From positions 3,720,001 through 3,784,000 of the forward strand of contig NZ_CP032819.1 of assembly GCF_003991565.1 (NCBI RefSeq): a stretch of DNA of 64,000 bases, written 5' to 3'. A program made the position numbers and the translations under genes. The stretch is from Butyricimonas faecalis. GTDB lineage: Bacteria; Bacteroidota; Bacteroidia; Bacteroidales; Marinifilaceae. Positions 1 through 64,000 of this stretch are shown here, piece after piece. Every line of letters begins with the position of its first letter. Position 1 is the stretch's first letter. The notes below the pieces were generated by a model that did no database searches, was not told where the DNA came from, and saw only the letters and a list, made by a program, of their open reading frames with translations.

Positions 1-1
1 C

Positions 2-1627
2 TATGCACAGCTGTACCATAACTTTTTCAATGCCCAGCAGAAAAAGGACGACGAGCATCCTTACGGCATCGAGGAAGGCGACGAGACCAGTCTGAGACTG
101 AAGAATACCGCTTACGGTTTTGCATCCGCCATTGCCGGAGCCGTTGCGGGAGAGGGCGGTTCCGGAAGTGGCGGTTTGCTGTTGGATTACCTGAAGAAAT
201 CGGGCGGTGACATGACCGGCAGGCTCAGTGCCAATTACGGTTTCGAAGCCGGCATTGGAAACACCCGTATCCTGGAAACCTATTCGCAGGACATTACCGA
301 TCCGGAAGGTGTGGTAACTGCCGTCGAGTACGGTATCAGGATTACCGGCAACCTGAAAGTCGGGGGTGACAGCCTGCATATCGGCGGCAGGCAGTTGCTC
401 CGTTACGACGCGGACAAGGCCACCGCTACAATCAATGCCTCCCATATAGACTTTCTGGATGCGACGGTACATTCCAAAGGGGCATGGATTATCGGGGACG
501 AGGATACAGGAATATTCATCTCCCCGACACGGCTGGCCGTGGGCGGGCAGGATGTCTACCATCGTGGCAACGCCAATACGGACACGGCGGATTGGACGAT
601 GCGGGACGGCATGGTGAGACGGAATCTGACGGTGCGAGGGAGTACGGTCATGGACGGCGGACTGAAAGCCTTGCAAGGCGTGGAACTGGGCGACAAAGGG
701 AAATGTCTGCTTTCGTTTTCGGAAGAGGATGTCGCGCTCGGCGGATTCCTCTCGTTCCTGGACGGGTTCGGCATCCGGATCAGAGATGTTCCCGTACTAC
801 TCCGTACCGACAAGGACAAGATACAGTTCGGGAGTATCGGCGGTGACCTTCTTTTAGGCGGCGACCATACCCCGAAGATACGCCTGTTCTCCGGCATATC
901 GGACGTGGACGGCGAGTGCCTGATGCTTTCCCCTTACGGAAAGGCGTGTTTTCCGGGCTCGCTGACTGTCCGCCACAACTACGGCGCCGACCTGCTCTCC
1001 TCATACCGGGTAGACACTTCCGATGAAGGTATCGTTATCCACAAGCGCCTGCGAATGGGCACGGCAGAGGGATTCATGCTCTCAGGCGACAGGGAGCGCG
1101 TATCGCTTTCTTCCGAGGTAATCTACGAGGAAGAAGGCAAAAGGACGGCTATCCCTCACAGCACGGATTTTTCACACCGTCCGTCCGTGAGCTGTTATGC
1201 CCCGCAGAACCGTCACAGCGAATCATTCCATATCTGCACCGATGCCGATTTCCTTACGGTCGGCGTTCCGTTGGAAGCAGCCGGGCATATCGGAATCCAT
1301 GCGTCGCCCACCCGGATTACTGACAGAACCCTATACTTGACAGAGGCGTTACGCCTGCAAGCGGTGGAGGACGGTATCCGGCATTACGGAAACAGCGTCT
1401 TTACCGGGGCGCTCTCTTCGGAGTTCTTTTCCCCGGGCCTTTCCGGAAGCGGATGGGCTGTCCGCCGGAACCGGACGACAGGAGGCGTCTCCGCCACATT
1501 CGACGAGGTGGTGGCCCGCCGTAAGTTCCGCGCCTATGAGTTCGAGGTCAAAAAGACTTCGGTAACCAACGGTTCCTTCTGGATCAGCGACAGCTGTTCG
1601 GGAGACACCGTGGAAAAACTGTCATAA
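2..1627 (+). CDS. Phage tail fibre/structural protein, 5'-truncated by the window edge
   Basis: The frame is open from base 2 with no stop, so the gene begins outside the window and the TTG at 176 is not its start. About 541 residues are visible. The sequence is rich in short beta-type repeats (Gly-Gly, DGG, LxVGG) and ends just before the next tail gene, with a 3-base gap. It has the look of modular tail fibre or tail-tip proteins, with phrases such as VYHRGNAN and MDGGLKALQGVEL. No enzymatic motif is seen. The function is inferred from context and composition, and the exact role (fibre, collar or tip) is unknown. Confidence 0.6.
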   Translation, partial: YAQLYHNFFNAQQKKDDEHPYGIEEGDETSLRLKNTAYGFASAIAGAVAGEGGSGSGGLLLDYLKKSGGDMTGRLSANYGFEAGIGNTRILETYSQDITDPEGVVTAVEYGIRITGNLKVGGDSLHIGGRQLLRYDADKATATINASHIDFLDATVHSKGAWIIGDEDTGIFISPTRLAVGGQDVYHRGNANTDTADWTMRDGMVRRNLTVRGSTVMDGGLKALQGVELGDKGKCLLSFSEEDVALGGFLSFLDGFGIRIRDVPVLLRTDKDKIQFGSIGGDLLLGGDHTPKIRLFSGISDVDGECLMLSPYGKACFPGSLTVRHNYGADLLSSYRVDTSDEGIVIHKRLRMGTAEGFMLSGDRERVSLSSEVIYEEEGKRTAIPHSTDFSHRPSVSCYAPQNRHSESFHICTDADFLTVGVPLEAAGHIGIHASPTRITDRTLYLTEALRLQAVEDGIRHYGNSVFTGALSSEFFSPGLSGSGWAVRRNRTTGGVSATFDEVVARRKFRAYEFEVKKTSVTNGSFWISDSCSGDTVEKLS

Positions 1628-1630
1628 TCC

Positions 1631-3901
1631 ATGTCCGTATTCCGTTATCCGACATACAAGATCCGTATCGCCCCCGACTCGCAGAAGACACAGGGACTGC
1701 AAGCCGGGGATATCATCCGCAGGCAATATGCCGAACGGGAGCGTACCGTCTATTCGCTGATGTGCGTGACAGAAACCGGAACGGAGCTTGTCGGAGACAA
1801 GGACGCTCCTTATTTCATCGGGGCATTGCTGGACGGGGACGAACCGCAGGGCGGTGAACTGCTGGACTTCGTGCGGATTACCAACCTGTTCGATACGGCA
1901 CGCAGCGGAGCCTTGTACCTGACGGCTTCTGACAGCGATTCACCCTATATGGATGTCATCGACGGCATGGCGACCGAACGCTCCCTGTGCTATCCCGTCA
2001 TGGACGGAGGCATGGCGGGAGTGCCGGACAAGTCCAGATACGCCGTTTATGGCAGCATGCTGCAAACGGAATACCTGGATGCCGATTCGGAAGCGACACG
2101 CGTTGTCCGCATCATCCGCAATGCGGAACCGGCAGGAAACGCTTCCTTCGGGCTGATGCTGACATTGGAAGAACCGGTCGGATACCCGGAGCGCCTGCTG
2201 GTATCGTTCAAGGTCAGGTCTTCCAAAACATCAGGTTCCGTACCGATCCGGTTCGGCTATACGAACCGTGAAAAGACGGATGCGGAAGATGAAATCTCCA
2301 TCGGCCGGGAATGGAAGTACAAGTTATGGGTCATCACCGTGGATTACCCGGCACAGTACAGCCGGAGCCTGTTTCTTGAGCTGACATCAAGCCTGGCCTC
2401 CGAGGGGGACTGGTGCGAGGCCGCCGACCTGAACATTGTCCGTCTTGCCTCCGTATCCGCTTTCAGCGAGGCGAGCAAGGCCCGTGTGGGAAAGGTCAGC
2501 GGCATCATCGATCCGGTCTTCGGCATGTTGGATGGTTACGGGGCCTATTTCCAGAATCTCTATGCCACACGCAATGTCAATATAGCCGGCACGCTTACCG
2601 CGGGAGACGAGAACGGTTTTTCAAGCACGTTTTATGTGGGCAAAATCCACAAGAATGTCATACCCGACAGCCTGTCCTGCCGGTTCAGCCATTCGGAAGA
2701 GCTGGATGAAACATCTCCCGCCGGACTCGGGCGGTGTGTACGGATAGCCGGAGACAGTCTTCTTGGTGCGCAAAGTGCCGCCTGGCGGGAGGCTCATACA
2801 GGAGTCTGTTATTGTTTCTCAGTCTGGATAAAAGCGGAAGATACGGCAGCCATCCGGTTCTATCAAGATGAGCACCTTGTCGGTGATCGGACGGTGGCTG
2901 CCGGTAAAGGATGGGTCCGTTATAATGTCCCGTTCCTCATACGCGGGTCAGATTCCCCCGTCATGTATCTCGGCATTGCCGCTTCCGTCCCCCTGTCGTT
3001 GTCCGCCCCTCAATTGGAGGCCGGAAAGAACGTGACCCCCTATCAGGCGACCGATGAAGCCTTGTCCTACACGGACGATTACGGTGCCTGGTTCAACAAG
3101 GGAGGTATCGGGGGTACCATACAGAATCCCCTGTTGCGGCTGAACGAAGACGGCTCGATCGCTTCACGGGACGGTTCTTTCGTCATCAATCCGGACGGGA
3201 CGGGCCATTTCGCCTCGGGACGGTTCAAGTGGGGCAAGGATACCATCGAACTGCGCGGTGTGACCATCCGTTGGGAAGACCTCGATGAGGAGGCGCAGGA
3301 ACTGCTCAAGCCCCGTTCCGTCTCCCTGACAGGCGGCACGGCGTTCCATTTCAAGGACGAGCTTTCAGGCGCATGCGAGCCGGAGAATATCCCGCTTGTG
3401 GCGACCGAATACAATTTCGAGCCGGAAAGCCGGCAGTGGGAATACCTTGCCGCTGACGGCATATGGAAAGATGCCGGATGCAATGCCGCCGTGTTTGAAA
3501 TGACACCCTTGTTTCATGGCTGGGAAGGACGCGACGTGCTGACCCTCCGCTACACGGCAACATACCGTAATGAAAAAATCAGTGCGGCTCATACCTTTTT
3601 CAAACTTTACGACGGATTGCCCTCCTATACTGTTTATGTGGAGTCTGAAAACGGCACGACATTCCGCAACGGAATCGTCTCGACGGTACTCCGTGCCAGG
3701 GTATACAGGGGAGGCGAAGAAATCACGCCGCTCATTCCCGACGGCAATTTCCGCTGGATACGGACGAGCCGCGATACGGAGAACGACAGGATATGGAACG
3801 CCGCACCGCGTTACGGCAGGGAGATAGAGATAACCGGCGGGGACGTGTGGCGCAAAGCTGTTTTCGACTGTGAAGTGAATATATCAACAACATTACAATA
3901 A
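1631..3901 (+). CDS. Large phage tail fibre / host-specificity-like protein
   Basis: This 756-residue protein begins 3 bases after the previous tail gene, consistent with co-translation. The middle part (about residues 335-470) has a jelly-roll or carbohydrate-binding-like stretch (FSVWIKAEDTAAIRFYQDE, then LSAPQLEAGKNVTPY), as in tail proteins that end in sugar-binding modules. The phrases NVNIAGTLTAG and DGSFVINPDGTGHFASGRF recall the repeated fibre segments in the gene at 17287, so the two probably belong to one structural family. The C-terminal 150 residues look like Ig-type beta domains. It is probably receptor-contacting or tail-tip structural. No catalytic residues are recognisable. 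Confidence 0.6.
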   Translation: MSVFRYPTYKIRIAPDSQKTQGLQAGDIIRRQYAERERTVYSLMCVTETGTELVGDKDAPYFIGALLDGDEPQGGELLDFVRITNLFDTARSGALYLTASDSDSPYMDVIDGMATERSLCYPVMDGGMAGVPDKSRYAVYGSMLQTEYLDADSEATRVVRIIRNAEPAGNASFGLMLTLEEPVGYPERLLVSFKVRSSKTSGSVPIRFGYTNREKTDAEDEISIGREWKYKLWVITVDYPAQYSRSLFLELTSSLASEGDWCEAADLNIVRLASVSAFSEASKARVGKVSGIIDPVFGMLDGYGAYFQNLYATRNVNIAGTLTAGDENGFSSTFYVGKIHKNVIPDSLSCRFSHSEELDETSPAGLGRCVRIAGDSLLGAQSAAWREAHTGVCYCFSVWIKAEDTAAIRFYQDEHLVGDRTVAAGKGWVRYNVPFLIRGSDSPVMYLGIAASVPLSLSAPQLEAGKNVTPYQATDEALSYTDDYGAWFNKGGIGGTIQNPLLRLNEDGSIASRDGSFVINPDGTGHFASGRFKWGKDTIELRGVTIRWEDLDEEAQELLKPRSVSLTGGTAFHFKDELSGACEPENIPLVATEYNFEPESRQWEYLAADGIWKDAGCNAAVFEMTPLFHGWEGRDVLTLRYTATYRNEKISAAHTFFKLYDGLPSYTVYVESENGTTFRNGIVSTVLRARVYRGGEEITPLIPDGNFRWIRTSRDTENDRIWNAAPRYGREIEITGGDVWRKAVFDCEVNISTTLQ

Positions 3902-3905
3902 GCAT

Positions 3906-5216
3906 ATGGCAATTAAAGTAGCACGCGGACAAGTCACCATCATCGACCAGAATGATGCTGTCTCCTTACAGGCGTTTATCGGTTCCTCGCAACCGCTGAC
4001 CCAGGTGTTCAACAAGGATACCGGCGCGTATGCCCCCTCGTGGGCGGCATCCCCGTACCTGATATTGACCCCTTCTCTGTTTGTCAGCGGCAAGGCGGCC
4101 GTAGACCAGATCTCATCCGTCGGCAACGCGGCGACATTGACAGCCGGTGTCAAGAGCGGTTCCGCCAAATGGTACAAGGACGGCACGGTCATAACTTCCG
4201 GACAGGACAGCTGTACGATCGGCGCCGCTTCCGCCAAATACGCCCTGACCGTCAAGGCCAACCACATGACCGTTTCCGCCCCGCAGGTACGGTATACTTT
4301 CGAGGCAATCTACATCGATGCCAACGGGCTGGAGATTCCTTTCCGTGCGGAGGTACAGTTCACCCAGCACCTGAACGCCGGAGCGATGATCGCCGCCGTG
4401 GCGTATGCACCCGACGGCATCGTATTCAAGAACGACGAGGTGGCGACGCTCAGGGCGCATTGCGACCTGTGGCGCGGAGCCTCTATCGACACGACGAACG
4501 TCACCTACGCGTGGGGCATCAAGGATTCGGCGGTATTCGCGGGCACGACACTGACAGCTGCCGCGGCAGCCGGAGCCACGACCATAACGGTCGCTTCGGT
4601 AATGAACATGGAGGCGGGAGGCAGGATAACCATAGGATCGGCACAGTACACCATTTCGGCAGTCAACGCCTCCACGAAGGTCGTGACGCTGACCTCCGCA
4701 CTGAGTGCCGCAGCCGCATCGGGAGCCGCCGTTTCGTGTCCCTACTACAACTCCATGCTGGGTGCCGGCTGGGCATGCCTTACCTCGACCAATCCTCGGG
4801 GCGTGACGGCAGGCTGGACGACAAACGAAATCACGATTACGGCAGATGCCGTTCTCAACTTCGAGACCTTCAAGTGCGCCATCAAGGATACGGACACCTC
4901 GGCGGGCAACGCCTCGGCGAACAAGGTCGTCTGCGACATCATCTCCTTCACGGATATGTCCGACCCCATCACGGTTGATCTGGTCAGCCAGAAGGGGTTC
5001 ACCATCAAGAACAACGGCAATGACGTGGATGCCAAAGCCGTGTTATACAGGGGCGGTGAGGAAATCGACACGGGCGGGACAGCTTATACCTATACATGGA
5101 AACTGTGGAACTCTGCCGGGACTTCCGTCGTGAAGACCTACACGGGAAAATCCATCACGGTCTCGAAAGCCGATGTGACGGGGAAAGGCGTGCTGATGTG
5201 CGAGGTATCGAAATAA
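3906..5216 (+). CDS. Phage tail protein with Ig-like domains
   Basis: 436 residues starting MAIKVARGQVTI. The same N-terminal pattern (MAKILIARGQATI) opens the large fibre gene at 17287, so both may use this segment to attach to the same tail component. The rest is Thr/Ala-rich beta sequence with Ig-like character, including a repeat-like stretch TLTAAAAAGATTITVASV near residue 220 of the kind seen in phage tail surface domains. It starts 4 bases after the preceding gene. It is the last + strand phage gene before the inserted B12 locus and is followed by a convergent hairpin at 5240-5270. Confidence 0.55.
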   Translation: MAIKVARGQVTIIDQNDAVSLQAFIGSSQPLTQVFNKDTGAYAPSWAASPYLILTPSLFVSGKAAVDQISSVGNAATLTAGVKSGSAKWYKDGTVITSGQDSCTIGAASAKYALTVKANHMTVSAPQVRYTFEAIYIDANGLEIPFRAEVQFTQHLNAGAMIAAVAYAPDGIVFKNDEVATLRAHCDLWRGASIDTTNVTYAWGIKDSAVFAGTTLTAAAAAGATTITVASVMNMEAGGRITIGSAQYTISAVNASTKVVTLTSALSAAAASGAAVSCPYYNSMLGAGWACLTSTNPRGVTAGWTTNEITITADAVLNFETFKCAIKDTDTSAGNASANKVVCDIISFTDMSDPITVDLVSQKGFTIKNNGNDVDAKAVLYRGGEEIDTGGTAYTYTWKLWNSAGTSVVKTYTGKSITVSKADVTGKGVLMCEVSK

Positions 5217-5239
5217 ACGACATGTCTTACAACGAATAC

Positions 5240-5270
5240 GAGGGTGCCAAATACTTTTTGGGACACCCTC
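5240..5270. terminator. Hairpin between convergent tail gene and B12 operon
   Basis: GAGGGTG at 5240-5246 pairs with CACCCTC at 5264-5270 around a loop that contains a T-run. It lies between the stop codon of the + strand tail gene (5216) and the stop of the - strand ABC ATPase (5302), so it can serve both directions. No long U-tract follows, so efficiency is uncertain. Confidence 0.4.
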
Positions 5271-5301
5271 ATTGCGTCTGACGTGTTTCCCGACAGGAAA
5301 G

Positions 5302-6066
5302 TCAGTCTCTTGGCATGGATTTCACGATCCCGCTCACGGGGTCGAATTGTACGGCGGCATTGTTGAACAGCCGCTCGATATGCCCGCTGCGGATCATTTC
5401 GGAGGTCGGCAGACAGTGAAGGACGGGCGTATCGATAAGGGCTATTCTGTCACTCAGCGAGAGGGCTATATCCAGTTCGTGAGTGGAGAACAGAATGCAT
5501 TTGCCCTCAGCATGCGCTAACCGTGCGAGCAGGGAACACAATTCGTAACGGTTGGGCATGTCAAGAAACGAGGTCGGCTCGTCCAACAGGATGACGGGCG
5601 TTTCCTGAGCCAGAGCACGGGCTATCATAATGCGCTGGCATTCACCGTCCGACATCTTATCCATCGTGCGGCCGGCATACGCCTCCATTCCGACCGAAGA
5701 GAGCGACCGCATGACGATTTCCCTATCTTGAGGCTGCATGCGGCCGATCCAGTTGGTGTAAGGGGCGCGGCCGATAGCCACGACATCCTCGCACCGCAGG
5801 TTGGCGATGCGTGTGCGCTCGGTCGTGACAAATGCCAGTTGCCTTGCCTTCTCCGGAGTTCTCATGTTTGCGATACAATGTCCGTCGAGCAGGATTTTAC
5901 CGCAATAATTATGATTCAGTCCGGCTATGGCACGGAGAAGTGTAGATTTCCCCGTGCCGTTCCTGCCAATAAGGGCAGTCAGCTGTCCTCTTTTGAAAGA
6001 GGCATCGACCTTATCGAGAAGCCTCTTCTCTGCGTAGCCTATGGAAAAATCGCACAGTTCTATCAT
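5302..6066 (-). CDS. btuD: Cobalamin/Fe-siderophore family ABC transporter ATPase (BtuD-like)
   Basis: This 254-residue ATPase powers import through the FecCD-type permease encoded next to it. Walker A GRNGTGKST is at about residues 34-42, the signature is MSDGE (about 138-142), Walker B VILLDEP is at 158-164, and the H-loop His is in STHELD near 196. The signature has Asp where LSGGE is usual, a variation also seen in other Bacteroidetes iron/B12 transporters. Its start overlaps the stop of the permease gene by 4 bases (ATGA), showing coupled translation. It is the last gene of the riboswitch-headed operon. By sequence alone it could serve haem or siderophores. The operon and cobalamin riboswitch argue for B12. 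Confidence 0.88.
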   Translation of the reverse strand: MIELCDFSIGYAEKRLLDKVDASFKRGQLTALIGRNGTGKSTLLRAIAGLNHNYCGKILLDGHCIANMRTPEKARQLAFVTTERTRIANLRCEDVVAIGRAPYTNWIGRMQPQDREIVMRSLSSVGMEAYAGRTMDKMSDGECQRIMIARALAQETPVILLDEPTSFLDMPNRYELCSLLARLAHAEGKCILFSTHELDIALSLSDRIALIDTPVLHCLPTSEMIRSGHIERLFNNAAVQFDPVSGIVKSMPRD

Positions 6067-7043
6067 ACCGTCATCGATTTATTGCGTAAAACCACCCATA
6101 CGACTATCGGGATTCCCAGCAGTGCGGTAATGGCATTTACGGGCAAAGTGAACATTTTGGAAACGATATCGCAAAGAAGCAATACCGCCGCCCCCGAGAG
6201 AAGGGTTCCCGGCAGGAGCACGCGGTGGTCGGCCTCGCGGAAGAGCATCCGCGCGACGTGAGGCATGGCAAGACCGATGAAGCCGATCGGGCCGCAGAAA
6301 GCCGTTACCGTGCCGGCCAGCAGCGTCGTCGAGAGAAACAGCAGACCGCGCGAACGGCGGATATTCAGTCCCATCGTTACGGCATATTCCTCGCCGAAGA
6401 GCAGGAGGTTGAGCGGTTTGATCGTCCATACGGCCAGCAGCAACCCGACGATGACCGACGGAAGGAGGATGGCGAGCTGCGGCACCGTCACGTCGCCGAG
6501 CGACCCCATCGTCCAGATGACGAACGCCTTTAACGCCTCCTCTTTGCTCAGATATTGCAATATCTGCACGACAGCGCTCACGCCTGACGAGAACATCATA
6601 CCCAAAATCAATATCACCATAATGTCCTTTATGCGGTGTCCGACGGCAGCGATTACGAGCAGCACGACGGCCGCACCCAGCCAAGCCGCTCCGGCGATGC
6701 CTATCGACGAGCCGACGCCTGCCAGCACCACGAGCGCCACGCCGAGGCTTGCACCCGAGCTGATGCCCAGCACGTAGGGGCCGGCCAGCGGATTGCGGAA
6801 CAATGTCTGCATCTGCAAGCCGCTGACCGATAGCGCCGCCCCGGCCAGCAGAGCCACAACCGCCTTTATCAGCCGTATGTTCAGTACGATTTTCGCCGTA
6901 GTCCGCGGGCAGTCGCCGCCCGTCAGGGCCGCCCATACGTCGCCGACGGGAATGCGAACCGCGCCCACAGCCAAATCCAACAGGAAGAGGCCGACCGTAA
7001 GCACGGACAACGCGGTGAACAGGATGACGGGGCGTGAACGCAT
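6063..7043 (-). CDS. btuC: FecCD-family ABC transporter permease (BtuC-like)
   Basis: 326 residues with about nine to ten hydrophobic segments, the usual size for BtuC/FecC/FhuB half-permeases. The family landmark RNPLAGPYVLGISSGASLG is near residues 84-102 and is followed by the Gly/Ala/Val-rich helix typical of these importers. It sits directly between btuF (adjacent, no gap) and btuD (4-base overlap). The product is an inner-membrane channel that would form the C2D2 complex with BtuD and receive cobalamin from BtuF. Substrate assignment rests on the locus. Confidence 0.88.
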   Translation of the reverse strand: MRSRPVILFTALSVLTVGLFLLDLAVGAVRIPVGDVWAALTGGDCPRTTAKIVLNIRLIKAVVALLAGAALSVSGLQMQTLFRNPLAGPYVLGISSGASLGVALVVLAGVGSSIGIAGAAWLGAAVVLLVIAAVGHRIKDIMVILILGMMFSSGVSAVVQILQYLSKEEALKAFVIWTMGSLGDVTVPQLAILLPSVIVGLLLAVWTIKPLNLLLFGEEYAVTMGLNIRRSRGLLFLSTTLLAGTVTAFCGPIGFIGLAMPHVARMLFREADHRVLLPGTLLSGAAVLLLCDIVSKMFTLPVNAITALLGIPIVVWVVLRNKSMTV

Positions 7044-8183
7044 CTATTTCAGTTGTTTGTAGTATACGAAATCTTCTTCGACCAACTCGGGGTGGAATAT
7101 CTTCACGAGGTCGCGCAGAAGAAGGTCGGGATTCACGATGGCCGATTCGTAGTAGTCGTTGCCTCCGGCGGCATTGGTGCGGGCGTTGTTGTTATAGACA
7201 TAGCCGTTTCGGACGCAGCGGGTATCGGCGAACTTCGGGCAGGCGGCTTTCAGTTCGTCGAGTGTGTTCGCCATGCCGACGTTCAGCCACATATCGGCCT
7301 CCGAAGCGAGCAGGTATGCCTCCTCCAAGTCGATAGGCGTCGAAGAGTTGCCCGTGTTCTTCTTGTAGATGTAGTCGCCTCCGGCGTCGGTAATCAGCCG
7401 CACGGCATAGTTTTCCGTCGAGGGCATGAACCACGAATCGCCGTAGGGCGTATTGAGCATGACCGACGGGGCATCGAGAACGGCACCGGACACTTTCTGT
7501 TTCAGCGCATTGTATCGGATCGGAATATCCGCGAATACCTTTTCGCCCTTCGCGCGTTTCCCGACGACCTCCGAAAGCGCCACCAGCCATTCGGCTTTGC
7601 CCAGCGGAGATTCTTCGAGATAATCGCCGACATACATGAACGGGATGCCGAGCTCCTTGAGTTTGCTCTCCATCGCACTGGCCCCGTTCACGCCGAAAAG
7701 CAGCACAAGGTCAGGGTCGAGCGACAACAGAAGTTCATAATTGATATTTCCCTCGTAACCCACGTCGCCGATGCTGTCGCGGCGTGCCTGAATGTCGGGA
7801 TTGGAGATATAGTCGAGTCCCGAAACGCCGACCACACGTGCCGTCTCGCCGATGGCGTCGAGCATGGCGATATGGGTCGAGGACATCGCCACGATGCGCT
7901 GCGCATCCCCTTCGAGGACCTGCCCGTCGAAACCCTCGGGAACGGGTTCCCCGTTACGGGAGATGAACAACCGGGTGGTGACGCTATCCGCGCCCTGCCA
8001 CGGATTCATGACGGAAACCAGCACGCTCTGTCTGCCGTCTGCTCTTTCAATCTTGAATCCCGAGGCATATTCGGGAGCGTAAAGCTGTTTGTTGAAATCG
8101 GCAAGTTGGGAACTCTTGCCACGACAGCCTGCAAATGCCAGCGCAAGCAGCACCATCAGGCTCAAATTCTTTAATACTTTCAT
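7044..8183 (-). CDS. btuF: Periplasmic corrinoid/iron-chelate binding lipoprotein (BtuF-like)
   Basis: 379 residues. The N-terminus MKVLKNLSLMVLLALAFAGC is a lipoprotein signal with the lipobox Cys at residue 20. The body has the helical-backbone binding-protein pattern: IVAMSSTHIAMLDAIGE, then LLLSLDPDLVLLFG, then a C-terminal lobe with LASEADMWLNVG. Its stop lies next to the permease start. It is the expected carrier from the TonB receptor to BtuCD. It is longer than E. coli BtuF, as is usual for Bacteroidetes members, which begin with an extra beta-rich segment of about 80 residues. Confidence 0.82.
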   Translation of the reverse strand: MKVLKNLSLMVLLALAFAGCRGKSSQLADFNKQLYAPEYASGFKIERADGRQSVLVSVMNPWQGADSVTTRLFISRNGEPVPEGFDGQVLEGDAQRIVAMSSTHIAMLDAIGETARVVGVSGLDYISNPDIQARRDSIGDVGYEGNINYELLLSLDPDLVLLFGVNGASAMESKLKELGIPFMYVGDYLEESPLGKAEWLVALSEVVGKRAKGEKVFADIPIRYNALKQKVSGAVLDAPSVMLNTPYGDSWFMPSTENYAVRLITDAGGDYIYKKNTGNSSTPIDLEEAYLLASEADMWLNVGMANTLDELKAACPKFADTRCVRNGYVYNNNARTNAAGGNDYYESAIVNPDLLLRDLVKIFHPELVEEDFVYYKQLK

Positions 8184-8207
8184 ATCATTACCTTATTTAC
8201 GTTTACA

Positions 8208-10265
8208 TTATTTTCTGCTTTTCCCGAATTTCGGGGTGATGCCGATGAAGAACTCGAAGTTGATGCCGGGCATAGGACGCGACAGCACCGAGAGATAGTC
8301 CTCGTTGAACAGGTTATTGACGGCAAGTTTCAACTGTACATCCAGCGGTTTGAACGACAGCATTTTCTCCAGTGAGATATTGCTCATGAAATACCGGGGC
8401 AGGTGGCCTGTCAGCGTGTAATCGTTGCTCGACATGGTGAAACGTTCCGAGTAGTAAGCCCACTTGTAGAGGAACGCCCACGTCCGCCATGACAGCCGTC
8501 CTGTCAGCGAGGCGGAGTGCTCCGGCACGTAAGGCAGTTGTTTTCCCACCGACTGGTCGGCGGGCGACATCTTTTCGCCCTCGTTGATGGAGGGGGTCCA
8601 CGAATAGGAACCGTTCAGGTCTATCAGCCAGTCCTTTGCCGGCTGCACGGCAAGGTTGGCCTTCACTTCGACACCGTAGGCATGGACTTTCTTCACGTTG
8701 CGCGGCGAGAAGAACCCCTTGGTCGTCGGCAGCCAGATGATCCAGTCGTCGATGTAGGAGTCGAACCAGCTTGCGCTGCCGCCCAGTTTATATACCCCCT
8801 TTTTGCCGACATCGAAACTCACTCCGGCGTCATAGCTGAAGCCGTGTTCGTTTTTAAGGTCGGGGTTGCCGCCCGGCAGAAAGTAGAGGTCGTTCAAAGT
8901 CGGAAAACGATAGTTGCGCGATACGGAGGCTTTCACCATCACGTTCCCTTTGCGCGAAATCAGTCCGTCGATGAAGAATGCCGGGATGAGCGGAGCCCAT
9001 TTGTCGCCCGACATCTCCTCGCGCAAGACCAGCGACAAGCCCAACGGCTCGACAGGCTGCCATTTGGCCGATACAGAACCGGAGAGCTCGACACGCCCCT
9101 TGTCATATCCGACGACGGCTTTGTTGCCATCCTGAAGGATGATGTTCTTGTCTTCGCTGCGCACGAGATGCTGGTACACGGATACGTTCGAGGTGAAGAA
9201 CCATTTCCTGCCGGGCGAGTATTCCGCTTCCGCCTGTCCGTAGAACGTGTTTATCTTGCTCCGCGAACGGGTCATGGAGGCCCAGTTGTCCGGCGCCACC
9301 TCACGACGGTAGTCGTAGGCCATCCACGTATGGATATAACCGCCTTTCACGCCGACTTTCCATTTCTCTTTGATATGGTCCCATGACAGGACACCACGAA
9401 ACGTCTGCTCCCGCTGGCGGTTCTCGAAGGCGGTCTCATCGCCGTAATCGGTCGTGAGCATCGGCAGTTCCCGGTTGGAGTTGATATACCATGCGTTCAA
9501 CCCGAAACGGTCGCCTTTCAGGGTGTTGTAATATACCTCCTGCAACAGGTGCAGGTCCTTGAACGAACCCGATCGGTTGCGTTCCTTGGGATGATACTGT
9601 CCGATGATGTTCTTCTCCTCGTCGTAGATATTTATCTTCTTGTCGTGGTTGGTGTACTTGTAATCGTTGGGCGACGACGAATAGACCGCGCGGGTCGAGA
9701 CCTGCCATCGGTCGCTGCCGTAGGTGAAGCGGGCGAACTCGTCGAACGTGCGGAACGACCCGATGCCCTGCACGTATTGGGCATGGAAGCCCTCGCCGAC
9801 CTGCGGCGTAGTACCGAGTTTGACAAGTCCGCCGAGTCCGCCGCCCGTTTCATTCACCGACGACGTGCCATGAAGCAGCGAGGCCTGATCTATGAAGTAG
9901 GACGGTATGGTGGAAAAGTCGGTCATACCCAGCATGGGATTGTTGATGCGCATGCCGTTCCACGTCACCTGCGTGTGGCTGGGCGACGTGCCGCGGAAAG
10001 CAACGGTGGAGAGCGTGGCGCGTCCGTAACTCTTGACGAACACGGACGAATTGAACGTCAGAATGTCGGCCATCGATAAGGCAATGTTCTCTTTCAGTGC
10101 GAGCGAGTCGAACTTCGTCTTCTGCACGCCGATTTCTTTCATCGGGCGTTTGCCCCACACCGTGACCTCGTCTATCTGGTGGATGCGTCGTGTGATTCCC
10201 TGCGCGGACAATACGGACGGACAGACGAGCAGTAGCGAGAAAAGTATGTATTTCGTATAAATCAT
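8208..10265 (-). CDS. btuB: TonB-dependent outer membrane receptor (BtuB-like)
   Basis: 685 residues: a signal peptide, a TonB-box-like segment IDEVTVWGKR, a plug domain (about 45-165, with VAFRGTSPSHTQVTWNGMRI and a Gly-rich end GGGLGGLVKLG) and a 22-strand-type barrel ending in FFIGITPKF followed by a short basic tail. It has no N-terminal carboxypeptidase-like extension, unlike SusC proteins and like BtuB. Its start codon overlaps the stop of the transposase-like gene by 4 bases (ATGA). With the BtuG-like propeller encoded upstream it would form the surface B12 capture and import complex. Iron chelates are the alternative substrate. Confidence 0.85.
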   Translation of the reverse strand: MIYTKYILFSLLLVCPSVLSAQGITRRIHQIDEVTVWGKRPMKEIGVQKTKFDSLALKENIALSMADILTFNSSVFVKSYGRATLSTVAFRGTSPSHTQVTWNGMRINNPMLGMTDFSTIPSYFIDQASLLHGTSSVNETGGGLGGLVKLGTTPQVGEGFHAQYVQGIGSFRTFDEFARFTYGSDRWQVSTRAVYSSSPNDYKYTNHDKKINIYDEEKNIIGQYHPKERNRSGSFKDLHLLQEVYYNTLKGDRFGLNAWYINSNRELPMLTTDYGDETAFENRQREQTFRGVLSWDHIKEKWKVGVKGGYIHTWMAYDYRREVAPDNWASMTRSRSKINTFYGQAEAEYSPGRKWFFTSNVSVYQHLVRSEDKNIILQDGNKAVVGYDKGRVELSGSVSAKWQPVEPLGLSLVLREEMSGDKWAPLIPAFFIDGLISRKGNVMVKASVSRNYRFPTLNDLYFLPGGNPDLKNEHGFSYDAGVSFDVGKKGVYKLGGSASWFDSYIDDWIIWLPTTKGFFSPRNVKKVHAYGVEVKANLAVQPAKDWLIDLNGSYSWTPSINEGEKMSPADQSVGKQLPYVPEHSASLTGRLSWRTWAFLYKWAYYSERFTMSSNDYTLTGHLPRYFMSNISLEKMLSFKPLDVQLKLAVNNLFNEDYLSVLSRPMPGINFEFFIGITPKFGKSRK

Positions 10266-10759
10266 TTGATTCCGTTTTTAGGGTGGGTATTCGCGGAAAA
10301 ATGTACCGTGGAGGATGCCGGCACGGACGTTTGATGCGGGTCGAACCCATTCTCTTCAAGCAGTTGTCCGTATTCTTCCTCGAACGAGATCTCCTGATGG
10401 ATTGTATGCTGCTCCTCGATGTGCCGTCTGAGCCGGTGAAGGTCGCTGAACGACACGCTGAACGAGTCGAATCCGGCAGCCCAACCGGAGAAGTCGGCAT
10501 ATTCTGGGGTTTTCTGGTATACCGTTCCCGTGGCGCCTTTCACCTTGTTCACGATCTTGCTGAAATCCCCGGAATTCGGAATCTCGACAAGTACATGCAC
10601 GTGGTTGAGAAAGGCATTGGCGGCATGTACGCGGCAACCTTTCCCTGTAAAAATCCGTGTCATCCGCTCGAGCATCAATCCTTTTCCCGTTGTCGGAATC
10701 GTCATCTTGCGTCCTTTGGTAACGAAGATGAGATGGTATAGGTGTCGTATCCTGCCCAT
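10262..10759 (-). CDS. Y1-transposase-like (IS200/RAYT) protein, probably catalytically inactive, embedded in the B12 operon
   Basis: 165 residues if started at the ATG at 10759, which overlaps the btuG stop as TGATG. An in-frame start four codons upstream (10771) is possible. The fold signature of Y1 HUH transposases is clear: NHVHVLVEI holds the HUH pair (His53, His55), followed by WAAGFDSFSVS and RRHIEEQ...FEEEY. Family members normally read YIxNQ in that helix, with Tyr as the DNA-linking nucleophile. Here it is His (about residue 113). The gene also overlaps btuB by 4 bases. I see no IS ends around it. It is probably a domesticated DNA- or RNA-binding protein rather than a mobile element. 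Confidence 0.75.
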   Translation of the reverse strand: MGRIRHLYHLIFVTKGRKMTIPTTGKGLMLERMTRIFTGKGCRVHAANAFLNHVHVLVEIPNSGDFSKIVNKVKGATGTVYQKTPEYADFSGWAAGFDSFSVSFSDLHRLRRHIEEQHTIHQEISFEEEYGQLLEENGFDPHQTSVPASSTVHFSANTHPKNGIK

Positions 10760-11829
10760 CACTTCCAACAAAATGCGCCGGGGATTATCCCGACATAGAA
10801 TTCATCGATCAGTTCACCTTCGGACGAGTAGCGGTAGACAATGCCCTGCTGCTGGTAGTCGATGGCATCGGCCACGTAGACATCGCCACGCACGGGGTCG
10901 ACGGTCAGGCCGTAATAAATCGTACCGCTGTATTCGAGGAACGGGCGCACGGGAACACGTTCCGCATCCACGTCCATCGACCATATGTCCTTGTTGATCC
11001 AGTAGAGCTTGTCGCCCGTACCGTTGAGCTGCACCTCCGAAGGCCAGTCGCCCATCTTGAACTTGAACTGCTTCTCTACGGTGAACGTCTCGGCATCGAT
11101 GCGGTAGAGAGACGGGGCTTCGTAGCCGTAGGGCGAACCCTCGTACCCACCGTCGGTGATCGTCCACATCTTGTGGTTCTTGTCCATTACCAGCGAGGTG
11201 GGCTGGATGCCGACTTTCAGTTCTTCTACCACCTGATCCGTTTCGGTATCGATCTTGATGATGCGGTTTTGGTACGACCAGCAGTTGCAATAGACATATT
11301 TGCCATACTGCACCATCTGCTCCGTGGAGCCGCTTTCCATCGTCATGTCCGGCACCTGGATGTAACCGGTGATTTCATATTTCTTGGGGTTGATGATGAA
11401 GATGCGGTTGTCCCACAATTGGGTGACATAGGCTTTCTCGTCGCTGAGGAAATGGATATAGCGCGGCGAAGTCAGGTTCGTGATACGGCCCACCTCTTTG
11501 AACGTATTGAGGTCGATGGCGAAAATCACGTGGGAATTGTTCACCACGACCCAGCCCTTATTGTCGTGGATGCACATCGATTGCGCCACGTCGCCCAGCT
11601 TCATGCCGTTGGCACGGAAGAACACTTCATTCTGCACCTGTTGGGTTTCGGGGTCGTAGTACGACAACGTGGCATTGCCGTACTGGAAGTTGCCCTCGTT
11701 GGTGATGAACAACCCGGCTCCGGTAGCGTTGAAATCTTCCACCGCATCTCCGTAGTCCCACTCCATGCAGCCCGCCAGCAACAGCGGCAACCCGCATAGA
11801 AGAATGATATGTCGTATCAGATGTTTCAT
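10759..11829 (-). CDS. btuG: Surface beta-propeller lipoprotein, BtuG-like (YncE/DUF5074-type)
   Basis: 356 residues with a lipoprotein signal (MKHLIRHIILLCGLPLLLAGC). The mature part is a seven-bladed propeller-like repeat: blades end in patterns such as FAIDLNTFKEVGRI, FIINPKKYEITGYI, IKIDTETDQVVEEL, YRIDAETFTVEKQF and VDPVRGDVYVADA. In Bacteroides, BtuG proteins of this type bind cobalamin at the cell surface with very high affinity and cap BtuB. The gene lies just upstream of the transposase-like gene and btuB in a riboswitch-controlled operon, which supports that role. The substrate is inferred from locus and family, not from residues I can identify as contacting B12. Confidence 0.8.
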   Translation of the reverse strand: MKHLIRHIILLCGLPLLLAGCMEWDYGDAVEDFNATGAGLFITNEGNFQYGNATLSYYDPETQQVQNEVFFRANGMKLGDVAQSMCIHDNKGWVVVNNSHVIFAIDLNTFKEVGRITNLTSPRYIHFLSDEKAYVTQLWDNRIFIINPKKYEITGYIQVPDMTMESGSTEQMVQYGKYVYCNCWSYQNRIIKIDTETDQVVEELKVGIQPTSLVMDKNHKMWTITDGGYEGSPYGYEAPSLYRIDAETFTVEKQFKFKMGDWPSEVQLNGTGDKLYWINKDIWSMDVDAERVPVRPFLEYSGTIYYGLTVDPVRGDVYVADAIDYQQQGIVYRYSSEGELIDEFYVGIIPGAFCWK

Positions 11830-11844
11830 TGGCTTGTTATAAAC

Positions 11845-11883
11845 GGGAAAGAGTACCGGTCTTTCGGCCAGTACCCTGTTCCC
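11845..11883 (-). other. Intergenic hairpin between LRR-like gene and btuG
   Basis: GGGAA at 11845-11849 and TTCCC at 11879-11883 enclose an inner GTAC/GTAC plus GG/CC stem, giving an interrupted hairpin filling the 71-base gap between the two - strand genes. There is no U-tract. It could be an mRNA processing or stabilising element that separates expression of the surface lipoproteins upstream from the uptake genes downstream. Confidence 0.3.
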
Positions 11884-11900
11884 TTGTAAAATAATGGGTG

Positions 11901-14027
11901 TTACTGCTGGGTATAGCGACCGGCTTGCATATCCTCGTAGGTGGGGTTATAACCGCAATTGGTTACAAGCCAGTCTTCTTTCTTGATTTGCTCTTCTTCT
12001 ACAAAAGATTTGAAGAACGTATAATCAACAAACCGTGTCAACCGGATAAATCGAACTCCTGAGAGTTTTGTTAAAGTTGGCATATTGAAAGTCGTAAGCG
12101 ATGCTGCATTTGCAGCACAAAGTGTTCCATCAATGGCCTGCAATTTGGGGCATGAAATAGTTTTTACGGCACGAACAGTCATACCAACACCCCCGACATG
12201 TTCCAATGACGGAAATGTAAAATCTTTATTTGATGCCATAAAATCTAAAGAACCATATAAAATATTATTAATCACCCCTTCTTTGATATATTGAGGATTG
12301 CTTGAACAACCGACTGACTTTAAATTCGTAAAATCATAATCATAGTTAGAAACAGCGTTCAGATTACCGATAATACATAACTGACCTCCGACAATTTCCA
12401 ATTTCGGGAACGAGATATTGTTTGCCATTGTAGTTTCGATGCTTAAATATCCATCTACACTTACCAAGTTAGGGGCTGAAACGCCTTTTTTTGAACCTCT
12501 TATAATTTCCATATTCCCGTAAACTCGTTCAAATTGGAATACAGGATCTGTTGTCATATTGCTAGAATACTTAAAATTCTTAATACTCTTAAAATTCAAT
12601 TCTGGATCTATTCCAACACTTGAACCGGTAATACCGCTCGGAGCTAGAAACATGCTAACTTGCGACATATCCTCTTTTGTGATAATTTTTGAGAATATAG
12701 TCCCGTCTGTAATAGAAATTAAAGGTTCGTTATCCTCAAAAGGTACAAAATTTACTTTGCTCAAATCTAAAATTCGATCAGAACACTCCAATAAACGCAG
12801 CAAGGTCAGTCCTCCGAGTTGTTCTAATTTACTCCAATCCGGCAATTTTTTCAAGACTTGGAATTTAGATATTGTCAATGTGCCTTTAACAATCGACAAG
12901 TTAGACAGTCCATCTATTTCTTGTAATTTATTATTTCCCGTAGATGTAAAAGCATCGGACGCAATATAACTGGAAACGAGATTAAGGTCGCCGTTTACTA
13001 CCGATAATTCCGGCAATGAAAGGGTCTCTAACGGAATCGGTATAGAAGCAAAATCCACACTTCCAACTTCTTGTAATTTCGGAAATTCCAAAGAAATCAT
13101 TTTGCCTAAATTATTAACCCCTAAGCGACCGTTTACTTTTGTCAATTCAGGAATTCTCAAAGATGTGATTTCTCCTCCTGGTTCTCCGTCACTTGTCAGA
13201 CACTGGAGATCAAAATCCTTTACGACAGTGGTTAATTTAGGGAATTCAAAACTTTGTAGAGATGAAGTCCTGAATATTATATTTCCATCAATCGTTTCAA
13301 GGTTGTCGAATTGCACATATGCTACTTGATTGTTGCAGACAACGATGTCGCCAGTAATATGCTGCAAAGATCTCATACTGACCATCTGCAATTTACTGTT
13401 GGTCGCAAAGGCAGTTTCAGTTCCTATTTGCAAACCTCCAATTGAAGTGATATTATCAAGTCCCGTAAGATCTTGTCCAACATAACTTTTCCGAATGATG
13501 ATGTTTCCTTCGACTTCCTTCAATATTTTTAATGCGGCGATATCCGACAATTCTTCTGCATCCTCAGCATCCGACCCGATAATCAAATCACCTTTGATAA
13601 CCGTTACGTCCGTATCAATGAAAGCCGTAACATCCGCTGTTGTCTTCAATTCCACATCCCCTTCATAGCGAATCTCGTCTTTAATGACTTTATATGTATA
13701 ATCATTCGCTTCTCCATTGTAAGAGGTTACACGAAACGTTCGTTCCGTATCCCAGTCAGTAATGCTTGCCGGATCGGGAATAATTGTTGCCGAGGATGTG
13801 TATTTGAATTCGACTTGAGCATTATTTAACGAAACAGTATATGGAACTGTTATGGTAATTATATTGTCAATTATTTCCGCTGTATAGGATTGACTTGCCA
13901 CAGTCATCACGACTGATGTGATAAAATTGTCATCGGCATCAGCAGGACTTTCTGGAGTCTGATTATCTTCTGAACATGATAAAAAAAGAAATGGGGCAAT
14001 GAATAGTAAAAGCCAAAACTGTCTCAT
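11901..14027 (-). CDS. Surface lipoprotein with DUF5018-like domain and LRR-like repeats
   Basis: 708 residues. The lipoprotein signal MRQFWLLLFIAPFLFLSC gives a Cys near residue 18. Residues of roughly 35-130 form a DUF5018-like beta domain (ITSVVMTVASQSYTAEII...). The rest is a long series of irregular leucine-rich repeats of the receptor-L/BspA kind (LPELSVVNGDLNLVSS, FPKLEIVGGQLCIIG). The DNA is visibly more A+T-rich than btuG and btuB downstream, hinting at a different recent history. It is encoded second-to-last before btuG under the cobalamin riboswitch, so a role in surface capture of B12 or B12-bearing proteins is plausible. I know of no defined function. Confidence 0.65.
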   Translation of the reverse strand: MRQFWLLLFIAPFLFLSCSEDNQTPESPADADDNFITSVVMTVASQSYTAEIIDNIITITVPYTVSLNNAQVEFKYTSSATIIPDPASITDWDTERTFRVTSYNGEANDYTYKVIKDEIRYEGDVELKTTADVTAFIDTDVTVIKGDLIIGSDAEDAEELSDIAALKILKEVEGNIIIRKSYVGQDLTGLDNITSIGGLQIGTETAFATNSKLQMVSMRSLQHITGDIVVCNNQVAYVQFDNLETIDGNIIFRTSSLQSFEFPKLTTVVKDFDLQCLTSDGEPGGEITSLRIPELTKVNGRLGVNNLGKMISLEFPKLQEVGSVDFASIPIPLETLSLPELSVVNGDLNLVSSYIASDAFTSTGNNKLQEIDGLSNLSIVKGTLTISKFQVLKKLPDWSKLEQLGGLTLLRLLECSDRILDLSKVNFVPFEDNEPLISITDGTIFSKIITKEDMSQVSMFLAPSGITGSSVGIDPELNFKSIKNFKYSSNMTTDPVFQFERVYGNMEIIRGSKKGVSAPNLVSVDGYLSIETTMANNISFPKLEIVGGQLCIIGNLNAVSNYDYDFTNLKSVGCSSNPQYIKEGVINNILYGSLDFMASNKDFTFPSLEHVGGVGMTVRAVKTISCPKLQAIDGTLCAANAASLTTFNMPTLTKLSGVRFIRLTRFVDYTFFKSFVEEEQIKKEDWLVTNCGYNPTYEDMQAGRYTQQ

Positions 14028-14028
14028 A

Positions 14029-15837
14029 TTATTGATTATTAGTTATTGATAAGTCTTCAAATGAAAATACTTCTGTGGATATCTCTCCAAGCCAACCACT
14101 TTTCGATAATACTCCACACTGAACTTTGATAAAGTCTATATATTGCAATTTTACTGGAGTCCCGTCATGATATATTGCATTGGCTATTTTGAATCCGTTG
14201 CGCTGACCGCTACCATCAATGACATTTCCTCCTACCAGATTATCTGAACCCATATTATCCACATACCCCCACTCATAAGCGTTATTCGCCCAATATCCTG
14301 TAACGGGATCTTGATTGTTGCGAGGAGTCAGACGCGTCCCATATAATGTATAGCTATCTTCTTTAATCCAATTGGGATAATAATATTCTTGGCCATGGTA
14401 TGCATTCATATCGACAGAACCTGAATTACCTTCACTATCTACCCACGGAGTATGTGCTCTGGGTGCAGGTCTATAGTAAGTTACTTCGTAGTCTTGTATT
14501 GTACCATCGATGCCGGTTTCAGATCCTTTTAATTCATACCATTCATCGTCTGGCTGGCCATTGCCATTTATATCTTGCATTACCCAAACAATGCCCGGCT
14601 CATTTGAGCCACCGCTCGAACTGTTAAAAGCATTTCCTTGTATTGCAAAATCGTATTCTCGGCCACTCGGAGCAATACTATGGTCAAAACCGATGATGAT
14701 ATAACCACCGAAAGATCCCAGTGAAACATGCGCTTTTTTGTTCAATCGTTTCGTTGCATACTCTATGGCTTGTTGGGGCGTCGTTTCATTTCCTATAAAT
14801 CCGGTATTTTGGGATAACTCATTAATAAACTGTCCGGGAGCAGGAATGAATTCATAAACCTTATCCCAAATACCTGAACTTGTCGCTGTCGCTTGCCGAT
14901 AGCGTTCTTGTTCCGTTTTTTCTTCACAAATAACCTTAACTGTCGTTGTAATTGAAGTATTACTACGTGTTATGTTACGTGAAAGTGGCTGTGTGTTGGG
15001 CATTTTTTCTGTAACAGTAACAGCAACGAAATATTCTCCAGGAGTCGTCGGCGTGAATTTAAAAACCCTGTCGGTAGCGGCTTCCATAATTTTTCCATTG
15101 ACCTGCCATTGATACTGTGGATAATCGAAATATTCCAGCAAAGGCCGCAAATATACAGGACGCCCTGCAAAAGTATAACGATCCGTAGAAGTTTGTGTAT
15201 AGGATGGTGTCGGAAACCGTACGGAATAAGGCATTGTTTCCACAACTTCTACGTCGAAATCACGGATTGTTTCTCCGTCTATATTGGATGCCCGGATTGT
15301 TATCGAATATGTACCGAGTTCTTTTTCGTGAAACGTATATGCTTTTTCTGTTCCGACGATTTCTCCATCGCGTACCCATTCAATTCTAAAATTTTCAAGA
15401 TCGTCATGTTGAATATCTGGAGATAAAATATAATCCGTGTTTTGAGGCACTTTTAATCCTTTAGAGGGGATTATGATTGAAATTGTAGGTGGAGTTAACT
15501 CCAATACTTCTACTTTTAACTCTTCTTCCGCATAACCCTCTGGTGTATCAACTCGCAATTTGATATATAGATGTTGTTCCTGATTCCATGTATACTTCAA
15601 TATTGATTCAGATGAAAGAAGTTTTCCATCTACTGTCCATGCATAAAGTGCATTATTCGCATATTTATATGTCGGGGCAATTGTCAGTTCACGCCCAACT
15701 TTGATAGTGTAAATGCCAGTCTCACTATCGAGTTCAATTATAGGAGCTTGTTTTATTTCTTCAGTAATTACATCGTTCTTATTACAGCTTGTAATAAAAA
15801 ACAAAAGTACAAGAATACTAAATATGAAAGCCTTCAT
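14029..15837 (-). CDS. PKD/Ig-type cell-surface lipoprotein of B12 locus
   Basis: 602 residues starting with a lipoprotein signal (MKAFIFSILVLLFFITSC). The N-terminal 300 residues contain three PKD/Ig-like domains (YAWTVDGKLL, IEWVRDGEIV, YQWQVNGKIM). The C-terminal 250 residues form a separate domain with GGYIIIGFDHSI, a Ca-loop-like DINGNGQPDDEWYEL and Trp/Tyr-rich loops, a combination found in Bacteroidetes surface proteins encoded beside BtuB and DUF4465 genes. It begins 1 base before the stop-side neighbour and shares the A+T-rich composition of the flanking lipoprotein genes. It is likely outer-membrane exposed, with function inferred only from the riboswitch operon. Confidence 0.65.
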   Translation of the reverse strand: MKAFIFSILVLLFFITSCNKNDVITEEIKQAPIIELDSETGIYTIKVGRELTIAPTYKYANNALYAWTVDGKLLSSESILKYTWNQEQHLYIKLRVDTPEGYAEEELKVEVLELTPPTISIIIPSKGLKVPQNTDYILSPDIQHDDLENFRIEWVRDGEIVGTEKAYTFHEKELGTYSITIRASNIDGETIRDFDVEVVETMPYSVRFPTPSYTQTSTDRYTFAGRPVYLRPLLEYFDYPQYQWQVNGKIMEAATDRVFKFTPTTPGEYFVAVTVTEKMPNTQPLSRNITRSNTSITTTVKVICEEKTEQERYRQATATSSGIWDKVYEFIPAPGQFINELSQNTGFIGNETTPQQAIEYATKRLNKKAHVSLGSFGGYIIIGFDHSIAPSGREYDFAIQGNAFNSSSGGSNEPGIVWVMQDINGNGQPDDEWYELKGSETGIDGTIQDYEVTYYRPAPRAHTPWVDSEGNSGSVDMNAYHGQEYYYPNWIKEDSYTLYGTRLTPRNNQDPVTGYWANNAYEWGYVDNMGSDNLVGGNVIDGSGQRNGFKIANAIYHDGTPVKLQYIDFIKVQCGVLSKSGWLGEISTEVFSFEDLSITNNQ

Positions 15838-15890
15838 AATAAAAAGGGCATAGAACTGAAATCAGTTCTATGCCAAACTATATTAAATTG

Positions 15891-16850
15891 TTATTCTATT
15901 GTAACGTCGTCTATACAAAGATACGCCGGAGTATTGAGTCCATATATAGGATCGACATCAGATCCTTCAAAATTGAATTTTACACTTTGCACATCCGCTA
16001 CATTAATATCCCAATATGTCCATGTAGTTACGGGGGACACTGTTGGTTTATCATATCGGTAGTCGGCCAACAATTTCGATACAGTGGTGATCAAATTTCC
16101 ATCTACGTCATAACATTCGATGTTGACTTGGAAATATCCTATATTGTTGCCGTCAGAATCTTTCAGATTACTCAACGGTGTTGCAACACCCGATGTTCCG
16201 AACTGATTACCATTTATAATCACACCATAGGTATATGCTGTGTTACAATACCATAAACCCTTGAATTTGCGAGGGGAGTCAAAATAGAATTCAGGTTTGG
16301 CCATCCACTCCGTATTTCCGAAATCAGAGTAGCCGTATACAACAGCAAAATTGGAACCGCTGTGACCTGCCCCTGTATTGGCCCCATCTGTGGATGCTGT
16401 ATTATAGACACTACATTGATTCTCCCAAGTATACCACCAATTAGTTCCAGAAGTCTTGCCGGCAGCAGAATCAGAACGATAATTGTATTTCGACAACGCA
16501 ATGGCACCACTGGAAAATTCAGTATACGCTCCATAAGAATTGGTTACAGTATTCATGTCGGAGACAAACACAAAATCGGGATCGTATATTTCCCTGATTT
16601 GGTTCTCTGCAGTATATCCATAAAGCGTGTAGTAGTTCTCTGCTTTAGGCGAAACCGCCATGAATGTTTCATCGAAGTCATCGAATGTAATGGTTGTAGT
16701 GCCATCATCATTAAAGTTGGCTCGGGTTTCGGGAGTTACTGAATCAGTTTGAGGATTCATCAAAAAGTCATCGTCTGAATTACAGCCGGTGAACAGGGCG
16801 GTTGCCGTCAACAGGAAAGCTCCCGCCAGAAAGCGTAAATTTCTTTTCAT
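15891..16850 (-). CDS. DUF4465 surface lipoprotein, first gene of the riboswitch operon
   Basis: 319 residues with signal MKRNLRFLAGAFLLTATALFTGC. The DUF4465 pattern is recognisable: an opening TFDDF, a central FAVVYGYSDF, a block YCNTAYTYGVIINGNQFG, and a C-terminal GLNTPAYLCIDDV with the beta-sandwich ending typical of the family. It is the first gene after the cobalamin riboswitch, about 45 bases from the terminator hairpin, so it should be the most directly B12-repressed. Bacteroidetes B12 loci often carry such proteins, and a surface corrinoid-binding role (like the BtuH class) is a reasonable inference. I cannot confirm it from the sequence. Confidence 0.75.
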   Translation of the reverse strand: MKRNLRFLAGAFLLTATALFTGCNSDDDFLMNPQTDSVTPETRANFNDDGTTTITFDDFDETFMAVSPKAENYYTLYGYTAENQIREIYDPDFVFVSDMNTVTNSYGAYTEFSSGAIALSKYNYRSDSAAGKTSGTNWWYTWENQCSVYNTASTDGANTGAGHSGSNFAVVYGYSDFGNTEWMAKPEFYFDSPRKFKGLWYCNTAYTYGVIINGNQFGTSGVATPLSNLKDSDGNNIGYFQVNIECYDVDGNLITTVSKLLADYRYDKPTVSPVTTWTYWDINVADVQSVKFNFEGSDVDPIYGLNTPAYLCIDDVTIE

Positions 16851-16891
16851 AGCTTACTTGTTTTTTAATAAAACATATTTTTAACAAACAC

Positions 16892-16929
16892 AAAAAATCC
16901 CGTTCGCGCAGGTTTACACGAACGGGATT
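16892..16929 (-). terminator. Intrinsic terminator of the riboswitch expression platform
   Basis: On the - strand CGTTCG-type arms AATCCCGTTCG (16919-16929 read in reverse) and CGAACGGGATT (16896-16906) form an 11-bp perfect stem followed by a run of U (A's at 16892-16897 on +). It lies between the riboswitch aptamer and the first operon gene, the place for B12-dependent premature termination. Confidence 0.75.
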
Positions 16930-17021
16930 ATGTTTGTCTTCAAATATGAGAATGACTCCTACGGCATTCCGTATCTGATCGCAACCCGATTTTCTCCCGC
17001 GGGTGTAAATCCTTTTCCGGT

Positions 17022-17180
17022 CATGGCAGGTCTTCTGACTCGTCCCAGTCGTCGCGCCTTCCCAGCATTACACCAGTGGCAGGTTGCGGCAACCTTGAGG
17101 GGACTTACAGCAGCGGGTACTGTCCCGGATTCTCACCGGATTCCCTTTTCATCCGTGGCGGCGAACCGCCCGGAACCATT
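17022..17180 (-). promoter_or_regulatory. Cobalamin (AdoCbl) riboswitch
   Basis: Read on the - strand the region contains the conserved cobalamin aptamer pieces in order: GGTGAGAATCC, CAGTACCCGC, CTGTAAG, the B12 box GCCACTGG (17073-17080 on +), GGGAAGGCG and the closing GTCAGAAGACCTGCC. It lies upstream of the - strand B12 uptake genes and just ahead of an intrinsic terminator, so ligand binding should switch the whole operon off by termination. An open + strand frame upstream of 17287 runs through it and has no meaning. Confidence 0.95.
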
Positions 17181-17188
17181 TCCAATTA

Positions 17189-17196
17189 CAAAAATA
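17189..17196 (-). promoter_or_regulatory. Possible -7 box for the B12 operon
   Basis: On the - strand this reads TATTTTTG, a perfect match to the Bacteroidetes -7 consensus TAnnTTTG, immediately upstream of the riboswitch 5' end. No good -33 TTTG is seen 19-21 bases further upstream, so the call is tentative. Confidence 0.4.
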
Positions 17197-17286
17197 CAAA
17201 TATTTTTTATAATAATATCATTTACACGAAAAAAAATCCGCAACCTGCCGGAATCATTCCGCACTATACTTTCAGAAAAAGGTTTC

Positions 17287-20200
17287 ATGGCAAAGATTCT
17301 CATCGCCCGGGGACAGGCGACCATCTATGTCCAGAAGGACGGGTATACCATAACCCAGTCTTTGGGTGAATACGTGTTCCCCGCGGATGACACGGGGAAG
17401 ATTCTCTCGTCCGTCACTCTCACCTCGACCGTACGGGTGATGTGCGGGGACGAGGAACTCACGGCCTTTACCATCGGTGCGGTGGGTAAGCCGGCGGGAT
17501 TCTCATCCGTTACCGTCAATAACGGCACGAAGACCTTAACCTACGTTATCACCGCCGGTACGACGACCCTCGCCGACCACGGAACAATAGATATTCCCGT
17601 GACAATTTCCGGTATTGTCTATCATCTGTCGTTCGTCTGGTCGAAAGCCAAGGCGGGTATCCCGGGCAAGGACGGGGTCGATGCCGACATGCTCGACTGG
17701 GTCAAGGAGTGGAATACGGGTAAGACGCTCATCAACGGCAACACGGTCATCACCCCCAAACTCTTTGCGGGCACGAAAAACAGCGACGGCACCGTCTCCG
17801 GGATAGCCATAGGCTCGTTTACACTCAATACGAAGACCTCCTCGGGAACGATCGCCGCAGAGGCGGTAAACGGCATCTATGGATTTAGGGATGGCTACAA
17901 AACCTTCTATGTAGATAACGGCGGTAACGCCCAGTTGGGTTATGGCGACCAGTATGTCAGGTATAACGCCACGACAGGCAAGGTCGAGTTCGGCAGCGGA
18001 GTGAGTCTGAACTGGGTCGGTGCGACCTACATCGACAAGGACGGCGTCTTTACCGGAACACTCTCGGCCGATACGATTAAGACGATTTCCATCAGTGCTT
18101 CCCAGATCACATCGGGGATTATCGCTGCGGCACGCATCGACACGGCGGCGTTGAAAGCCTCCTTGATTACCGCCGGAAACATCGAAGCTCTGACCTTGAA
18201 CGTTACAAAAGGGAAAATCGGCGGCTGGACGGTGGATGCCGACTCCCTTTACCGGGGTACGAAGAACAACACTGTGGGGAGCTGCACCTCTGCCGCAGGT
18301 AGCATTACGCTCGGCTCGAACGGTATCCGGGGCTATAAATGGCGGCTGGATGCCTCGGGAGCCGGAGCGGTCGCGGGCGGCAACATCGCGTGGGACGCTT
18401 CGGGCAACGTCACGTTCGCCTCGACGGTCAGTGCCTTGTGGACGGCACCTATCGGCTCCCTCACCACGGCTTTGGGCGGCAGCGGCTATCCCAAGCTGAC
18501 GAAGATCACGGCCGACGGAATCTATACCGGCAGTATCACCGCCTCGCAGATTACCGCAGGAACCATCTCCGCCGACCGCATAGCGGCAGGCAGTATAGCG
18601 GCCTCGAAGCTCGATGCCGCCAGCATCAGGTCCTCCATCATCAACACGGACTATATCAACGGCCTGAGCTGTACCTTCACCAAAGGAAAAATCGGCGGCT
18701 GGATGATCGGGGCTTCGGCCCTCACTGCCACGCATATCTCGATAGACAGCGGCAACAGACGCATCGCGGTGTACGGGGCCAATTCGGGTGTCGCTAGCGG
18801 GCAGCGGGTGCAGCTCTACTACAACAGCGACACGGACTTCGGGCTCTATACCACGGACAGTGCAGGGTACTGCGTGGCACAGCTGGGTTCGAGCAACAGC
18901 ATAGCCGGCTGGACGATCGACACGACTTCCATTCGCAAGGGCAACGTGTCGCTGGGCAGCGACGGCTCGATCATCAACTCCACGAAATGGAAACTGAACA
19001 ACGACGGTTCGGGGCAGATCGCCTCGGGCAACATTGCATGGGACACTGCCGGGAACGTTACGTTCGGGGCTTCCGTATCGCTGCAATGGAAGAACGACAT
19101 CGAAGCGGCCAAGGTTACGAACTTCGGCTATCGATATTACAAGAAACTCATCATCAACGGCGACGAAGCGACCTATTATCCAGTCGTTTTCAAAGGTGGC
19201 GACCAGAACATCAAACGTACCATTCTCGTCCGTCGGGGATATGCCGAGCAGGCTCCGGTCTCGTGGAACACATCCACGCACAAAGGAGGTCTGATCGTAC
19301 TTATCAAAACCAACTTCGGCGGTTGGGGTGGCATTGCCTATTCATGGGATATCTATGACCTTTCCGAGACCTACTGCCGGATGTTCGCCGGGGCGCAGCT
19401 GTGCGGCAACTACTGCATGTTCGCCGTCTTCCTGCGTGGCGGCGGCGATACGGGTGCCGTGTACCACCTCTACTCCGACCAGCCGATAGAGAGCAGCAGT
19501 TATAGTCCTTCGCCGATTCCGGCAGCTCCGCAAATCGCTTACGGCAACGACCTTATCTTCCAGAGCGGTTCCACACAAGCCTATGCCCCCGCGCCGCGCA
19601 CCCTCACGGCTGCCGTCGAGGAGGAGATCCGCCGCCATCGGTTCATTGCTCTGGCGCAAAGCACGGACAGCACGCTTGCGGCGCACCCGCTGACCTATAT
19701 CGGCTCGACAGGGATTTACACGGGCACCCTTACCGCGGCGCAGGTCAACGCCGTGGCGATCGATGCCGGCAGTATCAAGACGGGAACACTTTCGGCAGAC
19801 CGTATCGCCGCGGGCAGCATCAGCGCCTCGAAACTCGATGCCGTGGGTATCAAGTCGTCCATTATCAATACCGATTACATCAACGGTCTCAGCTGCACGT
19901 TCACGAAGGGCAAGATCGGCGGTTTCTCCATCGGCAGTGACAACATGACCATAGGGAACGTCGGAGCTGTGGGTGCCATCCCGTTGCAAATCCGTTCCGC
20001 CTCCACGGGCAGCGGTTACTGGTACACGGGAGCCTACAAGCCGCTGGGTATATGCCTTACGTGGTATCAGAGCAGCAATGCAGGGCATATCGTCCTCGGG
20101 CAGGTGGCGGCATCCGGCAACAGTGTCAAGACCGGATTCATAGGTCTTCAGATGATGTCATGGGACAATCTGGAATACTTCTGCCTCTCGGTGAACTATA

Positions 20201-22056
20201 CCAAAAGCGGCAGCAAGGAGGTATACAACCGTATCGCGGGGTGGGCCTTCGACCACAACCATATCTGGAAAAACAACATCTCGCTGGGCAGCGACGGATC
20301 TATCGCCAACTCCACGAAATGGAGTCTGAACAACGACGGGTCTGGGCACATAGCCTCGGGTAATATCTCATGGAATGCCGCCGGCACGGTTACCTTTGCC
20401 GCATCCGTATCCGCCCAGTGGACTACGGGCATCACGACGGCGCAGGAACTCGCTTCGGCCATGGCGTTCGGGAAGATGCTCTACCGCGACCCGACTTTCT
20501 GGAACGGAAACAACGGTGTCGTGGTTTACAACAACTCCCAGAACGGTATGGTGACCGTTACCCGGCAGCAGGATGCCACGGCACCCAATGACAGCAAGTA
20601 TGTCCTGAAAATCCAGACCAGCGGCAGTGCCAGCCCTCGCAACGGAGGCTTCTATTTCGGGGCGAAATGCGGTTACCGCAAGGTGCTCGTCGCCCGCATT
20701 ATCGCCAAGATCCCCGCCGGCAGAAATCTCTGTTGGGCGACGAACAGCGTCGGCACGGGAGGTTCGCACCGGTGGCTTACGTCGAACGCCGGCACGGGCG
20801 ACTGGAAAGAATACGTCTACAAGGTCGTGTGCGGCACCGCCGATTTTTCCAGCACCCATTTCTTCTACGTGGACGGCACGCAGGGGACTTCCGATACGCC
20901 TGTCATCTGGTATGTGGCCTATGCCACGGTCTTCGACCTTACCTCCACGGAGAAATACACGACCACCATCGATGCCAACGGCATTTACACGGGAACCGTA
21001 CGCGCCAACCAGATTATCGTGGATTCCGCCCTGACTGTCGGAGGGAGCAGCTATAACGGCAGCATCTCCGTCAAGGATGCGAACAATAGCGTAAAGGTCA
21101 CGCTGGACAGGAACGGTATCACGGCCGTGAGCGGCAAGATCGGCGGCTGGATTCTCGGAACAAGCGCCCTGACCGCTTCGGCTCCGGCCTCGGGGCACCG
21201 CATCGTTATGGGGGCTTCAGGATATATTTACCACGACAACCCTTCCACCGGAGTAAACTATTGGGCGCTGAACACGGACGGTTCCGCCACGTTCGGGTGC
21301 GGGAAAATCTCCTTTGCCAATGACGGATCGGGTTATCTGGCCAACCAGAATATCAAATGGGACGCCTCGGGAAATGTCACGATGACGGGCACCATCAACG
21401 CCAATGCCGGCACCATCGGGGGATTCGTCATCGGTCAGGGGCGCATCGGCTCGACGGCGACAGGAACCGGCTCAGGCGGCGGCCTTGCCATCTACGACGA
21501 CCTGTTCCGCGTGGGGGACACCATTTCGTATGTCCTGTTCGGCAGCAACACCATACCGGCATCCGCCGGCGGATCATGTGCCACCGGACGTATTGTGAAC
21601 AACAAGGTGAACAGCATCTTTAATAACAACTACGGGCTTTATATCGATGTCAAAAACGGTAACCGTAACTACGGAATATGGTCCAATGCCTCTGTTATAG
21701 CCCCTGCCTGCATCGGCAACAAGATCAAGAATGTCTATTTCACAGGCAGCGGTTACACGATCGATTTCTCGCAGTTCAACATCTTTTTCGTTTATGCCAA
21801 CCAGAAGTACAGCGTGACCCTGCCGTCGGCATCGTCCGTGGCCACCATGTTCGGTTACTCGACTCTGCCGTCGGACTTCGCCTGCATATTTACCCTAATT
21901 TACAACTACAACTGGGGGAATAGCCTTGTATTCACCAATATCCGTAACCACAACGGGGATCTTGCCAGTTACACGTTAGCCAAGGGAGACTCCATTACGG
22001 TATTGTGCGCCAATTACCCCTCGTTCCATTACCAGATATTAAATCACTCTTATTAA
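17287..22056 (+). CDS. Very large phage tail fibre with internal repeats
   Basis: 1589 residues from the ATG at 17287. The open frame extends upstream only through the antisense riboswitch, so that extension is rejected. The N-terminus MAKILIARGQATI matches the motif of the gene at 3906. The body has at least five variants of a KGKIGGW/GKIGGF segment, followed by xIGxxxLT, and of an AAGSIxASKLDA-INTDYINGLSCTF block, a layout typical of long trimeric fibres. Between repeats are lectin-like beta inserts (about 620-780 and 1050-1220). The C-terminal 150 residues are unique and probably the receptor-binding head. The gene starts right after the B12 locus, so the cargo sits directly upstream. Confidence 0.75.
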   Translation: MAKILIARGQATIYVQKDGYTITQSLGEYVFPADDTGKILSSVTLTSTVRVMCGDEELTAFTIGAVGKPAGFSSVTVNNGTKTLTYVITAGTTTLADHGTIDIPVTISGIVYHLSFVWSKAKAGIPGKDGVDADMLDWVKEWNTGKTLINGNTVITPKLFAGTKNSDGTVSGIAIGSFTLNTKTSSGTIAAEAVNGIYGFRDGYKTFYVDNGGNAQLGYGDQYVRYNATTGKVEFGSGVSLNWVGATYIDKDGVFTGTLSADTIKTISISASQITSGIIAAARIDTAALKASLITAGNIEALTLNVTKGKIGGWTVDADSLYRGTKNNTVGSCTSAAGSITLGSNGIRGYKWRLDASGAGAVAGGNIAWDASGNVTFASTVSALWTAPIGSLTTALGGSGYPKLTKITADGIYTGSITASQITAGTISADRIAAGSIAASKLDAASIRSSIINTDYINGLSCTFTKGKIGGWMIGASALTATHISIDSGNRRIAVYGANSGVASGQRVQLYYNSDTDFGLYTTDSAGYCVAQLGSSNSIAGWTIDTTSIRKGNVSLGSDGSIINSTKWKLNNDGSGQIASGNIAWDTAGNVTFGASVSLQWKNDIEAAKVTNFGYRYYKKLIINGDEATYYPVVFKGGDQNIKRTILVRRGYAEQAPVSWNTSTHKGGLIVLIKTNFGGWGGIAYSWDIYDLSETYCRMFAGAQLCGNYCMFAVFLRGGGDTGAVYHLYSDQPIESSSYSPSPIPAAPQIAYGNDLIFQSGSTQAYAPAPRTLTAAVEEEIRRHRFIALAQSTDSTLAAHPLTYIGSTGIYTGTLTAAQVNAVAIDAGSIKTGTLSADRIAAGSISASKLDAVGIKSSIINTDYINGLSCTFTKGKIGGFSIGSDNMTIGNVGAVGAIPLQIRSASTGSGYWYTGAYKPLGICLTWYQSSNAGHIVLGQVAASGNSVKTGFIGLQMMSWDNLEYFCLSVNYTKSGSKEVYNRIAGWAFDHNHIWKNNISLGSDGSIANSTKWSLNNDGSGHIASGNISWNAAGTVTFAASVSAQWTTGITTAQELASAMAFGKMLYRDPTFWNGNNGVVVYNNSQNGMVTVTRQQDATAPNDSKYVLKIQTSGSASPRNGGFYFGAKCGYRKVLVARIIAKIPAGRNLCWATNSVGTGGSHRWLTSNAGTGDWKEYVYKVVCGTADFSSTHFFYVDGTQGTSDTPVIWYVAYATVFDLTSTEKYTTTIDANGIYTGTVRANQIIVDSALTVGGSSYNGSISVKDANNSVKVTLDRNGITAVSGKIGGWILGTSALTASAPASGHRIVMGASGYIYHDNPSTGVNYWALNTDGSATFGCGKISFANDGSGYLANQNIKWDASGNVTMTGTINANAGTIGGFVIGQGRIGSTATGTGSGGGLAIYDDLFRVGDTISYVLFGSNTIPASAGGSCATGRIVNNKVNSIFNNNYGLYIDVKNGNRNYGIWSNASVIAPACIGNKIKNVYFTGSGYTIDFSQFNIFFVYANQKYSVTLPSASSVATMFGYSTLPSDFACIFTLIYNYNWGNSLVFTNIRNHNGDLASYTLAKGDSITVLCANYPSFHYQILNHSY
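18583..18702 (+). repeat. Fibre repeat copy A (partner at 19801-19920)
   Basis: This segment encodes AAGSIAASKLDAASIRSS, then INTDYINGLSCTFTKGKIGG. The copy at 19801-19920 encodes the same with a few substitutions (AAGSISASKLDAVGIKSS). Many third-codon positions differ between the copies, so the repeat is old and held by protein selection rather than recently duplicated. Confidence 0.8.
19801..19920 (+). repeat. Fibre repeat copy B (partner at 18583-18702)
   Basis: Second copy of the block of about 40 residues in the long tail fibre, ending INGLSCTFTKGKIGGF. Together with related KIGG segments it divides the fibre into structural modules. It could allow in-frame deletion or domain exchange by recombination, although the DNA copies have diverged. 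Confidence 0.8.
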
Positions 22057-22107
22057 AAACTTTTCTGCTGGGAATATCCCTACACTTAATAAAAACAGAA
22101 GCGAATT

Positions 22108-22395
22108 ATGAACATCACCAACGTAACGGTAACCAAGGTTGCCGAAGAGAGCACGGAGAATGCCGACTACCAGTTGGAATATTCCATCGTCAATGACGCG
22201 CTGACCCGCGTCCACGCCTCCATCCGCAAGAAGGATACGGATGGCTCGGGGAACGCTCCGCAGATAGGTATCATCTACATGGAACAAGGCGTTATTTCAT
22301 GCAACATTCCTATGGGAGAGCCGCTTGCACCCCTGTTTCATGATTTCGATACCATGATCGACGAAATAAAAAAGAGTAACGTACAAAATGCATAA
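22108..22395 (+). CDS. Small phage protein of unknown function
   Basis: 95 residues, MNITNVTVTKVAEES..., acidic and without signal peptide or membrane segment. It lies 51 bases after the fibre gene and 5 before the next small gene, in the tail module. The pattern (beta-rich N-half, short C-terminal helix FDTMIDEIKKS) would suit a small chaperone or tail-fibre assembly factor, but I do not recognise a family. It is kept as a gene because codon use and spacing match its neighbours. Confidence 0.55.
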   Translation: MNITNVTVTKVAEESTENADYQLEYSIVNDALTRVHASIRKKDTDGSGNAPQIGIIYMEQGVISCNIPMGEPLAPLFHDFDTMIDEIKKSNVQNA

Positions 22396-22400
22396 ATAAT

Positions 22401-22724
22401 ATGGAACTGTCAGTCAAAGACCGCCTTTACCTGCCGTCCTTTTTGCCGGCACGGGGCAACTTCAAGGACTTCAACCTCAAAAAAGAGATTCTGCGCAAGA
22501 TCGCCATTCCGGACGAGGAGCGCAAAGCCATCGGTCTTCACGAGAATGCCGAGGACAAGCGCATCGAATGGGATGTGGAGAAGGAGAAACCGCTTGCCGT
22601 GGAGTTCTCGGGGGACGAGATGGAGTATCTCCGGAAAGCCTGCGAACGCATCTCGGACGAGGAGCTTCCGGACGATATGTGGGCTACCGTGTCGCGCATC
22701 TACGATTTCATTCAGGAGAAGTAA
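22401..22724 (+). CDS. Small acidic phage protein of unknown function
   Basis: 107 residues starting MELSVKDRLYLPSFLPARGNF, a pattern I associate with conserved hypothetical proteins of Bacteroidales prophages. It is charged and mostly helical, with an EDKRIEWDVEKEKPL stretch in the middle, and has no membrane segment. It starts 5 bases after the preceding gene and is followed by a hairpin at 22764-22798. The position among tail genes is the only clue to a role. Confidence 0.6.
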   Translation: MELSVKDRLYLPSFLPARGNFKDFNLKKEILRKIAIPDEERKAIGLHENAEDKRIEWDVEKEKPLAVEFSGDEMEYLRKACERISDEELPDDMWATVSRIYDFIQEK

Positions 22725-22763
22725 ACCATCCTTTCTTTCTGCCGCTACTCTTTTGAAAAGAGT

Positions 22764-22798
22764 GCCCGGTCGTACTCTGATGTATGGTCGGGCTTTTT
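22764..22798 (+). terminator. Probable intrinsic terminator in tail module
   Basis: GCCCG (22764-22768) pairs with CGGGC (22789-22793) and is followed by TTTTT (22794-22798), just before the next start codon at 22814. The stem is short. Immediately upstream is a near-perfect palindrome, ACTCTTTTGAAAAGAGT (22756-22772 region). Some read-through would be needed for the next gene unless it has its own promoter. Confidence 0.4.
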
Positions 22799-22813
22799 GT
22801 TGAAGTATCGTTC

Positions 22814-23512
22814 ATGGCAAGACAGGACATAACAATGGACGCCGAATACGGTGAGGTGGAGACTTCCGGCAATATCGCCGGCAAGAGTTTCTACGACTTC
22901 CGCCTGCTCGATGCCGTCGCGGGTGCGGACAACGACACCTTCCGCTACGGAGAGATTACCGTCCCCGTCGGCTTCGTGTACACGTATAACGACGGCAAAG
23001 GGTTCCATGTCAGGATTCCCTATACGCCCGACATGCGCCGCCTGACGGTCCGTCTGGTTATGGAAAGCGGTTCGGGCGGCACGGAGTACCTGAGAAATCC
23101 TGCGACGGGCAAACATTGGTTTCCCGTCGTGGCGGAGACGGAAGCCGGCACGGCCGATATCGCCCTGGCCGCATTTTTCTCCCTCAATGAGAAGGGAGTC
23201 TACAACCTGCTGTCACGGGACGGTTACCTTGCCGTGTACAGCGGCTCAGAGACCGACTTCGAAATAGGAGCCGCCAAAGCCCAGAACGAGACGTTTCTGC
23301 TGAAAGCTTCAGCCGGAAATCTCTACCAACATTCTACGACAGGTGTCGGCCTCGTCGACTACCTGCATTCGAGTCTGGAAAACAACGGTCTTGCCGCCAA
23401 ACTGCAGTCGGAATTCCTGTCGGACAAGGTCGTCATCAAGAATGCCTATATGGATTCTGCCACGGGAGAGCTGCTTTTAGAAACCGAGGAAAAGGAGGAG
23501 AACGATGGGTAA
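22814..23512 (+). CDS. Phage tail-associated protein
   Basis: 232 residues from MARQDITMDAEYGEVE. An in-frame start 30 bases upstream falls in the terminator and is less likely. The sequence is acidic and beta-rich (TYNDGKGFHVRIPYTP, VRLVMESGSGG) and ends in a charged tail EEKEENDG. Its last bases overlap the start of the LysM-like gene at 23505 by 8 bases, so the two are translationally linked. It may be a structural partner of the following baseplate-like proteins. No family is recognised. Confidence 0.55.
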   Translation: MARQDITMDAEYGEVETSGNIAGKSFYDFRLLDAVAGADNDTFRYGEITVPVGFVYTYNDGKGFHVRIPYTPDMRRLTVRLVMESGSGGTEYLRNPATGKHWFPVVAETEAGTADIALAAFFSLNEKGVYNLLSRDGYLAVYSGSETDFEIGAAKAQNETFLLKASAGNLYQHSTTGVGLVDYLHSSLENNGLAAKLQSEFLSDKVVIKNAYMDSATGELLLETEEKEENDG

Positions 23513-24437
23513 GTACAGGGTCGTAGCCGGACAGAATATCTACGATGTGGCCCTGTACCTGTACGGCAGCATCGAGGGAGTCGTGGATTTGCTCATCAAC
23601 AACCCCGATCTCTCCTTCGCCACGACATTGACTGCCGGCCGGGAACTTGTCTACACGGACGATTTCGTTATCCGCGCCGATGTAGTCGCCTATAACGGGT
23701 TGCACGGCATCGTCCCCGCTAACGGTGAACGGCATGTCTATCCCAAAACGTTCACCTTGCCGCTTGCTGTCGTCCTCACGCTCGCTGCCGGGATCATCAC
23801 CGTGCAGTGTGCCGTTTCCGGTGCGGGACAGCTGGAAATCGACTGGGGCGACAACAGCGACACCGAGACCGTCCTCCTCGCGGACACGCCGCAGCTGCTC
23901 ACCCATACCTTCGACAACAAAGTCAGGGACAGGCGTCGTATCCGTTGGTTTACCGATGCCTGCTTCCGGAGTATCGACTGGAGCGGGCTCAAACCGCGGT
24001 CGTTGGTACTGGTGCAGACACTGCCGGTGGAGGAGCTGACGCTCACGCACGCCACACTCTCCTTGGAGAGCCTGCGGCTGCTTTCCGGAACCTACAGCCT
24101 GAACCTGTCGAATTGCGCGTTGGCCGATCTTGCACCGCTTGCCGAATGCCGGGAACTGATGACACTCGACCTCTCCGCCGCCCGACTGAAACCGACAGTC
24201 ATAGATCATTACCTGACAACCCTTGTGGAACATTACGGCGACCGACGGAATTGCACGGTCATTTTACCTACAGCCCCGACGGGAACCTATCGGGAGCCGG
24301 ACCGGGATACCGAAACGGGGCGCTACCGTATCGCCTCGGGCATGGAAGCCGTATGGGTCATCCTGCACGAGGAGGCCTGGAATGAGGGTGGCGCGTGGAA
24401 ATTCATTATCGACGATATAACCTATACAGTGGAATGA
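23505..24437 (+). CDS. Phage tail/baseplate protein with LysM-like start and PKD-like domain
   Basis: 310 residues. The N-terminal 55 residues (YRVVAGQNIYDVALYLYG...LTAGRELVY) look like a LysM-type module, as found in tail proteins that sit near the baseplate hub. A beta domain with LEIDWGDNSDTETV follows, like PKD-type Ca-loop folds, and then a leucine-rich stretch (LSLESLRLLSGTYSLNLSNCALADLAPL). Its stop overlaps the start of the next gene as ATGA. A LysM hub protein next to a baseplate J-like protein is the normal tail order in contractile and related phages, which supports the call. Confidence 0.55.
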   Translation: MGKYRVVAGQNIYDVALYLYGSIEGVVDLLINNPDLSFATTLTAGRELVYTDDFVIRADVVAYNGLHGIVPANGERHVYPKTFTLPLAVVLTLAAGIITVQCAVSGAGQLEIDWGDNSDTETVLLADTPQLLTHTFDNKVRDRRRIRWFTDACFRSIDWSGLKPRSLVLVQTLPVEELTLTHATLSLESLRLLSGTYSLNLSNCALADLAPLAECRELMTLDLSAARLKPTVIDHYLTTLVEHYGDRRNCTVILPTAPTGTYREPDRDTETGRYRIASGMEAVWVILHEEAWNEGGAWKFIIDDITYTVE

Positions 24438-25327
24438 GCCGGACGATTAAGGAGATATACAATGAAGCCGTGCAGGAACGCAACCGGCGGCTGGAACTGA
24501 CGGAGTTCGCCAGCGACTCGAAGCTGTCTGTCATGAACGGTATCCTATGGACCGTAGCCGCTGTCATCTACAGTTTCGAGACGCTGCTTGATGTCTTCGC
24601 GGTGGATATCTCGGAAGCCATCAACAACCGGATCAACGGCACGCCGGACTACTACGCCAATGCGCTGCTGCAATACCAGCAGGGCGACGAGCTGACCGTC
24701 CGCGAGGACGGACTGGCTTTCGGGTATGCCCAGGTCGATGAGACCAAACGCATCATTACGCAGGTCTCCTATGTGGAGAGCACGGACGACAGCAACCTCG
24801 ACAGCAAGCTGGTACTGAAAATCGCTACCGGCACGAAAGGACATCTGGAAGCTATTCCCGCCGAGGAGCTGGTGCCCATCAATGCCTATATCGGCAAGCT
24901 GAAATTCGCCGGCACACGCATCGAGGTCATCTCGACCAAAGGCGACGTGCTGGTGCCGCGTCTTACGGTCTTCTACGATGGTGCCGTTCCCGAGGCGGAG
25001 ATGTACGACAGCATCGAGACCCGTATCCGGGACTACATTATGGGCATCGACTTCGACGCTGCGGTCTATGTCTCCCGCCTGACGGATGCCATACGCCGTG
25101 CCGAACACGTTACAGACGTCTATATCGACGAGACGGCAATCCCCGAGCAGGGCGTGTTTATTGCTTGCCACGATACGGACGGGCAAATCCAGCCCCTGCA
25201 ACGTGTCGGCCGCATGACATACACCGCCTCGGGCTACCTGAAAGAGTCCTCGCGCAAGGACGAGGAGTCGGAACTGCCGACCTTCCGGGAAGCCATCACG
25301 CTCAAAGTCGAAAACCATGAGATATAA
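24434..25327 (+). CDS. Baseplate J/gp6-like phage protein
   Basis: 297 residues from the ATG at 24434, which overlaps the previous stop (ATGA). A start 39 bases earlier is less likely. The protein opens with MSRTIKEIYNEAVQERNRRL, has a hydrophobic helix NGILWTVAAVIYSFETLLD near 40, then a charged beta domain, as in baseplate wedge (J-like) proteins, and ends with a domain listing SRLTDAIRRAEHVTDVYIDE. It overlaps the next gene by 11 bases. The assignment is from general layout and gene order. Fine family membership is not certain. Confidence 0.5.
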   Translation: MSRTIKEIYNEAVQERNRRLELTEFASDSKLSVMNGILWTVAAVIYSFETLLDVFAVDISEAINNRINGTPDYYANALLQYQQGDELTVREDGLAFGYAQVDETKRIITQVSYVESTDDSNLDSKLVLKIATGTKGHLEAIPAEELVPINAYIGKLKFAGTRIEVISTKGDVLVPRLTVFYDGAVPEAEMYDSIETRIRDYIMGIDFDAAVYVSRLTDAIRRAEHVTDVYIDETAIPEQGVFIACHDTDGQIQPLQRVGRMTYTASGYLKESSRKDEESELPTFREAITLKVENHEI

Positions 25328-25877
25328 GCTGCCCATAGACCGTTCGGTGAACCGGCTCGTGCCGCACTACCTGTCGGGACGGCGGTTCATCCTCTTCGTG
25401 CAGAGCTGCCTCTATCCCTTGCAAAGCCTGAACGAACGGTTCCGTACGTTTGCACGGGAACGGCATATCGAGGCGCGCATGACCTCGCAGGTCATCTACT
25501 TCGAGTGGTATTTGAACTACAAATTCGGAAAGTACCTCAAAGACGACAGAGACCGTATCTTCATCCGGGAGAGCGAAAGCATCGGCGTGGATCTTTACCA
25601 CGAGTATGCCCAGTACCAGCGGCCCTGTACCGTATGGTATAACGGTGAGGAGATCACGGCCACGGACGAGGCGGAACTTCCGCGTCCGTTTTACCGGCTC
25701 GCCGAAGAGAAACCAATCAACAAGGTCAGTTTCATGGTCTGCGTGCCGCCGGTCGCGATACCCGCGAGGGAGTTCGTCTACATGCTGTCGTACGTGGTGA
25801 ACCGTTATAAGATTGCAGGCAAGACCTATCTGATAAAAATCGATAGTGAAGAATATGAACCCAATCACAATGCATAG
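25317..25877 (+). CDS. Phage tail module protein of unknown function
   Basis: 186 residues, MRYKLPIDRSVNRLVPHYL..., overlapping the baseplate-like gene by 11 bases and ending 6 bases before the large fibre gene at 25884. It is rich in aromatic and basic residues (IYFEWYLNYKFGKYLKDD) and has no signal peptide. It may be a baseplate or fibre-attachment component, since in many tailed phages a protein of this size is encoded between gpJ-like and fibre genes. No family could be named. Confidence 0.5.
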   Translation: MRYKLPIDRSVNRLVPHYLSGRRFILFVQSCLYPLQSLNERFRTFARERHIEARMTSQVIYFEWYLNYKFGKYLKDDRDRIFIRESESIGVDLYHEYAQYQRPCTVWYNGEEITATDEAELPRPFYRLAEEKPINKVSFMVCVPPVAIPAREFVYMLSYVVNRYKIAGKTYLIKIDSEEYEPNHNA

Positions 25878-25883
25878 AATAAG

Positions 25884-28466
25884 ATGAAAGAATATGTAGC
25901 CGAAACCGGCGGACGTTATACCTATTCGGACGACATCCTGAACTTGCAGGAGCTTACCCTGAGCCTGAGTGCCATCTTCGACGGCTGCTCGGACTTCATC
26001 ATCTCCGGATGCGAGATCGAGGGTCCCCGCGTCTCCCCGGGTTATGTCTGGCTCGGCGGAAAGGTACGCCGTTTCGACGGCTGCGCCGATGCTGTCTATC
26101 CCTATTATATATACGAAATCAACCGGCATGAATCGGTGGTCTACGCCAATGAGGTCAACAAGCGCGGGCGTACCTGTTATCTCTGTGCCGGAGCCAAGGC
26201 TGTCCCGGATACGGTCGATCCGGTTACTGACAAACTGCCGGCGGCCATCGAGGTGACGGAGAGCTATGCACCCCGGTTCATCGACAAGTTCTTCGGCCGC
26301 TATGCTGTCCTGCTCGATACACCTTTTGCCCGGCAGACCGTCAAGAAGGATCTGGTGCTGGCCGGAACGTTCACCGGGCAGAAAGAAATCAGCTCCAAGA
26401 CCGCCGTCTCCGTCAGCGGCGGGAACGGCTACATGCTCAAAGGCATCGTCAAGGCGGACGGCCATGCCGCCATCGGTGCCTACCTGCACGGTCTGCTTGT
26501 CAACGAGATTGTCATCCGGACGGACGGCACGTTCAGTTTCATGAAACAAGGCAAGGAACTGGCCAGGGTTACGGAAGACGGCATATCCTGCGGTACTTCG
26601 CTGAATGAAAACGCCCGGATCGGGGCTGTCCGCATCAAGGGATACGACATCTATAACACCTCGGATGTGACGGATGAGGGTTGTATCCGTATCAATTACC
26701 ACGGCACGGAGGGCGGCGGAACAAAATACCGTGACTTTGCCGTGCATGACGGAAAAGCCTGCACCACACCTGTTTTGAAAGTCATCGGGCGTACCGCCAC
26801 CCTGCAGGTCGGCGGACTGCTCTCCCTGCAAAGCACCGGACGGGGTATCGATATTCAGAATACCGCCTATACGAAAGACAATGCCAGGCTGACAAACCTG
26901 ATTACCTGGCGCGACAGTGCCGCCGCGCTGCTCGCTACCGTCGGCTTCGACACCGCTGACAGTTTCCGTTTTGCGCTGAGGAACGCTCTGGGCGACATCG
27001 TGCTTGCCCCTTTGGGAGCGGTGGATGTGCTCGGTACGCTTAAAATCAACGGAAAATCCGTGTCCGACACCTATGTGACCGTCAGGGCCTTTACGGAGGC
27101 GATGGGAAAGAAAGTGGATGTGGTAGAAGGCAAACAGCTCTCTACCGAAGACTTCACGACCGAATACAGGAAGAAACTGGCGGCTATCACTACCGGAGAA
27201 CTGACGGAGGGCGACGAAGGTTATGTCACATCGGGAACCGTCGCGGCGGCTTTGAAAATGAAACTCTCCGCCGACGGGAACCTTTCCGATGTCATGGACA
27301 AGGCTGCCGCCCGGAAGAATATCGATGTCTATTCCAAAGCGGAAGCCGGGGAGGTATTTCTGGAAATCTCCGAAGGATTGAAGGAGCTGGTGCGCCTGAC
27401 GGCGGACGAGATCAGCGGGCTGACGGCAGAGGAAGCCGCCGAACTGAAAGCAAAGCGGCAGGCGGCCGTCAGGGATACCCTCGATGCCGAAAAGAAAGGT
27501 ACCGGGGAGCTGAAACTGGCCAAGACCTCGAACCTGTCCGACCTTCCGGACAAGGGCAAGGCACGCAAGAACCTCGAAGTCTATTCCACGGCCGAGATAG
27601 ACCGGATGATGGACGGCAAGCTCGGGACTGACTCCGCTTACGAGGGCATTGTCTTCACACCCGAACTCAGGGACAAACTGCTGGAAATCAAGACCGGTTC
27701 GTTCGCCTACATAGATGAAGGCGGCATTTCGCACGCACAGGTCGAGGGATACGTGATGACCTCGCAGGTTGTCAGGGAACTCAAGAAAAAGGCGGAACGG
27801 CTGATGGGCGGCTACAACGCTTCCGAAAAGGATACCATCGCCACCAACCTGAACCTGTATACCAAGGCCGGGGCGGACGCCCGCTTCGCCGCGCTTGAAA
27901 ACCTGTTCCAGGATTACATCGACTTTTTGACCGGGCAAGGAAAATCCCCCATGGAAGCCCGGCAGCTCCTGCGGAACAAGTTGGACGTGCTGTCCAAAGA
28001 CGAAATCGTCAAGGACTACCTGCGCAAGGACGGCAAACTTTCCGACCTGTCCTTGCCGACAGCGGAGGCGAAACGGCAGGCCTGCCGCGCTATCGGAGCC
28101 GCCTATGCGGAAGAATACCAGCCCCTGCTGGCGGATACGGGATGGATGCACATGGAGAACAGCGGCTCGGGAACAGATACCCAGGGGCTGTTTATCCGCC
28201 AGATCGGGAATATCGTGTCCATACAGGGGTATATCAATACCGCACGCAGGGACGGCAGCAACTGGGGCGGCATCGTTGCCGTCATCCCGAACAAGATACA
28301 GCCCCCGAGATACAGCGTGCGCTGCAGCGCCGCTGACTGGAACGATGACCACAAGTACAACCGGGGCTCCTCGTTCACCATCTACGGCGGTTCGCGCAGG
28401 ATACAGCTTTACGAGCGCGGTATGTACAATGTCAATGTAGAACTCAACTTCACCTATTTTGTATAG
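25884..28466 (+). CDS. Large phage tail fibre protein
   Basis: 860 residues. The N-terminal 90 residues (TYSDDILNLQELTLSLSAIFDG, then GYVWLGGKVRRFDG) resemble a virion-attachment domain. The middle has long coiled-coil-like stretches with repeated phrases (KAAARKNIDVYSKAEAG and KGKARKNLEVYSTAEID, about residues 472-575), as in trimeric fibres. The C-terminal 100 residues (WMHMENSGSGTDTQGLFIRQIG to a final beta strand NVELNFTYFV) look like a compact receptor-binding tip. It is followed 2 bases later by a small gene. I see no template/variable repeat pair and no reverse transcriptase, so it is not a retroelement-diversified fibre. Confidence 0.75.
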   Translation: MKEYVAETGGRYTYSDDILNLQELTLSLSAIFDGCSDFIISGCEIEGPRVSPGYVWLGGKVRRFDGCADAVYPYYIYEINRHESVVYANEVNKRGRTCYLCAGAKAVPDTVDPVTDKLPAAIEVTESYAPRFIDKFFGRYAVLLDTPFARQTVKKDLVLAGTFTGQKEISSKTAVSVSGGNGYMLKGIVKADGHAAIGAYLHGLLVNEIVIRTDGTFSFMKQGKELARVTEDGISCGTSLNENARIGAVRIKGYDIYNTSDVTDEGCIRINYHGTEGGGTKYRDFAVHDGKACTTPVLKVIGRTATLQVGGLLSLQSTGRGIDIQNTAYTKDNARLTNLITWRDSAAALLATVGFDTADSFRFALRNALGDIVLAPLGAVDVLGTLKINGKSVSDTYVTVRAFTEAMGKKVDVVEGKQLSTEDFTTEYRKKLAAITTGELTEGDEGYVTSGTVAAALKMKLSADGNLSDVMDKAAARKNIDVYSKAEAGEVFLEISEGLKELVRLTADEISGLTAEEAAELKAKRQAAVRDTLDAEKKGTGELKLAKTSNLSDLPDKGKARKNLEVYSTAEIDRMMDGKLGTDSAYEGIVFTPELRDKLLEIKTGSFAYIDEGGISHAQVEGYVMTSQVVRELKKKAERLMGGYNASEKDTIATNLNLYTKAGADARFAALENLFQDYIDFLTGQGKSPMEARQLLRNKLDVLSKDEIVKDYLRKDGKLSDLSLPTAEAKRQACRAIGAAYAEEYQPLLADTGWMHMENSGSGTDTQGLFIRQIGNIVSIQGYINTARRDGSNWGGIVAVIPNKIQPPRYSVRCSAADWNDDHKYNRGSSFTIYGGSRRIQLYERGMYNVNVELNFTYFV

Positions 28467-28468
28467 TC

Positions 28469-28681
28469 ATGAAACATAAACTCAATGTAAACGGCGATAT
28501 TGAAAGCCGCCGGAGGATTGCGGAGCGCAGGAACGTTCCCGTCCGTGAAACCGTACAGCAAACCATTCAACCGCAACATCATGAAACAGAAGAAAATCAG
28601 GCGGCAGCCGCAGAAGAAACCGTCTCCCCGGCAGCAGAAGCCCCGAAAGCGAGAAGACGGAAGACCGCAGGGGACGCTTAA
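28469..28681 (+). CDS. Small phage protein, Glu/Ala-rich C-terminus
   Basis: 70 residues: MKHKLNVNGDIESRRRIAERR followed by a Gln/His/Glu-rich low-complexity tail ending in ARRRKTAGDA. It starts 2 bases after the fibre stop. The next gene's likely start (28581) lies inside it in another frame, giving a 101-base overlap. The two proteins share no sequence. The short length and disorder leave the call open. Confidence 0.45.
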   Translation: MKHKLNVNGDIESRRRIAERRNVPVRETVQQTIQPQHHETEENQAAAAEETVSPAAEAPKARRRKTAGDA

Positions 28682-29075
28682 GCGCTTTCCTTTCGACGAG
28701 ACACGGATAGGCTTCATGCTCCGGTATGAGATGCCGGTAGTCTATCATCTGCTCCGCAGGTTATGCGCCACGCAGCAGCCCTTCGAGCCGGACTGGCAGG
28801 TCATACGGTCGGTGGCGGAGGCATCGAAAGACCCTTCCTGCGGCAAGGCGAAGTTCCGCCGCTACCTGGACGAGTACCGCCGGGACGGGGTCTATTGCCG
28901 GCGCGGGAAACGGCTCACGCCGGAGCGCAAAGCCTACTATGAAGGCATATGCCGCCGCAAGAGAGAAGAGTATATCCGCCGGAACCGCAGGAGGCTGCTT
29001 GCCGAAGCGCGGAACGCGCCGGGCGGCGACAGACTGCTCGGGGAGATTAAAAGCATTCTTAAAATGAAACGGTAA
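28581..29075 (+). CDS. Basic phage protein of unknown function
   Basis: 164 residues from the ATG at 28581. The open frame goes back to 28500, but the residues before MKQKKIRRQPQKK have no family look. The protein is strongly basic and contains TLKRFPFDETRIGFMLRYEMPVVYHLL and DPSCGKAKFRRYLDEYRRDG, then an Arg-rich helix. It is known to me only as a conserved hypothetical pattern of Bacteroidales phages. Basic composition and the place just before the replication module suggest nucleic-acid contact. It overlaps the small gene at 28469. Confidence 0.55.
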   Translation: MKQKKIRRQPQKKPSPRQQKPRKREDGRPQGTLKRFPFDETRIGFMLRYEMPVVYHLLRRLCATQQPFEPDWQVIRSVAEASKDPSCGKAKFRRYLDEYRRDGVYCRRGKRLTPERKAYYEGICRRKREEYIRRNRRRLLAEARNAPGGDRLLGEIKSILKMKR

Positions 29076-29356
29076 TGCGCTGAAGGACAATGCCGGTGAG
29101 AAACATTCATGTACATGTATGGCTGTTCCGGGTAATTTGCCTAATTTTGTATTCCACGGTCGCTGCAAGACCTTTCCATATTGTCAAATGAGTATCCTCT
29201 TTCGGGATACGGTCAGCGAGACATCCTCTCCCAATTTTATCAGTTGAACGCGGACGGTGCAACCGAACCCGTCCGTCCTGTTACCAGTTTCTTTGCGATG
29301 CGGGTATACCGTGTCGCATTCTTCGGGCATTTTTAAATCCATAAAACAAAGCGTTT
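29076..29356 (+). other. Intergenic region ahead of replication module
   Basis: 281 bases between the last tail-module gene and the ssDNA-binding protein. It contains a small inverted repeat GTATCC/GGATAC near 29192-29210 without a U-tract, and the A+T-rich start of the next transcript. I could not find a convincing TTTG/TAnnTTTG promoter pair. The change of gene class here makes it the natural place for a promoter of the early/replication genes. Confidence 0.3.
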
Positions 29357-30616
29357 ATGCAAGAAGAAGAAAAGAACAACGGCATGGAAGGCATGTCTGT
29401 CGAGGAAATGTTCCTCGGCGTTCAGGAATCTTATCAGGAGGCACAGTTGCGTGCCCAGGAGGAGAACAGGGCGTTCGCCCGTACGGAGTTCTTCCGCATG
29501 GACAAGTTCGGGACTTACCGTCTCCGTATCCTGCCCATCGCTCCCAATCCGGACGGCTCGCCGACACGTCCGGGCTATGAGTATCCCGTCCACCAGCTGC
29601 TTCTGGAGCTGGAGAAACCCGCTACGGGGAACAAGCCCCAGAAGATGTATGTCACTGTCACCCGCGCTACCGATGCCGGATATAGCGTTGATCCCATCGA
29701 GACTTACCGCCGCATGGCCGTCGAAGCCGCAAAAGAGGACGGGGACGACAAACTGGCGGAAAAGATTGCCGGGGGCTCGTTCGGAGGCGGTCTGAAATAC
29801 AGTTACGGCCACTGTCTCTATGTATTCGACCTGGGTGAACGAGCCAAAGGCGTGCAGATGATGACCCTTTCCCATGCCCAGTTCAAGGATCTGGATGAGA
29901 GGAAGTTCAAGCTGTGGAGCAAGAAACTGGCCAAGAATCCGTCTTACCCGTGCCCGATTTCCTCGGTGTATGACGCCTATCCGGTGGAGATTGAAAAGCG
30001 CAAGAACGGAGCCAAGACCGAGTATGTCATTTCCATTGACAACGAATCGGAACCGGTACCGTTGACCAAGGAGGAGCTGACCGCCCTGATGGGTGCGCCG
30101 CGTATCCCGGAAATCATCTACCGCTACACCCGTTATCATCTGGGAGCCACCGTCGAGTTCCTCAAACAGTGCGACGGTATCTACGGCATGTCGCTCATGG
30201 AGACGGATGAAATGAAGACGGTCATCGACACGCTGGACGGTGAACTGCCCAAGGAGGATATATCCGCGTTCTCGTTCGACCGCCGTACGAAAGATAACAG
30301 AGAAAACGGGCGTGAAGGTGGAGGCATCTCGCTGGACGACCTTTTCGAACGTTATGACGAGCTTCAGCGGCAGGAACTCGGTGAGAAGACCGAGGAAGGC
30401 CAGGAGCTGCGTGCGATGATCCGCGGCTACATCGAGCAGGAAGGGCTCTCCGTGCGTGTTACACGCTCCACGAGCAACCGGGAACTACTCGACCTGATCG
30501 AAAGCGAGATGGAGGGTCCGAAGCCCAGTGACGAACCGGAGGATGTCCCCGGGGAGGAAGAAGAGCAGCCGGAGGAAACGGAAGAGCGTGCCGGGCGTCC
30601 CCGCCACCGCAGATAA
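29357..30616 (+). CDS. gp32-like single-stranded DNA-binding protein
   Basis: 419 residues. The N-terminal part (MQEEEKNNGMEGMSVEEMFLGVQE) is an acidic helix, the central core has the aromatic/basic pattern of phage gp32-like OB proteins (FFRMDKFGTYRLRILPIAPNPDG, and IPEIIYRYTRYHLGATVEF), and the C-terminal 60 residues are highly acidic, ending PEDVPGEEEEQPEET and a basic tip, like the acidic tails used by SSBs to bind replication partners. It heads the recombination and replication module and is followed by a strong hairpin at 30646-30671. Confidence comes from layout and position, since gp32 sequences are poorly conserved. Confidence 0.6.
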   Translation: MQEEEKNNGMEGMSVEEMFLGVQESYQEAQLRAQEENRAFARTEFFRMDKFGTYRLRILPIAPNPDGSPTRPGYEYPVHQLLLELEKPATGNKPQKMYVTVTRATDAGYSVDPIETYRRMAVEAAKEDGDDKLAEKIAGGSFGGGLKYSYGHCLYVFDLGERAKGVQMMTLSHAQFKDLDERKFKLWSKKLAKNPSYPCPISSVYDAYPVEIEKRKNGAKTEYVISIDNESEPVPLTKEELTALMGAPRIPEIIYRYTRYHLGATVEFLKQCDGIYGMSLMETDEMKTVIDTLDGELPKEDISAFSFDRRTKDNRENGREGGGISLDDLFERYDELQRQELGEKTEEGQELRAMIRGYIEQEGLSVRVTRSTSNRELLDLIESEMEGPKPSDEPEDVPGEEEEQPEETEERAGRPRHRR

Positions 30617-30645
30617 GCCTTTCACAAGTTCTTGAATTCTAATCC

Positions 30646-30671
30646 GACGGGAGGCATCCGGGCCTCCCGTC
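30646..30671 (+). terminator. Strong hairpin after the SSB gene
   Basis: GACGGGAGGC (30646-30655) and GCCTCCCGTC (30662-30671) form a perfect 10-bp stem with a 6-base loop. No U-tract follows, so it may be an attenuator or mRNA 3' end stabiliser separating a highly expressed SSB from the nuclease genes. Confidence 0.55.
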
Positions 30672-30690
30672 CTAATCACAATCACTTAGT

Positions 30691-31758
30691 ATGAAAGAGA
30701 ACAAACCCTGCCTTTTGTTATTGAATGACATCCACATCTCGAAAGACGACATCCCTGCATTCCAGGCCAACTGGCAGGAGGCCATGGGAATTTGCAGGGA
30801 ACGGGATATCCGGGAAGTGGTTGTCGGAGGAGACCTGTTCTTTTCCCGTGCCGCCCAGACACTCGATGTCCTGCTGGCCGTCAGGGATATGCTTGTATCC
30901 GCCGCGGACCATGACATTCATGTCACGCTGGCGGAAGGGAACCACGACAAGGTGAACCAGGAATCCCTGCGCGGATATTGTCATGTCTTCGACCGGCATC
31001 CGAATGTGACTGTCGTGGATGAGTACCTGACCCTGTGCCGCCCGGAATGGAAGTTCGCGCTCCATGTAATGAGCTATTTTCCGGAAGACGGCTCTTTTGC
31101 CGAAAGGCTCGGACGATTGGCTGCGGAAGCGCTTTCTGGAGAACCGGAGCACTTCCTCTACATCCATGAGGGTATCAACGGGGCATTGGCACAGCCTTCG
31201 GAAAAGGAACTGCCTGCCAGGATATTCTCTCCTTTCGACAAGGTCTTTGTCGGCCATTACCACAACCGTACCGTCATTCCGGGGACGGGAATCGAATATA
31301 TCGGTTCCTCGCGCCAGCATAACTTCGGGGAGGACGAGGAGAAAGGATACACGGTGCTGTATACGGACGGCACGTACGAGTTTGTCAAGAACCGCGTGAA
31401 CATGCGGTACCGTGTCATGGATATGCCGGCGGAACGTGCCGGGTTGCACCTGATGGACGAGCTGCGTGAAATGGAGGCCGATGGTCGCTACAAGGTCAAG
31501 GTGCGTGTCCATGCACCTGCCGCCGCGATGAAATCGGTGGACAAAGCCGCCTTGCTGGAAGCCGGAGCGGCGAAGGTAGAACTGGTTGCCGATGACGAGC
31601 AGCTGCCGGAGGCGGTATCCTCTTCGCTCTTCGAGAAATTCGACAGCCGCCGCATCCGGGAAACCTACGAGGACTTCTGCCGGGAGAAACAGATCGAGGA
31701 TGTGTCGATGGGATTGGAGTATTTATCTAGAATAGAAAACAGATCATGTGGAAATTAA
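30691..31758 (+). CDS. SbcD/Mre11-type (gp47-like) nuclease subunit
   Basis: 355 residues of the calcineurin-like phosphoesterase fold. Metal-binding motifs are in order: LNDIHISKDD (about residues 10-19), VVGGDLFFS (about 47-55), EGNHDK (about 84-89) and GHYHNRT (about 189-195), corresponding to the D-x-H, G-D, G-N-H-D and G-H-x-H blocks of Mre11/SbcD. With the next gene's product it would make a gp46/gp47-type complex that trims DNA ends for recombination. It overlaps the SbcC-like gene by 13 bases. Confidence 0.85.
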   Translation: MKENKPCLLLLNDIHISKDDIPAFQANWQEAMGICRERDIREVVVGGDLFFSRAAQTLDVLLAVRDMLVSAADHDIHVTLAEGNHDKVNQESLRGYCHVFDRHPNVTVVDEYLTLCRPEWKFALHVMSYFPEDGSFAERLGRLAAEALSGEPEHFLYIHEGINGALAQPSEKELPARIFSPFDKVFVGHYHNRTVIPGTGIEYIGSSRQHNFGEDEEKGYTVLYTDGTYEFVKNRVNMRYRVMDMPAERAGLHLMDELREMEADGRYKVKVRVHAPAAAMKSVDKAALLEAGAAKVELVADDEQLPEAVSSSLFEKFDSRRIRETYEDFCREKQIEDVSMGLEYLSRIENRSCGN

Positions 31759-34070
31759 AGACGATAGAAGCCGAAAATCTCTGCGCCTTCCGTTCGCTGT
31801 CCTACATGCTGCGGCAAGGCGTGACGACATTGATTTTCGGCGATAACCGGGACAATGAGTCCCAGCAGTCGAACGGGGCCGGCAAGTCTGCCCTGTTGGA
31901 ATGCATTGCCGTGGGTATCACGGGCAGCCCGCTTAGAAAGATACGCTCGGAGGAGATTATCAACGATGCAGCGGAAGAATGCCGTATCGCTTTGCGTTTC
32001 ATCAACGATTCCGCCGCCGAGGAACTGCTCGTCAACCGCCGTATCCCGCGCAAGGGGGCTTCCTCTGTCAGCTGTACGCTTTACCGTGGCGGCAAGCAGG
32101 TGGTAACCGATGAAGCGGTACAGCCTTCGGTGGATGCCTATAACCGGTATATTCTTGACAAACTGGGTATCACACGCGACGAGCTGCTCAACAATTTCAT
32201 CCTTTCCAAATACCGGTATGAGGATTTCCTCTCGTCATCGGACAAGGAGAAGAAAGAGGTCATCAACCGCTTTTCCAACGGTATTCTGGTGGATGAAGCC
32301 ATCGCCAAAGTGGAGGAAGACATCGTGCCGCTCTCTGAAAAGAAACGGCAGGTGGAACTGGAACTGGCCGGGTTGGACGGGCGTATCGGGATGTTACAGG
32401 AGCAGATACGCAAGGAGGAGGAAGCCGGAGCCGAGCGGGGGCGTACCCGTGTGGAACGTATCATGGGACTGGAAACGGCCATAGCGGCCAAGAGGGAGCA
32501 GATCCGTACCGGGCACGAGAACGTGGACAGGCTTGAGGAACAGCTTGCCGGAGTGCAGCGGGCGGACGAGGCTTTGCAGGAACTGGAAGCCGGAGATACC
32601 GCATTGGAAGCATGTCTGGAAAAGATAGCGGAAATGATGTCCCTCTTTCCCGATGCCCGGCAGACGGACTGGGACAAGGTCATTGCCGAAAAGAAAGGAC
32701 GGTTACAGACCGCCACAGAGCGGCTGAAGGATTGCGATGCCATCTTGAAGCAGGCGGAACAGGAACTGAAAAACAGGACTGACGGCTGGGAACAGTTCAA
32801 GAAGGAGTATGCCGCATTCTGTGAGGCATACAGGGATCAGTCCGATACGACTGCGGAGAGACTGCGGGAAATCGACATCCGTCTGCGCGACCTGTCCGGC
32901 AGCATCGAGGAACTGCGTCATAAACGGCGTATCGTTTCTGCCGGTATTGACGGCCTCTCGAACAAACTGGCCGGCTCCATCACCTGTCCTTTCTGCGGGC
33001 ATGAGTTTCTGGTGGCAGAACCACAGTTCGACATCGAGGCCGGCATGAAGGAACTGAAGCTCCGTCAACGGCAGCTCACGGAAATCAACGGCCGTATCGA
33101 TGAGAAGCAGGAGGAGACGGATGCCGTGGAGTTGCAGCAGAACCGGCTGAACCATGAGCGCCGGATATTGGAAGGCAGACGCACCGGATGGGAGGAGCAG
33201 CTGGCCGGGCACGAACGGGCCATCAGGAATGCCACCCGCCACGTGGAAGAGGTGGAAAGCGGGCATAAACGCATCGCTTCCGAAATTACCGCCCTGCAAA
33301 GTGAAATCGAAGGTGTCCGCCGCAAGGTATTCGACGAGGTGTTCGGATTCATAGACGAGCGCAATGCCGCACTGAACCGCGGCATACGGGTAGGCAAGGA
33401 AGATATACAGGCTGCGGCCTGCGCCATCGACACTTTGCAGGCCACGATCCGGGAGCTGGATGAGGCGGCTTCACCCGACCTCATACAATCGCTCAAGGAC
33501 ACTCTCCGTGAAACGCGCGGGAAGTCCAGCGAGGCGGCAGGGCGCAAGACGGCCGTCGATGCCCGGGTCCGTGCCCTGGAGATACAGCGGGAACGGTTCG
33601 TGCAGTTCAAGACCTATCTGGCCAACACGAAAATCGAGGCGCTCAGCCGTATCACCAACGAGTTCCTGCAAGACATCGGCAGCGACATCCGTATCCGCTT
33701 CGACGGGTATACCGTCCTCAAGAGTGGTAAGGTAAGGGAGAAAATCTCCATCTCACTGCTGCGCGACGGCATGGACTGCGGCTCGTTCGGCAAGTTTTCG
33801 GCAGGCGAAGCCGCCCGTGTGAATTTGGCGACCATCCTTGCCATGCAGAAACTCGTGAACAGCAACTGCGACGGGGACAAGGGACTGGATCTGCTCGTGC
33901 TGGACGAGATACTCGAGGCGGTCGATGAAGCGGGGCTGGCCTCCATGTTCGAGGCGCTGAACTCGCTCGGCGGTACCGTGCTGGTAGTCTCGCACGGGAA
34001 TGTGGCTGAAGGGTATCCGCATAAACTGGTAATCGTGAAAGAGAATGGCGAATCGAGACTCGGAGAATAG
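31746..34070 (+). CDS. SbcC/Rad50-type (gp46-like) ATPase
   Basis: 774 residues. Walker A-like NGAGKSALLE is near 43-52, long coiled coils run on both sides, a zinc-hook ITCPFCGHEF sits near residue 413, and the C-terminal ABC half has the signature FSAGEAARVNLA (about 684-695) and the Walker B stretch LDLLVLDEILE (about 715-725), then a His-switch VVSHGN. This is the full layout of a phage Rad50/SbcC. It overlaps the SbcD-like gene at its 5' end and the RuvC-like gene by 26 bases at its 3' end. Confidence 0.9.
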   Translation: MWKLKTIEAENLCAFRSLSYMLRQGVTTLIFGDNRDNESQQSNGAGKSALLECIAVGITGSPLRKIRSEEIINDAAEECRIALRFINDSAAEELLVNRRIPRKGASSVSCTLYRGGKQVVTDEAVQPSVDAYNRYILDKLGITRDELLNNFILSKYRYEDFLSSSDKEKKEVINRFSNGILVDEAIAKVEEDIVPLSEKKRQVELELAGLDGRIGMLQEQIRKEEEAGAERGRTRVERIMGLETAIAAKREQIRTGHENVDRLEEQLAGVQRADEALQELEAGDTALEACLEKIAEMMSLFPDARQTDWDKVIAEKKGRLQTATERLKDCDAILKQAEQELKNRTDGWEQFKKEYAAFCEAYRDQSDTTAERLREIDIRLRDLSGSIEELRHKRRIVSAGIDGLSNKLAGSITCPFCGHEFLVAEPQFDIEAGMKELKLRQRQLTEINGRIDEKQEETDAVELQQNRLNHERRILEGRRTGWEEQLAGHERAIRNATRHVEEVESGHKRIASEITALQSEIEGVRRKVFDEVFGFIDERNAALNRGIRVGKEDIQAAACAIDTLQATIRELDEAASPDLIQSLKDTLRETRGKSSEAAGRKTAVDARVRALEIQRERFVQFKTYLANTKIEALSRITNEFLQDIGSDIRIRFDGYTVLKSGKVREKISISLLRDGMDCGSFGKFSAGEAARVNLATILAMQKLVNSNCDGDKGLDLLVLDEILEAVDEAGLASMFEALNSLGGTVLVVSHGNVAEGYPHKLVIVKENGESRLGE

Positions 34071-34530
34071 CGTACTGACCCGGGAGCAGGTACTGGCGCT
34101 GGACATCGCCACGCATACCGGATACTTCTCCCTGCATGAGGCCGGGACATGGAACTTCACCGAAAGCAAACGGCGCAACGGCAACAAGATGCACGGCGCT
34201 TTCAGGACTACGCTGCTCTCGCTGCTCCGTCGTTACGGCATCCGCCGCGTCGTGGCCGAGGATGTGAGCGTGAACCGCCATTTCTACGACATGCGGCGGC
34301 TCTCGGAACTCAGGGGTATCCTGCTCGAAGTGTGCGATGAACTGGATATCCCGGAACCGGAGTTCGTCAACCCGGCTGTCCTCAAGAAATGGGCGACGGG
34401 AGACGGACACGCCACCAAGACGCAGATGGTCGCGGCCTGCAAGGACAGATACGGTATTGTCCCGGTGGATGACAATGCGGCGGATGCCTGCCACCTCTTC
34501 TACTATTACATCCGCAGGCACAGGCTGTGA
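34045..34530 (+). CDS. RuvC-like Holliday junction resolvase
   Basis: 161 residues with an RNase H-type fold. LALDIATHTGYFS supplies the first Asp (about residue 18), VVAEDVSVNRHF the second acidic site (about 73-74) and DDNAADACHLF (about 142-152) the paired aspartates, matching the RuvC/phage resolvase pattern. It would cut recombination intermediates or branched replication products produced with the SSB, SbcCD and polymerase of the same module. Overlap with the preceding gene is 26 bases. A strong terminator follows. Confidence 0.8.
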   Translation: MANRDSENSVLTREQVLALDIATHTGYFSLHEAGTWNFTESKRRNGNKMHGAFRTTLLSLLRRYGIRRVVAEDVSVNRHFYDMRRLSELRGILLEVCDELDIPEPEFVNPAVLKKWATGDGHATKTQMVAACKDRYGIVPVDDNAADACHLFYYYIRRHRL

Positions 34531-34556
34531 CAAGCCGACAACGGTTTGGATTTTTT

Positions 34557-34588
34557 CCGGGCGGCGGTAATGCTGCCGCCCGTTTTTT
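34557..34588 (+). terminator. Intrinsic terminator after recombination genes
   Basis: GGGCGGC (34559-34565) pairs with GCCGCCC (34575-34581) around a short loop and is followed by six T's (34583-34588). It ends the SSB-SbcDC-RuvC transcript before the sigma factor gene. Confidence 0.8.
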
Positions 34589-34659
34589 CAATTGACGCTC
34601 ACGGTAGCTGACAGATTAGGACATGAGATTCATTATCAACCTTTTCAGTCAGTGGAAAC

Positions 34660-35277
34660 GTGGAAAAGAAAGATGTGTTTATTGCGGTTCTCCAGCCTGA
34701 AGACGAATCCGCGAGACAGAGGGCGGAACTTCTCAGAAAATATGTGATGCCGCACAAGAATCTGATATACAGCATTTGTATCAAATATACCTATAACCAG
34801 GAGGACATCGAGGACAACTACCTCGAGGCGTTGGCCAACTTCTTCAAGTATATGGACAGTTATGACCCGGCCCGTCCGGTAAAGACCTGGATCTATGCCG
34901 TGACCAAACGGCTTGTGGCGGACCTGAACAACCGCAACAGGAACCGCATGCCCCCGGACGACAATATCGACATTTCGGAAATATCCTCTTCGCTGTCGGA
35001 TGAGGACGAACCGTCGGGAAACAGCATGGGGATGGACAACTACCGCGAGTTCTATAACGATGACATCCTCTGGGCACTGGACCGGCTCAAACCGATTTAC
35101 CGGGAAGCCCTGCTCTTGCAGCAGGCTGGTTACAAACTCGGGGAAATCATGGAAATCACCTATAACAACGGTACTTTGCAGACCAGGAACGTAGAAACGG
35201 TAAAAAGCCGCATCTTCCTAGCCAAGACGCAGCTGCGCAAACTATTGACACGCGATGGAGAGAAAAGAATGGATTGA
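34660..35277 (+). CDS. Phage-encoded sigma-70 family factor
   Basis: 205 residues from the GTG at 34660. No in-frame ATG is near, so the start is somewhat uncertain. Region 2-like sequence is seen at residues 40-95 (IYSICIKYTYNQEDIEDNYLE, FFKYMDSYDPARPVKTWIYAV), where the last part matches the -10 recognition helix. A region 4 HTH lies near 137-190 (LDRLKPIYREALLLQQAGY, GEIMEI, VKSRIFLAK). It is ECF-sized, with an acidic linker between the two domains. Phages use such factors (gp55-like) to switch RNA polymerase to late genes. It follows the terminator and so starts a new unit. Its 3' end overlaps the next gene by 23 bases. Confidence 0.8.
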   Translation: MEKKDVFIAVLQPEDESARQRAELLRKYVMPHKNLIYSICIKYTYNQEDIEDNYLEALANFFKYMDSYDPARPVKTWIYAVTKRLVADLNNRNRNRMPPDDNIDISEISSSLSDEDEPSGNSMGMDNYREFYNDDILWALDRLKPIYREALLLQQAGYKLGEIMEITYNNGTLQTRNVETVKSRIFLAKTQLRKLLTRDGEKRMD

Positions 35278-35872
35278 CGGATGCCGGAGGCTCTTTACAC
35301 GGCTGGTCCGCACCACGGTGTGGGCGGATTTTGTGTTCCCTACCGGCGGCAAGTCGGACAGGCAGCTCGGGATGTGTTTCGACGGCTTGTGCCGGGAGGT
35401 CGTCTCCGTCAGTGCGGAACGCCTGTCCGACTTCTGTATCTGCCAGACATATGCCATTTCCGGATATGATACCGCGTATCGCAGGAAATGGAACGTCTCC
35501 CATTCATTCGGAAAGAAAGCCATCGGCCGCTATCTCCGCTCGGGAAAGGAACGCCGCTACCGGGAGGACCGGTGGCTGAAGAGTTTCGGGCTGTCACGGC
35601 ATGATTTGGCGCGGGCAGTGGAAGACCGCCGCAGCCATCCGTTCGGGCGTTTTATTTATCCGGAATACGAGGAGACGACCAAGCGGCGACTGCTCTCCAC
35701 CGAAGCGGGATATCTCGTCTGTGCGCTCTCCACGCTGATGTGGACGCCTTTCTCCCCGTCATGCTCAAAATGTGCGAAAGCGGAGCCATGCCGCAGAAGG
35801 ACACAGGCGCGCTATCCGGAACTGTACCGTATCCGCTGTGAGGCGTGGCGGAAAAAGGAGGCGAAGCCATGA
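35255..35872 (+). CDS. Cys-rich phage protein of unknown function
   Basis: 205 residues, starting MERKEWIDGCRRLFTRLVR inside the sigma gene. The C-terminal third has four closely spaced cysteines (FSPSCSKCAKAEPCRRRT), suggesting a small zinc site, and further cysteines are in FCICQTY. The middle is basic with Arg/Tyr repeats (RYLRSGKERRYREDRWLKSFG). The coupling of its start to the sigma gene and of its stop to the helicase gene (ATGA at 35869) suggests a replication or transcription partner. No family is recognised. Confidence 0.55.
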   Translation: MERKEWIDGCRRLFTRLVRTTVWADFVFPTGGKSDRQLGMCFDGLCREVVSVSAERLSDFCICQTYAISGYDTAYRRKWNVSHSFGKKAIGRYLRSGKERRYREDRWLKSFGLSRHDLARAVEDRRSHPFGRFIYPEYEETTKRRLLSTEAGYLVCALSTLMWTPFSPSCSKCAKAEPCRRRTQARYPELYRIRCEAWRKKEAKP

Positions 35873-37224
35873 GTGCCGTCAATCCGCTCAGTGCCGAGTT
35901 CCTGTATGAACTCTATGCCACGGCGCTCAGACAGGAACCGTTGTGTGCTGTCCTAGCCCGGCATATGCGTAAGGAATACCTGCCGGACCGTTCGTTCCAG
36001 CAGGTACAGGAGGCGATAGCCGTACACTTCAAGACATACAAGACACCGCCGTCGTATGCCGTGCTGGCACAGACCTTCCATGAGGATTACGACGCCATCG
36101 AGCTGATAGACACTTTCCGGGAGTATGACGAGGGACAGAGTGCCGAGGTGATGACCGACATGCTGGAGTCCTACATCAAGGGGGTCCGGTTGCAGTCGGT
36201 CTATGCGGAGGTCGGGAAACTGTATAACGAGAACAAACAGGACAAGGCGGAGAAGACTCTTCGGGAATATGCCGAGTGGCTGGCAGGGTTCACGCTGAAG
36301 AGTTCCTCGTTCGTCGATGTGGCCGCGACTTTCAAGGAGCGTTTCGAGAGGAACCGCCGGCGCGAGGAGGAAGAGGAACGCTCGGCCGCCCCTCGTGTGT
36401 CCCGCTTCTACATCCCGTATCTGGATGCGCTCAATGCCGGACGTAACCTGCGAGGTCAGCTGACCTGTTTCCTGGCCAGCACAGGCGTGGGAAAGTCGCA
36501 CATCGCCAAATGGATCGGTGTCAGGGCGGACATCGATGACGGGCTGCATGTGCTGCATTTCCAGCTGGAAGGTTCGGAAGAAGAGGCGTTGAACGCCTAT
36601 TCCGGCGGACTGATTTCCAGGAACGCCTACTATTACGAGCGGGGAAAGATTTCGGATACGGAGATGAGACATCTGGAAAAACTGGTCGCCTCGTATGCCG
36701 GAAGCATCACGGTGCGCAGTTACCCGCGTTTCAATGCCCAGGTCTCGACACTCGACATCAAGAACGGCATTTCGGAATACAGGAAGCTCAAAGGATATAA
36801 TCCGGACATCGTGATTGTGGATTCGATGGACTTGCTGACGGATGCCAACCGCCGTTCATGGGGAGCCGACCATGAACGGGCGAAGCGTATCGCGGTGGCT
36901 AATGACCTGAAGGACCTGGCGGCGGACGAAAAGGTATGGATGGTGGTGACTTACCAGTCTACCATCGAAGACCGGGAGTGGCTGAATGACGAGCGGAACG
37001 TGCTGACCGAGTACAACTGTTCGGAGGCCAAAGGTCTGGCCCGCCCGTGCACGCACCTTGTTTCGCTCAACCAGTCATCGGCTGAAAGAAAGGAGAACGT
37101 TATGCGCCTGCACGTGGCCAAAAGCCGGTTCTTCAAGAAAGGAGACACTATCAGGATTGCCACCGACTACGACAATGAGGTGTTCTATGACGGGCAGAGG
37201 ACACTGAATCTGAACAGGGAATAA
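35869..37224 (+). CDS. DnaB-like replicative helicase
   Basis: 451 residues from the ATG at 35869, chosen over the ATG at 35845 because it overlaps the previous stop as ATGA. Walker A is ASTGVGKSH (about residue 203) after the helical N-terminal domain. The Walker B equivalent DIVIVDSMDLL is near 313, an arginine/lysine-rich loop (WGADHERAKRIAVANDL) follows, and the C-terminal RecA-type region ends with RFFKKGDTIRIATDY. Its role would be to unwind the phage origin fork and work with the primase two genes downstream. A terminator-type stem with an A/T-rich foot follows immediately. Confidence 0.82.
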   Translation: MSAVNPLSAEFLYELYATALRQEPLCAVLARHMRKEYLPDRSFQQVQEAIAVHFKTYKTPPSYAVLAQTFHEDYDAIELIDTFREYDEGQSAEVMTDMLESYIKGVRLQSVYAEVGKLYNENKQDKAEKTLREYAEWLAGFTLKSSSFVDVAATFKERFERNRRREEEEERSAAPRVSRFYIPYLDALNAGRNLRGQLTCFLASTGVGKSHIAKWIGVRADIDDGLHVLHFQLEGSEEEALNAYSGGLISRNAYYYERGKISDTEMRHLEKLVASYAGSITVRSYPRFNAQVSTLDIKNGISEYRKLKGYNPDIVIVDSMDLLTDANRRSWGADHERAKRIAVANDLKDLAADEKVWMVVTYQSTIEDREWLNDERNVLTEYNCSEAKGLARPCTHLVSLNQSSAERKENVMRLHVAKSRFFKKGDTIRIATDYDNEVFYDGQRTLNLNRE

Positions 37225-37263
37225 AAAGCCATCGATCCGGATGCGGCGTGTCGGTGGCTTTTT
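37223..37263. terminator. Bidirectional terminator after helicase gene
   Basis: A 13-bp stem (AAAAAGCCATCGA at 37223-37235 with TCGGTGGCTTTTT at 37251-37263, one G-U pair) with an A-run on one side and a T-run on the other. It overlaps the helicase stop codon and can end transcripts from either direction. Confidence 0.8.
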
Positions 37264-37301
37264 GACTTGTAACGACTGGAATGTTGAGAATATATGGCAG
37301 C

Positions 37302-37510
37302 TTACATGCGTAAAACCAATTCCGGACAGATACGATTTTTATTGTATGCCCTTTGTATTCCGCCATATCGTCCGTTCCCCATGTTATCAACAGCAGGTTT
37401 TCACATTTCAATTCCTCTGCCGCCTCCAAGACTTTCAGTTTCCGCTCACGGGTCTTGGCGTTCGAGATATCATACGACCTTTGTTCGAGGAAAGTTCGAA
37501 TGACCTCGCA
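37302..37510 (-). pseudogene. Remnant of a DUF4143-type AAA+ ATPase C-terminus
   Basis: On the - strand the frame reads EVIRTFLEQRSYDISNAKTR, then ERKLKVLEAAEEL, LLLITWGTDD and IKIVSVRNWF. This is the conserved end of bacterial DUF4143/ATPase proteins (SYDI..N..TREREL, LITW, and a final I.VVPxWxW pattern). The frame has no start or N-terminal domains and hits a stop upstream at about 37523, so only the last 70 residues or so remain. It sits in opposite orientation inside the phage replication module and is likely a relic of host DNA. Confidence 0.6.
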
Positions 37511-37858
37511 AATACAAATCCGTTATTTGTAGTAATTGGAAAACGATACTTTTCATTCAGTATGTTTATTGTACTGCACAAAAAATACGCTTTTTTTATG
37601 TAGAGAGTGATCATTTTAGAAAAGTACATCTCTACACCTGATAATCAGCCAATGCTGATTATCAATCTCCTTATTTATATATTGTTTTATCGATTAGACA
37701 AAAGCAGTCATTTTTTGTCCAGCCGGGAAGACAATTTCTCTTTTCCTTTGGGTGGAAAGACCTTCCATGATTCTGCCGGTCTATTTTTATTGGGCTAATC
37801 CGGATTCTTTTTCCAAACATTTCAAACCAACCTGTAGCGGTCACGACTATACCTTAAT
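37511..37858. other. A+T-rich intergenic region before primase, with inverted repeat
   Basis: About 350 bases with no credible gene, visibly A+T-rich against its surroundings. A perfect 11-bp inverted repeat, TGATAATCAGC (37639-37649) and GCTGATTATCA (37654-37664), has a 4-base loop. It may be an operator or part of an origin. No U-tract supports a terminator. It lies between a terminator and the primase-polymerase operon, so a promoter is expected here. Confidence 0.45.
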
Positions 37859-38899
37859 ATGGAACTGTCGGTACAGGAATATCAATATCTGGTTTCGGAG
37901 ATAACCCGCGAGACGGGTGCCAAACGGGACGGGAGCGGTAAGAACCTTATCGTTCCGCGCTGCCCGTTCTGCGGAAAGTCGGGCGGTAAGTTCGGTATCT
38001 ACATCGGCAAGGCGACTGCCCACCGCCGGCCTTTCATGGCCCACTGCTTCTCCTGCGGGGCATCCACCCGTACATTGGAGCAACTTCTGGCGGCTATCGG
38101 TCGCATGGACCTGATGGTTTTGCAGACAGCTGACATTGCCGCACCGTTGAACCTGCACCTGCTGGAGAAGGACGAGGCGGAAGAAATAGACGACGAACTG
38201 GTGCCGGTCGAATTGCCGGACTTTTACAAGCGCACTTTCCGGCATCCGTATTTGCAGCGGCGCGGCTTCTGTTTCGACGATTACGAGTATTTCCCGGTCG
38301 GGATAACCGGCAGGCTCAATCCGCGCTACGCGGACTATGTCGTCTTTCCGGTCATCGATGACTGTACGGTTGTCGGCTATGTCTCCCGCCATACCTGGCC
38401 GAAAGAGGATATAGACGCCCACAACCGCAAGACCAGACATAGCGGCGGGTACAAGATCCTGCGTTACCGGAACTCCACGGAAAACGACTTTTCCAGACTC
38501 CTTTATAACTACGATGCCGTCCGTATGGATGAAACCGATACGGTCATCCTCGCGGAAGGTATTTTCGATGTCATCGCCCTGACCCGCAGACTCGAACTCT
38601 ATGACAATTCCCATGTCGCAGCCGTGGCCACTTTCGGAAAGAAAATATCCGATGTACAGATCTACAAGCTGCAATCGAAAGGCGTCAGAACCGTAGTCAT
38701 CGGTTACGATGGTGATGCCGTCGAGTCGGTAAAGCGGACGGCTGAACGGCTGAAACCCTATTTCGAGGTTTTCATCGCGGACATTGCTGATGCCGCCAAA
38801 GACTGGGACGAACTCACGGAAGCGGAAATCTACGGGATTTTCGCCTGCCGCCTGCTGTCCGTCCTTGAATACAAACTCAAAAAAGTACAGGAAAGATGA
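37859..38899 (+). CDS. DNA primase (zinc-binding and TOPRIM domains)
   Basis: 346 residues. An N-terminal CHC2-like zinc site is PRCPFCGKS...HCFSCGAS (Cys35, Cys38, Cys63, Cys66). The TOPRIM motif TVILAEGIFDVIAL is near residues 225-240 with the acid-rich second part VIGYDGDAVES near 280. There is no helicase domain, so it is a stand-alone primase working with the DnaB-like helicase. It starts the second half of the replication module after an A+T-rich gap and overlaps the polymerase gene by 4 bases (ATGA). Confidence 0.85.
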   Translation: MELSVQEYQYLVSEITRETGAKRDGSGKNLIVPRCPFCGKSGGKFGIYIGKATAHRRPFMAHCFSCGASTRTLEQLLAAIGRMDLMVLQTADIAAPLNLHLLEKDEAEEIDDELVPVELPDFYKRTFRHPYLQRRGFCFDDYEYFPVGITGRLNPRYADYVVFPVIDDCTVVGYVSRHTWPKEDIDAHNRKTRHSGGYKILRYRNSTENDFSRLLYNYDAVRMDETDTVILAEGIFDVIALTRRLELYDNSHVAAVATFGKKISDVQIYKLQSKGVRTVVIGYDGDAVESVKRTAERLKPYFEVFIADIADAAKDWDELTEAEIYGIFACRLLSVLEYKLKKVQER

Positions 38900-40653
38900 T
38901 ACAGGAACTTTTCTCATGGCTCGATGCACAACGGATAACCTATATCCCGGTCGATACGGAAGTGGTGGATATTCCCGGCTTCGGGCGGCTTTTCACGGCC
39001 GACCTGTCGGGAGTGGAATCCATCTTCCGCGGCGACGGGGACAAGCTCGTGTTCAACCTGATGGAAAGTCCGGATGTGCTGATGGAAGAAGGAATCTTCC
39101 ATGTGGCCTTCCCGTTCGGCAGGAACTGGTACTACTATGACCTGCGGGAAGAATTCCGTTTCAACCTGCTGAAATATATCGGCCGGCCCAAGCCTCCGGT
39201 ACATGATGTACCTTTCGTGAACCTCGGCATCCATACCTCCTACGAGCTGCTGAACGCCTGCTGCTCGCCGGAAGATTTGTGCCGCAAGGCGAAATGGCTC
39301 GGGCATACGGCTGTCGGCATCTGCGACCGCAATACAATGGCCGCCACGCTGAACCTTCAGAAGGAGTGCGCCAATACCGGGCTGAAACATATATTCGGCT
39401 ACTCGCTGACAATGATGCACGAAGAAGAACGTGTCGGGCTGAAGATTTATGCCTTGGATAACGAGGGGCTGCATAATCTGCTGCGCATCCAACGGGCCGT
39501 CATGGTCGATTCGGAAGACAACACCCTCCGCTATGAACAGCTGCTGATGTATGCCGCAGGTTGTGTGGTGGTTTTCGCCATCCGTTCCGTCTACTGGATG
39601 GCCGGACACCCCAAACAGGTGAAGCGTATCCGGAAAGGTGCCGAAGCGGTCTATTACCAGGTCGACGCCAACGAATACAAGGCGGACCGCATCGACAGGG
39701 AGCAACTAGAAGCCCTGAAATATTATTTCGGCAACTGTTATGATGCCGACACGGATTCATTTACAGTAGAACCAGTCCTGATTCCGGACTGCTACTACAT
39801 GGACAAGGACGATGCAGGGTACAGAATCGTGGTGAACAAGATTGCCACGGGAGCCGCCCATGAACAGAGCGATGACCAGTATTTCAAGACAGCGGATGAA
39901 TTGTATGACACGCTCCGTCCTCTGTTCTCCGGGCAATGGGACTTCGATTCCCTGTTTAGGCGCATGTGCCGTCCCACGGTGGAGATTGCCGGACGTGCGG
40001 ACGCCTCATTCGAGACCGGGCGAATGTTCATGCCGGAATACCGTATGCGACCGGAAGAGCGGGAACGGTATGGTGACCGCCGTACGATGTTCCTCCGACT
40101 GCTTGACGACGGGCTGGACCGGAAAGTGCCGGAACCGGAGCGGGAACGCTATCGGGAACGGCTGGACGAGGAAGTCTATATCATTGAATCGACCGACAAT
40201 GTGGACTATTTCCTGGTGCAGTGGGATATGGTGCGGGAGGCGCACCGGAGAGGCATCGCAACTGGTATAGGTCGCGGTTCCGCCGGGGGCTCGCTGGTTT
40301 CCTACTTGCTTGGCATAACCTCCATCGACCCGCTGAAATACGACCTTATCTTCTCGCGCTTCCTCGTGCCGGAACGCTGCGGGCTCAGCTGGAAAGACGA
40401 ACTGACGGTGCTTGCCCCGGACATCACACTCGGCAAGGGCGAACGCTATGTGGAGATGGAATCTGAAGGCAAGACTTACCGTCTGTGCACGGATGCCCGG
40501 ATGCGGGTAATCCGTAACGGAGAAGAGCGGACGATATACGCAGATGAATTGATGTGTGGCGACGAAATCCTTTTTGACCGCCGAGATTGCTTGTGGAACC
40601 TAAAGGAACTCGAAACCCATGAATCCGACCTACGAACACCACCGTCCCTATGA
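38896..40653 (+). CDS. DNA polymerase III alpha chain, N-terminal part (split gene)
   Basis: 585 residues. After an extra N-terminal domain of about 105 residues, a PHP-like domain starts at VNLGIHTSYELL (residue 110) and continues through LGHTAVGICDRNTM. Near the C-terminus are the DnaE blocks GIGRGSAGGSLVSYLLGITS (residues 456-475) and FSRFLVPER. From Cys495 the sequence leaves the DnaE family: a beta-rich stretch runs to YADELMCGDEIL and then a non-conserved tail, part of which overlaps the methyltransferase start. The essential Asp residues are not in this piece but in the gene at 41918, so the two products must combine or be spliced to make an enzyme. Confidence 0.85.
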   Translation: MIQELFSWLDAQRITYIPVDTEVVDIPGFGRLFTADLSGVESIFRGDGDKLVFNLMESPDVLMEEGIFHVAFPFGRNWYYYDLREEFRFNLLKYIGRPKPPVHDVPFVNLGIHTSYELLNACCSPEDLCRKAKWLGHTAVGICDRNTMAATLNLQKECANTGLKHIFGYSLTMMHEEERVGLKIYALDNEGLHNLLRIQRAVMVDSEDNTLRYEQLLMYAAGCVVVFAIRSVYWMAGHPKQVKRIRKGAEAVYYQVDANEYKADRIDREQLEALKYYFGNCYDADTDSFTVEPVLIPDCYYMDKDDAGYRIVVNKIATGAAHEQSDDQYFKTADELYDTLRPLFSGQWDFDSLFRRMCRPTVEIAGRADASFETGRMFMPEYRMRPEERERYGDRRTMFLRLLDDGLDRKVPEPERERYRERLDEEVYIIESTDNVDYFLVQWDMVREAHRRGIATGIGRGSAGGSLVSYLLGITSIDPLKYDLIFSRFLVPERCGLSWKDELTVLAPDITLGKGERYVEMESEGKTYRLCTDARMRVIRNGEERTIYADELMCGDEILFDRRDCLWNLKELETHESDLRTPPSL

Positions 40654-41386
40654 CGGTTGCGACCTTTACCGGGGCGATGCACTCGATGTGCTGCCCCTGC
40701 TGGCTGAAGAAGGCATCACTGCCGACATGGTATTGTCAGACCCTCCATACGGTACGACACATTGTCGATGGGACGCCGTGATAGACATCCCCGGGATGTG
40801 GAATGCTGTACAGGGCATATCCAGACCTGACACTCCCGTACTGCTGTTCTGCCAGCATCCTTTTACGAGCCTGCTGGGCAGCTCCAATCTCCGCAGGCTG
40901 CGGTATGCCTGGGTATGGGAGAAGACGCAGGCGACAGGCTTCCTAAACGCCAGGCGTATGCCGATGAAGGCGCACGAGGACATTCTGGTCTTTTACGACA
41001 GGTTGCCGAAGTATCATCCGATCAAGACGGACGGGCACAAGCGCAAGGTCGTGATGGCCGAACATCAGCGGAAATGCGATGCCGGCGAGATATACCGGAA
41101 GCACGATAATTTCCGGGATTACATATCCACGGAACGCTATCCGCGCAGTGTGCTGAAATTCAAGACGGACAAGCAGCTCTCCTGCCTGCACGCGACACAG
41201 AAACCTGTCGCCCTGCTGGAATACCTGATACGCACCTACACCGACGAAGGAGACATCGTCCTCGACTTTGCGATGGGCAGCGGCAGTACAGCCGTGGCCT
41301 GCCGGAATACGGGACGCCGGTTCATCGGCGTGGAGATAGACCTGGGAATTTTTCAGACAGCACTAAACCGTATAACCCATGGCTGA
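40619..41386 (+). CDS. DNA adenine/cytosine methyltransferase (beta-class, DPPY)
   Basis: 255 residues. The catalytic motif LSDPPYG (residues 40-45) comes before the AdoMet-binding motif I, VLDFAMGSGST near 216-226, giving the beta-type order of N6-adenine and N4-cytosine enzymes. A target-recognition-like insert lies between (ATGFLNARRMPMKAHEDILVF, then KLSCLHATQKPVALLEYLI). DPPY favours N6-adenine. The start overlaps the polymerase N-part by 35 bases and the stop overlaps the HNH gene by 8. No restriction partner other than the HNH protein is seen. Confidence 0.85.
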   Translation: MNPTYEHHRPYDGCDLYRGDALDVLPLLAEEGITADMVLSDPPYGTTHCRWDAVIDIPGMWNAVQGISRPDTPVLLFCQHPFTSLLGSSNLRRLRYAWVWEKTQATGFLNARRMPMKAHEDILVFYDRLPKYHPIKTDGHKRKVVMAEHQRKCDAGEIYRKHDNFRDYISTERYPRSVLKFKTDKQLSCLHATQKPVALLEYLIRTYTDEGDIVLDFAMGSGSTAVACRNTGRRFIGVEIDLGIFQTALNRITHG

Positions 41387-41921
41387 CACCCGGGAAATCT
41401 GGGTGGATATCAAGAACTATGAAGGAAAGTACAAGATCAGCAACCTCGGGCGTGTCAAGAGTCTGGAACGGCAAGTTTCGCATGACGGTATCACCTGGAC
41501 ACAACCCGAACGTATCATGTGTCATTGGTGTGGGACGACTTCGCTCTATGACTGTGTCCGACTCTACAAGGGCGGTGTCGGAAAGAAGTTCTCCGTGCAC
41601 CGTCTGGTGGCACAGCACTTCCTGCCCGACTGGAATCCGGGACTGGAGGTGAACCATATCGACGGGAACCGCGACAACAACCGTGCGGATAACCTGGAAA
41701 TGTGTACGCACCAGCGGAATATGGAACATGCCATAGCGGGTGGCCTCAAACGGGATTACGGCGAGAAAAGCGTGAACGCCAAACTGACCAACGGGCAGGC
41801 GGAAGAGATACGGGTGAGGTATTCCTCCGGCCAGGCTTCCCAGAACAGCCTGGCAAAACAGTACGGTGTCAGCCGCCAGACGGTAAGCGCGATAATACGA
41901 TACAAGAAATATATCAGATGA
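41379..41921 (+). CDS. NUMOD4-HNH homing endonuclease
   Basis: 180 residues. The NUMOD4 DNA-binding motif EIWVDIKNYEGKYKISNLGR is at residues 6-25, an HNH fold with VHRLVAQHF (His74), VNHIDGN (Asn92, His93) and NRADNLEMCT (Asn105) is at about 72-112, and a C-terminal helix-turn-helix NSLAKQYGVSRQTVSAIIR is at 156-174. This is the order of phage HNH homing endonucleases (I-HmuI class). The stop codon overlaps the polymerase C-part start as ATGA. Its target was probably the polymerase gene at the interruption site. Confidence 0.9.
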   Translation: MADTREIWVDIKNYEGKYKISNLGRVKSLERQVSHDGITWTQPERIMCHWCGTTSLYDCVRLYKGGVGKKFSVHRLVAQHFLPDWNPGLEVNHIDGNRDNNRADNLEMCTHQRNMEHAIAGGLKRDYGEKSVNAKLTNGQAEEIRVRYSSGQASQNSLAKQYGVSRQTVSAIIRYKKYIR

Positions 41922-44095
41922 AAGTAACACATATAAGAATCAGGAAAGCAGACGGACCGCTGACGGTCATGGATGCCTTTGTGGACAAAGGACTGACAGA
42001 AGGCGGCCACGCTTCGCTGCCGGACATAGATGTCGACTATGCCTCCGACCGGCGGCAGGAGATCAAGGATTACCTGGAAGAACGGTACAACGCGGACGGC
42101 CGCCAGCGTGTCTTTTCCGCCGGCACCTTTACCACGATGAAACTGAAAGCCGCCTTGAAGGACGTGGCACGCGTACACCGCGTGCCTCACTCCATCGTGA
42201 ACTATATTACCGCCATGATAGATGACGGCACGGACTGGACAGGACTGTTCAGACAGGCTGCCTTCAACAGAAAACTTCGGGACTTTATCCAGACCTATCC
42301 GCTGGTCATCGAGGACGTGCAAGGATTGCTCGGACAGCCCAAAGCGGCCTCCATACACGCCTCGGCCATCGTTGTCACACCGGACACGCGGGACGGCAGG
42401 CCCGCCGAATGCTTCGATTTCCTGCCGGTCCGTAAGATGGACGGGGCACTGGTATCGGAGTTCGACGGCTATTCGGTCGATGAGATCGGATTGTTGAAGG
42501 AGGATGTGCTGGCGACAAAGGAACTTGCCAAACTGAGTGCCGTCATCGCGTTGGTCAACCGGAATTTCGGGCAGGAACTTACTATCGGGCGTATTACGCA
42601 GGATATGCTGGAAGACGGGAAGACCTACCGACTGCTCTCGGACGGCAACACGCAGAATGTGTTCCAGTTCTCTTCGCCGGGCATTACCCGGTTTATCCAG
42701 GATGTACAGCCGGAGTGTATCGAGGACCTGATCGCCATCAATGCCCTGTACCGTCCCGCCACACTCGACATCGGTGCCACCGATGATTATGTCCGTTTCA
42801 GGCGTGGCGAAGTGGCCCCGGTCTATAACTACGGCTGTTATGAAGCAACGAAGAACACTTTCGGAATCATGGTCTACCAGGAGCAGTTCATGTCCGTTGC
42901 TCATACGCTCGGGGGATTCGACCTCGGGAAGACCGACTATCTGCGCAAGGCCATAGGAAAGAAGAAAGCCGACCTGATGGCCACGCTGAAGGCGGATTTC
43001 ATTGCCGGAGCCGTCGGGAACGGATGCCCGGACTATGAGGCGGAGGAAATCTGGCACAAGATAGAGGTAGCCGGGAAATATTCGTTCAACCGTTCCCATG
43101 CCGCGGCATACGCCCTTACAGCCTATTGCGGGGCATGGCTCAAGGCCAATTACCCCTCGGCATTCTACACGGTGGCATTGCAATGGGCGGACGACAAGGA
43201 GATTCCTTCGTTGATGGCGGAGATGGAACGCTGCTCGTCGGCCAAGATCGTGCCGCCGGACATCAACCGCTCCGGGACGGAGTTCTTCACCGACTATGCC
43301 ACCGATGAAATCTTCTGGTCGCTTACCCGTATCAAACAGGTCGGTGTCAAGACAGTGGAATACATCGTCACGGAACGCGACCGGGGCGGGGCATATACCG
43401 GTATCGAGAACTTCATCCACCGCATATTCCGTTACAAACTCAAGAAATACAGTTACTGGGACGACCCCGACAACGCGGAAGAGGCCGTGAAAGTCCCCGT
43501 GAACGCCCGGCATGTCAAGCACATGATCCTTGCCGGATGCTTCGACCGTATCGAAAAAGTCGGGGCGGTTACCGAACGCTGCGCGCTGCTCGAACGCGCA
43601 GCACGGGAACTGGGATTCTCCCTTTCTGAAAAAGACTTCCCGCAGGACATGCGCGGGCGGCATTTCTTCTGGTCGCAGCAGCAGATTGCCGTGTCGGGCA
43701 TAGGCAGCATCGATTATCGCCGCATCTTCAACAATTCGGAAGCCCGCAGGCAGGTCAAGGGAAAAGCCTCTTACCTGACCCTGGACGAGGTGGCACGGGA
43801 CGAGAACGACGGCAGGCGTGCGACTGTCTGCGCCACGGTGGTGGATGTAACCGAACATACCTACAAGGACAGGGAGACGGGAAGCCGGAAGCGTTTCGCC
43901 AAGCTGACACTCTCCCAGAACAACCGTCTGGCGGAATGTGTATGCTGGAACGACTATTACATGGAACACCACACCGTGATCCAGTCGCTCAAAGACCGGG
44001 TGGTCATCCTCACTGCCGTCATCCGTTACAGCGACTACAACGGATGCAATACATTACAGACCTATAGGAACTCATTGTTATTCATTCAATCCTGA
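41918..44095 (+). CDS. DNA polymerase III alpha chain, C-terminal catalytic part (split gene)
   Basis: 725 residues from the ATG at 41918, whose ATGA overlaps the HNH stop. The long open frame upstream of it is antiparallel noise. About 33 unrelated residues (MKVTHIRIRKADGPLTVMDA...) come first, then the polymerase continues with SLPDIDVDYASDRRQEI, holding the catalytic aspartates (Asp36, Asp38), and FSAGTFTTMKLKAALKDV, LLKEDVLATKEL, VFQFSSPGI, FGIMVYQEQFM and YSFNRSHAAAYALTAY. The last 130 residues look like an OB-fold (CATVVDVTEHTYKD, LTLSQNNRLAECVCW). It lacks the N-terminal half. It would work with the DnaQ-like exonuclease 7 bases downstream. Confidence 0.88.
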   Translation: MKVTHIRIRKADGPLTVMDAFVDKGLTEGGHASLPDIDVDYASDRRQEIKDYLEERYNADGRQRVFSAGTFTTMKLKAALKDVARVHRVPHSIVNYITAMIDDGTDWTGLFRQAAFNRKLRDFIQTYPLVIEDVQGLLGQPKAASIHASAIVVTPDTRDGRPAECFDFLPVRKMDGALVSEFDGYSVDEIGLLKEDVLATKELAKLSAVIALVNRNFGQELTIGRITQDMLEDGKTYRLLSDGNTQNVFQFSSPGITRFIQDVQPECIEDLIAINALYRPATLDIGATDDYVRFRRGEVAPVYNYGCYEATKNTFGIMVYQEQFMSVAHTLGGFDLGKTDYLRKAIGKKKADLMATLKADFIAGAVGNGCPDYEAEEIWHKIEVAGKYSFNRSHAAAYALTAYCGAWLKANYPSAFYTVALQWADDKEIPSLMAEMERCSSAKIVPPDINRSGTEFFTDYATDEIFWSLTRIKQVGVKTVEYIVTERDRGGAYTGIENFIHRIFRYKLKKYSYWDDPDNAEEAVKVPVNARHVKHMILAGCFDRIEKVGAVTERCALLERAARELGFSLSEKDFPQDMRGRHFFWSQQQIAVSGIGSIDYRRIFNNSEARRQVKGKASYLTLDEVARDENDGRRATVCATVVDVTEHTYKDRETGSRKRFAKLTLSQNNRLAECVCWNDYYMEHHTVIQSLKDRVVILTAVIRYSDYNGCNTLQTYRNSLLFIQS

Positions 44096-44101
44096 AAAGA
44101 T

Positions 44102-44869
44102 ATGGCACCCAAGACAGAACAGAAGATATATGTAGGCATCGGGCTGGACTTCGAGACCGGAGGGCTGGACTGCCGTGAATGCGCCTGTACACAGATCGCC
44201 CTGCAAGCCGTCCGTTTCGACACATGGCAGGTATTCGACCGCTATCAGGCGTATATCGCCCCCTACGGGAAACAGGACGCGGGGCTTCCCCGACGCAAGG
44301 TGTTGCGTACCCGCCATGAACAGGCGAAAGAACCGGAATATGTCCCGATGAAGTACGAACAGACGGCATTGGACTATTCCGCCATTACCATGGAGATGCT
44401 GCGCACACAGGGTGTGGACATGAAGAAAGTCGCCGGAGAAGTCATCGCCTTCGCCAAACGCAGCACCCTCTCGAAGGGCTATCAGTGCAAGCCCGTGCTG
44501 GTCGGACAGAACATCGCTTTCGATATCGGATTCCTGCAACAGCTGATGAACTATGCCGGACTGGCCGCCGAGTTTGAAAAGACCTTTTCCGGTACCAAGG
44601 ACTATTACGGCAACTTCCAGCCGCACTACATCGACACGCTTGTCATGGGACGGTTGGCTTTTGTCGCTGATCCGGAGGTTACTTCGTATAAACTGGAACT
44701 GGTAGCCTCAAAATTGGGGGTGGAACTGGACGATGCCCACGATGCGGCTGCGGATGTGACGGCCACGCTTGACATCCTGGGGGTCTATACCTCCCGTCTG
44801 CGCCAGACGGAAGGAGCGGCAATCGCTACACAGAAGAAAGAGAAAACCCGTAAATATTTCAAGATATGA
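44102..44869 (+). CDS. DnaQ-like 3'-5' exonuclease
   Basis: 255 residues. Exo I is GLDFETGGLDC (Asp16, Glu18), Exo II lies in VGQNIAFDIGFLQQL (Asp near 141), and Exo III is HDAAADVTATL near 220-230, a full DEDDh set. This is a stand-alone proofreading subunit starting 6 bases after the polymerase C-part and ending in an ATGA overlap with the next gene. The basic C-terminus KKEKTRKYFKI may bind DNA or the polymerase. Confidence 0.85.
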   Translation: MAPKTEQKIYVGIGLDFETGGLDCRECACTQIALQAVRFDTWQVFDRYQAYIAPYGKQDAGLPRRKVLRTRHEQAKEPEYVPMKYEQTALDYSAITMEMLRTQGVDMKKVAGEVIAFAKRSTLSKGYQCKPVLVGQNIAFDIGFLQQLMNYAGLAAEFEKTFSGTKDYYGNFQPHYIDTLVMGRLAFVADPEVTSYKLELVASKLGVELDDAHDAAADVTATLDILGVYTSRLRQTEGAAIATQKKEKTRKYFKI

Positions 44870-45225
44870 GTATGGACACGAATAAGGAAGCCCAAGGCAT
44901 TGACCGGGAACAGATTCCCGAGACCATTACATTCCGTACGGCGGACCGGATGACCTACGGGGCGCTGGGCTATGACGGGAACGAACTGATGGCGTTCATA
45001 TCGGGCTACGACCTGGAAATCAAGTTCAACCTGCGGCTCATCAACTCGCTAGCGGATGCGGAGGCGTGTGCCGATGCGTTGGCCCAGGTATTCTATGACG
45101 CATTAATGGAGCAGTTGCTCAATGAAAAGGCGGATTTTGTAAAACCTCCGGGATACAAACCCGCTACTCTTTCAGAAAAGGAAGGAAGAACCGATGTCAG
45201 ACAAGATAACGAACACGCAGGATAG
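44866..45225 (+). CDS. Phage protein of unknown function
   Basis: 119 residues from an ATG that overlaps the exonuclease stop. It contains an RTADRMTYGALGYDGNELMAF segment, a helical part with SLADAEACADALAQVFYDALMEQLL, and a basic/hydrophilic tail. It has no signal peptide and no known motif. It overlaps the terminase-like gene by 32 bases, so it is part of the same transcript. A DNA-packaging or lysis partner is possible on context alone. Confidence 0.5.
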   Translation: MSMDTNKEAQGIDREQIPETITFRTADRMTYGALGYDGNELMAFISGYDLEIKFNLRLINSLADAEACADALAQVFYDALMEQLLNEKADFVKPPGYKPATLSEKEGRTDVRQDNEHAG

Positions 45226-45715
45226 GCCGGAAGAGAAACCGCTCACAGAACAGGAGCTGCAATTCTGCAACCTCTATGTGAACGGCGGGCTGGAATATGC
45301 CGGACGGCCGAAAAAATGCTTTGTGGAGGTATTCGGTAAGGATACGGTGAAGAATCCGTATGCTTCAGCCAATTACCTGATGAACAAACCGCATGTGCTG
45401 GCACATATCAAGGCATTACTCTCCTCGGAACGGTTCGAGATGGAGACGATGGCCGTAAAGTTGCAGGTGACCGAGACCCTCAAGGCCGTCATGGACGAGA
45501 CGGCCACTTCGGACTATACCGACCGTTTCGGAGTGCCGCTCTCTCCGGCACCGCTCAGGGCCGTATCGGTCAATGCCGCCAAGGCACTGATGGATATCTT
45601 CCCCATCAGGCACAAGGAGGAGAACCGCCTGCGTATCGAAGGCAGCGACGGCAATGTTATCTTCAATGTAATCGTACCCCAAAATCCTGTAAAAGATGGC
45701 GAAGCGGAAACGTAA
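45194..45715 (+). CDS. Probable phage terminase small subunit
   Basis: 173 residues. The opening PLTEQELQFCNLYVNGG, then GKDTVKNPYASANYLMNKPHVLAHIKALL, follows the terminase small-subunit pattern (LTxKQxxFxxxYxxxGNAxxAAxxAG...) with helical HTH-like segments, and the C-terminal part HKEENRLRIEGSDGNVIFNVIVP would bind the large subunit or portal. It stands at the right end of the replication module rather than beside head genes, so the phage map may be circularly permuted with packaging starting here. No large terminase is in the window. Confidence 0.6.
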   Translation: MSDKITNTQDRPEEKPLTEQELQFCNLYVNGGLEYAGRPKKCFVEVFGKDTVKNPYASANYLMNKPHVLAHIKALLSSERFEMETMAVKLQVTETLKAVMDETATSDYTDRFGVPLSPAPLRAVSVNAAKALMDIFPIRHKEENRLRIEGSDGNVIFNVIVPQNPVKDGEAET

Positions 45716-45854
45716 AATCACTAAGGAAGAAATCGCCTGGTGGGTCTATCTGGCGATGATGATCGCGCTTGTCATCTATGGGTTCCGGGATAGTGCGGCA
45801 GCCGAGGCTCTGCTGAGGGCTATCAGGGACGCATTCTCACTTTTAATGGAATAA
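45696..45854 (+). CDS. Small membrane protein, holin candidate
   Basis: 52 residues from the ATG at 45696, which overlaps the terminase gene by 20 bases. It starts with a basic segment (MAKRKRKITKEE), then one membrane-spanning helix (AWWVYLAMMIALVIYGF) and a short amphipathic C-terminus. Small basic N-in or N-out proteins of this size near spanin-like genes are often holins or holin antagonists. No sequence family is visible. Confidence 0.45.
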   Translation: MAKRKRKITKEEIAWWVYLAMMIALVIYGFRDSAAAEALLRAIRDAFSLLME

Positions 45855-45857
45855 GAT

Positions 45858-46157
45858 ATGGAACAACTCAAAGAATTTGTAATGAAGTACTTCAAGATCA
45901 TTGTCGTGGTACTCTCGTTCTCGCTGACACTGTACATACAGCATGTCAACAACACCGCCCAAATTGCAGAACTGGAAACCAAATGTATCGGTTTGGAAGT
46001 GGAAATCAAGAACCAGTATGACCGTATCAACGCCATGAAGCTGGACAAGTCCGTGTTCGAGGCAACCATGATGCAGCTCAACACGGTACAGAATGACCTG
46101 CACGAAATCCGTGCCGATATCCGTGAACTTCTCAAATGTCAGGGAACGCACAAGTAA
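45858..46157 (+). CDS. Membrane-anchored coiled-coil protein
   Basis: 99 residues: a hydrophobic segment at 12-30 (KIIVVVLSFSLTLYIQHV) and then a long heptad-type coil (IAELETKCIGLEVEIKNQYDRINAM, IRELLKC). The layout suits an inner-membrane lysis protein or i-spanin-like factor. It starts 3 bases after the small holin candidate. It may pair with the similar protein at 46379. Confidence 0.5.
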   Translation: MEQLKEFVMKYFKIIVVVLSFSLTLYIQHVNNTAQIAELETKCIGLEVEIKNQYDRINAMKLDKSVFEATMMQLNTVQNDLHEIRADIRELLKCQGTHK

Positions 46158-46179
46158 AAACATCGTGGAAAGACCAGTT

Positions 46180-46386
46180 ATGAAAAAGAATGCATACGTT
46201 ACCATCATCGCTTCGCCTGAACTCTCCGAAATGAGGTTGGACGAACTGGTCGGCCGCCGTGGACTGGTCGTTGAAGACCTCCCGCAGAACCGAAAAAAGA
46301 ACCGGGGCGGCCTTGTATTGTTGGAAGAAATCTATATGGATGAATTTCTGTGGTTCATCCCCGAAGAATCAGTATCATATGAGTAG
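46180..46386 (+). CDS. Small soluble phage protein
   Basis: 68 residues from MKKNAYVTIIASPELSEMRLDELV. The open frame extends upstream to 46093 over the preceding gene, so this ATG is preferred. It has basic central and acidic C-terminal parts (LVLLEEIYMDEFLWFIPEE). It overlaps the spanin-like gene by 8 bases. The function is unknown. Confidence 0.4.
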   Translation: MKKNAYVTIIASPELSEMRLDELVGRRGLVVEDLPQNRKKNRGGLVLLEEIYMDEFLWFIPEESVSYE

Positions 46387-46972
46387 ATTAAACAGAATAC
46401 TTCTGGCAACGGTGTTGCTGCTCTGTAGCATCCTCTGGCTGCAGCACCGGAGGACAATACGCCTCACGGAAGAACGCGACCGATTCCGCATGAACAGCAC
46501 CGCACTGCTTTCCGATGTGAAGCGGATGCAGATCGATTCAGCGACGATGGTCCTCGATGCCAAGGCATTGCGGCTGACTATAGATGAGTATAAAGAGTTC
46601 CGTGCCAAGGATGCCGAGACCATCGAAAGGCTAGGCGTGAAAATCAGGAACCTCGAAGCGGCTGCACGGCATGAAGTCGAAGTGAAAGCCCCGATAGATG
46701 CCGCCATCCGCGACACGCTCATTATCCGTGATACCGTTCCACTGCTGCGGCAGAAGGTGGAGATGGTTACACCGTATATCCAACTTACCGGGTTGATCGA
46801 GAACAAACGGCTCAAAGGCGACATCAAAGTTCCGGTAACCCTCAATCAGGCGGTTTGGGTAGAATACAAGGGATGGTGGTTCTGGAAGCGTGTAAAGGCT
46901 ATCCATCAGTCCATTTCCAGTGACAACCCGTATGTGGAAATCAGGTATTCGGAATATATACGCATACAGTGA
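46379..46972 (+). CDS. Membrane/coiled-coil phage protein, Rz-like (spanin) candidate
   Basis: 197 residues from the ATG at 46379. An N-terminal membrane helix (ILLATVLLLCSILWLQ) is followed by a coiled coil to about residue 100 (LTEERDRFRMNSTALLSDVK, IERLGVKIRNLEAAARHEVE), then a beta-rich domain ending WWFWKRVKAIHQSISSDNPYVEIRYSEYIRI, a pattern of conserved Bacteroidales prophage proteins near lysis genes. A terminator at 46998-47035 ends the phage transcript. Confidence 0.6.
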   Translation: MSRLNRILLATVLLLCSILWLQHRRTIRLTEERDRFRMNSTALLSDVKRMQIDSATMVLDAKALRLTIDEYKEFRAKDAETIERLGVKIRNLEAAARHEVEVKAPIDAAIRDTLIIRDTVPLLRQKVEMVTPYIQLTGLIENKRLKGDIKVPVTLNQAVWVEYKGWWFWKRVKAIHQSISSDNPYVEIRYSEYIRIQ

Positions 46973-46997
46973 AAGAACATGTGTCTTTTATATGTGA

Positions 46998-47035
46998 AAA
47001 GTTCCTGTGACGTCGGTGCGCCAAGGGACTTTTTG
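46998..47035 (+). terminator. Terminator at the right end of the phage genes
   Basis: AAAAGTTCC (46998-47006) pairs with GGGACTTTT (47026-47034, one mismatch) and is followed by further T's. It separates the phage genes from the recombinase gene and could mark the right edge of the prophage. Confidence 0.6.
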
Positions 47036-47125
47036 CTTTTAAATGTGTTAAAGGCAGATGAATATTCATGCAATGGTTTCCCCGGGATTAGTTTTCAGGT
47101 GAAAAATTAAATAACAGATATATTC

Positions 47126-48334
47126 ATGGCAACAATAAAAGTTAAATTCCGGGCCTCTTCCGTCGAGATGAAGGAAGGCTCGCTCTACTATCAAGTGATT
47201 CACAACCGTCTGGCAAGACAAGTGCATACCGGCTACAAGCTTTTTCCCTCGGAATGGGATGCCGGCATTTCCGAGATCGTGATGGATTCCGGCACGGAAG
47301 GGGGGCGCAGGAATTACCTGCTCTCCGTGAAGACCGCCTTGGCAGATGACTTGTCCCGTTTCAGAAGCATCATCGCACGGCTCGAACGTTCCGACGTAAT
47401 GTATACCGCCGACAAGGTGGTGGAACTGTTTTCCTCCCCGGCTGACTGCGGCGGGTTTGTCTCTTTTGCACGGCAGCTCATAAAGGAGTTGAAACAGATA
47501 GGGAAAAGGCGTACGGCTGAGACGTATACGACCGTGCTGAACAGTTTCCTGCGGTTTCGTGGCGAACGTGACCTTCTGTTCGGGGAGGTGGACTCCAACC
47601 TGATGGTGGAATACGAGACCTTTCTGAAAGGGTGCGACGTTTGCCCGAACTCCTCCTCTTTTTACATGCGTAACCTGCGTGCCATTTACAACCGTGCGGT
47701 GGAACGGGAACTGACCGTGCAGCGTTACCCGTTCAGGCATGTCTACACGGGCGTGGACAAAACGGTCAAACGCGCCGTTCCGCTGAAAGTGATCCGCCAG
47801 ATACGGGATCTGGACCTGACACTCAGTCCCATGCTGGATTACGCGAAAGACCTGTTCCTTTTCTCTTTCTATACAAGGGGAATGTCATTTGTGGATATGG
47901 CTTACCTGAAAAAGAAAGATTTACAGAATGGAGTTCTGGCCTACCGTCGCCAGAAGACGGGACAACAGCTCTTTATCAGGTGGGAGAAGCCCATGCAGGA
48001 GATCATCGACAAGTACGACACGTCCGGGACTCCTTATCTGTTGCCGATCATACGGGACATGAAAGAGGATGCCCGAAAACAATACAAGAGCGAGGCGCAT
48101 CGGGAAAATCAGAGTTTGAAGAAAATCGGTAAACTTTTGGGGTTGGCCATACCACTGACGAGCTATGTGGCCCGCCATAGCTGGGCAAGTATCGCCAAAA
48201 GCAAGAATATTCCTATCGCTACCATCAGCGAGGCGATGGGACACGATTCCGAGAACACCACCCGTATCTATCTCGCTTCACTCGACACTACGGTGGTGGA
48301 CAAGGCGAACAGTTTGATTCTGAAATCACTGTAA
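47126..48334 (+). CDS. Tyrosine site-specific recombinase (fimbrial invertase or phage integrase)
   Basis: 402 residues. An N-terminal Arm-type domain (MATIKVKFRASSVEMKEGSL) and SAM-like core-binding region come first. The catalytic domain has the Arg in FYTRGMSFVDMAYL (about 252), a His-x-x-Arg box YVARHSWASIA (about 349) and the Tyr in ENTTRIYLASLD (about 382). This is a Bacteroidetes-type tyrosine recombinase. Such enzymes often sit just upstream of fimbrial operons and flip their promoters. Downstream are two sets of inverted repeats, which supports an invertase. A phage integrase remains possible because it also lies at the prophage edge. Confidence 0.85.
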   Translation: MATIKVKFRASSVEMKEGSLYYQVIHNRLARQVHTGYKLFPSEWDAGISEIVMDSGTEGGRRNYLLSVKTALADDLSRFRSIIARLERSDVMYTADKVVELFSSPADCGGFVSFARQLIKELKQIGKRRTAETYTTVLNSFLRFRGERDLLFGEVDSNLMVEYETFLKGCDVCPNSSSFYMRNLRAIYNRAVERELTVQRYPFRHVYTGVDKTVKRAVPLKVIRQIRDLDLTLSPMLDYAKDLFLFSFYTRGMSFVDMAYLKKKDLQNGVLAYRRQKTGQQLFIRWEKPMQEIIDKYDTSGTPYLLPIIRDMKEDARKQYKSEAHRENQSLKKIGKLLGLAIPLTSYVARHSWASIAKSKNIPIATISEAMGHDSENTTRIYLASLDTTVVDKANSLILKSL

Positions 48335-48697
48335 TAGAAAATCGCGTAAGTGCATCCGTTTATATGGCCATTAAACCGTTCTTTGACCAAGTTCGGTTTA
48401 TGGCATACCTTATATCTTTAAAATTCATGTGCAAGAATTTTGTTTTCAGCCTTTTATATATCATTCAGATGGGTATGATCCGGCAGATTGATTTCTCCGG
48501 CGGTGTTTCCGTTTACGACCGGTTGCACCGGAAACGCGTCATCCCGTTATAACACGCCCCGGACAGAACGGCCCTTCCATTTCTACAGGTACCGGCAGGA
48601 CAGACCCATGTTGTGCGATATCACCGGATAACGGACAAATCCCGCCCGCAAATTTTTTACACCGTTAAGCGATAGATACATACAAAAAATCGGATGA

Positions 48698-48713
48698 TTT
48701 CTTTTGAAGAGAA
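48698..48713 (-). repeat. Invertible segment 1, left inverted repeat
   Basis: The 14 bases at 48700-48713 are the exact reverse complement of TTCTCTTCAAAAGA at 48882-48895. The central spacer reads TCAAA (in the - orientation), the same as the right copy, so recombination between them would invert the segment of about 170 bp. Confidence 0.65.
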
Positions 48714-48727
48714 GTTCTAAACAACTA

Positions 48728-48757
48728 CAAAAATACGAAAATTATTGAGAATGACAA
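48728..48757 (-). promoter_or_regulatory. Promoter inside invertible segment 1, pointing away from the fimbrial operon (OFF)
   Basis: On the - strand a -33 TTG (48755-48757 on +) is 19 bases from TATTTTTG (48728-48735), a perfect TAnnTTTG -7 box. It points left, towards the recombinase. Inversion would point it at the fimbrial genes. Confidence 0.5.
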
Positions 48758-48880
48758 TGAAAGCAGCCGGAATAATTGCCTTGTCGTGCAAAAAAAGTTG
48801 TGCGACAAGAAGAATATGTTGAGCCAATTAACGCTATTTTCAGTGTACGTCGCTGATATATAGATGATTGTATAAATAAA

Positions 48881-48899
48881 TTTCTCTTCAAAAGAGAAA
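48881..48899 (+). repeat. Invertible segment 1, right inverted repeat
   Basis: TTTCTCTTCAAAAGAGAAA: 7-base arms TTTCTCT/AGAGAAA around the spacer TCAAA, the structure of a tyrosine-recombinase core site. Partner at 48698-48713. Confidence 0.65.
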
Positions 48900-49057
48900 T
48901 GCGACAGGTTGATCGGCAAAGACGAATAGTTGGAACAGACAACCGTTAAAAAGAGTCTTTGTCATGACTGGCTAAAAGAAAAAGGCAGGCAATATGGAAA
49001 GAAATAATAAGTGCAAATGACTCTTGAGCGACATGAAAAGTGTTGAGTGAAAAAACG

Positions 49058-49077
49058 TTTCTCTCTTTAAGAGAAAT
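49058..49077 (+). repeat. Invertible segment 2, left inverted repeat
   Basis: TTTCTCTCTTTAAGAGAAAT is the perfect 20-base reverse complement of 49252-49271. Arms TTTCTCT/AGAGAAA, spacer CTTTA. Confidence 0.8.
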
Positions 49078-49251
49078 GACTACGCTTCGAAGATACGAAA
49101 AATCCCTCAAACGGCTATAAAATCAGCCATGTTTTTTTTCAGTTATTTGCATCTTATCTCTTTTCCACAACAAGCATTGAGCTTTTGCCTTTCCTCTTAA
49201 AATTATTAATAGTTGAATATCAGCTAATTACAAGCAGAACCAACCTTTTGT

Positions 49252-49271
49252 ATTTCTCTTAAAGAGAGAAA
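49252..49271 (-). repeat. Invertible segment 2, right inverted repeat
   Basis: Perfect 20-base inverted partner of 49058-49077. It lies about 125 bases ahead of the first fimbrial gene. The 174-bp segment between has a TTTG at 49184-49187, 20 bases before a weak -7 AATAGTTG (49208-49215) on the + strand, so it may be in the ON orientation, but the promoter is not well supported. Confidence 0.8.
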
Positions 49272-49395
49272 TATAAATCGTGTGCGGGGTATTTCCCTCT
49301 AAAAAATGAAAAAAAACACGGGACCACAGTCCCCATGATTGATAACAAAGTGCCGGCTTTGCCGGTTCAAATGAGATAACAAGAAGAAGGAAAAT

Positions 49396-49971
49396 ATGAA
49401 AAAACTGATCCTCGGTGTTTTCCTTGCCGTCTGCTGGTGTACAGGCACCGCCAACGCGCAGGATATAGCAGCAAAGACCAATCTGCTGTATTGGTCAACC
49501 ACAACGCCCAACTTGAGTCTGGAATTTGGGTTGGGTCAACGCACAACCCTCGACCTCACGGGTGCCTACAACCCGTGGACGCTGAATAAGGACAAGAACA
49601 AGAAAATCAAGCACTGGCTGGTGATGCCGGAGTTCCGCTACTGGCTCTGTGAACGCTATAACGGCCACTTCTTCGGTCTGCACAGCGGCTACGCCTTCTA
49701 CAACATCAGCGGCGTGAGAATCCCTTTCCAAAGCAAATCCACCAAGGACCACCGTTACCAGGGCTGGGCCACGGGCGTCGGGCTTTCATACGGCTACTCG
49801 TGGATTCTGGGCAAGCGTTGGAACCTCGAAGCCACGATCGGTCTGGGCTACATCTACACGAATTACGACAAGTACGAGTGCGCCACCTGCGGAAAGTTCA
49901 AGGGCAGTCAGAATAAACACTACTTTGGCCCGACCAAGGCGGGCATCTCTCTGATATACATAATCAAATAA
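49396..49971 (+). CDS. DUF3575 outer-membrane beta-barrel-like protein
   Basis: 191 residues with a cleavable signal (MKKLILGVFLAVCWCTGTANA). The family pattern is clear: AAKTNLLYWSTTTPNLSLEFG, LGQRTTLDLTGAYNPW, HWLVMPEFRYWLCERYNGHFFG and a final short-strand GPTKAGISLIYIIK. Such proteins are often the first gene of Bacteroidetes fimbrial operons and may form a small barrel or assembly factor. It follows the invertible region and precedes the DUF3868/OmpA gene by 13 bases. Confidence 0.8.
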   Translation: MKKLILGVFLAVCWCTGTANAQDIAAKTNLLYWSTTTPNLSLEFGLGQRTTLDLTGAYNPWTLNKDKNKKIKHWLVMPEFRYWLCERYNGHFFGLHSGYAFYNISGVRIPFQSKSTKDHRYQGWATGVGLSYGYSWILGKRWNLEATIGLGYIYTNYDKYECATCGKFKGSQNKHYFGPTKAGISLIYIIK

Positions 49972-49984
49972 CAAGGAAACGACT

Positions 49985-51466
49985 ATGAGACGCTTATATA
50001 TCATACTATTGTTGATACTGGCAGGTAGCCCCGTGATGCTGCATGCCGAGAACGAAACCAGTTACCTGCCCTCGATCGGAATCCGTCAGGGAGGTGTCGT
50101 CAAGCGGGACCGCTCGGTCGAGCTGACGATGTCCGTGGATTTGAGCAAGGCCAAAATCCGCACGCAGCACACCGTGGCGCTGACGCCCGTGCTCGTGTCG
50201 GCGGACGGCAACCGGGAAATCGCCTTTCCCCCGATTGTCATCGACGGCAAGACCCGCCACAAGGTCTATTTGAGGGCGCAACGCCTCGAAAGCGTGGAAC
50301 TCCCGCCTTTTCACAACGATTCATCACAGGTTATCATACGTCACGGCGGCAAGAACCAACAGTATGACTATGCGGCCTCCGTCCCCTACGAGCGATGGAT
50401 GCTCGACGGACGGGTCGAGATCCGCGAGGAGGTACACGGCTGCACCAACTGCGGCGAGGGTAAGGCCGAGCAAGGTCTGTGGAGTGGCATACTGCCCACC
50501 TTTATCCCGGATTACCGTCTCGATTCCATAGCCCCGGAACCCGAACCGGTGAAGGTACGTGCCGAGACCCGTACCGCACGGTTGCAGTTCCGGCAGGACA
50601 GTTACAAGATACTGCCCGGGTTCAAGGATAACCGTGCCGAATTGGACACCGTTTCCAACTCCATCGAACTGGTAAAGAAGAATACCGATGTCAAGATTAT
50701 CGGCATCTACATCACCGGTTACGCCTCTCCCGAGGGCAGCATGGCGCACAACATGACCCTTTCCGAGAACCGCGCCAAGGCACTGGCCGACTATATCCGT
50801 CGTCACGACGGCATATCGCCCGACATGCTCCACGTGGACTGGAAAGGTGAGGACTGGGAAGGCTTCATCCGTACGCTCGGCGACTTCCCGAACCTGCTCA
50901 AGCGCGACGAGGTATATGAGGTCATCGAACGCTATCCCGACGAACGGGACTTCTGCGAGTTACAGCTCCAGAAACTCGTACCGCCGACCATTTACCTCAG
51001 GCTGCTCACCGAGATATACCCCGCATTGCGCCGCAACGAGTACCGCATCGAGTATAACGTGCGCAACTTCAACCTCGAAGAGGCGCGCCGCATGGTCGAT
51101 GAGCGTCCCGATCTCTTGAGCCTGTCGGAAATGTACAAGGTGGCCGGCTCCTACGGGAAAGGCACGCCCGAGTACGACAAGGTGATGGCCACCGCAGTAC
51201 GCTATTTTCCGACATCGCCCGCCGCGCTCAACGAGAATGCCGTGAATGCCATCTCCCGTGAGGAGTACGCCAGGGCGGTGGAGCTGCTCGAAAAGTCGGA
51301 AGTCACCGCGAAATCTGCCGGGTTGCTGACTACGCTCGGCGTGGCATACGCCGAAGCGGGACTGTATGACAAGGCCGAAGACGCTTTCCGGCGTGCCGCG
51401 GAGGCCGGTTCCGAGACGGCCCGGCATAACCTCGAAGAGGTGCGGCAGGTCATTGACCAGTTATAG
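49985..51466 (+). CDS. DUF3868 / OmpA-like periplasmic protein of fimbrial operon
   Basis: 493 residues. A signal peptide (MRRLYIILLLILAGSPVMLHA) is followed by a DUF3868 beta domain (LPSIGIRQGGVVKRDRSVEL), then an OmpA-like peptidoglycan-binding segment (VKIIGIYITGYASPEGS, LSENRAKALADYI, about 236-270) and C-terminal TPR-like repeats (EYARAVELLEKSE, YDKAEDAFRRAAEAGSE). It would tether the fimbrial assembly apparatus to the cell wall. Gap to the DUF3575 gene is 13 bases. Confidence 0.8.
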   Translation: MRRLYIILLLILAGSPVMLHAENETSYLPSIGIRQGGVVKRDRSVELTMSVDLSKAKIRTQHTVALTPVLVSADGNREIAFPPIVIDGKTRHKVYLRAQRLESVELPPFHNDSSQVIIRHGGKNQQYDYAASVPYERWMLDGRVEIREEVHGCTNCGEGKAEQGLWSGILPTFIPDYRLDSIAPEPEPVKVRAETRTARLQFRQDSYKILPGFKDNRAELDTVSNSIELVKKNTDVKIIGIYITGYASPEGSMAHNMTLSENRAKALADYIRRHDGISPDMLHVDWKGEDWEGFIRTLGDFPNLLKRDEVYEVIERYPDERDFCELQLQKLVPPTIYLRLLTEIYPALRRNEYRIEYNVRNFNLEEARRMVDERPDLLSLSEMYKVAGSYGKGTPEYDKVMATAVRYFPTSPAALNENAVNAISREEYARAVELLEKSEVTAKSAGLLTTLGVAYAEAGLYDKAEDAFRRAAEAGSETARHNLEEVRQVIDQL

Positions 51467-51526
51467 ACGAAAACCATAAACGAGAAGATATAAAACCCAT
51501 TTTATTAATTTTTAAACAACAAAAAG

Positions 51527-52693
51527 ATGAAAATCAAGAGTTTTTTATTGACAGCTTTAGCAGCTTCAATGGTTCTTGTTTCTTGCGACAAGAACGAAAG
51601 TGGGATCAATGCCCCTATGGACAAGTCGCTCAAGAGAGTGACAATCAAGTTGCCAAACCTCACGCCTTCTCCGAAAGTTCGTTCTGTAGGTGATGCCATG
51701 GAGAATAACTCACAAGTAGAATTGACCAACTTCAAGGTATTCTTCTTGGATGCTTCCGGAACAGAAGTAACCATTCCCGAATATCCGGCAGGGACAGTTC
51801 AAAAAACTTATTTTTCCAGCACTGATGACCAAGATTGGGCGGATATAACTGCAATTGGTAAAGACCTTACCTACCACTTCTTGCCCTATACAACAGTCAA
51901 GGTTGTTGTAGTTGGTAACCAAGGGAATATCGAATACACAAGCCTTGCAAACAAATCTGAAGATGTACCGAATGATACTGAAACCGGACATCCTACCTAT
52001 ACCCTCTACGGGGAAGATGACCTGGTAGAAGGTGGCGCTCCGGACGTCGCAGACCACCAGAATGTCTATCAGGCAAGTGTAACCCTGGAACCGCGCGTAT
52101 CCCGTTTCGAAATCTACGGATTCAAGTACCAGATGGCACAAGCCCCCGCTACCAACAAATACACTTCTGTTAAGTTGGAGAAAATAGCGTTGAATCACTA
52201 CTACACGGCGTATGACTTTGTAACGAAAGCACCGTCTGAGACTGGTAAGGTTTTCGACAACCCCACATCTTCTGAAATATGGACTTGGGTTAATGGCGCA
52301 CAAGCTCCATGGGCAGACGTATTGTCTTCATCTGAAGCCGACGTGTTGAGCCTGAATCCAGGCGAATCAAAGGATCCGAACGGTGATACTTTGGTAGAAG
52401 GCGCTAACGGTGAGAATGCCCAAAATATTATCACCTACGGGTTGGCGCATGTGAATAATGCAACTAACAATCCAGAACTATTGTTGACATTGCATGGAAC
52501 AACTGCAAGCGGAGCGGTAGAGCCGATTTACCTGCGCGGTCTGTTTACATCTGCAGATGCTTTCAATTCCGGAAAGATTTACCGGGTTCTCTACTCGTTC
52601 TCGGATGAAGATTTCGATCAGCCCGAGCGTTGTGTAGAACTGAATGTAAAGGTAGCAAACTGGACAGTAGTTCCCGTTACTCCTGAATTTTAA
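51527..52693 (+). CDS. Major fimbrillin-type lipoprotein (Mfa1/FimA-like)
   Basis: 388 residues. A lipoprotein signal ends at the Cys in ASMVLVSCDKNES (about residue 20). The N-terminal part has VTIKLPNLTPSPKVRSVGD with an Arg that could be the maturation site cut in P. gingivalis-type fimbrillins, followed by a conserved TNFKVFFLDASG strand. The C-terminal VELNVKVANWTVVPVTPEF resembles the donor strand of Mfa1-like subunits. It lies second to the anchor gene and is followed by a strong hairpin at 52707-52739, consistent with being made in excess. Confidence 0.75.
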   Translation: MKIKSFLLTALAASMVLVSCDKNESGINAPMDKSLKRVTIKLPNLTPSPKVRSVGDAMENNSQVELTNFKVFFLDASGTEVTIPEYPAGTVQKTYFSSTDDQDWADITAIGKDLTYHFLPYTTVKVVVVGNQGNIEYTSLANKSEDVPNDTETGHPTYTLYGEDDLVEGGAPDVADHQNVYQASVTLEPRVSRFEIYGFKYQMAQAPATNKYTSVKLEKIALNHYYTAYDFVTKAPSETGKVFDNPTSSEIWTWVNGAQAPWADVLSSSEADVLSLNPGESKDPNGDTLVEGANGENAQNIITYGLAHVNNATNNPELLLTLHGTTASGAVEPIYLRGLFTSADAFNSGKIYRVLYSFSDEDFDQPERCVELNVKVANWTVVPVTPEF

Positions 52694-52706
52694 CAATTGA
52701 TAACCC

Positions 52707-52739
52707 GATACAGAGGGCGAAAGTTCCGCCCTCTGTATC
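52707..52739 (+). terminator. 13-bp perfect hairpin between fimbrillin and anchor genes
   Basis: GATACAGAGGGCG (52707-52719) and CGCCCTCTGTATC (52727-52739) form a 13-bp perfect stem with a 7-base loop, followed by CTTTAAC only. It is probably an attenuator or a 3' end stabiliser that keeps fimbrillin mRNA in excess over the downstream anchor and tip genes. Confidence 0.7.
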
Positions 52740-52766
52740 CTTTAACACTTCAATCACATATATAAT

Positions 52767-53672
52767 ATGAAATTGACGAATATTGTTTTCTGCCTGACGT
52801 TGCTCGCCGGAGCCGCCACATCCTGCATCCGTGAGGATCTGGACGACTGCCTGAGCACGAACAAGTTGTTGCTCAGTTACAAGGGTGACGGCACCACGGA
52901 GATATTCCCCGACAAGATTTGCCGGGTGGAAATGTTCGTATTCGATGCAGAGAATCGATGCGTCAATTCGAGTATCTTACCAGAGGAACAAGTTAAGGGC
53001 CGCACGGCTACGCTTCCCCCGCTCGCTGACGGTGATTACCGGATTGTCTGCTTGGGGAACACCCACCACACGAAGGTCGATGGCATCGCTACGGGCGACT
53101 ACGACCGGATGCTCTTTGCCGCCGGGGATTATTTCGACGAGAAACAGGTTGCCGGCAATGATTCGCTTTATTATGCCTCCACCTCCTATACCGTGCTGCC
53201 GTACAGCGCCCACAAGGGGGAGGACCAGACCAAAATCATAGAGTTCGCCAGCTCTCACTACGATCTGTTGGTGGAAGTGGCCGGAGTTCCCGTCACGGGA
53301 AACCGCGCAGGCTCGATGCCTGTGCTTGAGATATGCGGAGTCTCGCCCTGTACCGATTTCGAGAACCGGGCCTGCGGGGAAGCGACCGACTATTTGCTTG
53401 AAACCGAATACGAGGCCGGGAAAGCGTTGCTCACGGCCCGTACCAATATAATGCGTCACAAGGACCACGAGAACGTGAACGTCCGCCTGAGCGCCGCCCT
53501 TGATGGGGAGACGCTGGCCGAAGTCAACCTCGCCAAGTTCCTTGCCGACAATCCCGTTATCGACTGTTCCAAACACGAAGTGCTCATCCCGATACGCTTC
53601 GAGTTCAAGTCGGGAGAAATCACGGTAAGCGTACCCGAATGGTACATCGAACAAGTGAAACCTGAGTTTTAA
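52767..53672 (+). CDS. FimB/Mfa2-type fimbrial anchor lipoprotein
   Basis: 301 residues. The signal MKLTNIVFCLTLLAGAATSC is followed by CIREDLDDC, the Cys pair typical of the Mfa2/FimB anchor family, and FPDKICRVEMFVFDAENR. The C-terminal VSVPEWYIEQVKPEF has the aromatic end of these proteins. In P. gingivalis Mfa2 stops polymerisation and fixes the fimbria to the outer membrane. It comes after the fimbrillin gene and before the tip-like genes, the usual order. Confidence 0.78.
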   Translation: MKLTNIVFCLTLLAGAATSCIREDLDDCLSTNKLLLSYKGDGTTEIFPDKICRVEMFVFDAENRCVNSSILPEEQVKGRTATLPPLADGDYRIVCLGNTHHTKVDGIATGDYDRMLFAAGDYFDEKQVAGNDSLYYASTSYTVLPYSAHKGEDQTKIIEFASSHYDLLVEVAGVPVTGNRAGSMPVLEICGVSPCTDFENRACGEATDYLLETEYEAGKALLTARTNIMRHKDHENVNVRLSAALDGETLAEVNLAKFLADNPVIDCSKHEVLIPIRFEFKSGEITVSVPEWYIEQVKPEF

Positions 53673-53690
53673 GACCGAACCGAAAAGAAT

Positions 53691-55256
53691 ATGCTGAATA
53701 CAAGAAAAATATTATATTGGGCGGTTACAGCGGTATGCTGTGGCTTGTTGCCTTTCGGGTGTGTCAAGGAAGATGCCGCCTCGCTCGGCGAACGGCACGA
53801 CGTGGCGGTGCGCCTCAACGTGGGGACACGCGCCGTCAGCGAAACCGACGGCACGCCTGCCGGTGCAGAGTCTGCCATCCATACGCTCCGTGTCTATGCT
53901 TTCGTGGGCGGTCGGCCTGCGGGTCATTACTTTACAAACAACGTGACAGACCTTCCGCACACGTTCTTCATGGATCTCACTTTCTATTCGACTACCACAC
54001 AGCAGATGGACTTTTACGTCGTGGCAAACGAAGGGGCCATGCGGACTCAAGGTTCGGAGGCCCCCGCATCGTTGTCTGAGACAACATCGGAAAACCAGTT
54101 GAACGACTTCTGGTTCACTGAATTGCGGGACATAACAACCTACGGCCTGCCGATGTTCTGTAAACTGTCGGCAACACTCGACTTCACGAAAGTAAGCGAT
54201 AAAACCCCGACTGATCCTAATCATGCCGGACATACCCTGATTGAGTCCGACATCAAGTTCGAGCTGCAACGCCCCATGGGGAAACTCGGCGTATTTGCCG
54301 CCAAGCCGCGAGGCGAGACCGGCGAGTTGCGGATAACGGGACTGACCATGCTGTCTTCCGGTACGCTTACACGCAACTACCTCATGCCGCAGAGCGATGA
54401 AACGCTGAAGAACATAACGAGCATCTCCGGGGATTTTCCCTTGAAAGTGATTGAGGATGCGGTAACTGCCGAGTTGGCTAACAACATCACCGACGAGCAG
54501 CGGAAGGATCCGAAAAACTATACCCCCGTGCTGAACGCACCTTACTATCCGTTTGAAAACCCGTGGGGCAGCAACACTTGGAACGTCCCGGGCGATGAGA
54601 AAGGCAACGTCCTTCAAATTGAATACGAGTACGACGGAGCTGCACGCACCGGGCTGGTTTACCTGCCCCCGATTGAGAGGAACCACTATTACACGGTATG
54701 CTGCCTGATGCACAACGACGGCAAAATAACCGTGGAATACACGGTGGCAGACTGGGAGGGCGAAACATACCCGATTGAATTTAACTATCCGAGTTACGAC
54801 AATCCGATCGCACCGTGGGTGGGCTCTTCGCTTCCCGAAGGAGGTAAATATCCCCAACCGGAAGTTTATTATAATCCGGATAAGACTTCCGCGCTCGGAA
54901 GTTACTCGTTCAGCTTCAAGATGACAGCTCCCGCCGGACAGAAGTGGACTCCCACGCTGCTCGACAATCCCGGAAAATTCGAGGTATCGGTTTACCAGAA
55001 CGAGACGGAGATTACAGATGCCGACATGTGGGTGGCTTCCCCGGAGGCTTATGAAATACGGGTCAGGGCATTGTCAGCCGAGAATGTAGGTGAAACCGTA
55101 AGTCTGGGTATCAGTTATAGGCCGAGTTGGCTTGGTGATGACGAAACCTCCATGCTGCTGATTAACGGGCTGACCGGCAACCTAAAATGGGAAGGCAGCA
55201 CGCTTGCCGAGACGATTGTGATCCGACAAGTAGAAGTACCTCAAACTCAAAATTGA
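53691..55256 (+). CDS. Fimbrial accessory/minor fimbrillin lipoprotein
   Basis: 521 residues with a lipoprotein signal (VTAVCCGLLPFGC) and a fimbrillin-like opening DVAVRLNVGTRAVSETDG, where the Arg could be a processing site. The following IHTLRVYAFVGG and MDFYVVANEG are typical of Bacteroidetes fimbrillin-family strands. The C-terminus ends in a beta domain (LAETIVIRQVEVP). It starts 18 bases after the anchor gene and is 6 bases from the next gene. It probably forms part of the tip or shaft accessory complex (Mfa3-5 type). Confidence 0.65.
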   Translation: MLNTRKILYWAVTAVCCGLLPFGCVKEDAASLGERHDVAVRLNVGTRAVSETDGTPAGAESAIHTLRVYAFVGGRPAGHYFTNNVTDLPHTFFMDLTFYSTTTQQMDFYVVANEGAMRTQGSEAPASLSETTSENQLNDFWFTELRDITTYGLPMFCKLSATLDFTKVSDKTPTDPNHAGHTLIESDIKFELQRPMGKLGVFAAKPRGETGELRITGLTMLSSGTLTRNYLMPQSDETLKNITSISGDFPLKVIEDAVTAELANNITDEQRKDPKNYTPVLNAPYYPFENPWGSNTWNVPGDEKGNVLQIEYEYDGAARTGLVYLPPIERNHYYTVCCLMHNDGKITVEYTVADWEGETYPIEFNYPSYDNPIAPWVGSSLPEGGKYPQPEVYYNPDKTSALGSYSFSFKMTAPAGQKWTPTLLDNPGKFEVSVYQNETEITDADMWVASPEAYEIRVRALSAENVGETVSLGISYRPSWLGDDETSMLLINGLTGNLKWEGSTLAETIVIRQVEVPQTQN

Positions 55257-55262
55257 TGAGCT

Positions 55263-57620
55263 ATGAAACAGCTATTATATCATATTGTTTTCTGTTGTCT
55301 GGCGGCAGTGGGTTTTACCGCCTGCGACAAGTATGACACACTGCATGTTACCGGGGTGGGAGGAGACGGAAACAGTATCATACTCGACCTCGCCTCCGCA
55401 TCGCTGCCCGTGAGCCGCGCCACCGTCCAAGCCACAGGTGCGGAAGTGACAGTCAGCCATCTCGACGTGCTGATTTTTGAGGAGAACGGAAATAAAAAAT
55501 GGCACGAACGGGTAAGTGGCAGTGCGGGCGGCAGCGGTAAAATCACCTTGGCGGCCAAGAGAAGCGATTTCGTCCCCAATGAGGCATACTGGGTATATCT
55601 GATAGCCAACAGCACGGCGGAGGTAGATGTGTTCGATGCCGAAGACTTCGATTTGATCCAACTCCGGGGAATGACGCAGGAAGACGAACGTATCCACGTG
55701 ACCGGACTGGACGTTACCGATGCACCGAAGACATTCCTGATGGACGGCATAGCCTACCCGAAAGGGGAATCAGAACCTGAAACGGCTGCGGCCATCGAGC
55801 TGAACAACGGAGAAAGGGCTGACGATACGGAGTTGCAGGTGACACTGCGCCGTGCCGCAGCCAAGATTGTGGTTAAGATAAGCAGCGGCGAGCACGTGAC
55901 ATTTGATAATAACGGACCGGATGCCACTATCACTACTAATCCGGGATACTACCTGCGTAACATGCCATACTCCACCTCCGTGTTACCTTCCAACAATATG
56001 GATGCGGAAACTGCCAAGCTGAGAACCCCCGATTTACTCGGCGGCAATTATTTTGATTGGACTCCGGATTTGATTACCGTGACGGCGTATGCCTATGCGC
56101 ATACGTGGGTAAATGCTTCTACACTGGAGAAGGAGGTGCGTCTCATCGTAAACATTCCGATGTACAATACCCCCCGTGATGCAGCAGGTAAACCTACCGG
56201 AAAAGCGCAGGAATACCTACCGAGCAGCTATTACCAGATTCCGGTCAGCAAGAGCAAGATGCTGAACCGTAACACCTGCTATGAAGTCACGGTGACGGTT
56301 GATGCCCCGGGAGGCAGCGACCCGTCGGAACCGGTTCCTTTGACAGGCATAGTCTATTCTGTGTACGATTGGGAGAATAAGCAGGTAAATGTCGGTGGCG
56401 AGGACGAGCGTCCGGCATATCTTACGCTGAACGAGTACGAGATAGAGATGCACAACATGGACGACGATAATACGACGCTGGAGTTTGCCTCTTCATCGGC
56501 TGTAACAGCCACTATTGACAGAGTCTATTATATCGACAAGTTCGGACAGGAGAAGGACTTGGAAATCATCAATGAAAGACAAGAACCGGACGTATGGGGC
56601 GAAAATACCGGTAGTAGCTATCAACCTAACTGGAAAAACGAATGTACAATCCGGATTACGCCGGATAAAAACATCACCGGCAAAATTGATGTCTATGGCA
56701 CCGTACCCGGAAACAACGCCGTGAGATACATCGAGTTTACAGTTAAAAACGAGGAAGGCATCAAGCGTCAAGTGAAGGTGGCGCAGTATCCGCTGACCTA
56801 TATCACGAATGTGGAAGGATATTATTCCTATCGCGATGATTTTGTGAGTACTGCTTCAGACGGAACCCGTGGTGTCACTACTTGGGAACGGTTGGCAGGA
56901 AAGGCAATAAACAAGGGACAACAATATAGTTCTGCACAAGTCCCTTATAACAATGATAATGCTTGGATATGCGGGTGTTCTTGGAGCACTTCGAATAATA
57001 GGTGGAATTACAGCAAGAACGGAACCGGATTCTTTAGTTCTAAAGTGGTGGTATCAGTTGATGATGACGGTTTATCCGATATCGAATATGCGCGTTGGAG
57101 AGAAACCCGAAGCAGATACCAACCTTATACATATACTTACAATGAATCAACCGCATCTGTTGGTCTGAATAATCACCGCATGTACCATGTGACCATTACG
57201 GCCACCTCAAGCGAATACACTTTGGGACGCCCCCGTATTACCGACGGCAAGACTGACCCCGGTGCAGACAATGCCGTATTGGTATCACCGTCATTCATGC
57301 TTGCCTCACAGTTGGGAGCTGTAGTTGGGATTTCAAATGAAAATGCTCAGGATGAACTTGATGCTGTTGCAGATCATTGCAAACAATATGTGGAGGTGGC
57401 TCGAGACGGAACGGTATATGATGACTGGCGCTTGCCTACAAGGGAGGAGATAAATATCATTTATAAATACCAGAATGCTTCAGATGTGATGGACGAGGTG
57501 CTTGCAGGTGACCGATATTGGAGCGCCTCCGGACTTGTAACAAAACCCGGAGTATCATCCCCCAGTGACCGGGCTATCCGCTGCATACGCGATGCCTACG
57601 ATAAGAAAACCGGTAAATAG
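55263..57620 (+). CDS. Fimbrial accessory lipoprotein with C-terminal DUF1566/FISUMP-like domain
   Basis: 785 residues. Signal MKQLLYHIVFCCLAAVGFTAC. Residues 40-370 follow the fimbrillin pattern (VSHLDVLIFEENG, VTLRRAAAKIVVKI). The last 60 residues read DDWRLPTREEINIIYKYQNA, YWSASG and IRCIRDAYDK, the DUF1566/FISUMP arrangement found on many Bacteroidetes surface adhesins. This suggests a receptor-binding tip. It is part of the same close-packed gene series (6 bases after the previous gene, 14 before the next). Confidence 0.65.
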   Translation: MKQLLYHIVFCCLAAVGFTACDKYDTLHVTGVGGDGNSIILDLASASLPVSRATVQATGAEVTVSHLDVLIFEENGNKKWHERVSGSAGGSGKITLAAKRSDFVPNEAYWVYLIANSTAEVDVFDAEDFDLIQLRGMTQEDERIHVTGLDVTDAPKTFLMDGIAYPKGESEPETAAAIELNNGERADDTELQVTLRRAAAKIVVKISSGEHVTFDNNGPDATITTNPGYYLRNMPYSTSVLPSNNMDAETAKLRTPDLLGGNYFDWTPDLITVTAYAYAHTWVNASTLEKEVRLIVNIPMYNTPRDAAGKPTGKAQEYLPSSYYQIPVSKSKMLNRNTCYEVTVTVDAPGGSDPSEPVPLTGIVYSVYDWENKQVNVGGEDERPAYLTLNEYEIEMHNMDDDNTTLEFASSSAVTATIDRVYYIDKFGQEKDLEIINERQEPDVWGENTGSSYQPNWKNECTIRITPDKNITGKIDVYGTVPGNNAVRYIEFTVKNEEGIKRQVKVAQYPLTYITNVEGYYSYRDDFVSTASDGTRGVTTWERLAGKAINKGQQYSSAQVPYNNDNAWICGCSWSTSNNRWNYSKNGTGFFSSKVVVSVDDDGLSDIEYARWRETRSRYQPYTYTYNESTASVGLNNHRMYHVTITATSSEYTLGRPRITDGKTDPGADNAVLVSPSFMLASQLGAVVGISNENAQDELDAVADHCKQYVEVARDGTVYDDWRLPTREEINIIYKYQNASDVMDEVLAGDRYWSASGLVTKPGVSSPSDRAIRCIRDAYDKKTGK

Positions 57621-57634
57621 AAAGGAGGACTTAT

Positions 57635-60600
57635 ATGGATAAGAATATGATACAAAGATGGATACATGCGATCATGACTTTGGCCGCCATAGCGGTACTG
57701 TCGGTCTCCTGCCGGGAGGACGAGTGGTTCGACCCGTCACCCGCAGCCCGCGAAGGCTATGTGGCGCTCCGGTTCAGCGCAGATGTTCCGGCCATGGAGA
57801 AGGTGGCCACCCGTGCGGTGGACCCCGACGGTGGCGGCGTGCAGGACATGACGCTGTTCTGTTTCGACAGTTACGGACTCTTTATTACGACCGTAACGGC
57901 AGAGGTCATTTCTACGGATGTTAGCAACGGTACGTTTCAGGCCCAAGTGCCCGAGAACACCCGGACCGTGCATTTCCTCGCCAATCAGGTGATGACGGAT
58001 TTCGAGCAGGATCAGTTCCGCAGCAAGTCGGAAGCGGAAGTGATGGCATTGCTCGAAGGCTCGTCCGGACGCATGATCTACTGGGCGCGTTTCGCCTGTG
58101 ACAATTCCACCGATGAGTTGAAGAAACAGACCATCGCCCAACAGATGAGCGGTAAAGGGAACAGCATAACAATGCTCCGCAACCATGCCAAGGTATCTGT
58201 CAATGCCCCTGAAGACAATGGCTATTTTACAGTGAAAGGCTTTGCGGTCTATAATACGAATGCGTTCGGTACGGTAGCTCCGTACCATCCTGAAAAAGGA
58301 TTCAATTTCACCGAAACCGACTGGCTGAACGATGATTTCGTCACGATTCCTGCCAATGATGCCAAGTTGAGCGACGTGACGGACGTGACCACGAATATGG
58401 GACAGTATATTTTCGAGAGTGAGAACAGTGCGGACGATCCGGTCAGCATCGTCTTGTATGGACGCAATGCGGGAGATACGGAAGACCGCTATTACCGCGT
58501 GATGCTGGTGGATGAGGAAGGAGACCAGATACTCATCAGGCGGAACCATGATTACCAGTTGAATATTACAGGTAGACTCTCTTTCGGGCAGACTACTTTT
58601 GCCGAAGCGTTGGAGGCGGCTGCCACGAACAACGTGTGGATCTCCATTTCCGACCGCGTGAACGAGGTGGAGGACAGCGAATATATCCTCACGGTCGAAC
58701 AGACCGACTACGTGCTTGGCTCGGAGCTTGCCGGCAGTGCATATACGCTTTCATATACCGTCAAAGGCAAAGACGGAAAAAAAATAACAGAAGCTGACAA
58801 GGCGGAGGTGACATGGATAGACAACCTCGTGGCTCAGCAGGGAATTGCAAATACTTTTAAAATTGGCGACGATGGCGTAGGCAGAGGCACGATTATTATT
58901 AATCTGCTTTCAATGGGTGCCAATGAAAAACTGGAAGGTACCCTGCTCGTGAAGCACAGACGGTTGGAGCGTAAGATAAAGGTCATCCTGGTGAAGGAAC
59001 AGTCGTTCGCCCCCTCGTGGGTGGACACACAAATTTATGGCGAAATAGATCAGTCAGACCCGACTAAGGACCGCTCACACGTGACGGTGATGTTTACCGT
59101 CCCCGAGACCGCCCCGGCGGAACTCTTCCCGCTGAAGGTTTACATATCCGTCGGCGGGCTTGACATCCGTCCGGAATCGGGCATGGCTCTTACCGTGGTC
59201 CGTGATGGCGAGAAAGACTGGTACAGCAGCGGAGACATCACTCCGGAACCGGACTACAAGTATCTCTACATCGTAGAACATCCCGGGGTACAGCGTGTTT
59301 ATTTCCATAATATTCTGTCTCAAAATGAGGACTATCAGGGACATCTCTATATCGAGGCGGAACACTTCGAGACCATGAAACGGGTATTTACTTACTCCAA
59401 CACCCGCAACTCCATCACGGTGGAAGGGCTGAAAGCCTACAATGCTCAGGGCGGTGGTATCGAGGGTTACCCCGATGATGAATTGATTCTTTACCGTCTG
59501 GTGCCGCAGAAAAGACATGCCAACATACAGTTTGATTTGCAGTTACGGGAAAAAACAGGTGATGATTTGGAAGATCACCAAAAAGGAGATCCATTCAATG
59601 CAGGAGAAAAGGATGAGTTCCTGCTCTATTCGCGGTATCTGGATTATTATGAAGATAATGAAACAGGCCAGGCCGGTGTAGATGCGTTCGACTGTACATT
59701 CTATCCCGATGAATCGGCTGCGTGGTGGCAAACCAACAACCCCAGCGGAGGACGCATGCTGATGTTCAAGCCGAAAAAGGAGATACTCAACAGACCGACC
59801 GGTAGTATTGGCAAGTACTCCATCTATATGAAATCCAACCGCCCCAAAAGTGCAGAGGTCATATGCATAGCTTCTAACATAAATGGAACCAATGCGGTGT
59901 TACCAGAAGATAATAATGGCGTTAATAATGAATATGGTGGCAATTCCTACCGCAGTGTCACCTTCGAGCTGGCAAATTACAACCCGTTCCGCTTCGGGGC
60001 AAGGCTGAACTATAACAATGAAGGTGAGCAAGGAAAAGAACCGGACAGGGAAGGAAAAACCGAGGAAGTGCCCGAGCTTCTTACGCCGTTGGAATGGACC
60101 TACGAACCCGGTAAACCGGTGGACATCGCCATCGACATAACCAGTTTTGCCGGTTCGGACGGCAATTCCGTGGACCCGTTCGGTGAGGAGTTTGAAATCT
60201 ATATCGATGCACCCATGCTGGCATTGGGCAGCAATGCCGGTTTGGACGATAAACTCTACGAGGCAAGTTCGGGACGATTTGTCTATAAGGTGGATTCCGA
60301 CCGCGAGACGGAACGGAGTTATTTCTCTGGTTCGAAAGTCATTAATGAGGATAATACCCCCGGTGAAAACGTGAACCAGTCGGGAGAACGCAAGACCTTG
60401 CACTTCACCACGAAGAGCATCGTGAGCGCGGGCGACATCGTCATCTCTTCCAACGAGGAAAAGGTCGTGTTCTACTCCAAGACCTTCCGCGTGACGAACA
60501 AGTCGATGGGCGGGAACATCTACTACGAAGATGAATCCGGCAGCCTGCAACCGATCCCTTCCAGTGCGTTTGTCGCGTTCGAGCGTGTCAGCAACAGCAG

Positions 60601-60796
60601 CCGTATCGGTGCCGTCACCGTGACTGCCGATGGTCGGTACGAACTGCGTCTGCGCAAGGAGTACACCTTCGACTGGTACACCAATCCGGTACAGTTCCAT
60701 TACAAACTGAACGGCAAGGTTTACCACTGCACATACGAAAGTTTGTCTGAGTTGTTTAAAAGTCAGGATGACGTGATACTCACATTGGGGAACTGA
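57635..60796 (+). CDS. Very large fimbrial tip-type lipoprotein (DUF4906-like)
   Basis: 1053 residues with a lipoprotein signal (AIMTLAAIAVLSVSC). The N-terminal 330 residues are fimbrillin-like (EGYVALRFSADVPAMEKVATRA, MTLFCFDSYGLFITT, YRVMLVDEEGDQILIRRNHDYQLNI). The rest is beta-rich adhesion sequence with DUF4906-like character up to a terminal VQFHYKLNGKVYHC strand. The size and operon position suit the distal adhesin of a Mfa-type fimbria. A terminator at 60818-60849 follows. Confidence 0.68.
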   Translation: MDKNMIQRWIHAIMTLAAIAVLSVSCREDEWFDPSPAAREGYVALRFSADVPAMEKVATRAVDPDGGGVQDMTLFCFDSYGLFITTVTAEVISTDVSNGTFQAQVPENTRTVHFLANQVMTDFEQDQFRSKSEAEVMALLEGSSGRMIYWARFACDNSTDELKKQTIAQQMSGKGNSITMLRNHAKVSVNAPEDNGYFTVKGFAVYNTNAFGTVAPYHPEKGFNFTETDWLNDDFVTIPANDAKLSDVTDVTTNMGQYIFESENSADDPVSIVLYGRNAGDTEDRYYRVMLVDEEGDQILIRRNHDYQLNITGRLSFGQTTFAEALEAAATNNVWISISDRVNEVEDSEYILTVEQTDYVLGSELAGSAYTLSYTVKGKDGKKITEADKAEVTWIDNLVAQQGIANTFKIGDDGVGRGTIIINLLSMGANEKLEGTLLVKHRRLERKIKVILVKEQSFAPSWVDTQIYGEIDQSDPTKDRSHVTVMFTVPETAPAELFPLKVYISVGGLDIRPESGMALTVVRDGEKDWYSSGDITPEPDYKYLYIVEHPGVQRVYFHNILSQNEDYQGHLYIEAEHFETMKRVFTYSNTRNSITVEGLKAYNAQGGGIEGYPDDELILYRLVPQKRHANIQFDLQLREKTGDDLEDHQKGDPFNAGEKDEFLLYSRYLDYYEDNETGQAGVDAFDCTFYPDESAAWWQTNNPSGGRMLMFKPKKEILNRPTGSIGKYSIYMKSNRPKSAEVICIASNINGTNAVLPEDNNGVNNEYGGNSYRSVTFELANYNPFRFGARLNYNNEGEQGKEPDREGKTEEVPELLTPLEWTYEPGKPVDIAIDITSFAGSDGNSVDPFGEEFEIYIDAPMLALGSNAGLDDKLYEASSGRFVYKVDSDRETERSYFSGSKVINEDNTPGENVNQSGERKTLHFTTKSIVSAGDIVISSNEEKVVFYSKTFRVTNKSMGGNIYYEDESGSLQPIPSSAFVAFERVSNSSRIGAVTVTADGRYELRLRKEYTFDWYTNPVQFHYKLNGKVYHCTYESLSELFKSQDDVILTLGN

Positions 60797-60817
60797 CAGG
60801 TTGAATAATACAAACGG

Positions 60818-60849
60818 AAACTCCGGCCGCTTCCACGTCCGGAGTTTTT
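60818..60849 (+). terminator. Terminator of the fimbrial operon
   Basis: AAACTCCGG (60818-60826) and CCGGAGTTT (60839-60847) form a perfect 9-bp stem followed by a T-run (60845-60849). It lies between the large tip gene and the DUF5106 gene. Confidence 0.85.
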
Positions 60850-60867
60850 CATAACACGATACGAAAC

Positions 60868-61764
60868 ATGAAAATTTTGAACCTTACCTTTTTCGCGTGT
60901 CTCTTCTGTGCAGGAATCGTATCCTGCGCGTATGCCCAAAAGCAACAGGAGAAGACAAGGGAATTTCGTTTGCCCGACATGCCCGTTACGCTGACGGCAC
61001 CCGGCGACCGTGCCGCCTACCTTTCCCTTCACTACTGGGACCACTTCGACTTTGCCGATACGTCACTCATATCCCGCCCCGAAATCACCGAGCAGGCGTT
61101 TGTGGACTTCATCAGCATACTGCCCTATACTCCCAAGGCGCAGGAAGCGGTCGATACCCTTTTCCGCCGCGCCCTGGCCGACAGGGAAATGCTCTATCAT
61201 TTCATCTCGCTGGGCGACAAGTACCTGTACGAACCCAATTCTCCCATGCACGACGAGGAACTGCATATCCTCTTTCTGCGTGCCTTGGTCAATCATCCCG
61301 GACTGGAAGAGACGGACAGGATACGTCCCCGCCACCTGTTGGAAATGGCGTTGAAAAACCGCCCGGGAGACGTGGCAACTGATTTCACCGTTGTTTGCCG
61401 CGACGGCAGAAGCAGAAGGCTTTCCGACATAAAGGCCGGTTACGTGCTCGTCTATTTCAACGACCCCGATTGCGAGGACTGCCGCCGGGTGAAGGAATTG
61501 CTCACCCTGTCCCCGGTTGTGAACGACCTGTTGGAGTCCGGCCGTCTGAAACTCCTCTCCGTGTGTGTGGAGGGCAAGACCCCCGCGTGGGAAAAGGCGG
61601 AATTTCCCGCCGGTTGGATAGATGGTTATGATGCCGATCAGCGGCTTACCCGCGAACAGGTGTACGACCTCAAGGCGATGCCCACCCTTTACCTGCTCGA
61701 TGCGGAAAAACGGGTGATACTCAAGGACGCTTCGTTCGAGCAGGTGGAAGAACGGTTGTCCTGA
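60868..61764 (+). CDS. DUF5106/thioredoxin-like lipoprotein
   Basis: 298 residues. A signal peptide (MKILNLTFFACLFCAGIVSC) gives a lipobox Cys. Residues 35-160 resemble DUF5106 (YLSLHYWDHFDFADTS, LYHFISLGDKYLYEPNSPM). A thioredoxin-fold domain follows with a CEDC motif in VYFNDPDCEDCRRVKELL (about 200-217) and AMPTLYLLD near 270. The redox pair suggests disulfide chemistry on exported proteins. It follows the fimbrial terminator but is close enough to be partly co-transcribed, and similar genes occur at the end of other fimbrial operons. Confidence 0.72.
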   Translation: MKILNLTFFACLFCAGIVSCAYAQKQQEKTREFRLPDMPVTLTAPGDRAAYLSLHYWDHFDFADTSLISRPEITEQAFVDFISILPYTPKAQEAVDTLFRRALADREMLYHFISLGDKYLYEPNSPMHDEELHILFLRALVNHPGLEETDRIRPRHLLEMALKNRPGDVATDFTVVCRDGRSRRLSDIKAGYVLVYFNDPDCEDCRRVKELLTLSPVVNDLLESGRLKLLSVCVEGKTPAWEKAEFPAGWIDGYDADQRLTREQVYDLKAMPTLYLLDAEKRVILKDASFEQVEERLS

Positions 61765-61784
61765 AAGATGCCTCATGAAAGCCT

Positions 61785-63067
61785 ATGAAGACATCCGGAA
61801 AAGACAGTAAGGAGAGCAACCGTTTCAGGGGCATCAGGCCGGAGACGGAGGAGAAATACCGCCGAGCGATCGAGATGTACGCTTCCACGGAGCTTTCCGG
61901 CTGTGAGATATGCCGTATCTGCGAAGTGACAGAATCGGGTTTCCGGTGTTACCTGACCAAGTACCACCGTGAACTCGTGCTGGCCCGTTACGCTATACTG
62001 TGCAGCAAAGAAGAGGCCGGGCAGATTAAGTTGGGACAGCTCCGGGGACAGTTGCCCGCTACCCGTGTCAAATACAAGGATACCATCGAGGCGTGCGGGA
62101 GCATGGAGCATATCGGATTGCACGTAAATTCGGGTTGGAAGGCACGAATCTGGGCAGGCAGCCGTGTACGCACTACCCCGAGATAATCGAATGGCGCGAG
62201 AAGGTGCGCGATTGGCTGGGTATCGGTGACGGGCTGCCGCGCGGCACGCGCCGCTCCTGCAAGGAATAGTATGCTGAGGCCGTCAGGCTCTTGCAGGGTA
62301 ACTCGTATGTCACGGTGCCGGAGGTTGCCGACTCCTGCGGGCTTTCCTATACCGGACTGGAACAGCACCTGTTGTTCTACCATAAGGATCTGGTGAAGCG
62401 GCGCATCAGGATACGCAAGAAGGCTCTCCGACGGCAGCGGAAAGGGGAAATCACCGGTCGGGGTACCGTGCACGCCCCCTCTCCGGAGTTGGTGGAGAAG
62501 TATGCCGAAGCGGTGCATCTGTATGCCACGACACCCATGTCGGCCGCACGGATAGCCGGGAAGACGGGAGTGTCGAAGAAGGGATTCTACGAGCACCTGC
62601 AAAGGTGGCATCTGGACCTGGTATGCAGGCGGAAGAATATCCCCTACGAGGAAGGGCGGCTAGTGGACTGGTCTAAAGTCCGGAAATACAACCCCGCGAC
62701 AAAGGCCAAATATGCCGAAGCCATCCGCCGGCTGAAAGAAAGCGGGCTGCCGACGGCACAGGTCGCCGCCGAGTTCGGGCTGCAACCCGAAGCGTTCCGC
62801 AGCTACCTGAAGGAACACGAGCCGGAACTGTATGCCCGGAAGGGAATGGTCAGGACGGATACGGGCGGCGCGGTGTCCCGCCGCAGCATGGAGAAATACA
62901 GCGAGGCCATGCACCTGTACGGCACGACAACCGAAAGCGTGAAGTCGTTGGCCAGGCGGTTCGGGTTCAACGACTGCTCGTTCGGGCAGTTCATCAGAAG
63001 GAATTTCCCCGAACTGGTCGAAAAGCACAACGAAATCGTCCAGAAAAAAGGAAAACAAAATAAATAA
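61785..63067 (+). pseudogene. Broken multi-HTH repeat protein
   Basis: Two frames together carry repeated helix-turn-helix-like units (EKYRRAIEMYASTELSGCEI, EKYAEAVHLYATTPMSAARI, AKYAEAIRRLKESGLPTAQV, EKYSEAMHLYGTTTESVKSL). The first frame (61785-62186) and the second (from about 62135) are joined by a 1-base shift near 62135-62145, and the second frame also has a TAG at 62267-62269. Either change alone would end the protein. Repeats of this type look like a DNA-binding regulator often found next to fimbrial operons. Here it appears inactive. Sequencing error is the alternative for the shift. Confidence 0.6.
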
Positions 63068-63511
63068 CCGGCTTTCGTATGCCGCTCCGTTGCGGAAGAT
63101 AAGCTGTCATAGACAGTCTGACAAAATTCAATTAGGATACCTACTATCAAAATGATTTGCAGGATTATCCGATTCTGTCATTTTTCAATACACTCTCTCT
63201 AATAATCATCAAGGTTAGATGGACATTCATCGCATTTTTTTTCTGTCTTTTAATCCTAAGTGTTGCATAATATCGGATAACGATTTAGGTTCAACGCAGC
63301 TGACAATCTTATTCAATCGACTATCAACTTTTGGGGAACCCCCAAGCATCATGGACATTTTTTAATATCCGGTTGCGATAAATACAGATAAATACTACAT
63401 CTTCTCTCAAAATACTGTTATTGGGGACCCAGCATTATACCTTGATTTATAAAAACAAGGAATCTATATACCAATTTACTGTCAACCAACTTTCTTCCAA
63501 CTTCGCCATAC

Positions 63512-63591
63512 TTTCTCTATAAACAGATAGAGTTAAGTTACTTACTATCTGTTGGGGAAAACAAAAATTTTTTCTCTGTTTATAGAGGAAA
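63512..63591. repeat. Possible invertible core site pair 3
   Basis: CTCTATAAACAGA (63515-63527) and TCTGTTTATAGAG (63575-63587) are perfect 13-base inverted copies with a 47-base gap. Spacer ATAAAC and arms resembling TTTCTCT/AGAGAAA link them to the sites at 48.7-49.3 kb, but the gap is short for an invertible promoter, so a hairpin is possible. Confidence 0.4.
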
Positions 63592-63878
63592 TAAGCAATT
63601 AAATGCGGGTAAAAGAAAACTTGCTCCTTATCTACAGAACGTAGCCCATTTGAAACCCGTTTAGACTTACTTAGCATGAAGTGACAAAAATTTGGCATGA
63701 AAACAAGTATCCTCGTCATGCGCTGTAAAGTGGTACATAATATATAGTATGAAAACGTCTAATTATTGGGAAGTGTATGACCGATAAGTTCAGACTAACA
63801 ATAATGAAGCAAAAAAGGTTTTGTTACAAATAAGTCTGAGTGTAAGTTATATAGAGAGATTGTTCGACAAAAATTCCG

Positions 63879-63895
63879 TTCTCTCCATAAGAGAA
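63879..63895. repeat. Unpaired core-site-like repeat
   Basis: TTCTCTCCATAAGAGAA has the arms TTCTCT/AGAGAA and a spacer CCATA that matches no other site in the window. Its inverted partner may lie to the right of the window. Confidence 0.4.
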
Positions 63896-64000
63896 GTATT
63901 TGGGATACAAAATTATACAATTCACTGAAAATAACAATATAAAAATGATATAATTTTCAACCGAGTGCCTCATTTCAAACAGATGTTATAGGTTTTACTC

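Follow-up and report, generated by a model that had tools for sequence, protein, structure and literature searches.

A phage DNA polymerase III gene split before its catalytic motif, with a methyltransferase and an HNH homing-type endonuclease gene in the gap

Results

The analysed window is a 64,000-nucleotide stretch of the Butyricimonas faecalis chromosome, in which a prophage encodes the N-terminal part of DnaE (Pol III alpha), a DNA methyltransferase (MTase), an I-HmuI-like HNH nuclease (HNH1) and the C-terminal part of DnaE in four overlapping frames on the forward strand. The N-part (38896..40653, 585 aa) comprises a PHP domain, the first palm segment and a Hint-like tail, and matches PHP and DNA_pol3_alpha in Pfam; the C-part (41918..44095, 725 aa) carries the catalytic palm, fingers and HHH domain, and matches the remainder of DNA_pol3_alpha, the finger domain and HHH_6. 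The longest C-part frame spans 41702-44095, with the ATG at 41918 as the likely start. Between the two parts lie the MTase (40619..41386, 255 aa; PF01555, N6_N4_Mtase, with a DPPY motif) and HNH1 (41379..41921, 180 aa; NUMOD4 and HNH_3). The open reading frame coordinates and Pfam matches bear out the preliminary description of a polymerase gene split over four frames, with successive overlaps of 35, 8 and 4 bases; the final 35 bases of the N-part double as the start of the MTase, and translation of the four frames would be coupled. A Toprim (primase-like) gene of the same operon (37859..38899, forward strand) overlaps the N-part start by 4 bases, and an RNase_T exonuclease gene just 3′ of the C-part (44102..44869, forward strand) encodes a possible proofreading partner of the polymerase. 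An assembly artefact was rejected because the gene order recurs in independent genomes: it is found at 100% protein identity in B. gallinarum (L053) and B. propionicigenes (L059), where N-part residues 316-585 and C-part residues 1-295, respectively, fall inside the stretch, and at 99.6-100% identity in a genome of another family (L073).

The break was mapped by alignment to chain 2hnh, DnaE of E. coli. The N-part reaches residue 399 and the C-part begins at residue 396, which places the break a few residues N-terminal to the catalytic PDxDxD motif. In the C-part this motif is SLPDIDVDY (residues 33-41; 42014..42040), whose D36, D38 and D40 are invariant in a 12-row alignment, and it is preceded by a head (residues 1-32; 41918..42013) that is the putative partner of the N-part tail. 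The catalytic aspartates, D401, D403 and D555 in E. coli DnaE, were all assigned to the C-part, while the N-part supplies PHP and the first segment of the palm. The suggestion that the split leaves neither product with an active site was correct in placing the break just before the catalytic motif, but the catalytic aspartates themselves are not divided.

The N-part family comprises at least 1866 proteins at E 0.001 among at least 7998 scored, and the tail of BS-TP1 was matched by 820 of 880 candidates at E up to 1. Among species-level bacterial genomes the family is sparse, with close C-parts in 3/56 genomes of the host's family and 2/393 of its order, host included.

The N-part ends in a conserved tail of about 90 residues (residues 495-585; 40378..40653) that lies outside the DnaE alignment. 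Of the 120 proteins among the matches listed for the whole N-part, 118 carry it and two are without the anchor motif; it is also present in 120/120 among the matches listed for the BS-TP1 tail, as expected of a set chosen by the tail itself; G496 and L497 are invariant over these 238 tails. A profile built from 24 diverse tails had five matches in the PDB, four of them of Hint type (5o9j, E = 0.12; 9hth, 0.16; 2lcj, 0.83; 1at0, 1.3) and none significant alone, and the reversed profile gave no Hint-type structure among its five matches. Ten of the 24 matched the Pfam family Intein_splicing (best E = 9.6e-4), more than matched any other family (DrmE_C, six tails), and none of 23 reversed tails did. 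Nine of the 24 belong to the BS-TP1/L072 clade, on which the Hint signal may mostly rest. A first set of 15 tails favoured Hint less: Intein_splicing was matched by only two (BS-TP1, 0.0012; L072, 0.012), behind E1-E2_ATPase (four) and DUF4784_N (three). No intein model was matched by these 15 tails in NCBIfam and no intein family by the window's own tail, and no intein similarity was found in nine C-part heads. Against phage records, the whole tail region matched only MT835494, BS-TP1 and one further record at chance level. AlphaFold folded the isolated tail as beta-rich with poor confidence (pLDDT 57.7). The similarity of the tail to Hint/intein domains is thus weak but supported by the controls, and this pattern of weak matches suggests a Hint ancestry, with the C-part head as the putative second half of the domain.

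The same tail and head could also be an ordinary beta-rich insertion that never was an intein, within which the gene was split and whose halves dock. Each Hint match is weak when taken singly, the tail profile did not match a real mini-intein present in L035, the first set gave few intein matches, and the unsplit DAC22 polymerase carries an insert of about 60 residues at the same site (a search for DAC22 relatives in viral contigs returned two stretches, neither confirmed). This reading is rather unlikely given that, for the 24-tail set, four of the five PDB matches and the Pfam family matched most often are of Hint/intein type, and that the reversed controls gave none.

An active split intein, in which tail and head would be excised and the N-part ligated to the C-part, would suit a break before a conserved catalytic motif, an HNH gene between the parts, a Hint-like tail, C495 in 118/118 of the close set and the Ser that follows GGHA in the window; PolB of phage MIJ3 is likewise described as split, with an HNH gene and a putative split intein (PMC6892783). 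The residues that splicing needs argue otherwise and make trans-splicing improbable. Position 495, the would-be nucleophile, is Ala in 120 and Cys in 118 of the 238 tails, so that a Cys, Ser or Thr at the first intein position is found in the window's own clade only; C495 aligns with a native DnaE position of 2hnh. At the block-B His position, which alignments place at or beside the His of solved inteins, 228 tails have Ala, 10 have Ser and none has His. No HN precedes the DnaE motif in any of 22 distinct junctions, nor in BS-TP1 or the Cellulophaga and Tenacibaculum phages, and the C-terminal HN followed by Cys, Ser or Thr that marks split inteins is absent. The +1 residue is Ala in L010, L034, L035 and L048. 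By contrast, the L035 mini-intein holds every splicing residue that the tails and junctions miss.

The closest solved chain to HNH1 is 1u3e (4.5e-19), the HNH homing endonuclease I-HmuI, and this match and the NUMOD4 plus HNH_3 architecture of an I-HmuI-like protein support a homing-type nuclease in the gap. A group I intron was rejected, since window positions 38000-44200 and positions 6500-9500 of L036 gave no match in Rfam at E values up to 1. The contents of the gap vary among relatives: the N- and C-parts are directly adjacent in L034, L035 (identical to L040 and L058) and L048, as in Cellulophaga phi13:1 and Tenacibaculum phage Larrie; in L072 the gap contains an HNH gene related to HNH1 and no MTase, and in BS-TP1 a Dda-like helicase gene. 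In a 29-row tree a clade of 19 rows (support 100/100), 17 of which showed the MTase, was nested among split lineages, with the adjacent-gene loci falling outside it. The preliminary description had the MTase-HNH pair break the gene, an order of events that was rejected on this nesting; both the MTase and the I-HmuI-like endonuclease are probably younger than the split. Since L072, with its related HNH gene, branches off close to the tree's base (fork support 81/67), the split may go back to an earlier HNH gene of that family.

The pair had also been proposed to form one self-protecting homing unit. The MTase and HNH1 do stand side by side in most loci of one clade, and no locus with the region in its contig has HNH1 without the MTase. 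The two genes are nevertheless separable and do not consistently travel together: L010 and L011 keep the MTase with the nuclease reduced to an HNH1 deletion scar, L006 has a truncated HNH1 beside an intact MTase, and the L072 nuclease stands without an MTase. Together with the nested MTase clade, this makes it very improbable that a single self-protecting unit split the gene.

Where dS could be estimated among six loci, dN/dS was 0.07-0.13 for the N-part body, 0.05-0.09 for the C-part body, 0.07-0.13 for the MTase and 0.08-0.13 for HNH1; it was loosest in the tail (0.10-0.50), where the value is partly confounded by the MTase overlap. Because these ratios are low, the two-part polymerase probably works, in line with the earlier expectation of a functional pair. 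The same genome has a sister copy in which a further HNH cassette (HNH2), showing a co-conversion-like block, puts the catalytic body out of frame with the C-part head. Such a break was found in 3 of 22 distinct junctions, in five records (L006, L036, L071, L016 and L017). The second-cassette loci carry a short 7-nt frame-disrupting insert and an adjoining stem-loop and stop codon; alternatively, translation of the body could simply start at an in-frame TTG that lies upstream of it. The frame differences among sisters that had been named as a sign of a dead polymerase thus do occur in the second copy, but the window copy is free of them. These loci may represent a three-piece enzyme, recoding or a dead copy, and recent spread of the cassette could account for the low dN/dS between frame-shifted loci (0.019 for L016-L017, 0.107 for L036-L006). 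That the pair as a whole is a dead polymerase which persists solely as an insertion site for homing genes, as the frame breaks might imply, is most unlikely given the low dN/dS in both parts, frame-shifted loci included, and the unbroken window copy.

Discussion

The reading that we favour, with a probability of roughly 0.58, is a long-standing two-subunit Pol III alpha in which the tail is a decayed split intein serving as a docking domain and the genes in the gap are younger. The break would lie in an extra palm segment, formed by the N-part tail and the C-part head, immediately ahead of the catalytic DIDVD motif. The tail would probably descend from the N-terminal half of a Hint domain whose splicing residues were lost, and because those residues are gone, the two proteins would most likely bind each other non-covalently by way of tail and head and so complete the palm. 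The gap is a site at which mobile genes lodge, here the MTase and a predicted active I-HmuI-like homing endonuclease.

Dassa 2009 reportedly described fractured genes that combine split inteins with free-standing endonucleases. Similarly, a replication gene is broken here at a conserved site, with a Hint-like piece at the break and an HNH gene between the parts. Unlike those genes, this one encodes a C-family polymerase, the intein catalytic residues are absent from the 238 tails examined, and the split also exists with no endonuclease in the gap. HNH endonucleases of the I-HmuI type have a phage polymerase context, which HNH1, with I-HmuI as its closest solved relative, shares; however, HNH1 is free-standing between two genes in a region without an Rfam intron match. 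Split phage enzymes with homing endonucleases include Aeh1 NrdA with mobE, phage 25 gp43A/43B and T4 topoisomerase with mobA, and for phage 25 a review also allows that the nuclease invaded an already split gene (PMC2988022). As in those cases, two polypeptides would have to reassemble and a nuclease gene lies at the break, but the enzyme is a Pol III alpha and not a PolB, NrdA or topoisomerase, the nuclease has an MTase for a neighbour, and a conserved extra tail and head flank the break. In T4 gene 60 a bypass element lies next to a homing endonuclease gene (PMC5009743); the second-cassette loci alone resemble it in an HNH gene between the pieces of a split gene, a short frame-disrupting insert, a stem-loop and a stop codon, and differ in an insert of 7 rather than 50 nt and in the upstream in-frame TTG. 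Phage polymerases that are split and accompanied by homing nucleases are thus already known, and this locus adds a variant to them; in the titles and abstract beginnings searched, neither a split Pol III nor an intein in such phages was found.

A bolder version of this history is tentative: a splicing-dead split intein was domesticated as a permanent docking domain, and the HNH2 cassette, with its own head and frame-shifting junction, then re-separated the head in at least two lineages, giving a three-piece or recoding-dependent polymerase. If domestication is correct, a selfish protein element would have turned into a structural component of an essential enzyme, passing from split intein through loss of splicing to a non-covalent dimer, and a polymerase that once needed trans-splicing would have become a stable two-subunit enzyme. 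In what order the steps came, and what each one cost, can be tested, because the gene family offers a natural series of states: unsplit; split with the parts adjacent; with an HNH gene, a helicase gene, an MTase gene, or both MTase and HNH genes in the gap; and with a second HNH gene and a frame offset.

The split polymerase and its conservation

The window is part of a bacterial chromosome (G000, C1:3720001-3784000), and its prophage-like region encodes SbcD and SbcC homologues, a sigma factor, a DnaB-like helicase, a Toprim gene, the polymerase, an exonuclease and an integrase. The four overlapping frames at the polymerase were borne out (overlaps of 35, 8 and 4 bases). The most likely start codon of the C-part is the ATG at 41918 and not the GTG at 41702, with which the longest frame begins. 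Pfam assigned PHP and the first part of DNA_pol3_alpha to the N-part, N6_N4_Mtase to the methyltransferase (MTase), NUMOD4 and HNH_3 to the endonuclease (HNH1), and the second part of DNA_pol3_alpha, finger and HHH_6 to the C-part. On E. coli DnaE (2hnh), the N-part alignment runs as far as residue 399 and that of the C-part begins at residue 396. The preliminary description held that an active site needs both parts; this stands in so far as the palm is divided between them, but the catalytic aspartates (E. coli DnaE numbering) all fall within the C-part.

Across six loci, where dS was estimable, dN/dS was 0.07-0.13 for the N body, 0.05-0.09 for the C body, 0.07-0.13 for the MTase, 0.08-0.13 for HNH1, 0.10-0.50 for the tail (N-part residues 495-585) and 0.06-0.25 for the C-part head. 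All are rough figures, as many dS values exceed 1 or gave no estimate and the tail shares sequence with the MTase start. The split polymerase is real and well conserved and, judged from sequence, probably functional, as had been proposed.

Order of events at the split site

The mechanism first proposed gives way to a split that is older than the MTase and HNH1 and lies at a degenerate, probably Hint-derived segment. Relatives without the interruption had been suggested as a comparison, and they comprise both unsplit polymerases and adjacent split genes. The MA9V-3 polymerase is unsplit and without insert; phage DAC22 (L005, 3824-7648) has an unsplit 1275-aa polymerase with an insert of ~60 residues exactly at the split site of the other phages. 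Adjacent N and C genes occur in Cellulophaga phi13:1, Tenacibaculum phage Larrie and the related loci L034, L035 and L048. The gap is filled by a Dda-like helicase gene in phage BS-TP1 (L001, 6719-8044), by an HNH gene only in L072, by MTase and HNH1 in the window and many other loci, and by MTase, HNH1 and a second HNH gene (HNH2) in L036, L071, L016 and L017, and likewise in L006 with HNH1 truncated.

In a C-body tree of 29 rows, 24 form the Bacteroidales group, in which N and C are separate genes in 22 (L031 holds part of HNH1 and C only, and the N side of L045 is not covered). Within this group lies a 19-row clade (support 100/100) with the MTase in 17 rows, L031 and L045 not covering that region. 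Because this clade is nested within the split group and L034, L035 and L048, with their adjacent genes, branch outside it, MTase and HNH1 arrived after the split, which speaks against the earlier proposal that the pair made it. The gap may have been occupied by an older HNH, which might even have caused the split, since the fork joining L034, L035, L048 and the MTase clade to L072 and BS-TP1 has support of 81/67 and the L072 HNH is related to HNH1 (47%) and HNH2 (55%). The outgroup branches are long, and the Cellulophaga split may be the same event as the Bacteroidales one or a separate one.

Among the solved chains closest to the MTase are methylases named DpnA and CcrMI. MTase and nuclease are separable both ways: L010 carries an HNH1 deletion scar (L010:9480-9535, the same in L011), with start and end codons left between MTase and C-part, so that the MTase is kept and the nuclease gone, and L072 has a nuclease without MTase. 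The MTase therefore looks more like a second occupant of the gap than like one half of a self-protecting homing unit, a mechanism raised previously that these loci do not support.

The tail and head at the break

The break is not bare, as the tail lies outside the DnaE alignment and a head of ~32 residues precedes SLPDIDVDY in the C-part. The tail was present in 118 of the 120 listed matches to the whole N-part, the other two being without the anchor motif, and in 120/120 listed with the BS-TP1 tail as query, a biased count as that search selects for the tail. The PHROG family phrog_13169 (463 positions) ends in such a tail, its match reaching residue 558 of the window N-part. Of the 19 different junctions that are in frame, 18 have a head beginning at an ATG, and L045 keeps the frame for the final part of the head only.

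A 15-tail profile matched six PDB chains within an E cut-off of 10, three of them Hint-type, and a more diverse 24-tail profile matched five, four of them Hint-type: 5o9j (a TFIIB intein), 9hth (a 173-residue DNA polymerase chain, a putative intein judging by length and alignment), 2lcj (Pab polC intein) and 1at0 (Hedgehog); none of the PDB matches was significant alone. Pfam Intein_splicing was matched by 10/24 tails (best 9.6e-4), and reversed tails (23, L072 left out) gave Hint chains in 0/5 and intein matches in 0/23. Against a Hint origin, Intein_splicing was matched by only 2 of the first 15 tails, versus 4 for E1-E2_ATPase and 3 for DUF4784_N. The Hint signal may rest mostly on the BS-TP1/L072 clade, which supplies nine of the 24 tails. 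The NCBIfam search of the first 15 tails returned no intein model, the window's own tail matched no intein family, the heads (n=9) gave no intein match, and AlphaFold of the tail alone was poor (pLDDT 57.7). Phage MIJ3 PolB has a putative split intein whose blocks B and N4, on the N-terminal side, are NKVIVTEDHSIMV and LLEVKPTDLTDSDIIL (PMC6892783); the tails resemble these published blocks by eye, but with Ala near the place of His.

The tail/head element should not splice, because its residues are not as in inteins: the residue that would come first in an intein is Ala in 120/238 and Cys in 118/238 tails, the block-B His position is Ala in 228/238 and Ser in 10/238, and HN ahead of the DnaE motif was found in 0/22 distinct junctions. 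As a positive control within the family, the L035 C-part holds an in-frame, complete-looking mini-intein of 139 residues (L035:7955-8371; C1, TADH, HN before Cys) in a B. oleiciplenus-type polymerase, matching solved inteins at 1.3e-12 and Intein_splicing at 2e-13; its junction also occurs in L040 and in the B. oleiciplenus locus L058. Direct comparison of the tail with this mini-intein found no similarity.

A second cassette and a frame offset

L036, a sister copy of the locus elsewhere in this genome (C1:935220-940958, minus strand), has HNH2 and a different head, whose 35-residue frame ends GGHSALP and stops directly ahead of DIDVDY. Head and body are out of frame by 7 nt, the letters of which differ between two lineages. 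This offset occurs in 3/22 distinct junctions (five records: L036, L071, L006, L016 and L017), at no fewer than two places on the C-body tree; a pattern search found two viral contigs, both already among the known loci, and, among 393 genomes of the order, the host's alone. Frame differences, previously named as a sign of a dead polymerase, are present in the sister copy and four more records and absent from the window copy.

HNH2 is an extra block relative to the nearest loci without the cassette. Head identity is 63-83% between the window and L036 and 65-74% between L016 or L017 and L019, and the flanks are mostly 85-100% identical, with one 60-nt N-tail block at 78%; on these comparisons the pattern looks like homing with co-conversion. 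Just ahead of the junction stop codon lies a stem-loop of -22.6 kcal/mol (1/500 mononucleotide shuffles as low), but L035, which has no shift, also forms a comparable one (-18.3). All five frame-offset records have an in-frame TTG 12 codons ahead of the body. Compared between loci that carry the frame shift, the body shows a low dN/dS (L016-L017, 0.019; L036-L006, 0.107), which could also be explained by recent spread of the cassette. Initiation at TTG, recoding or a dead copy may apply to these loci.

Spread and relation to known arrangements

Four protein clusters of 899-904 aa (P0121, P0122, P0123 and P0232) carry NUMOD4, HNH and C-part in one frame, the HNH half of P0232 being in a changed frame relative to the window. 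Protein identity over the covered stretch was 99.6-100% in L053 (B. gallinarum), L059 (B. propionicigenes) and L073 (another family of the same order), which points to a probable recent, wide transfer. Earlier papers describe phage polymerases that are interrupted next to homing endonucleases or encoded in two genes (PMC2988022, PMC6892783, PMC10580990), and the window locus would therefore be a variant of a known arrangement.
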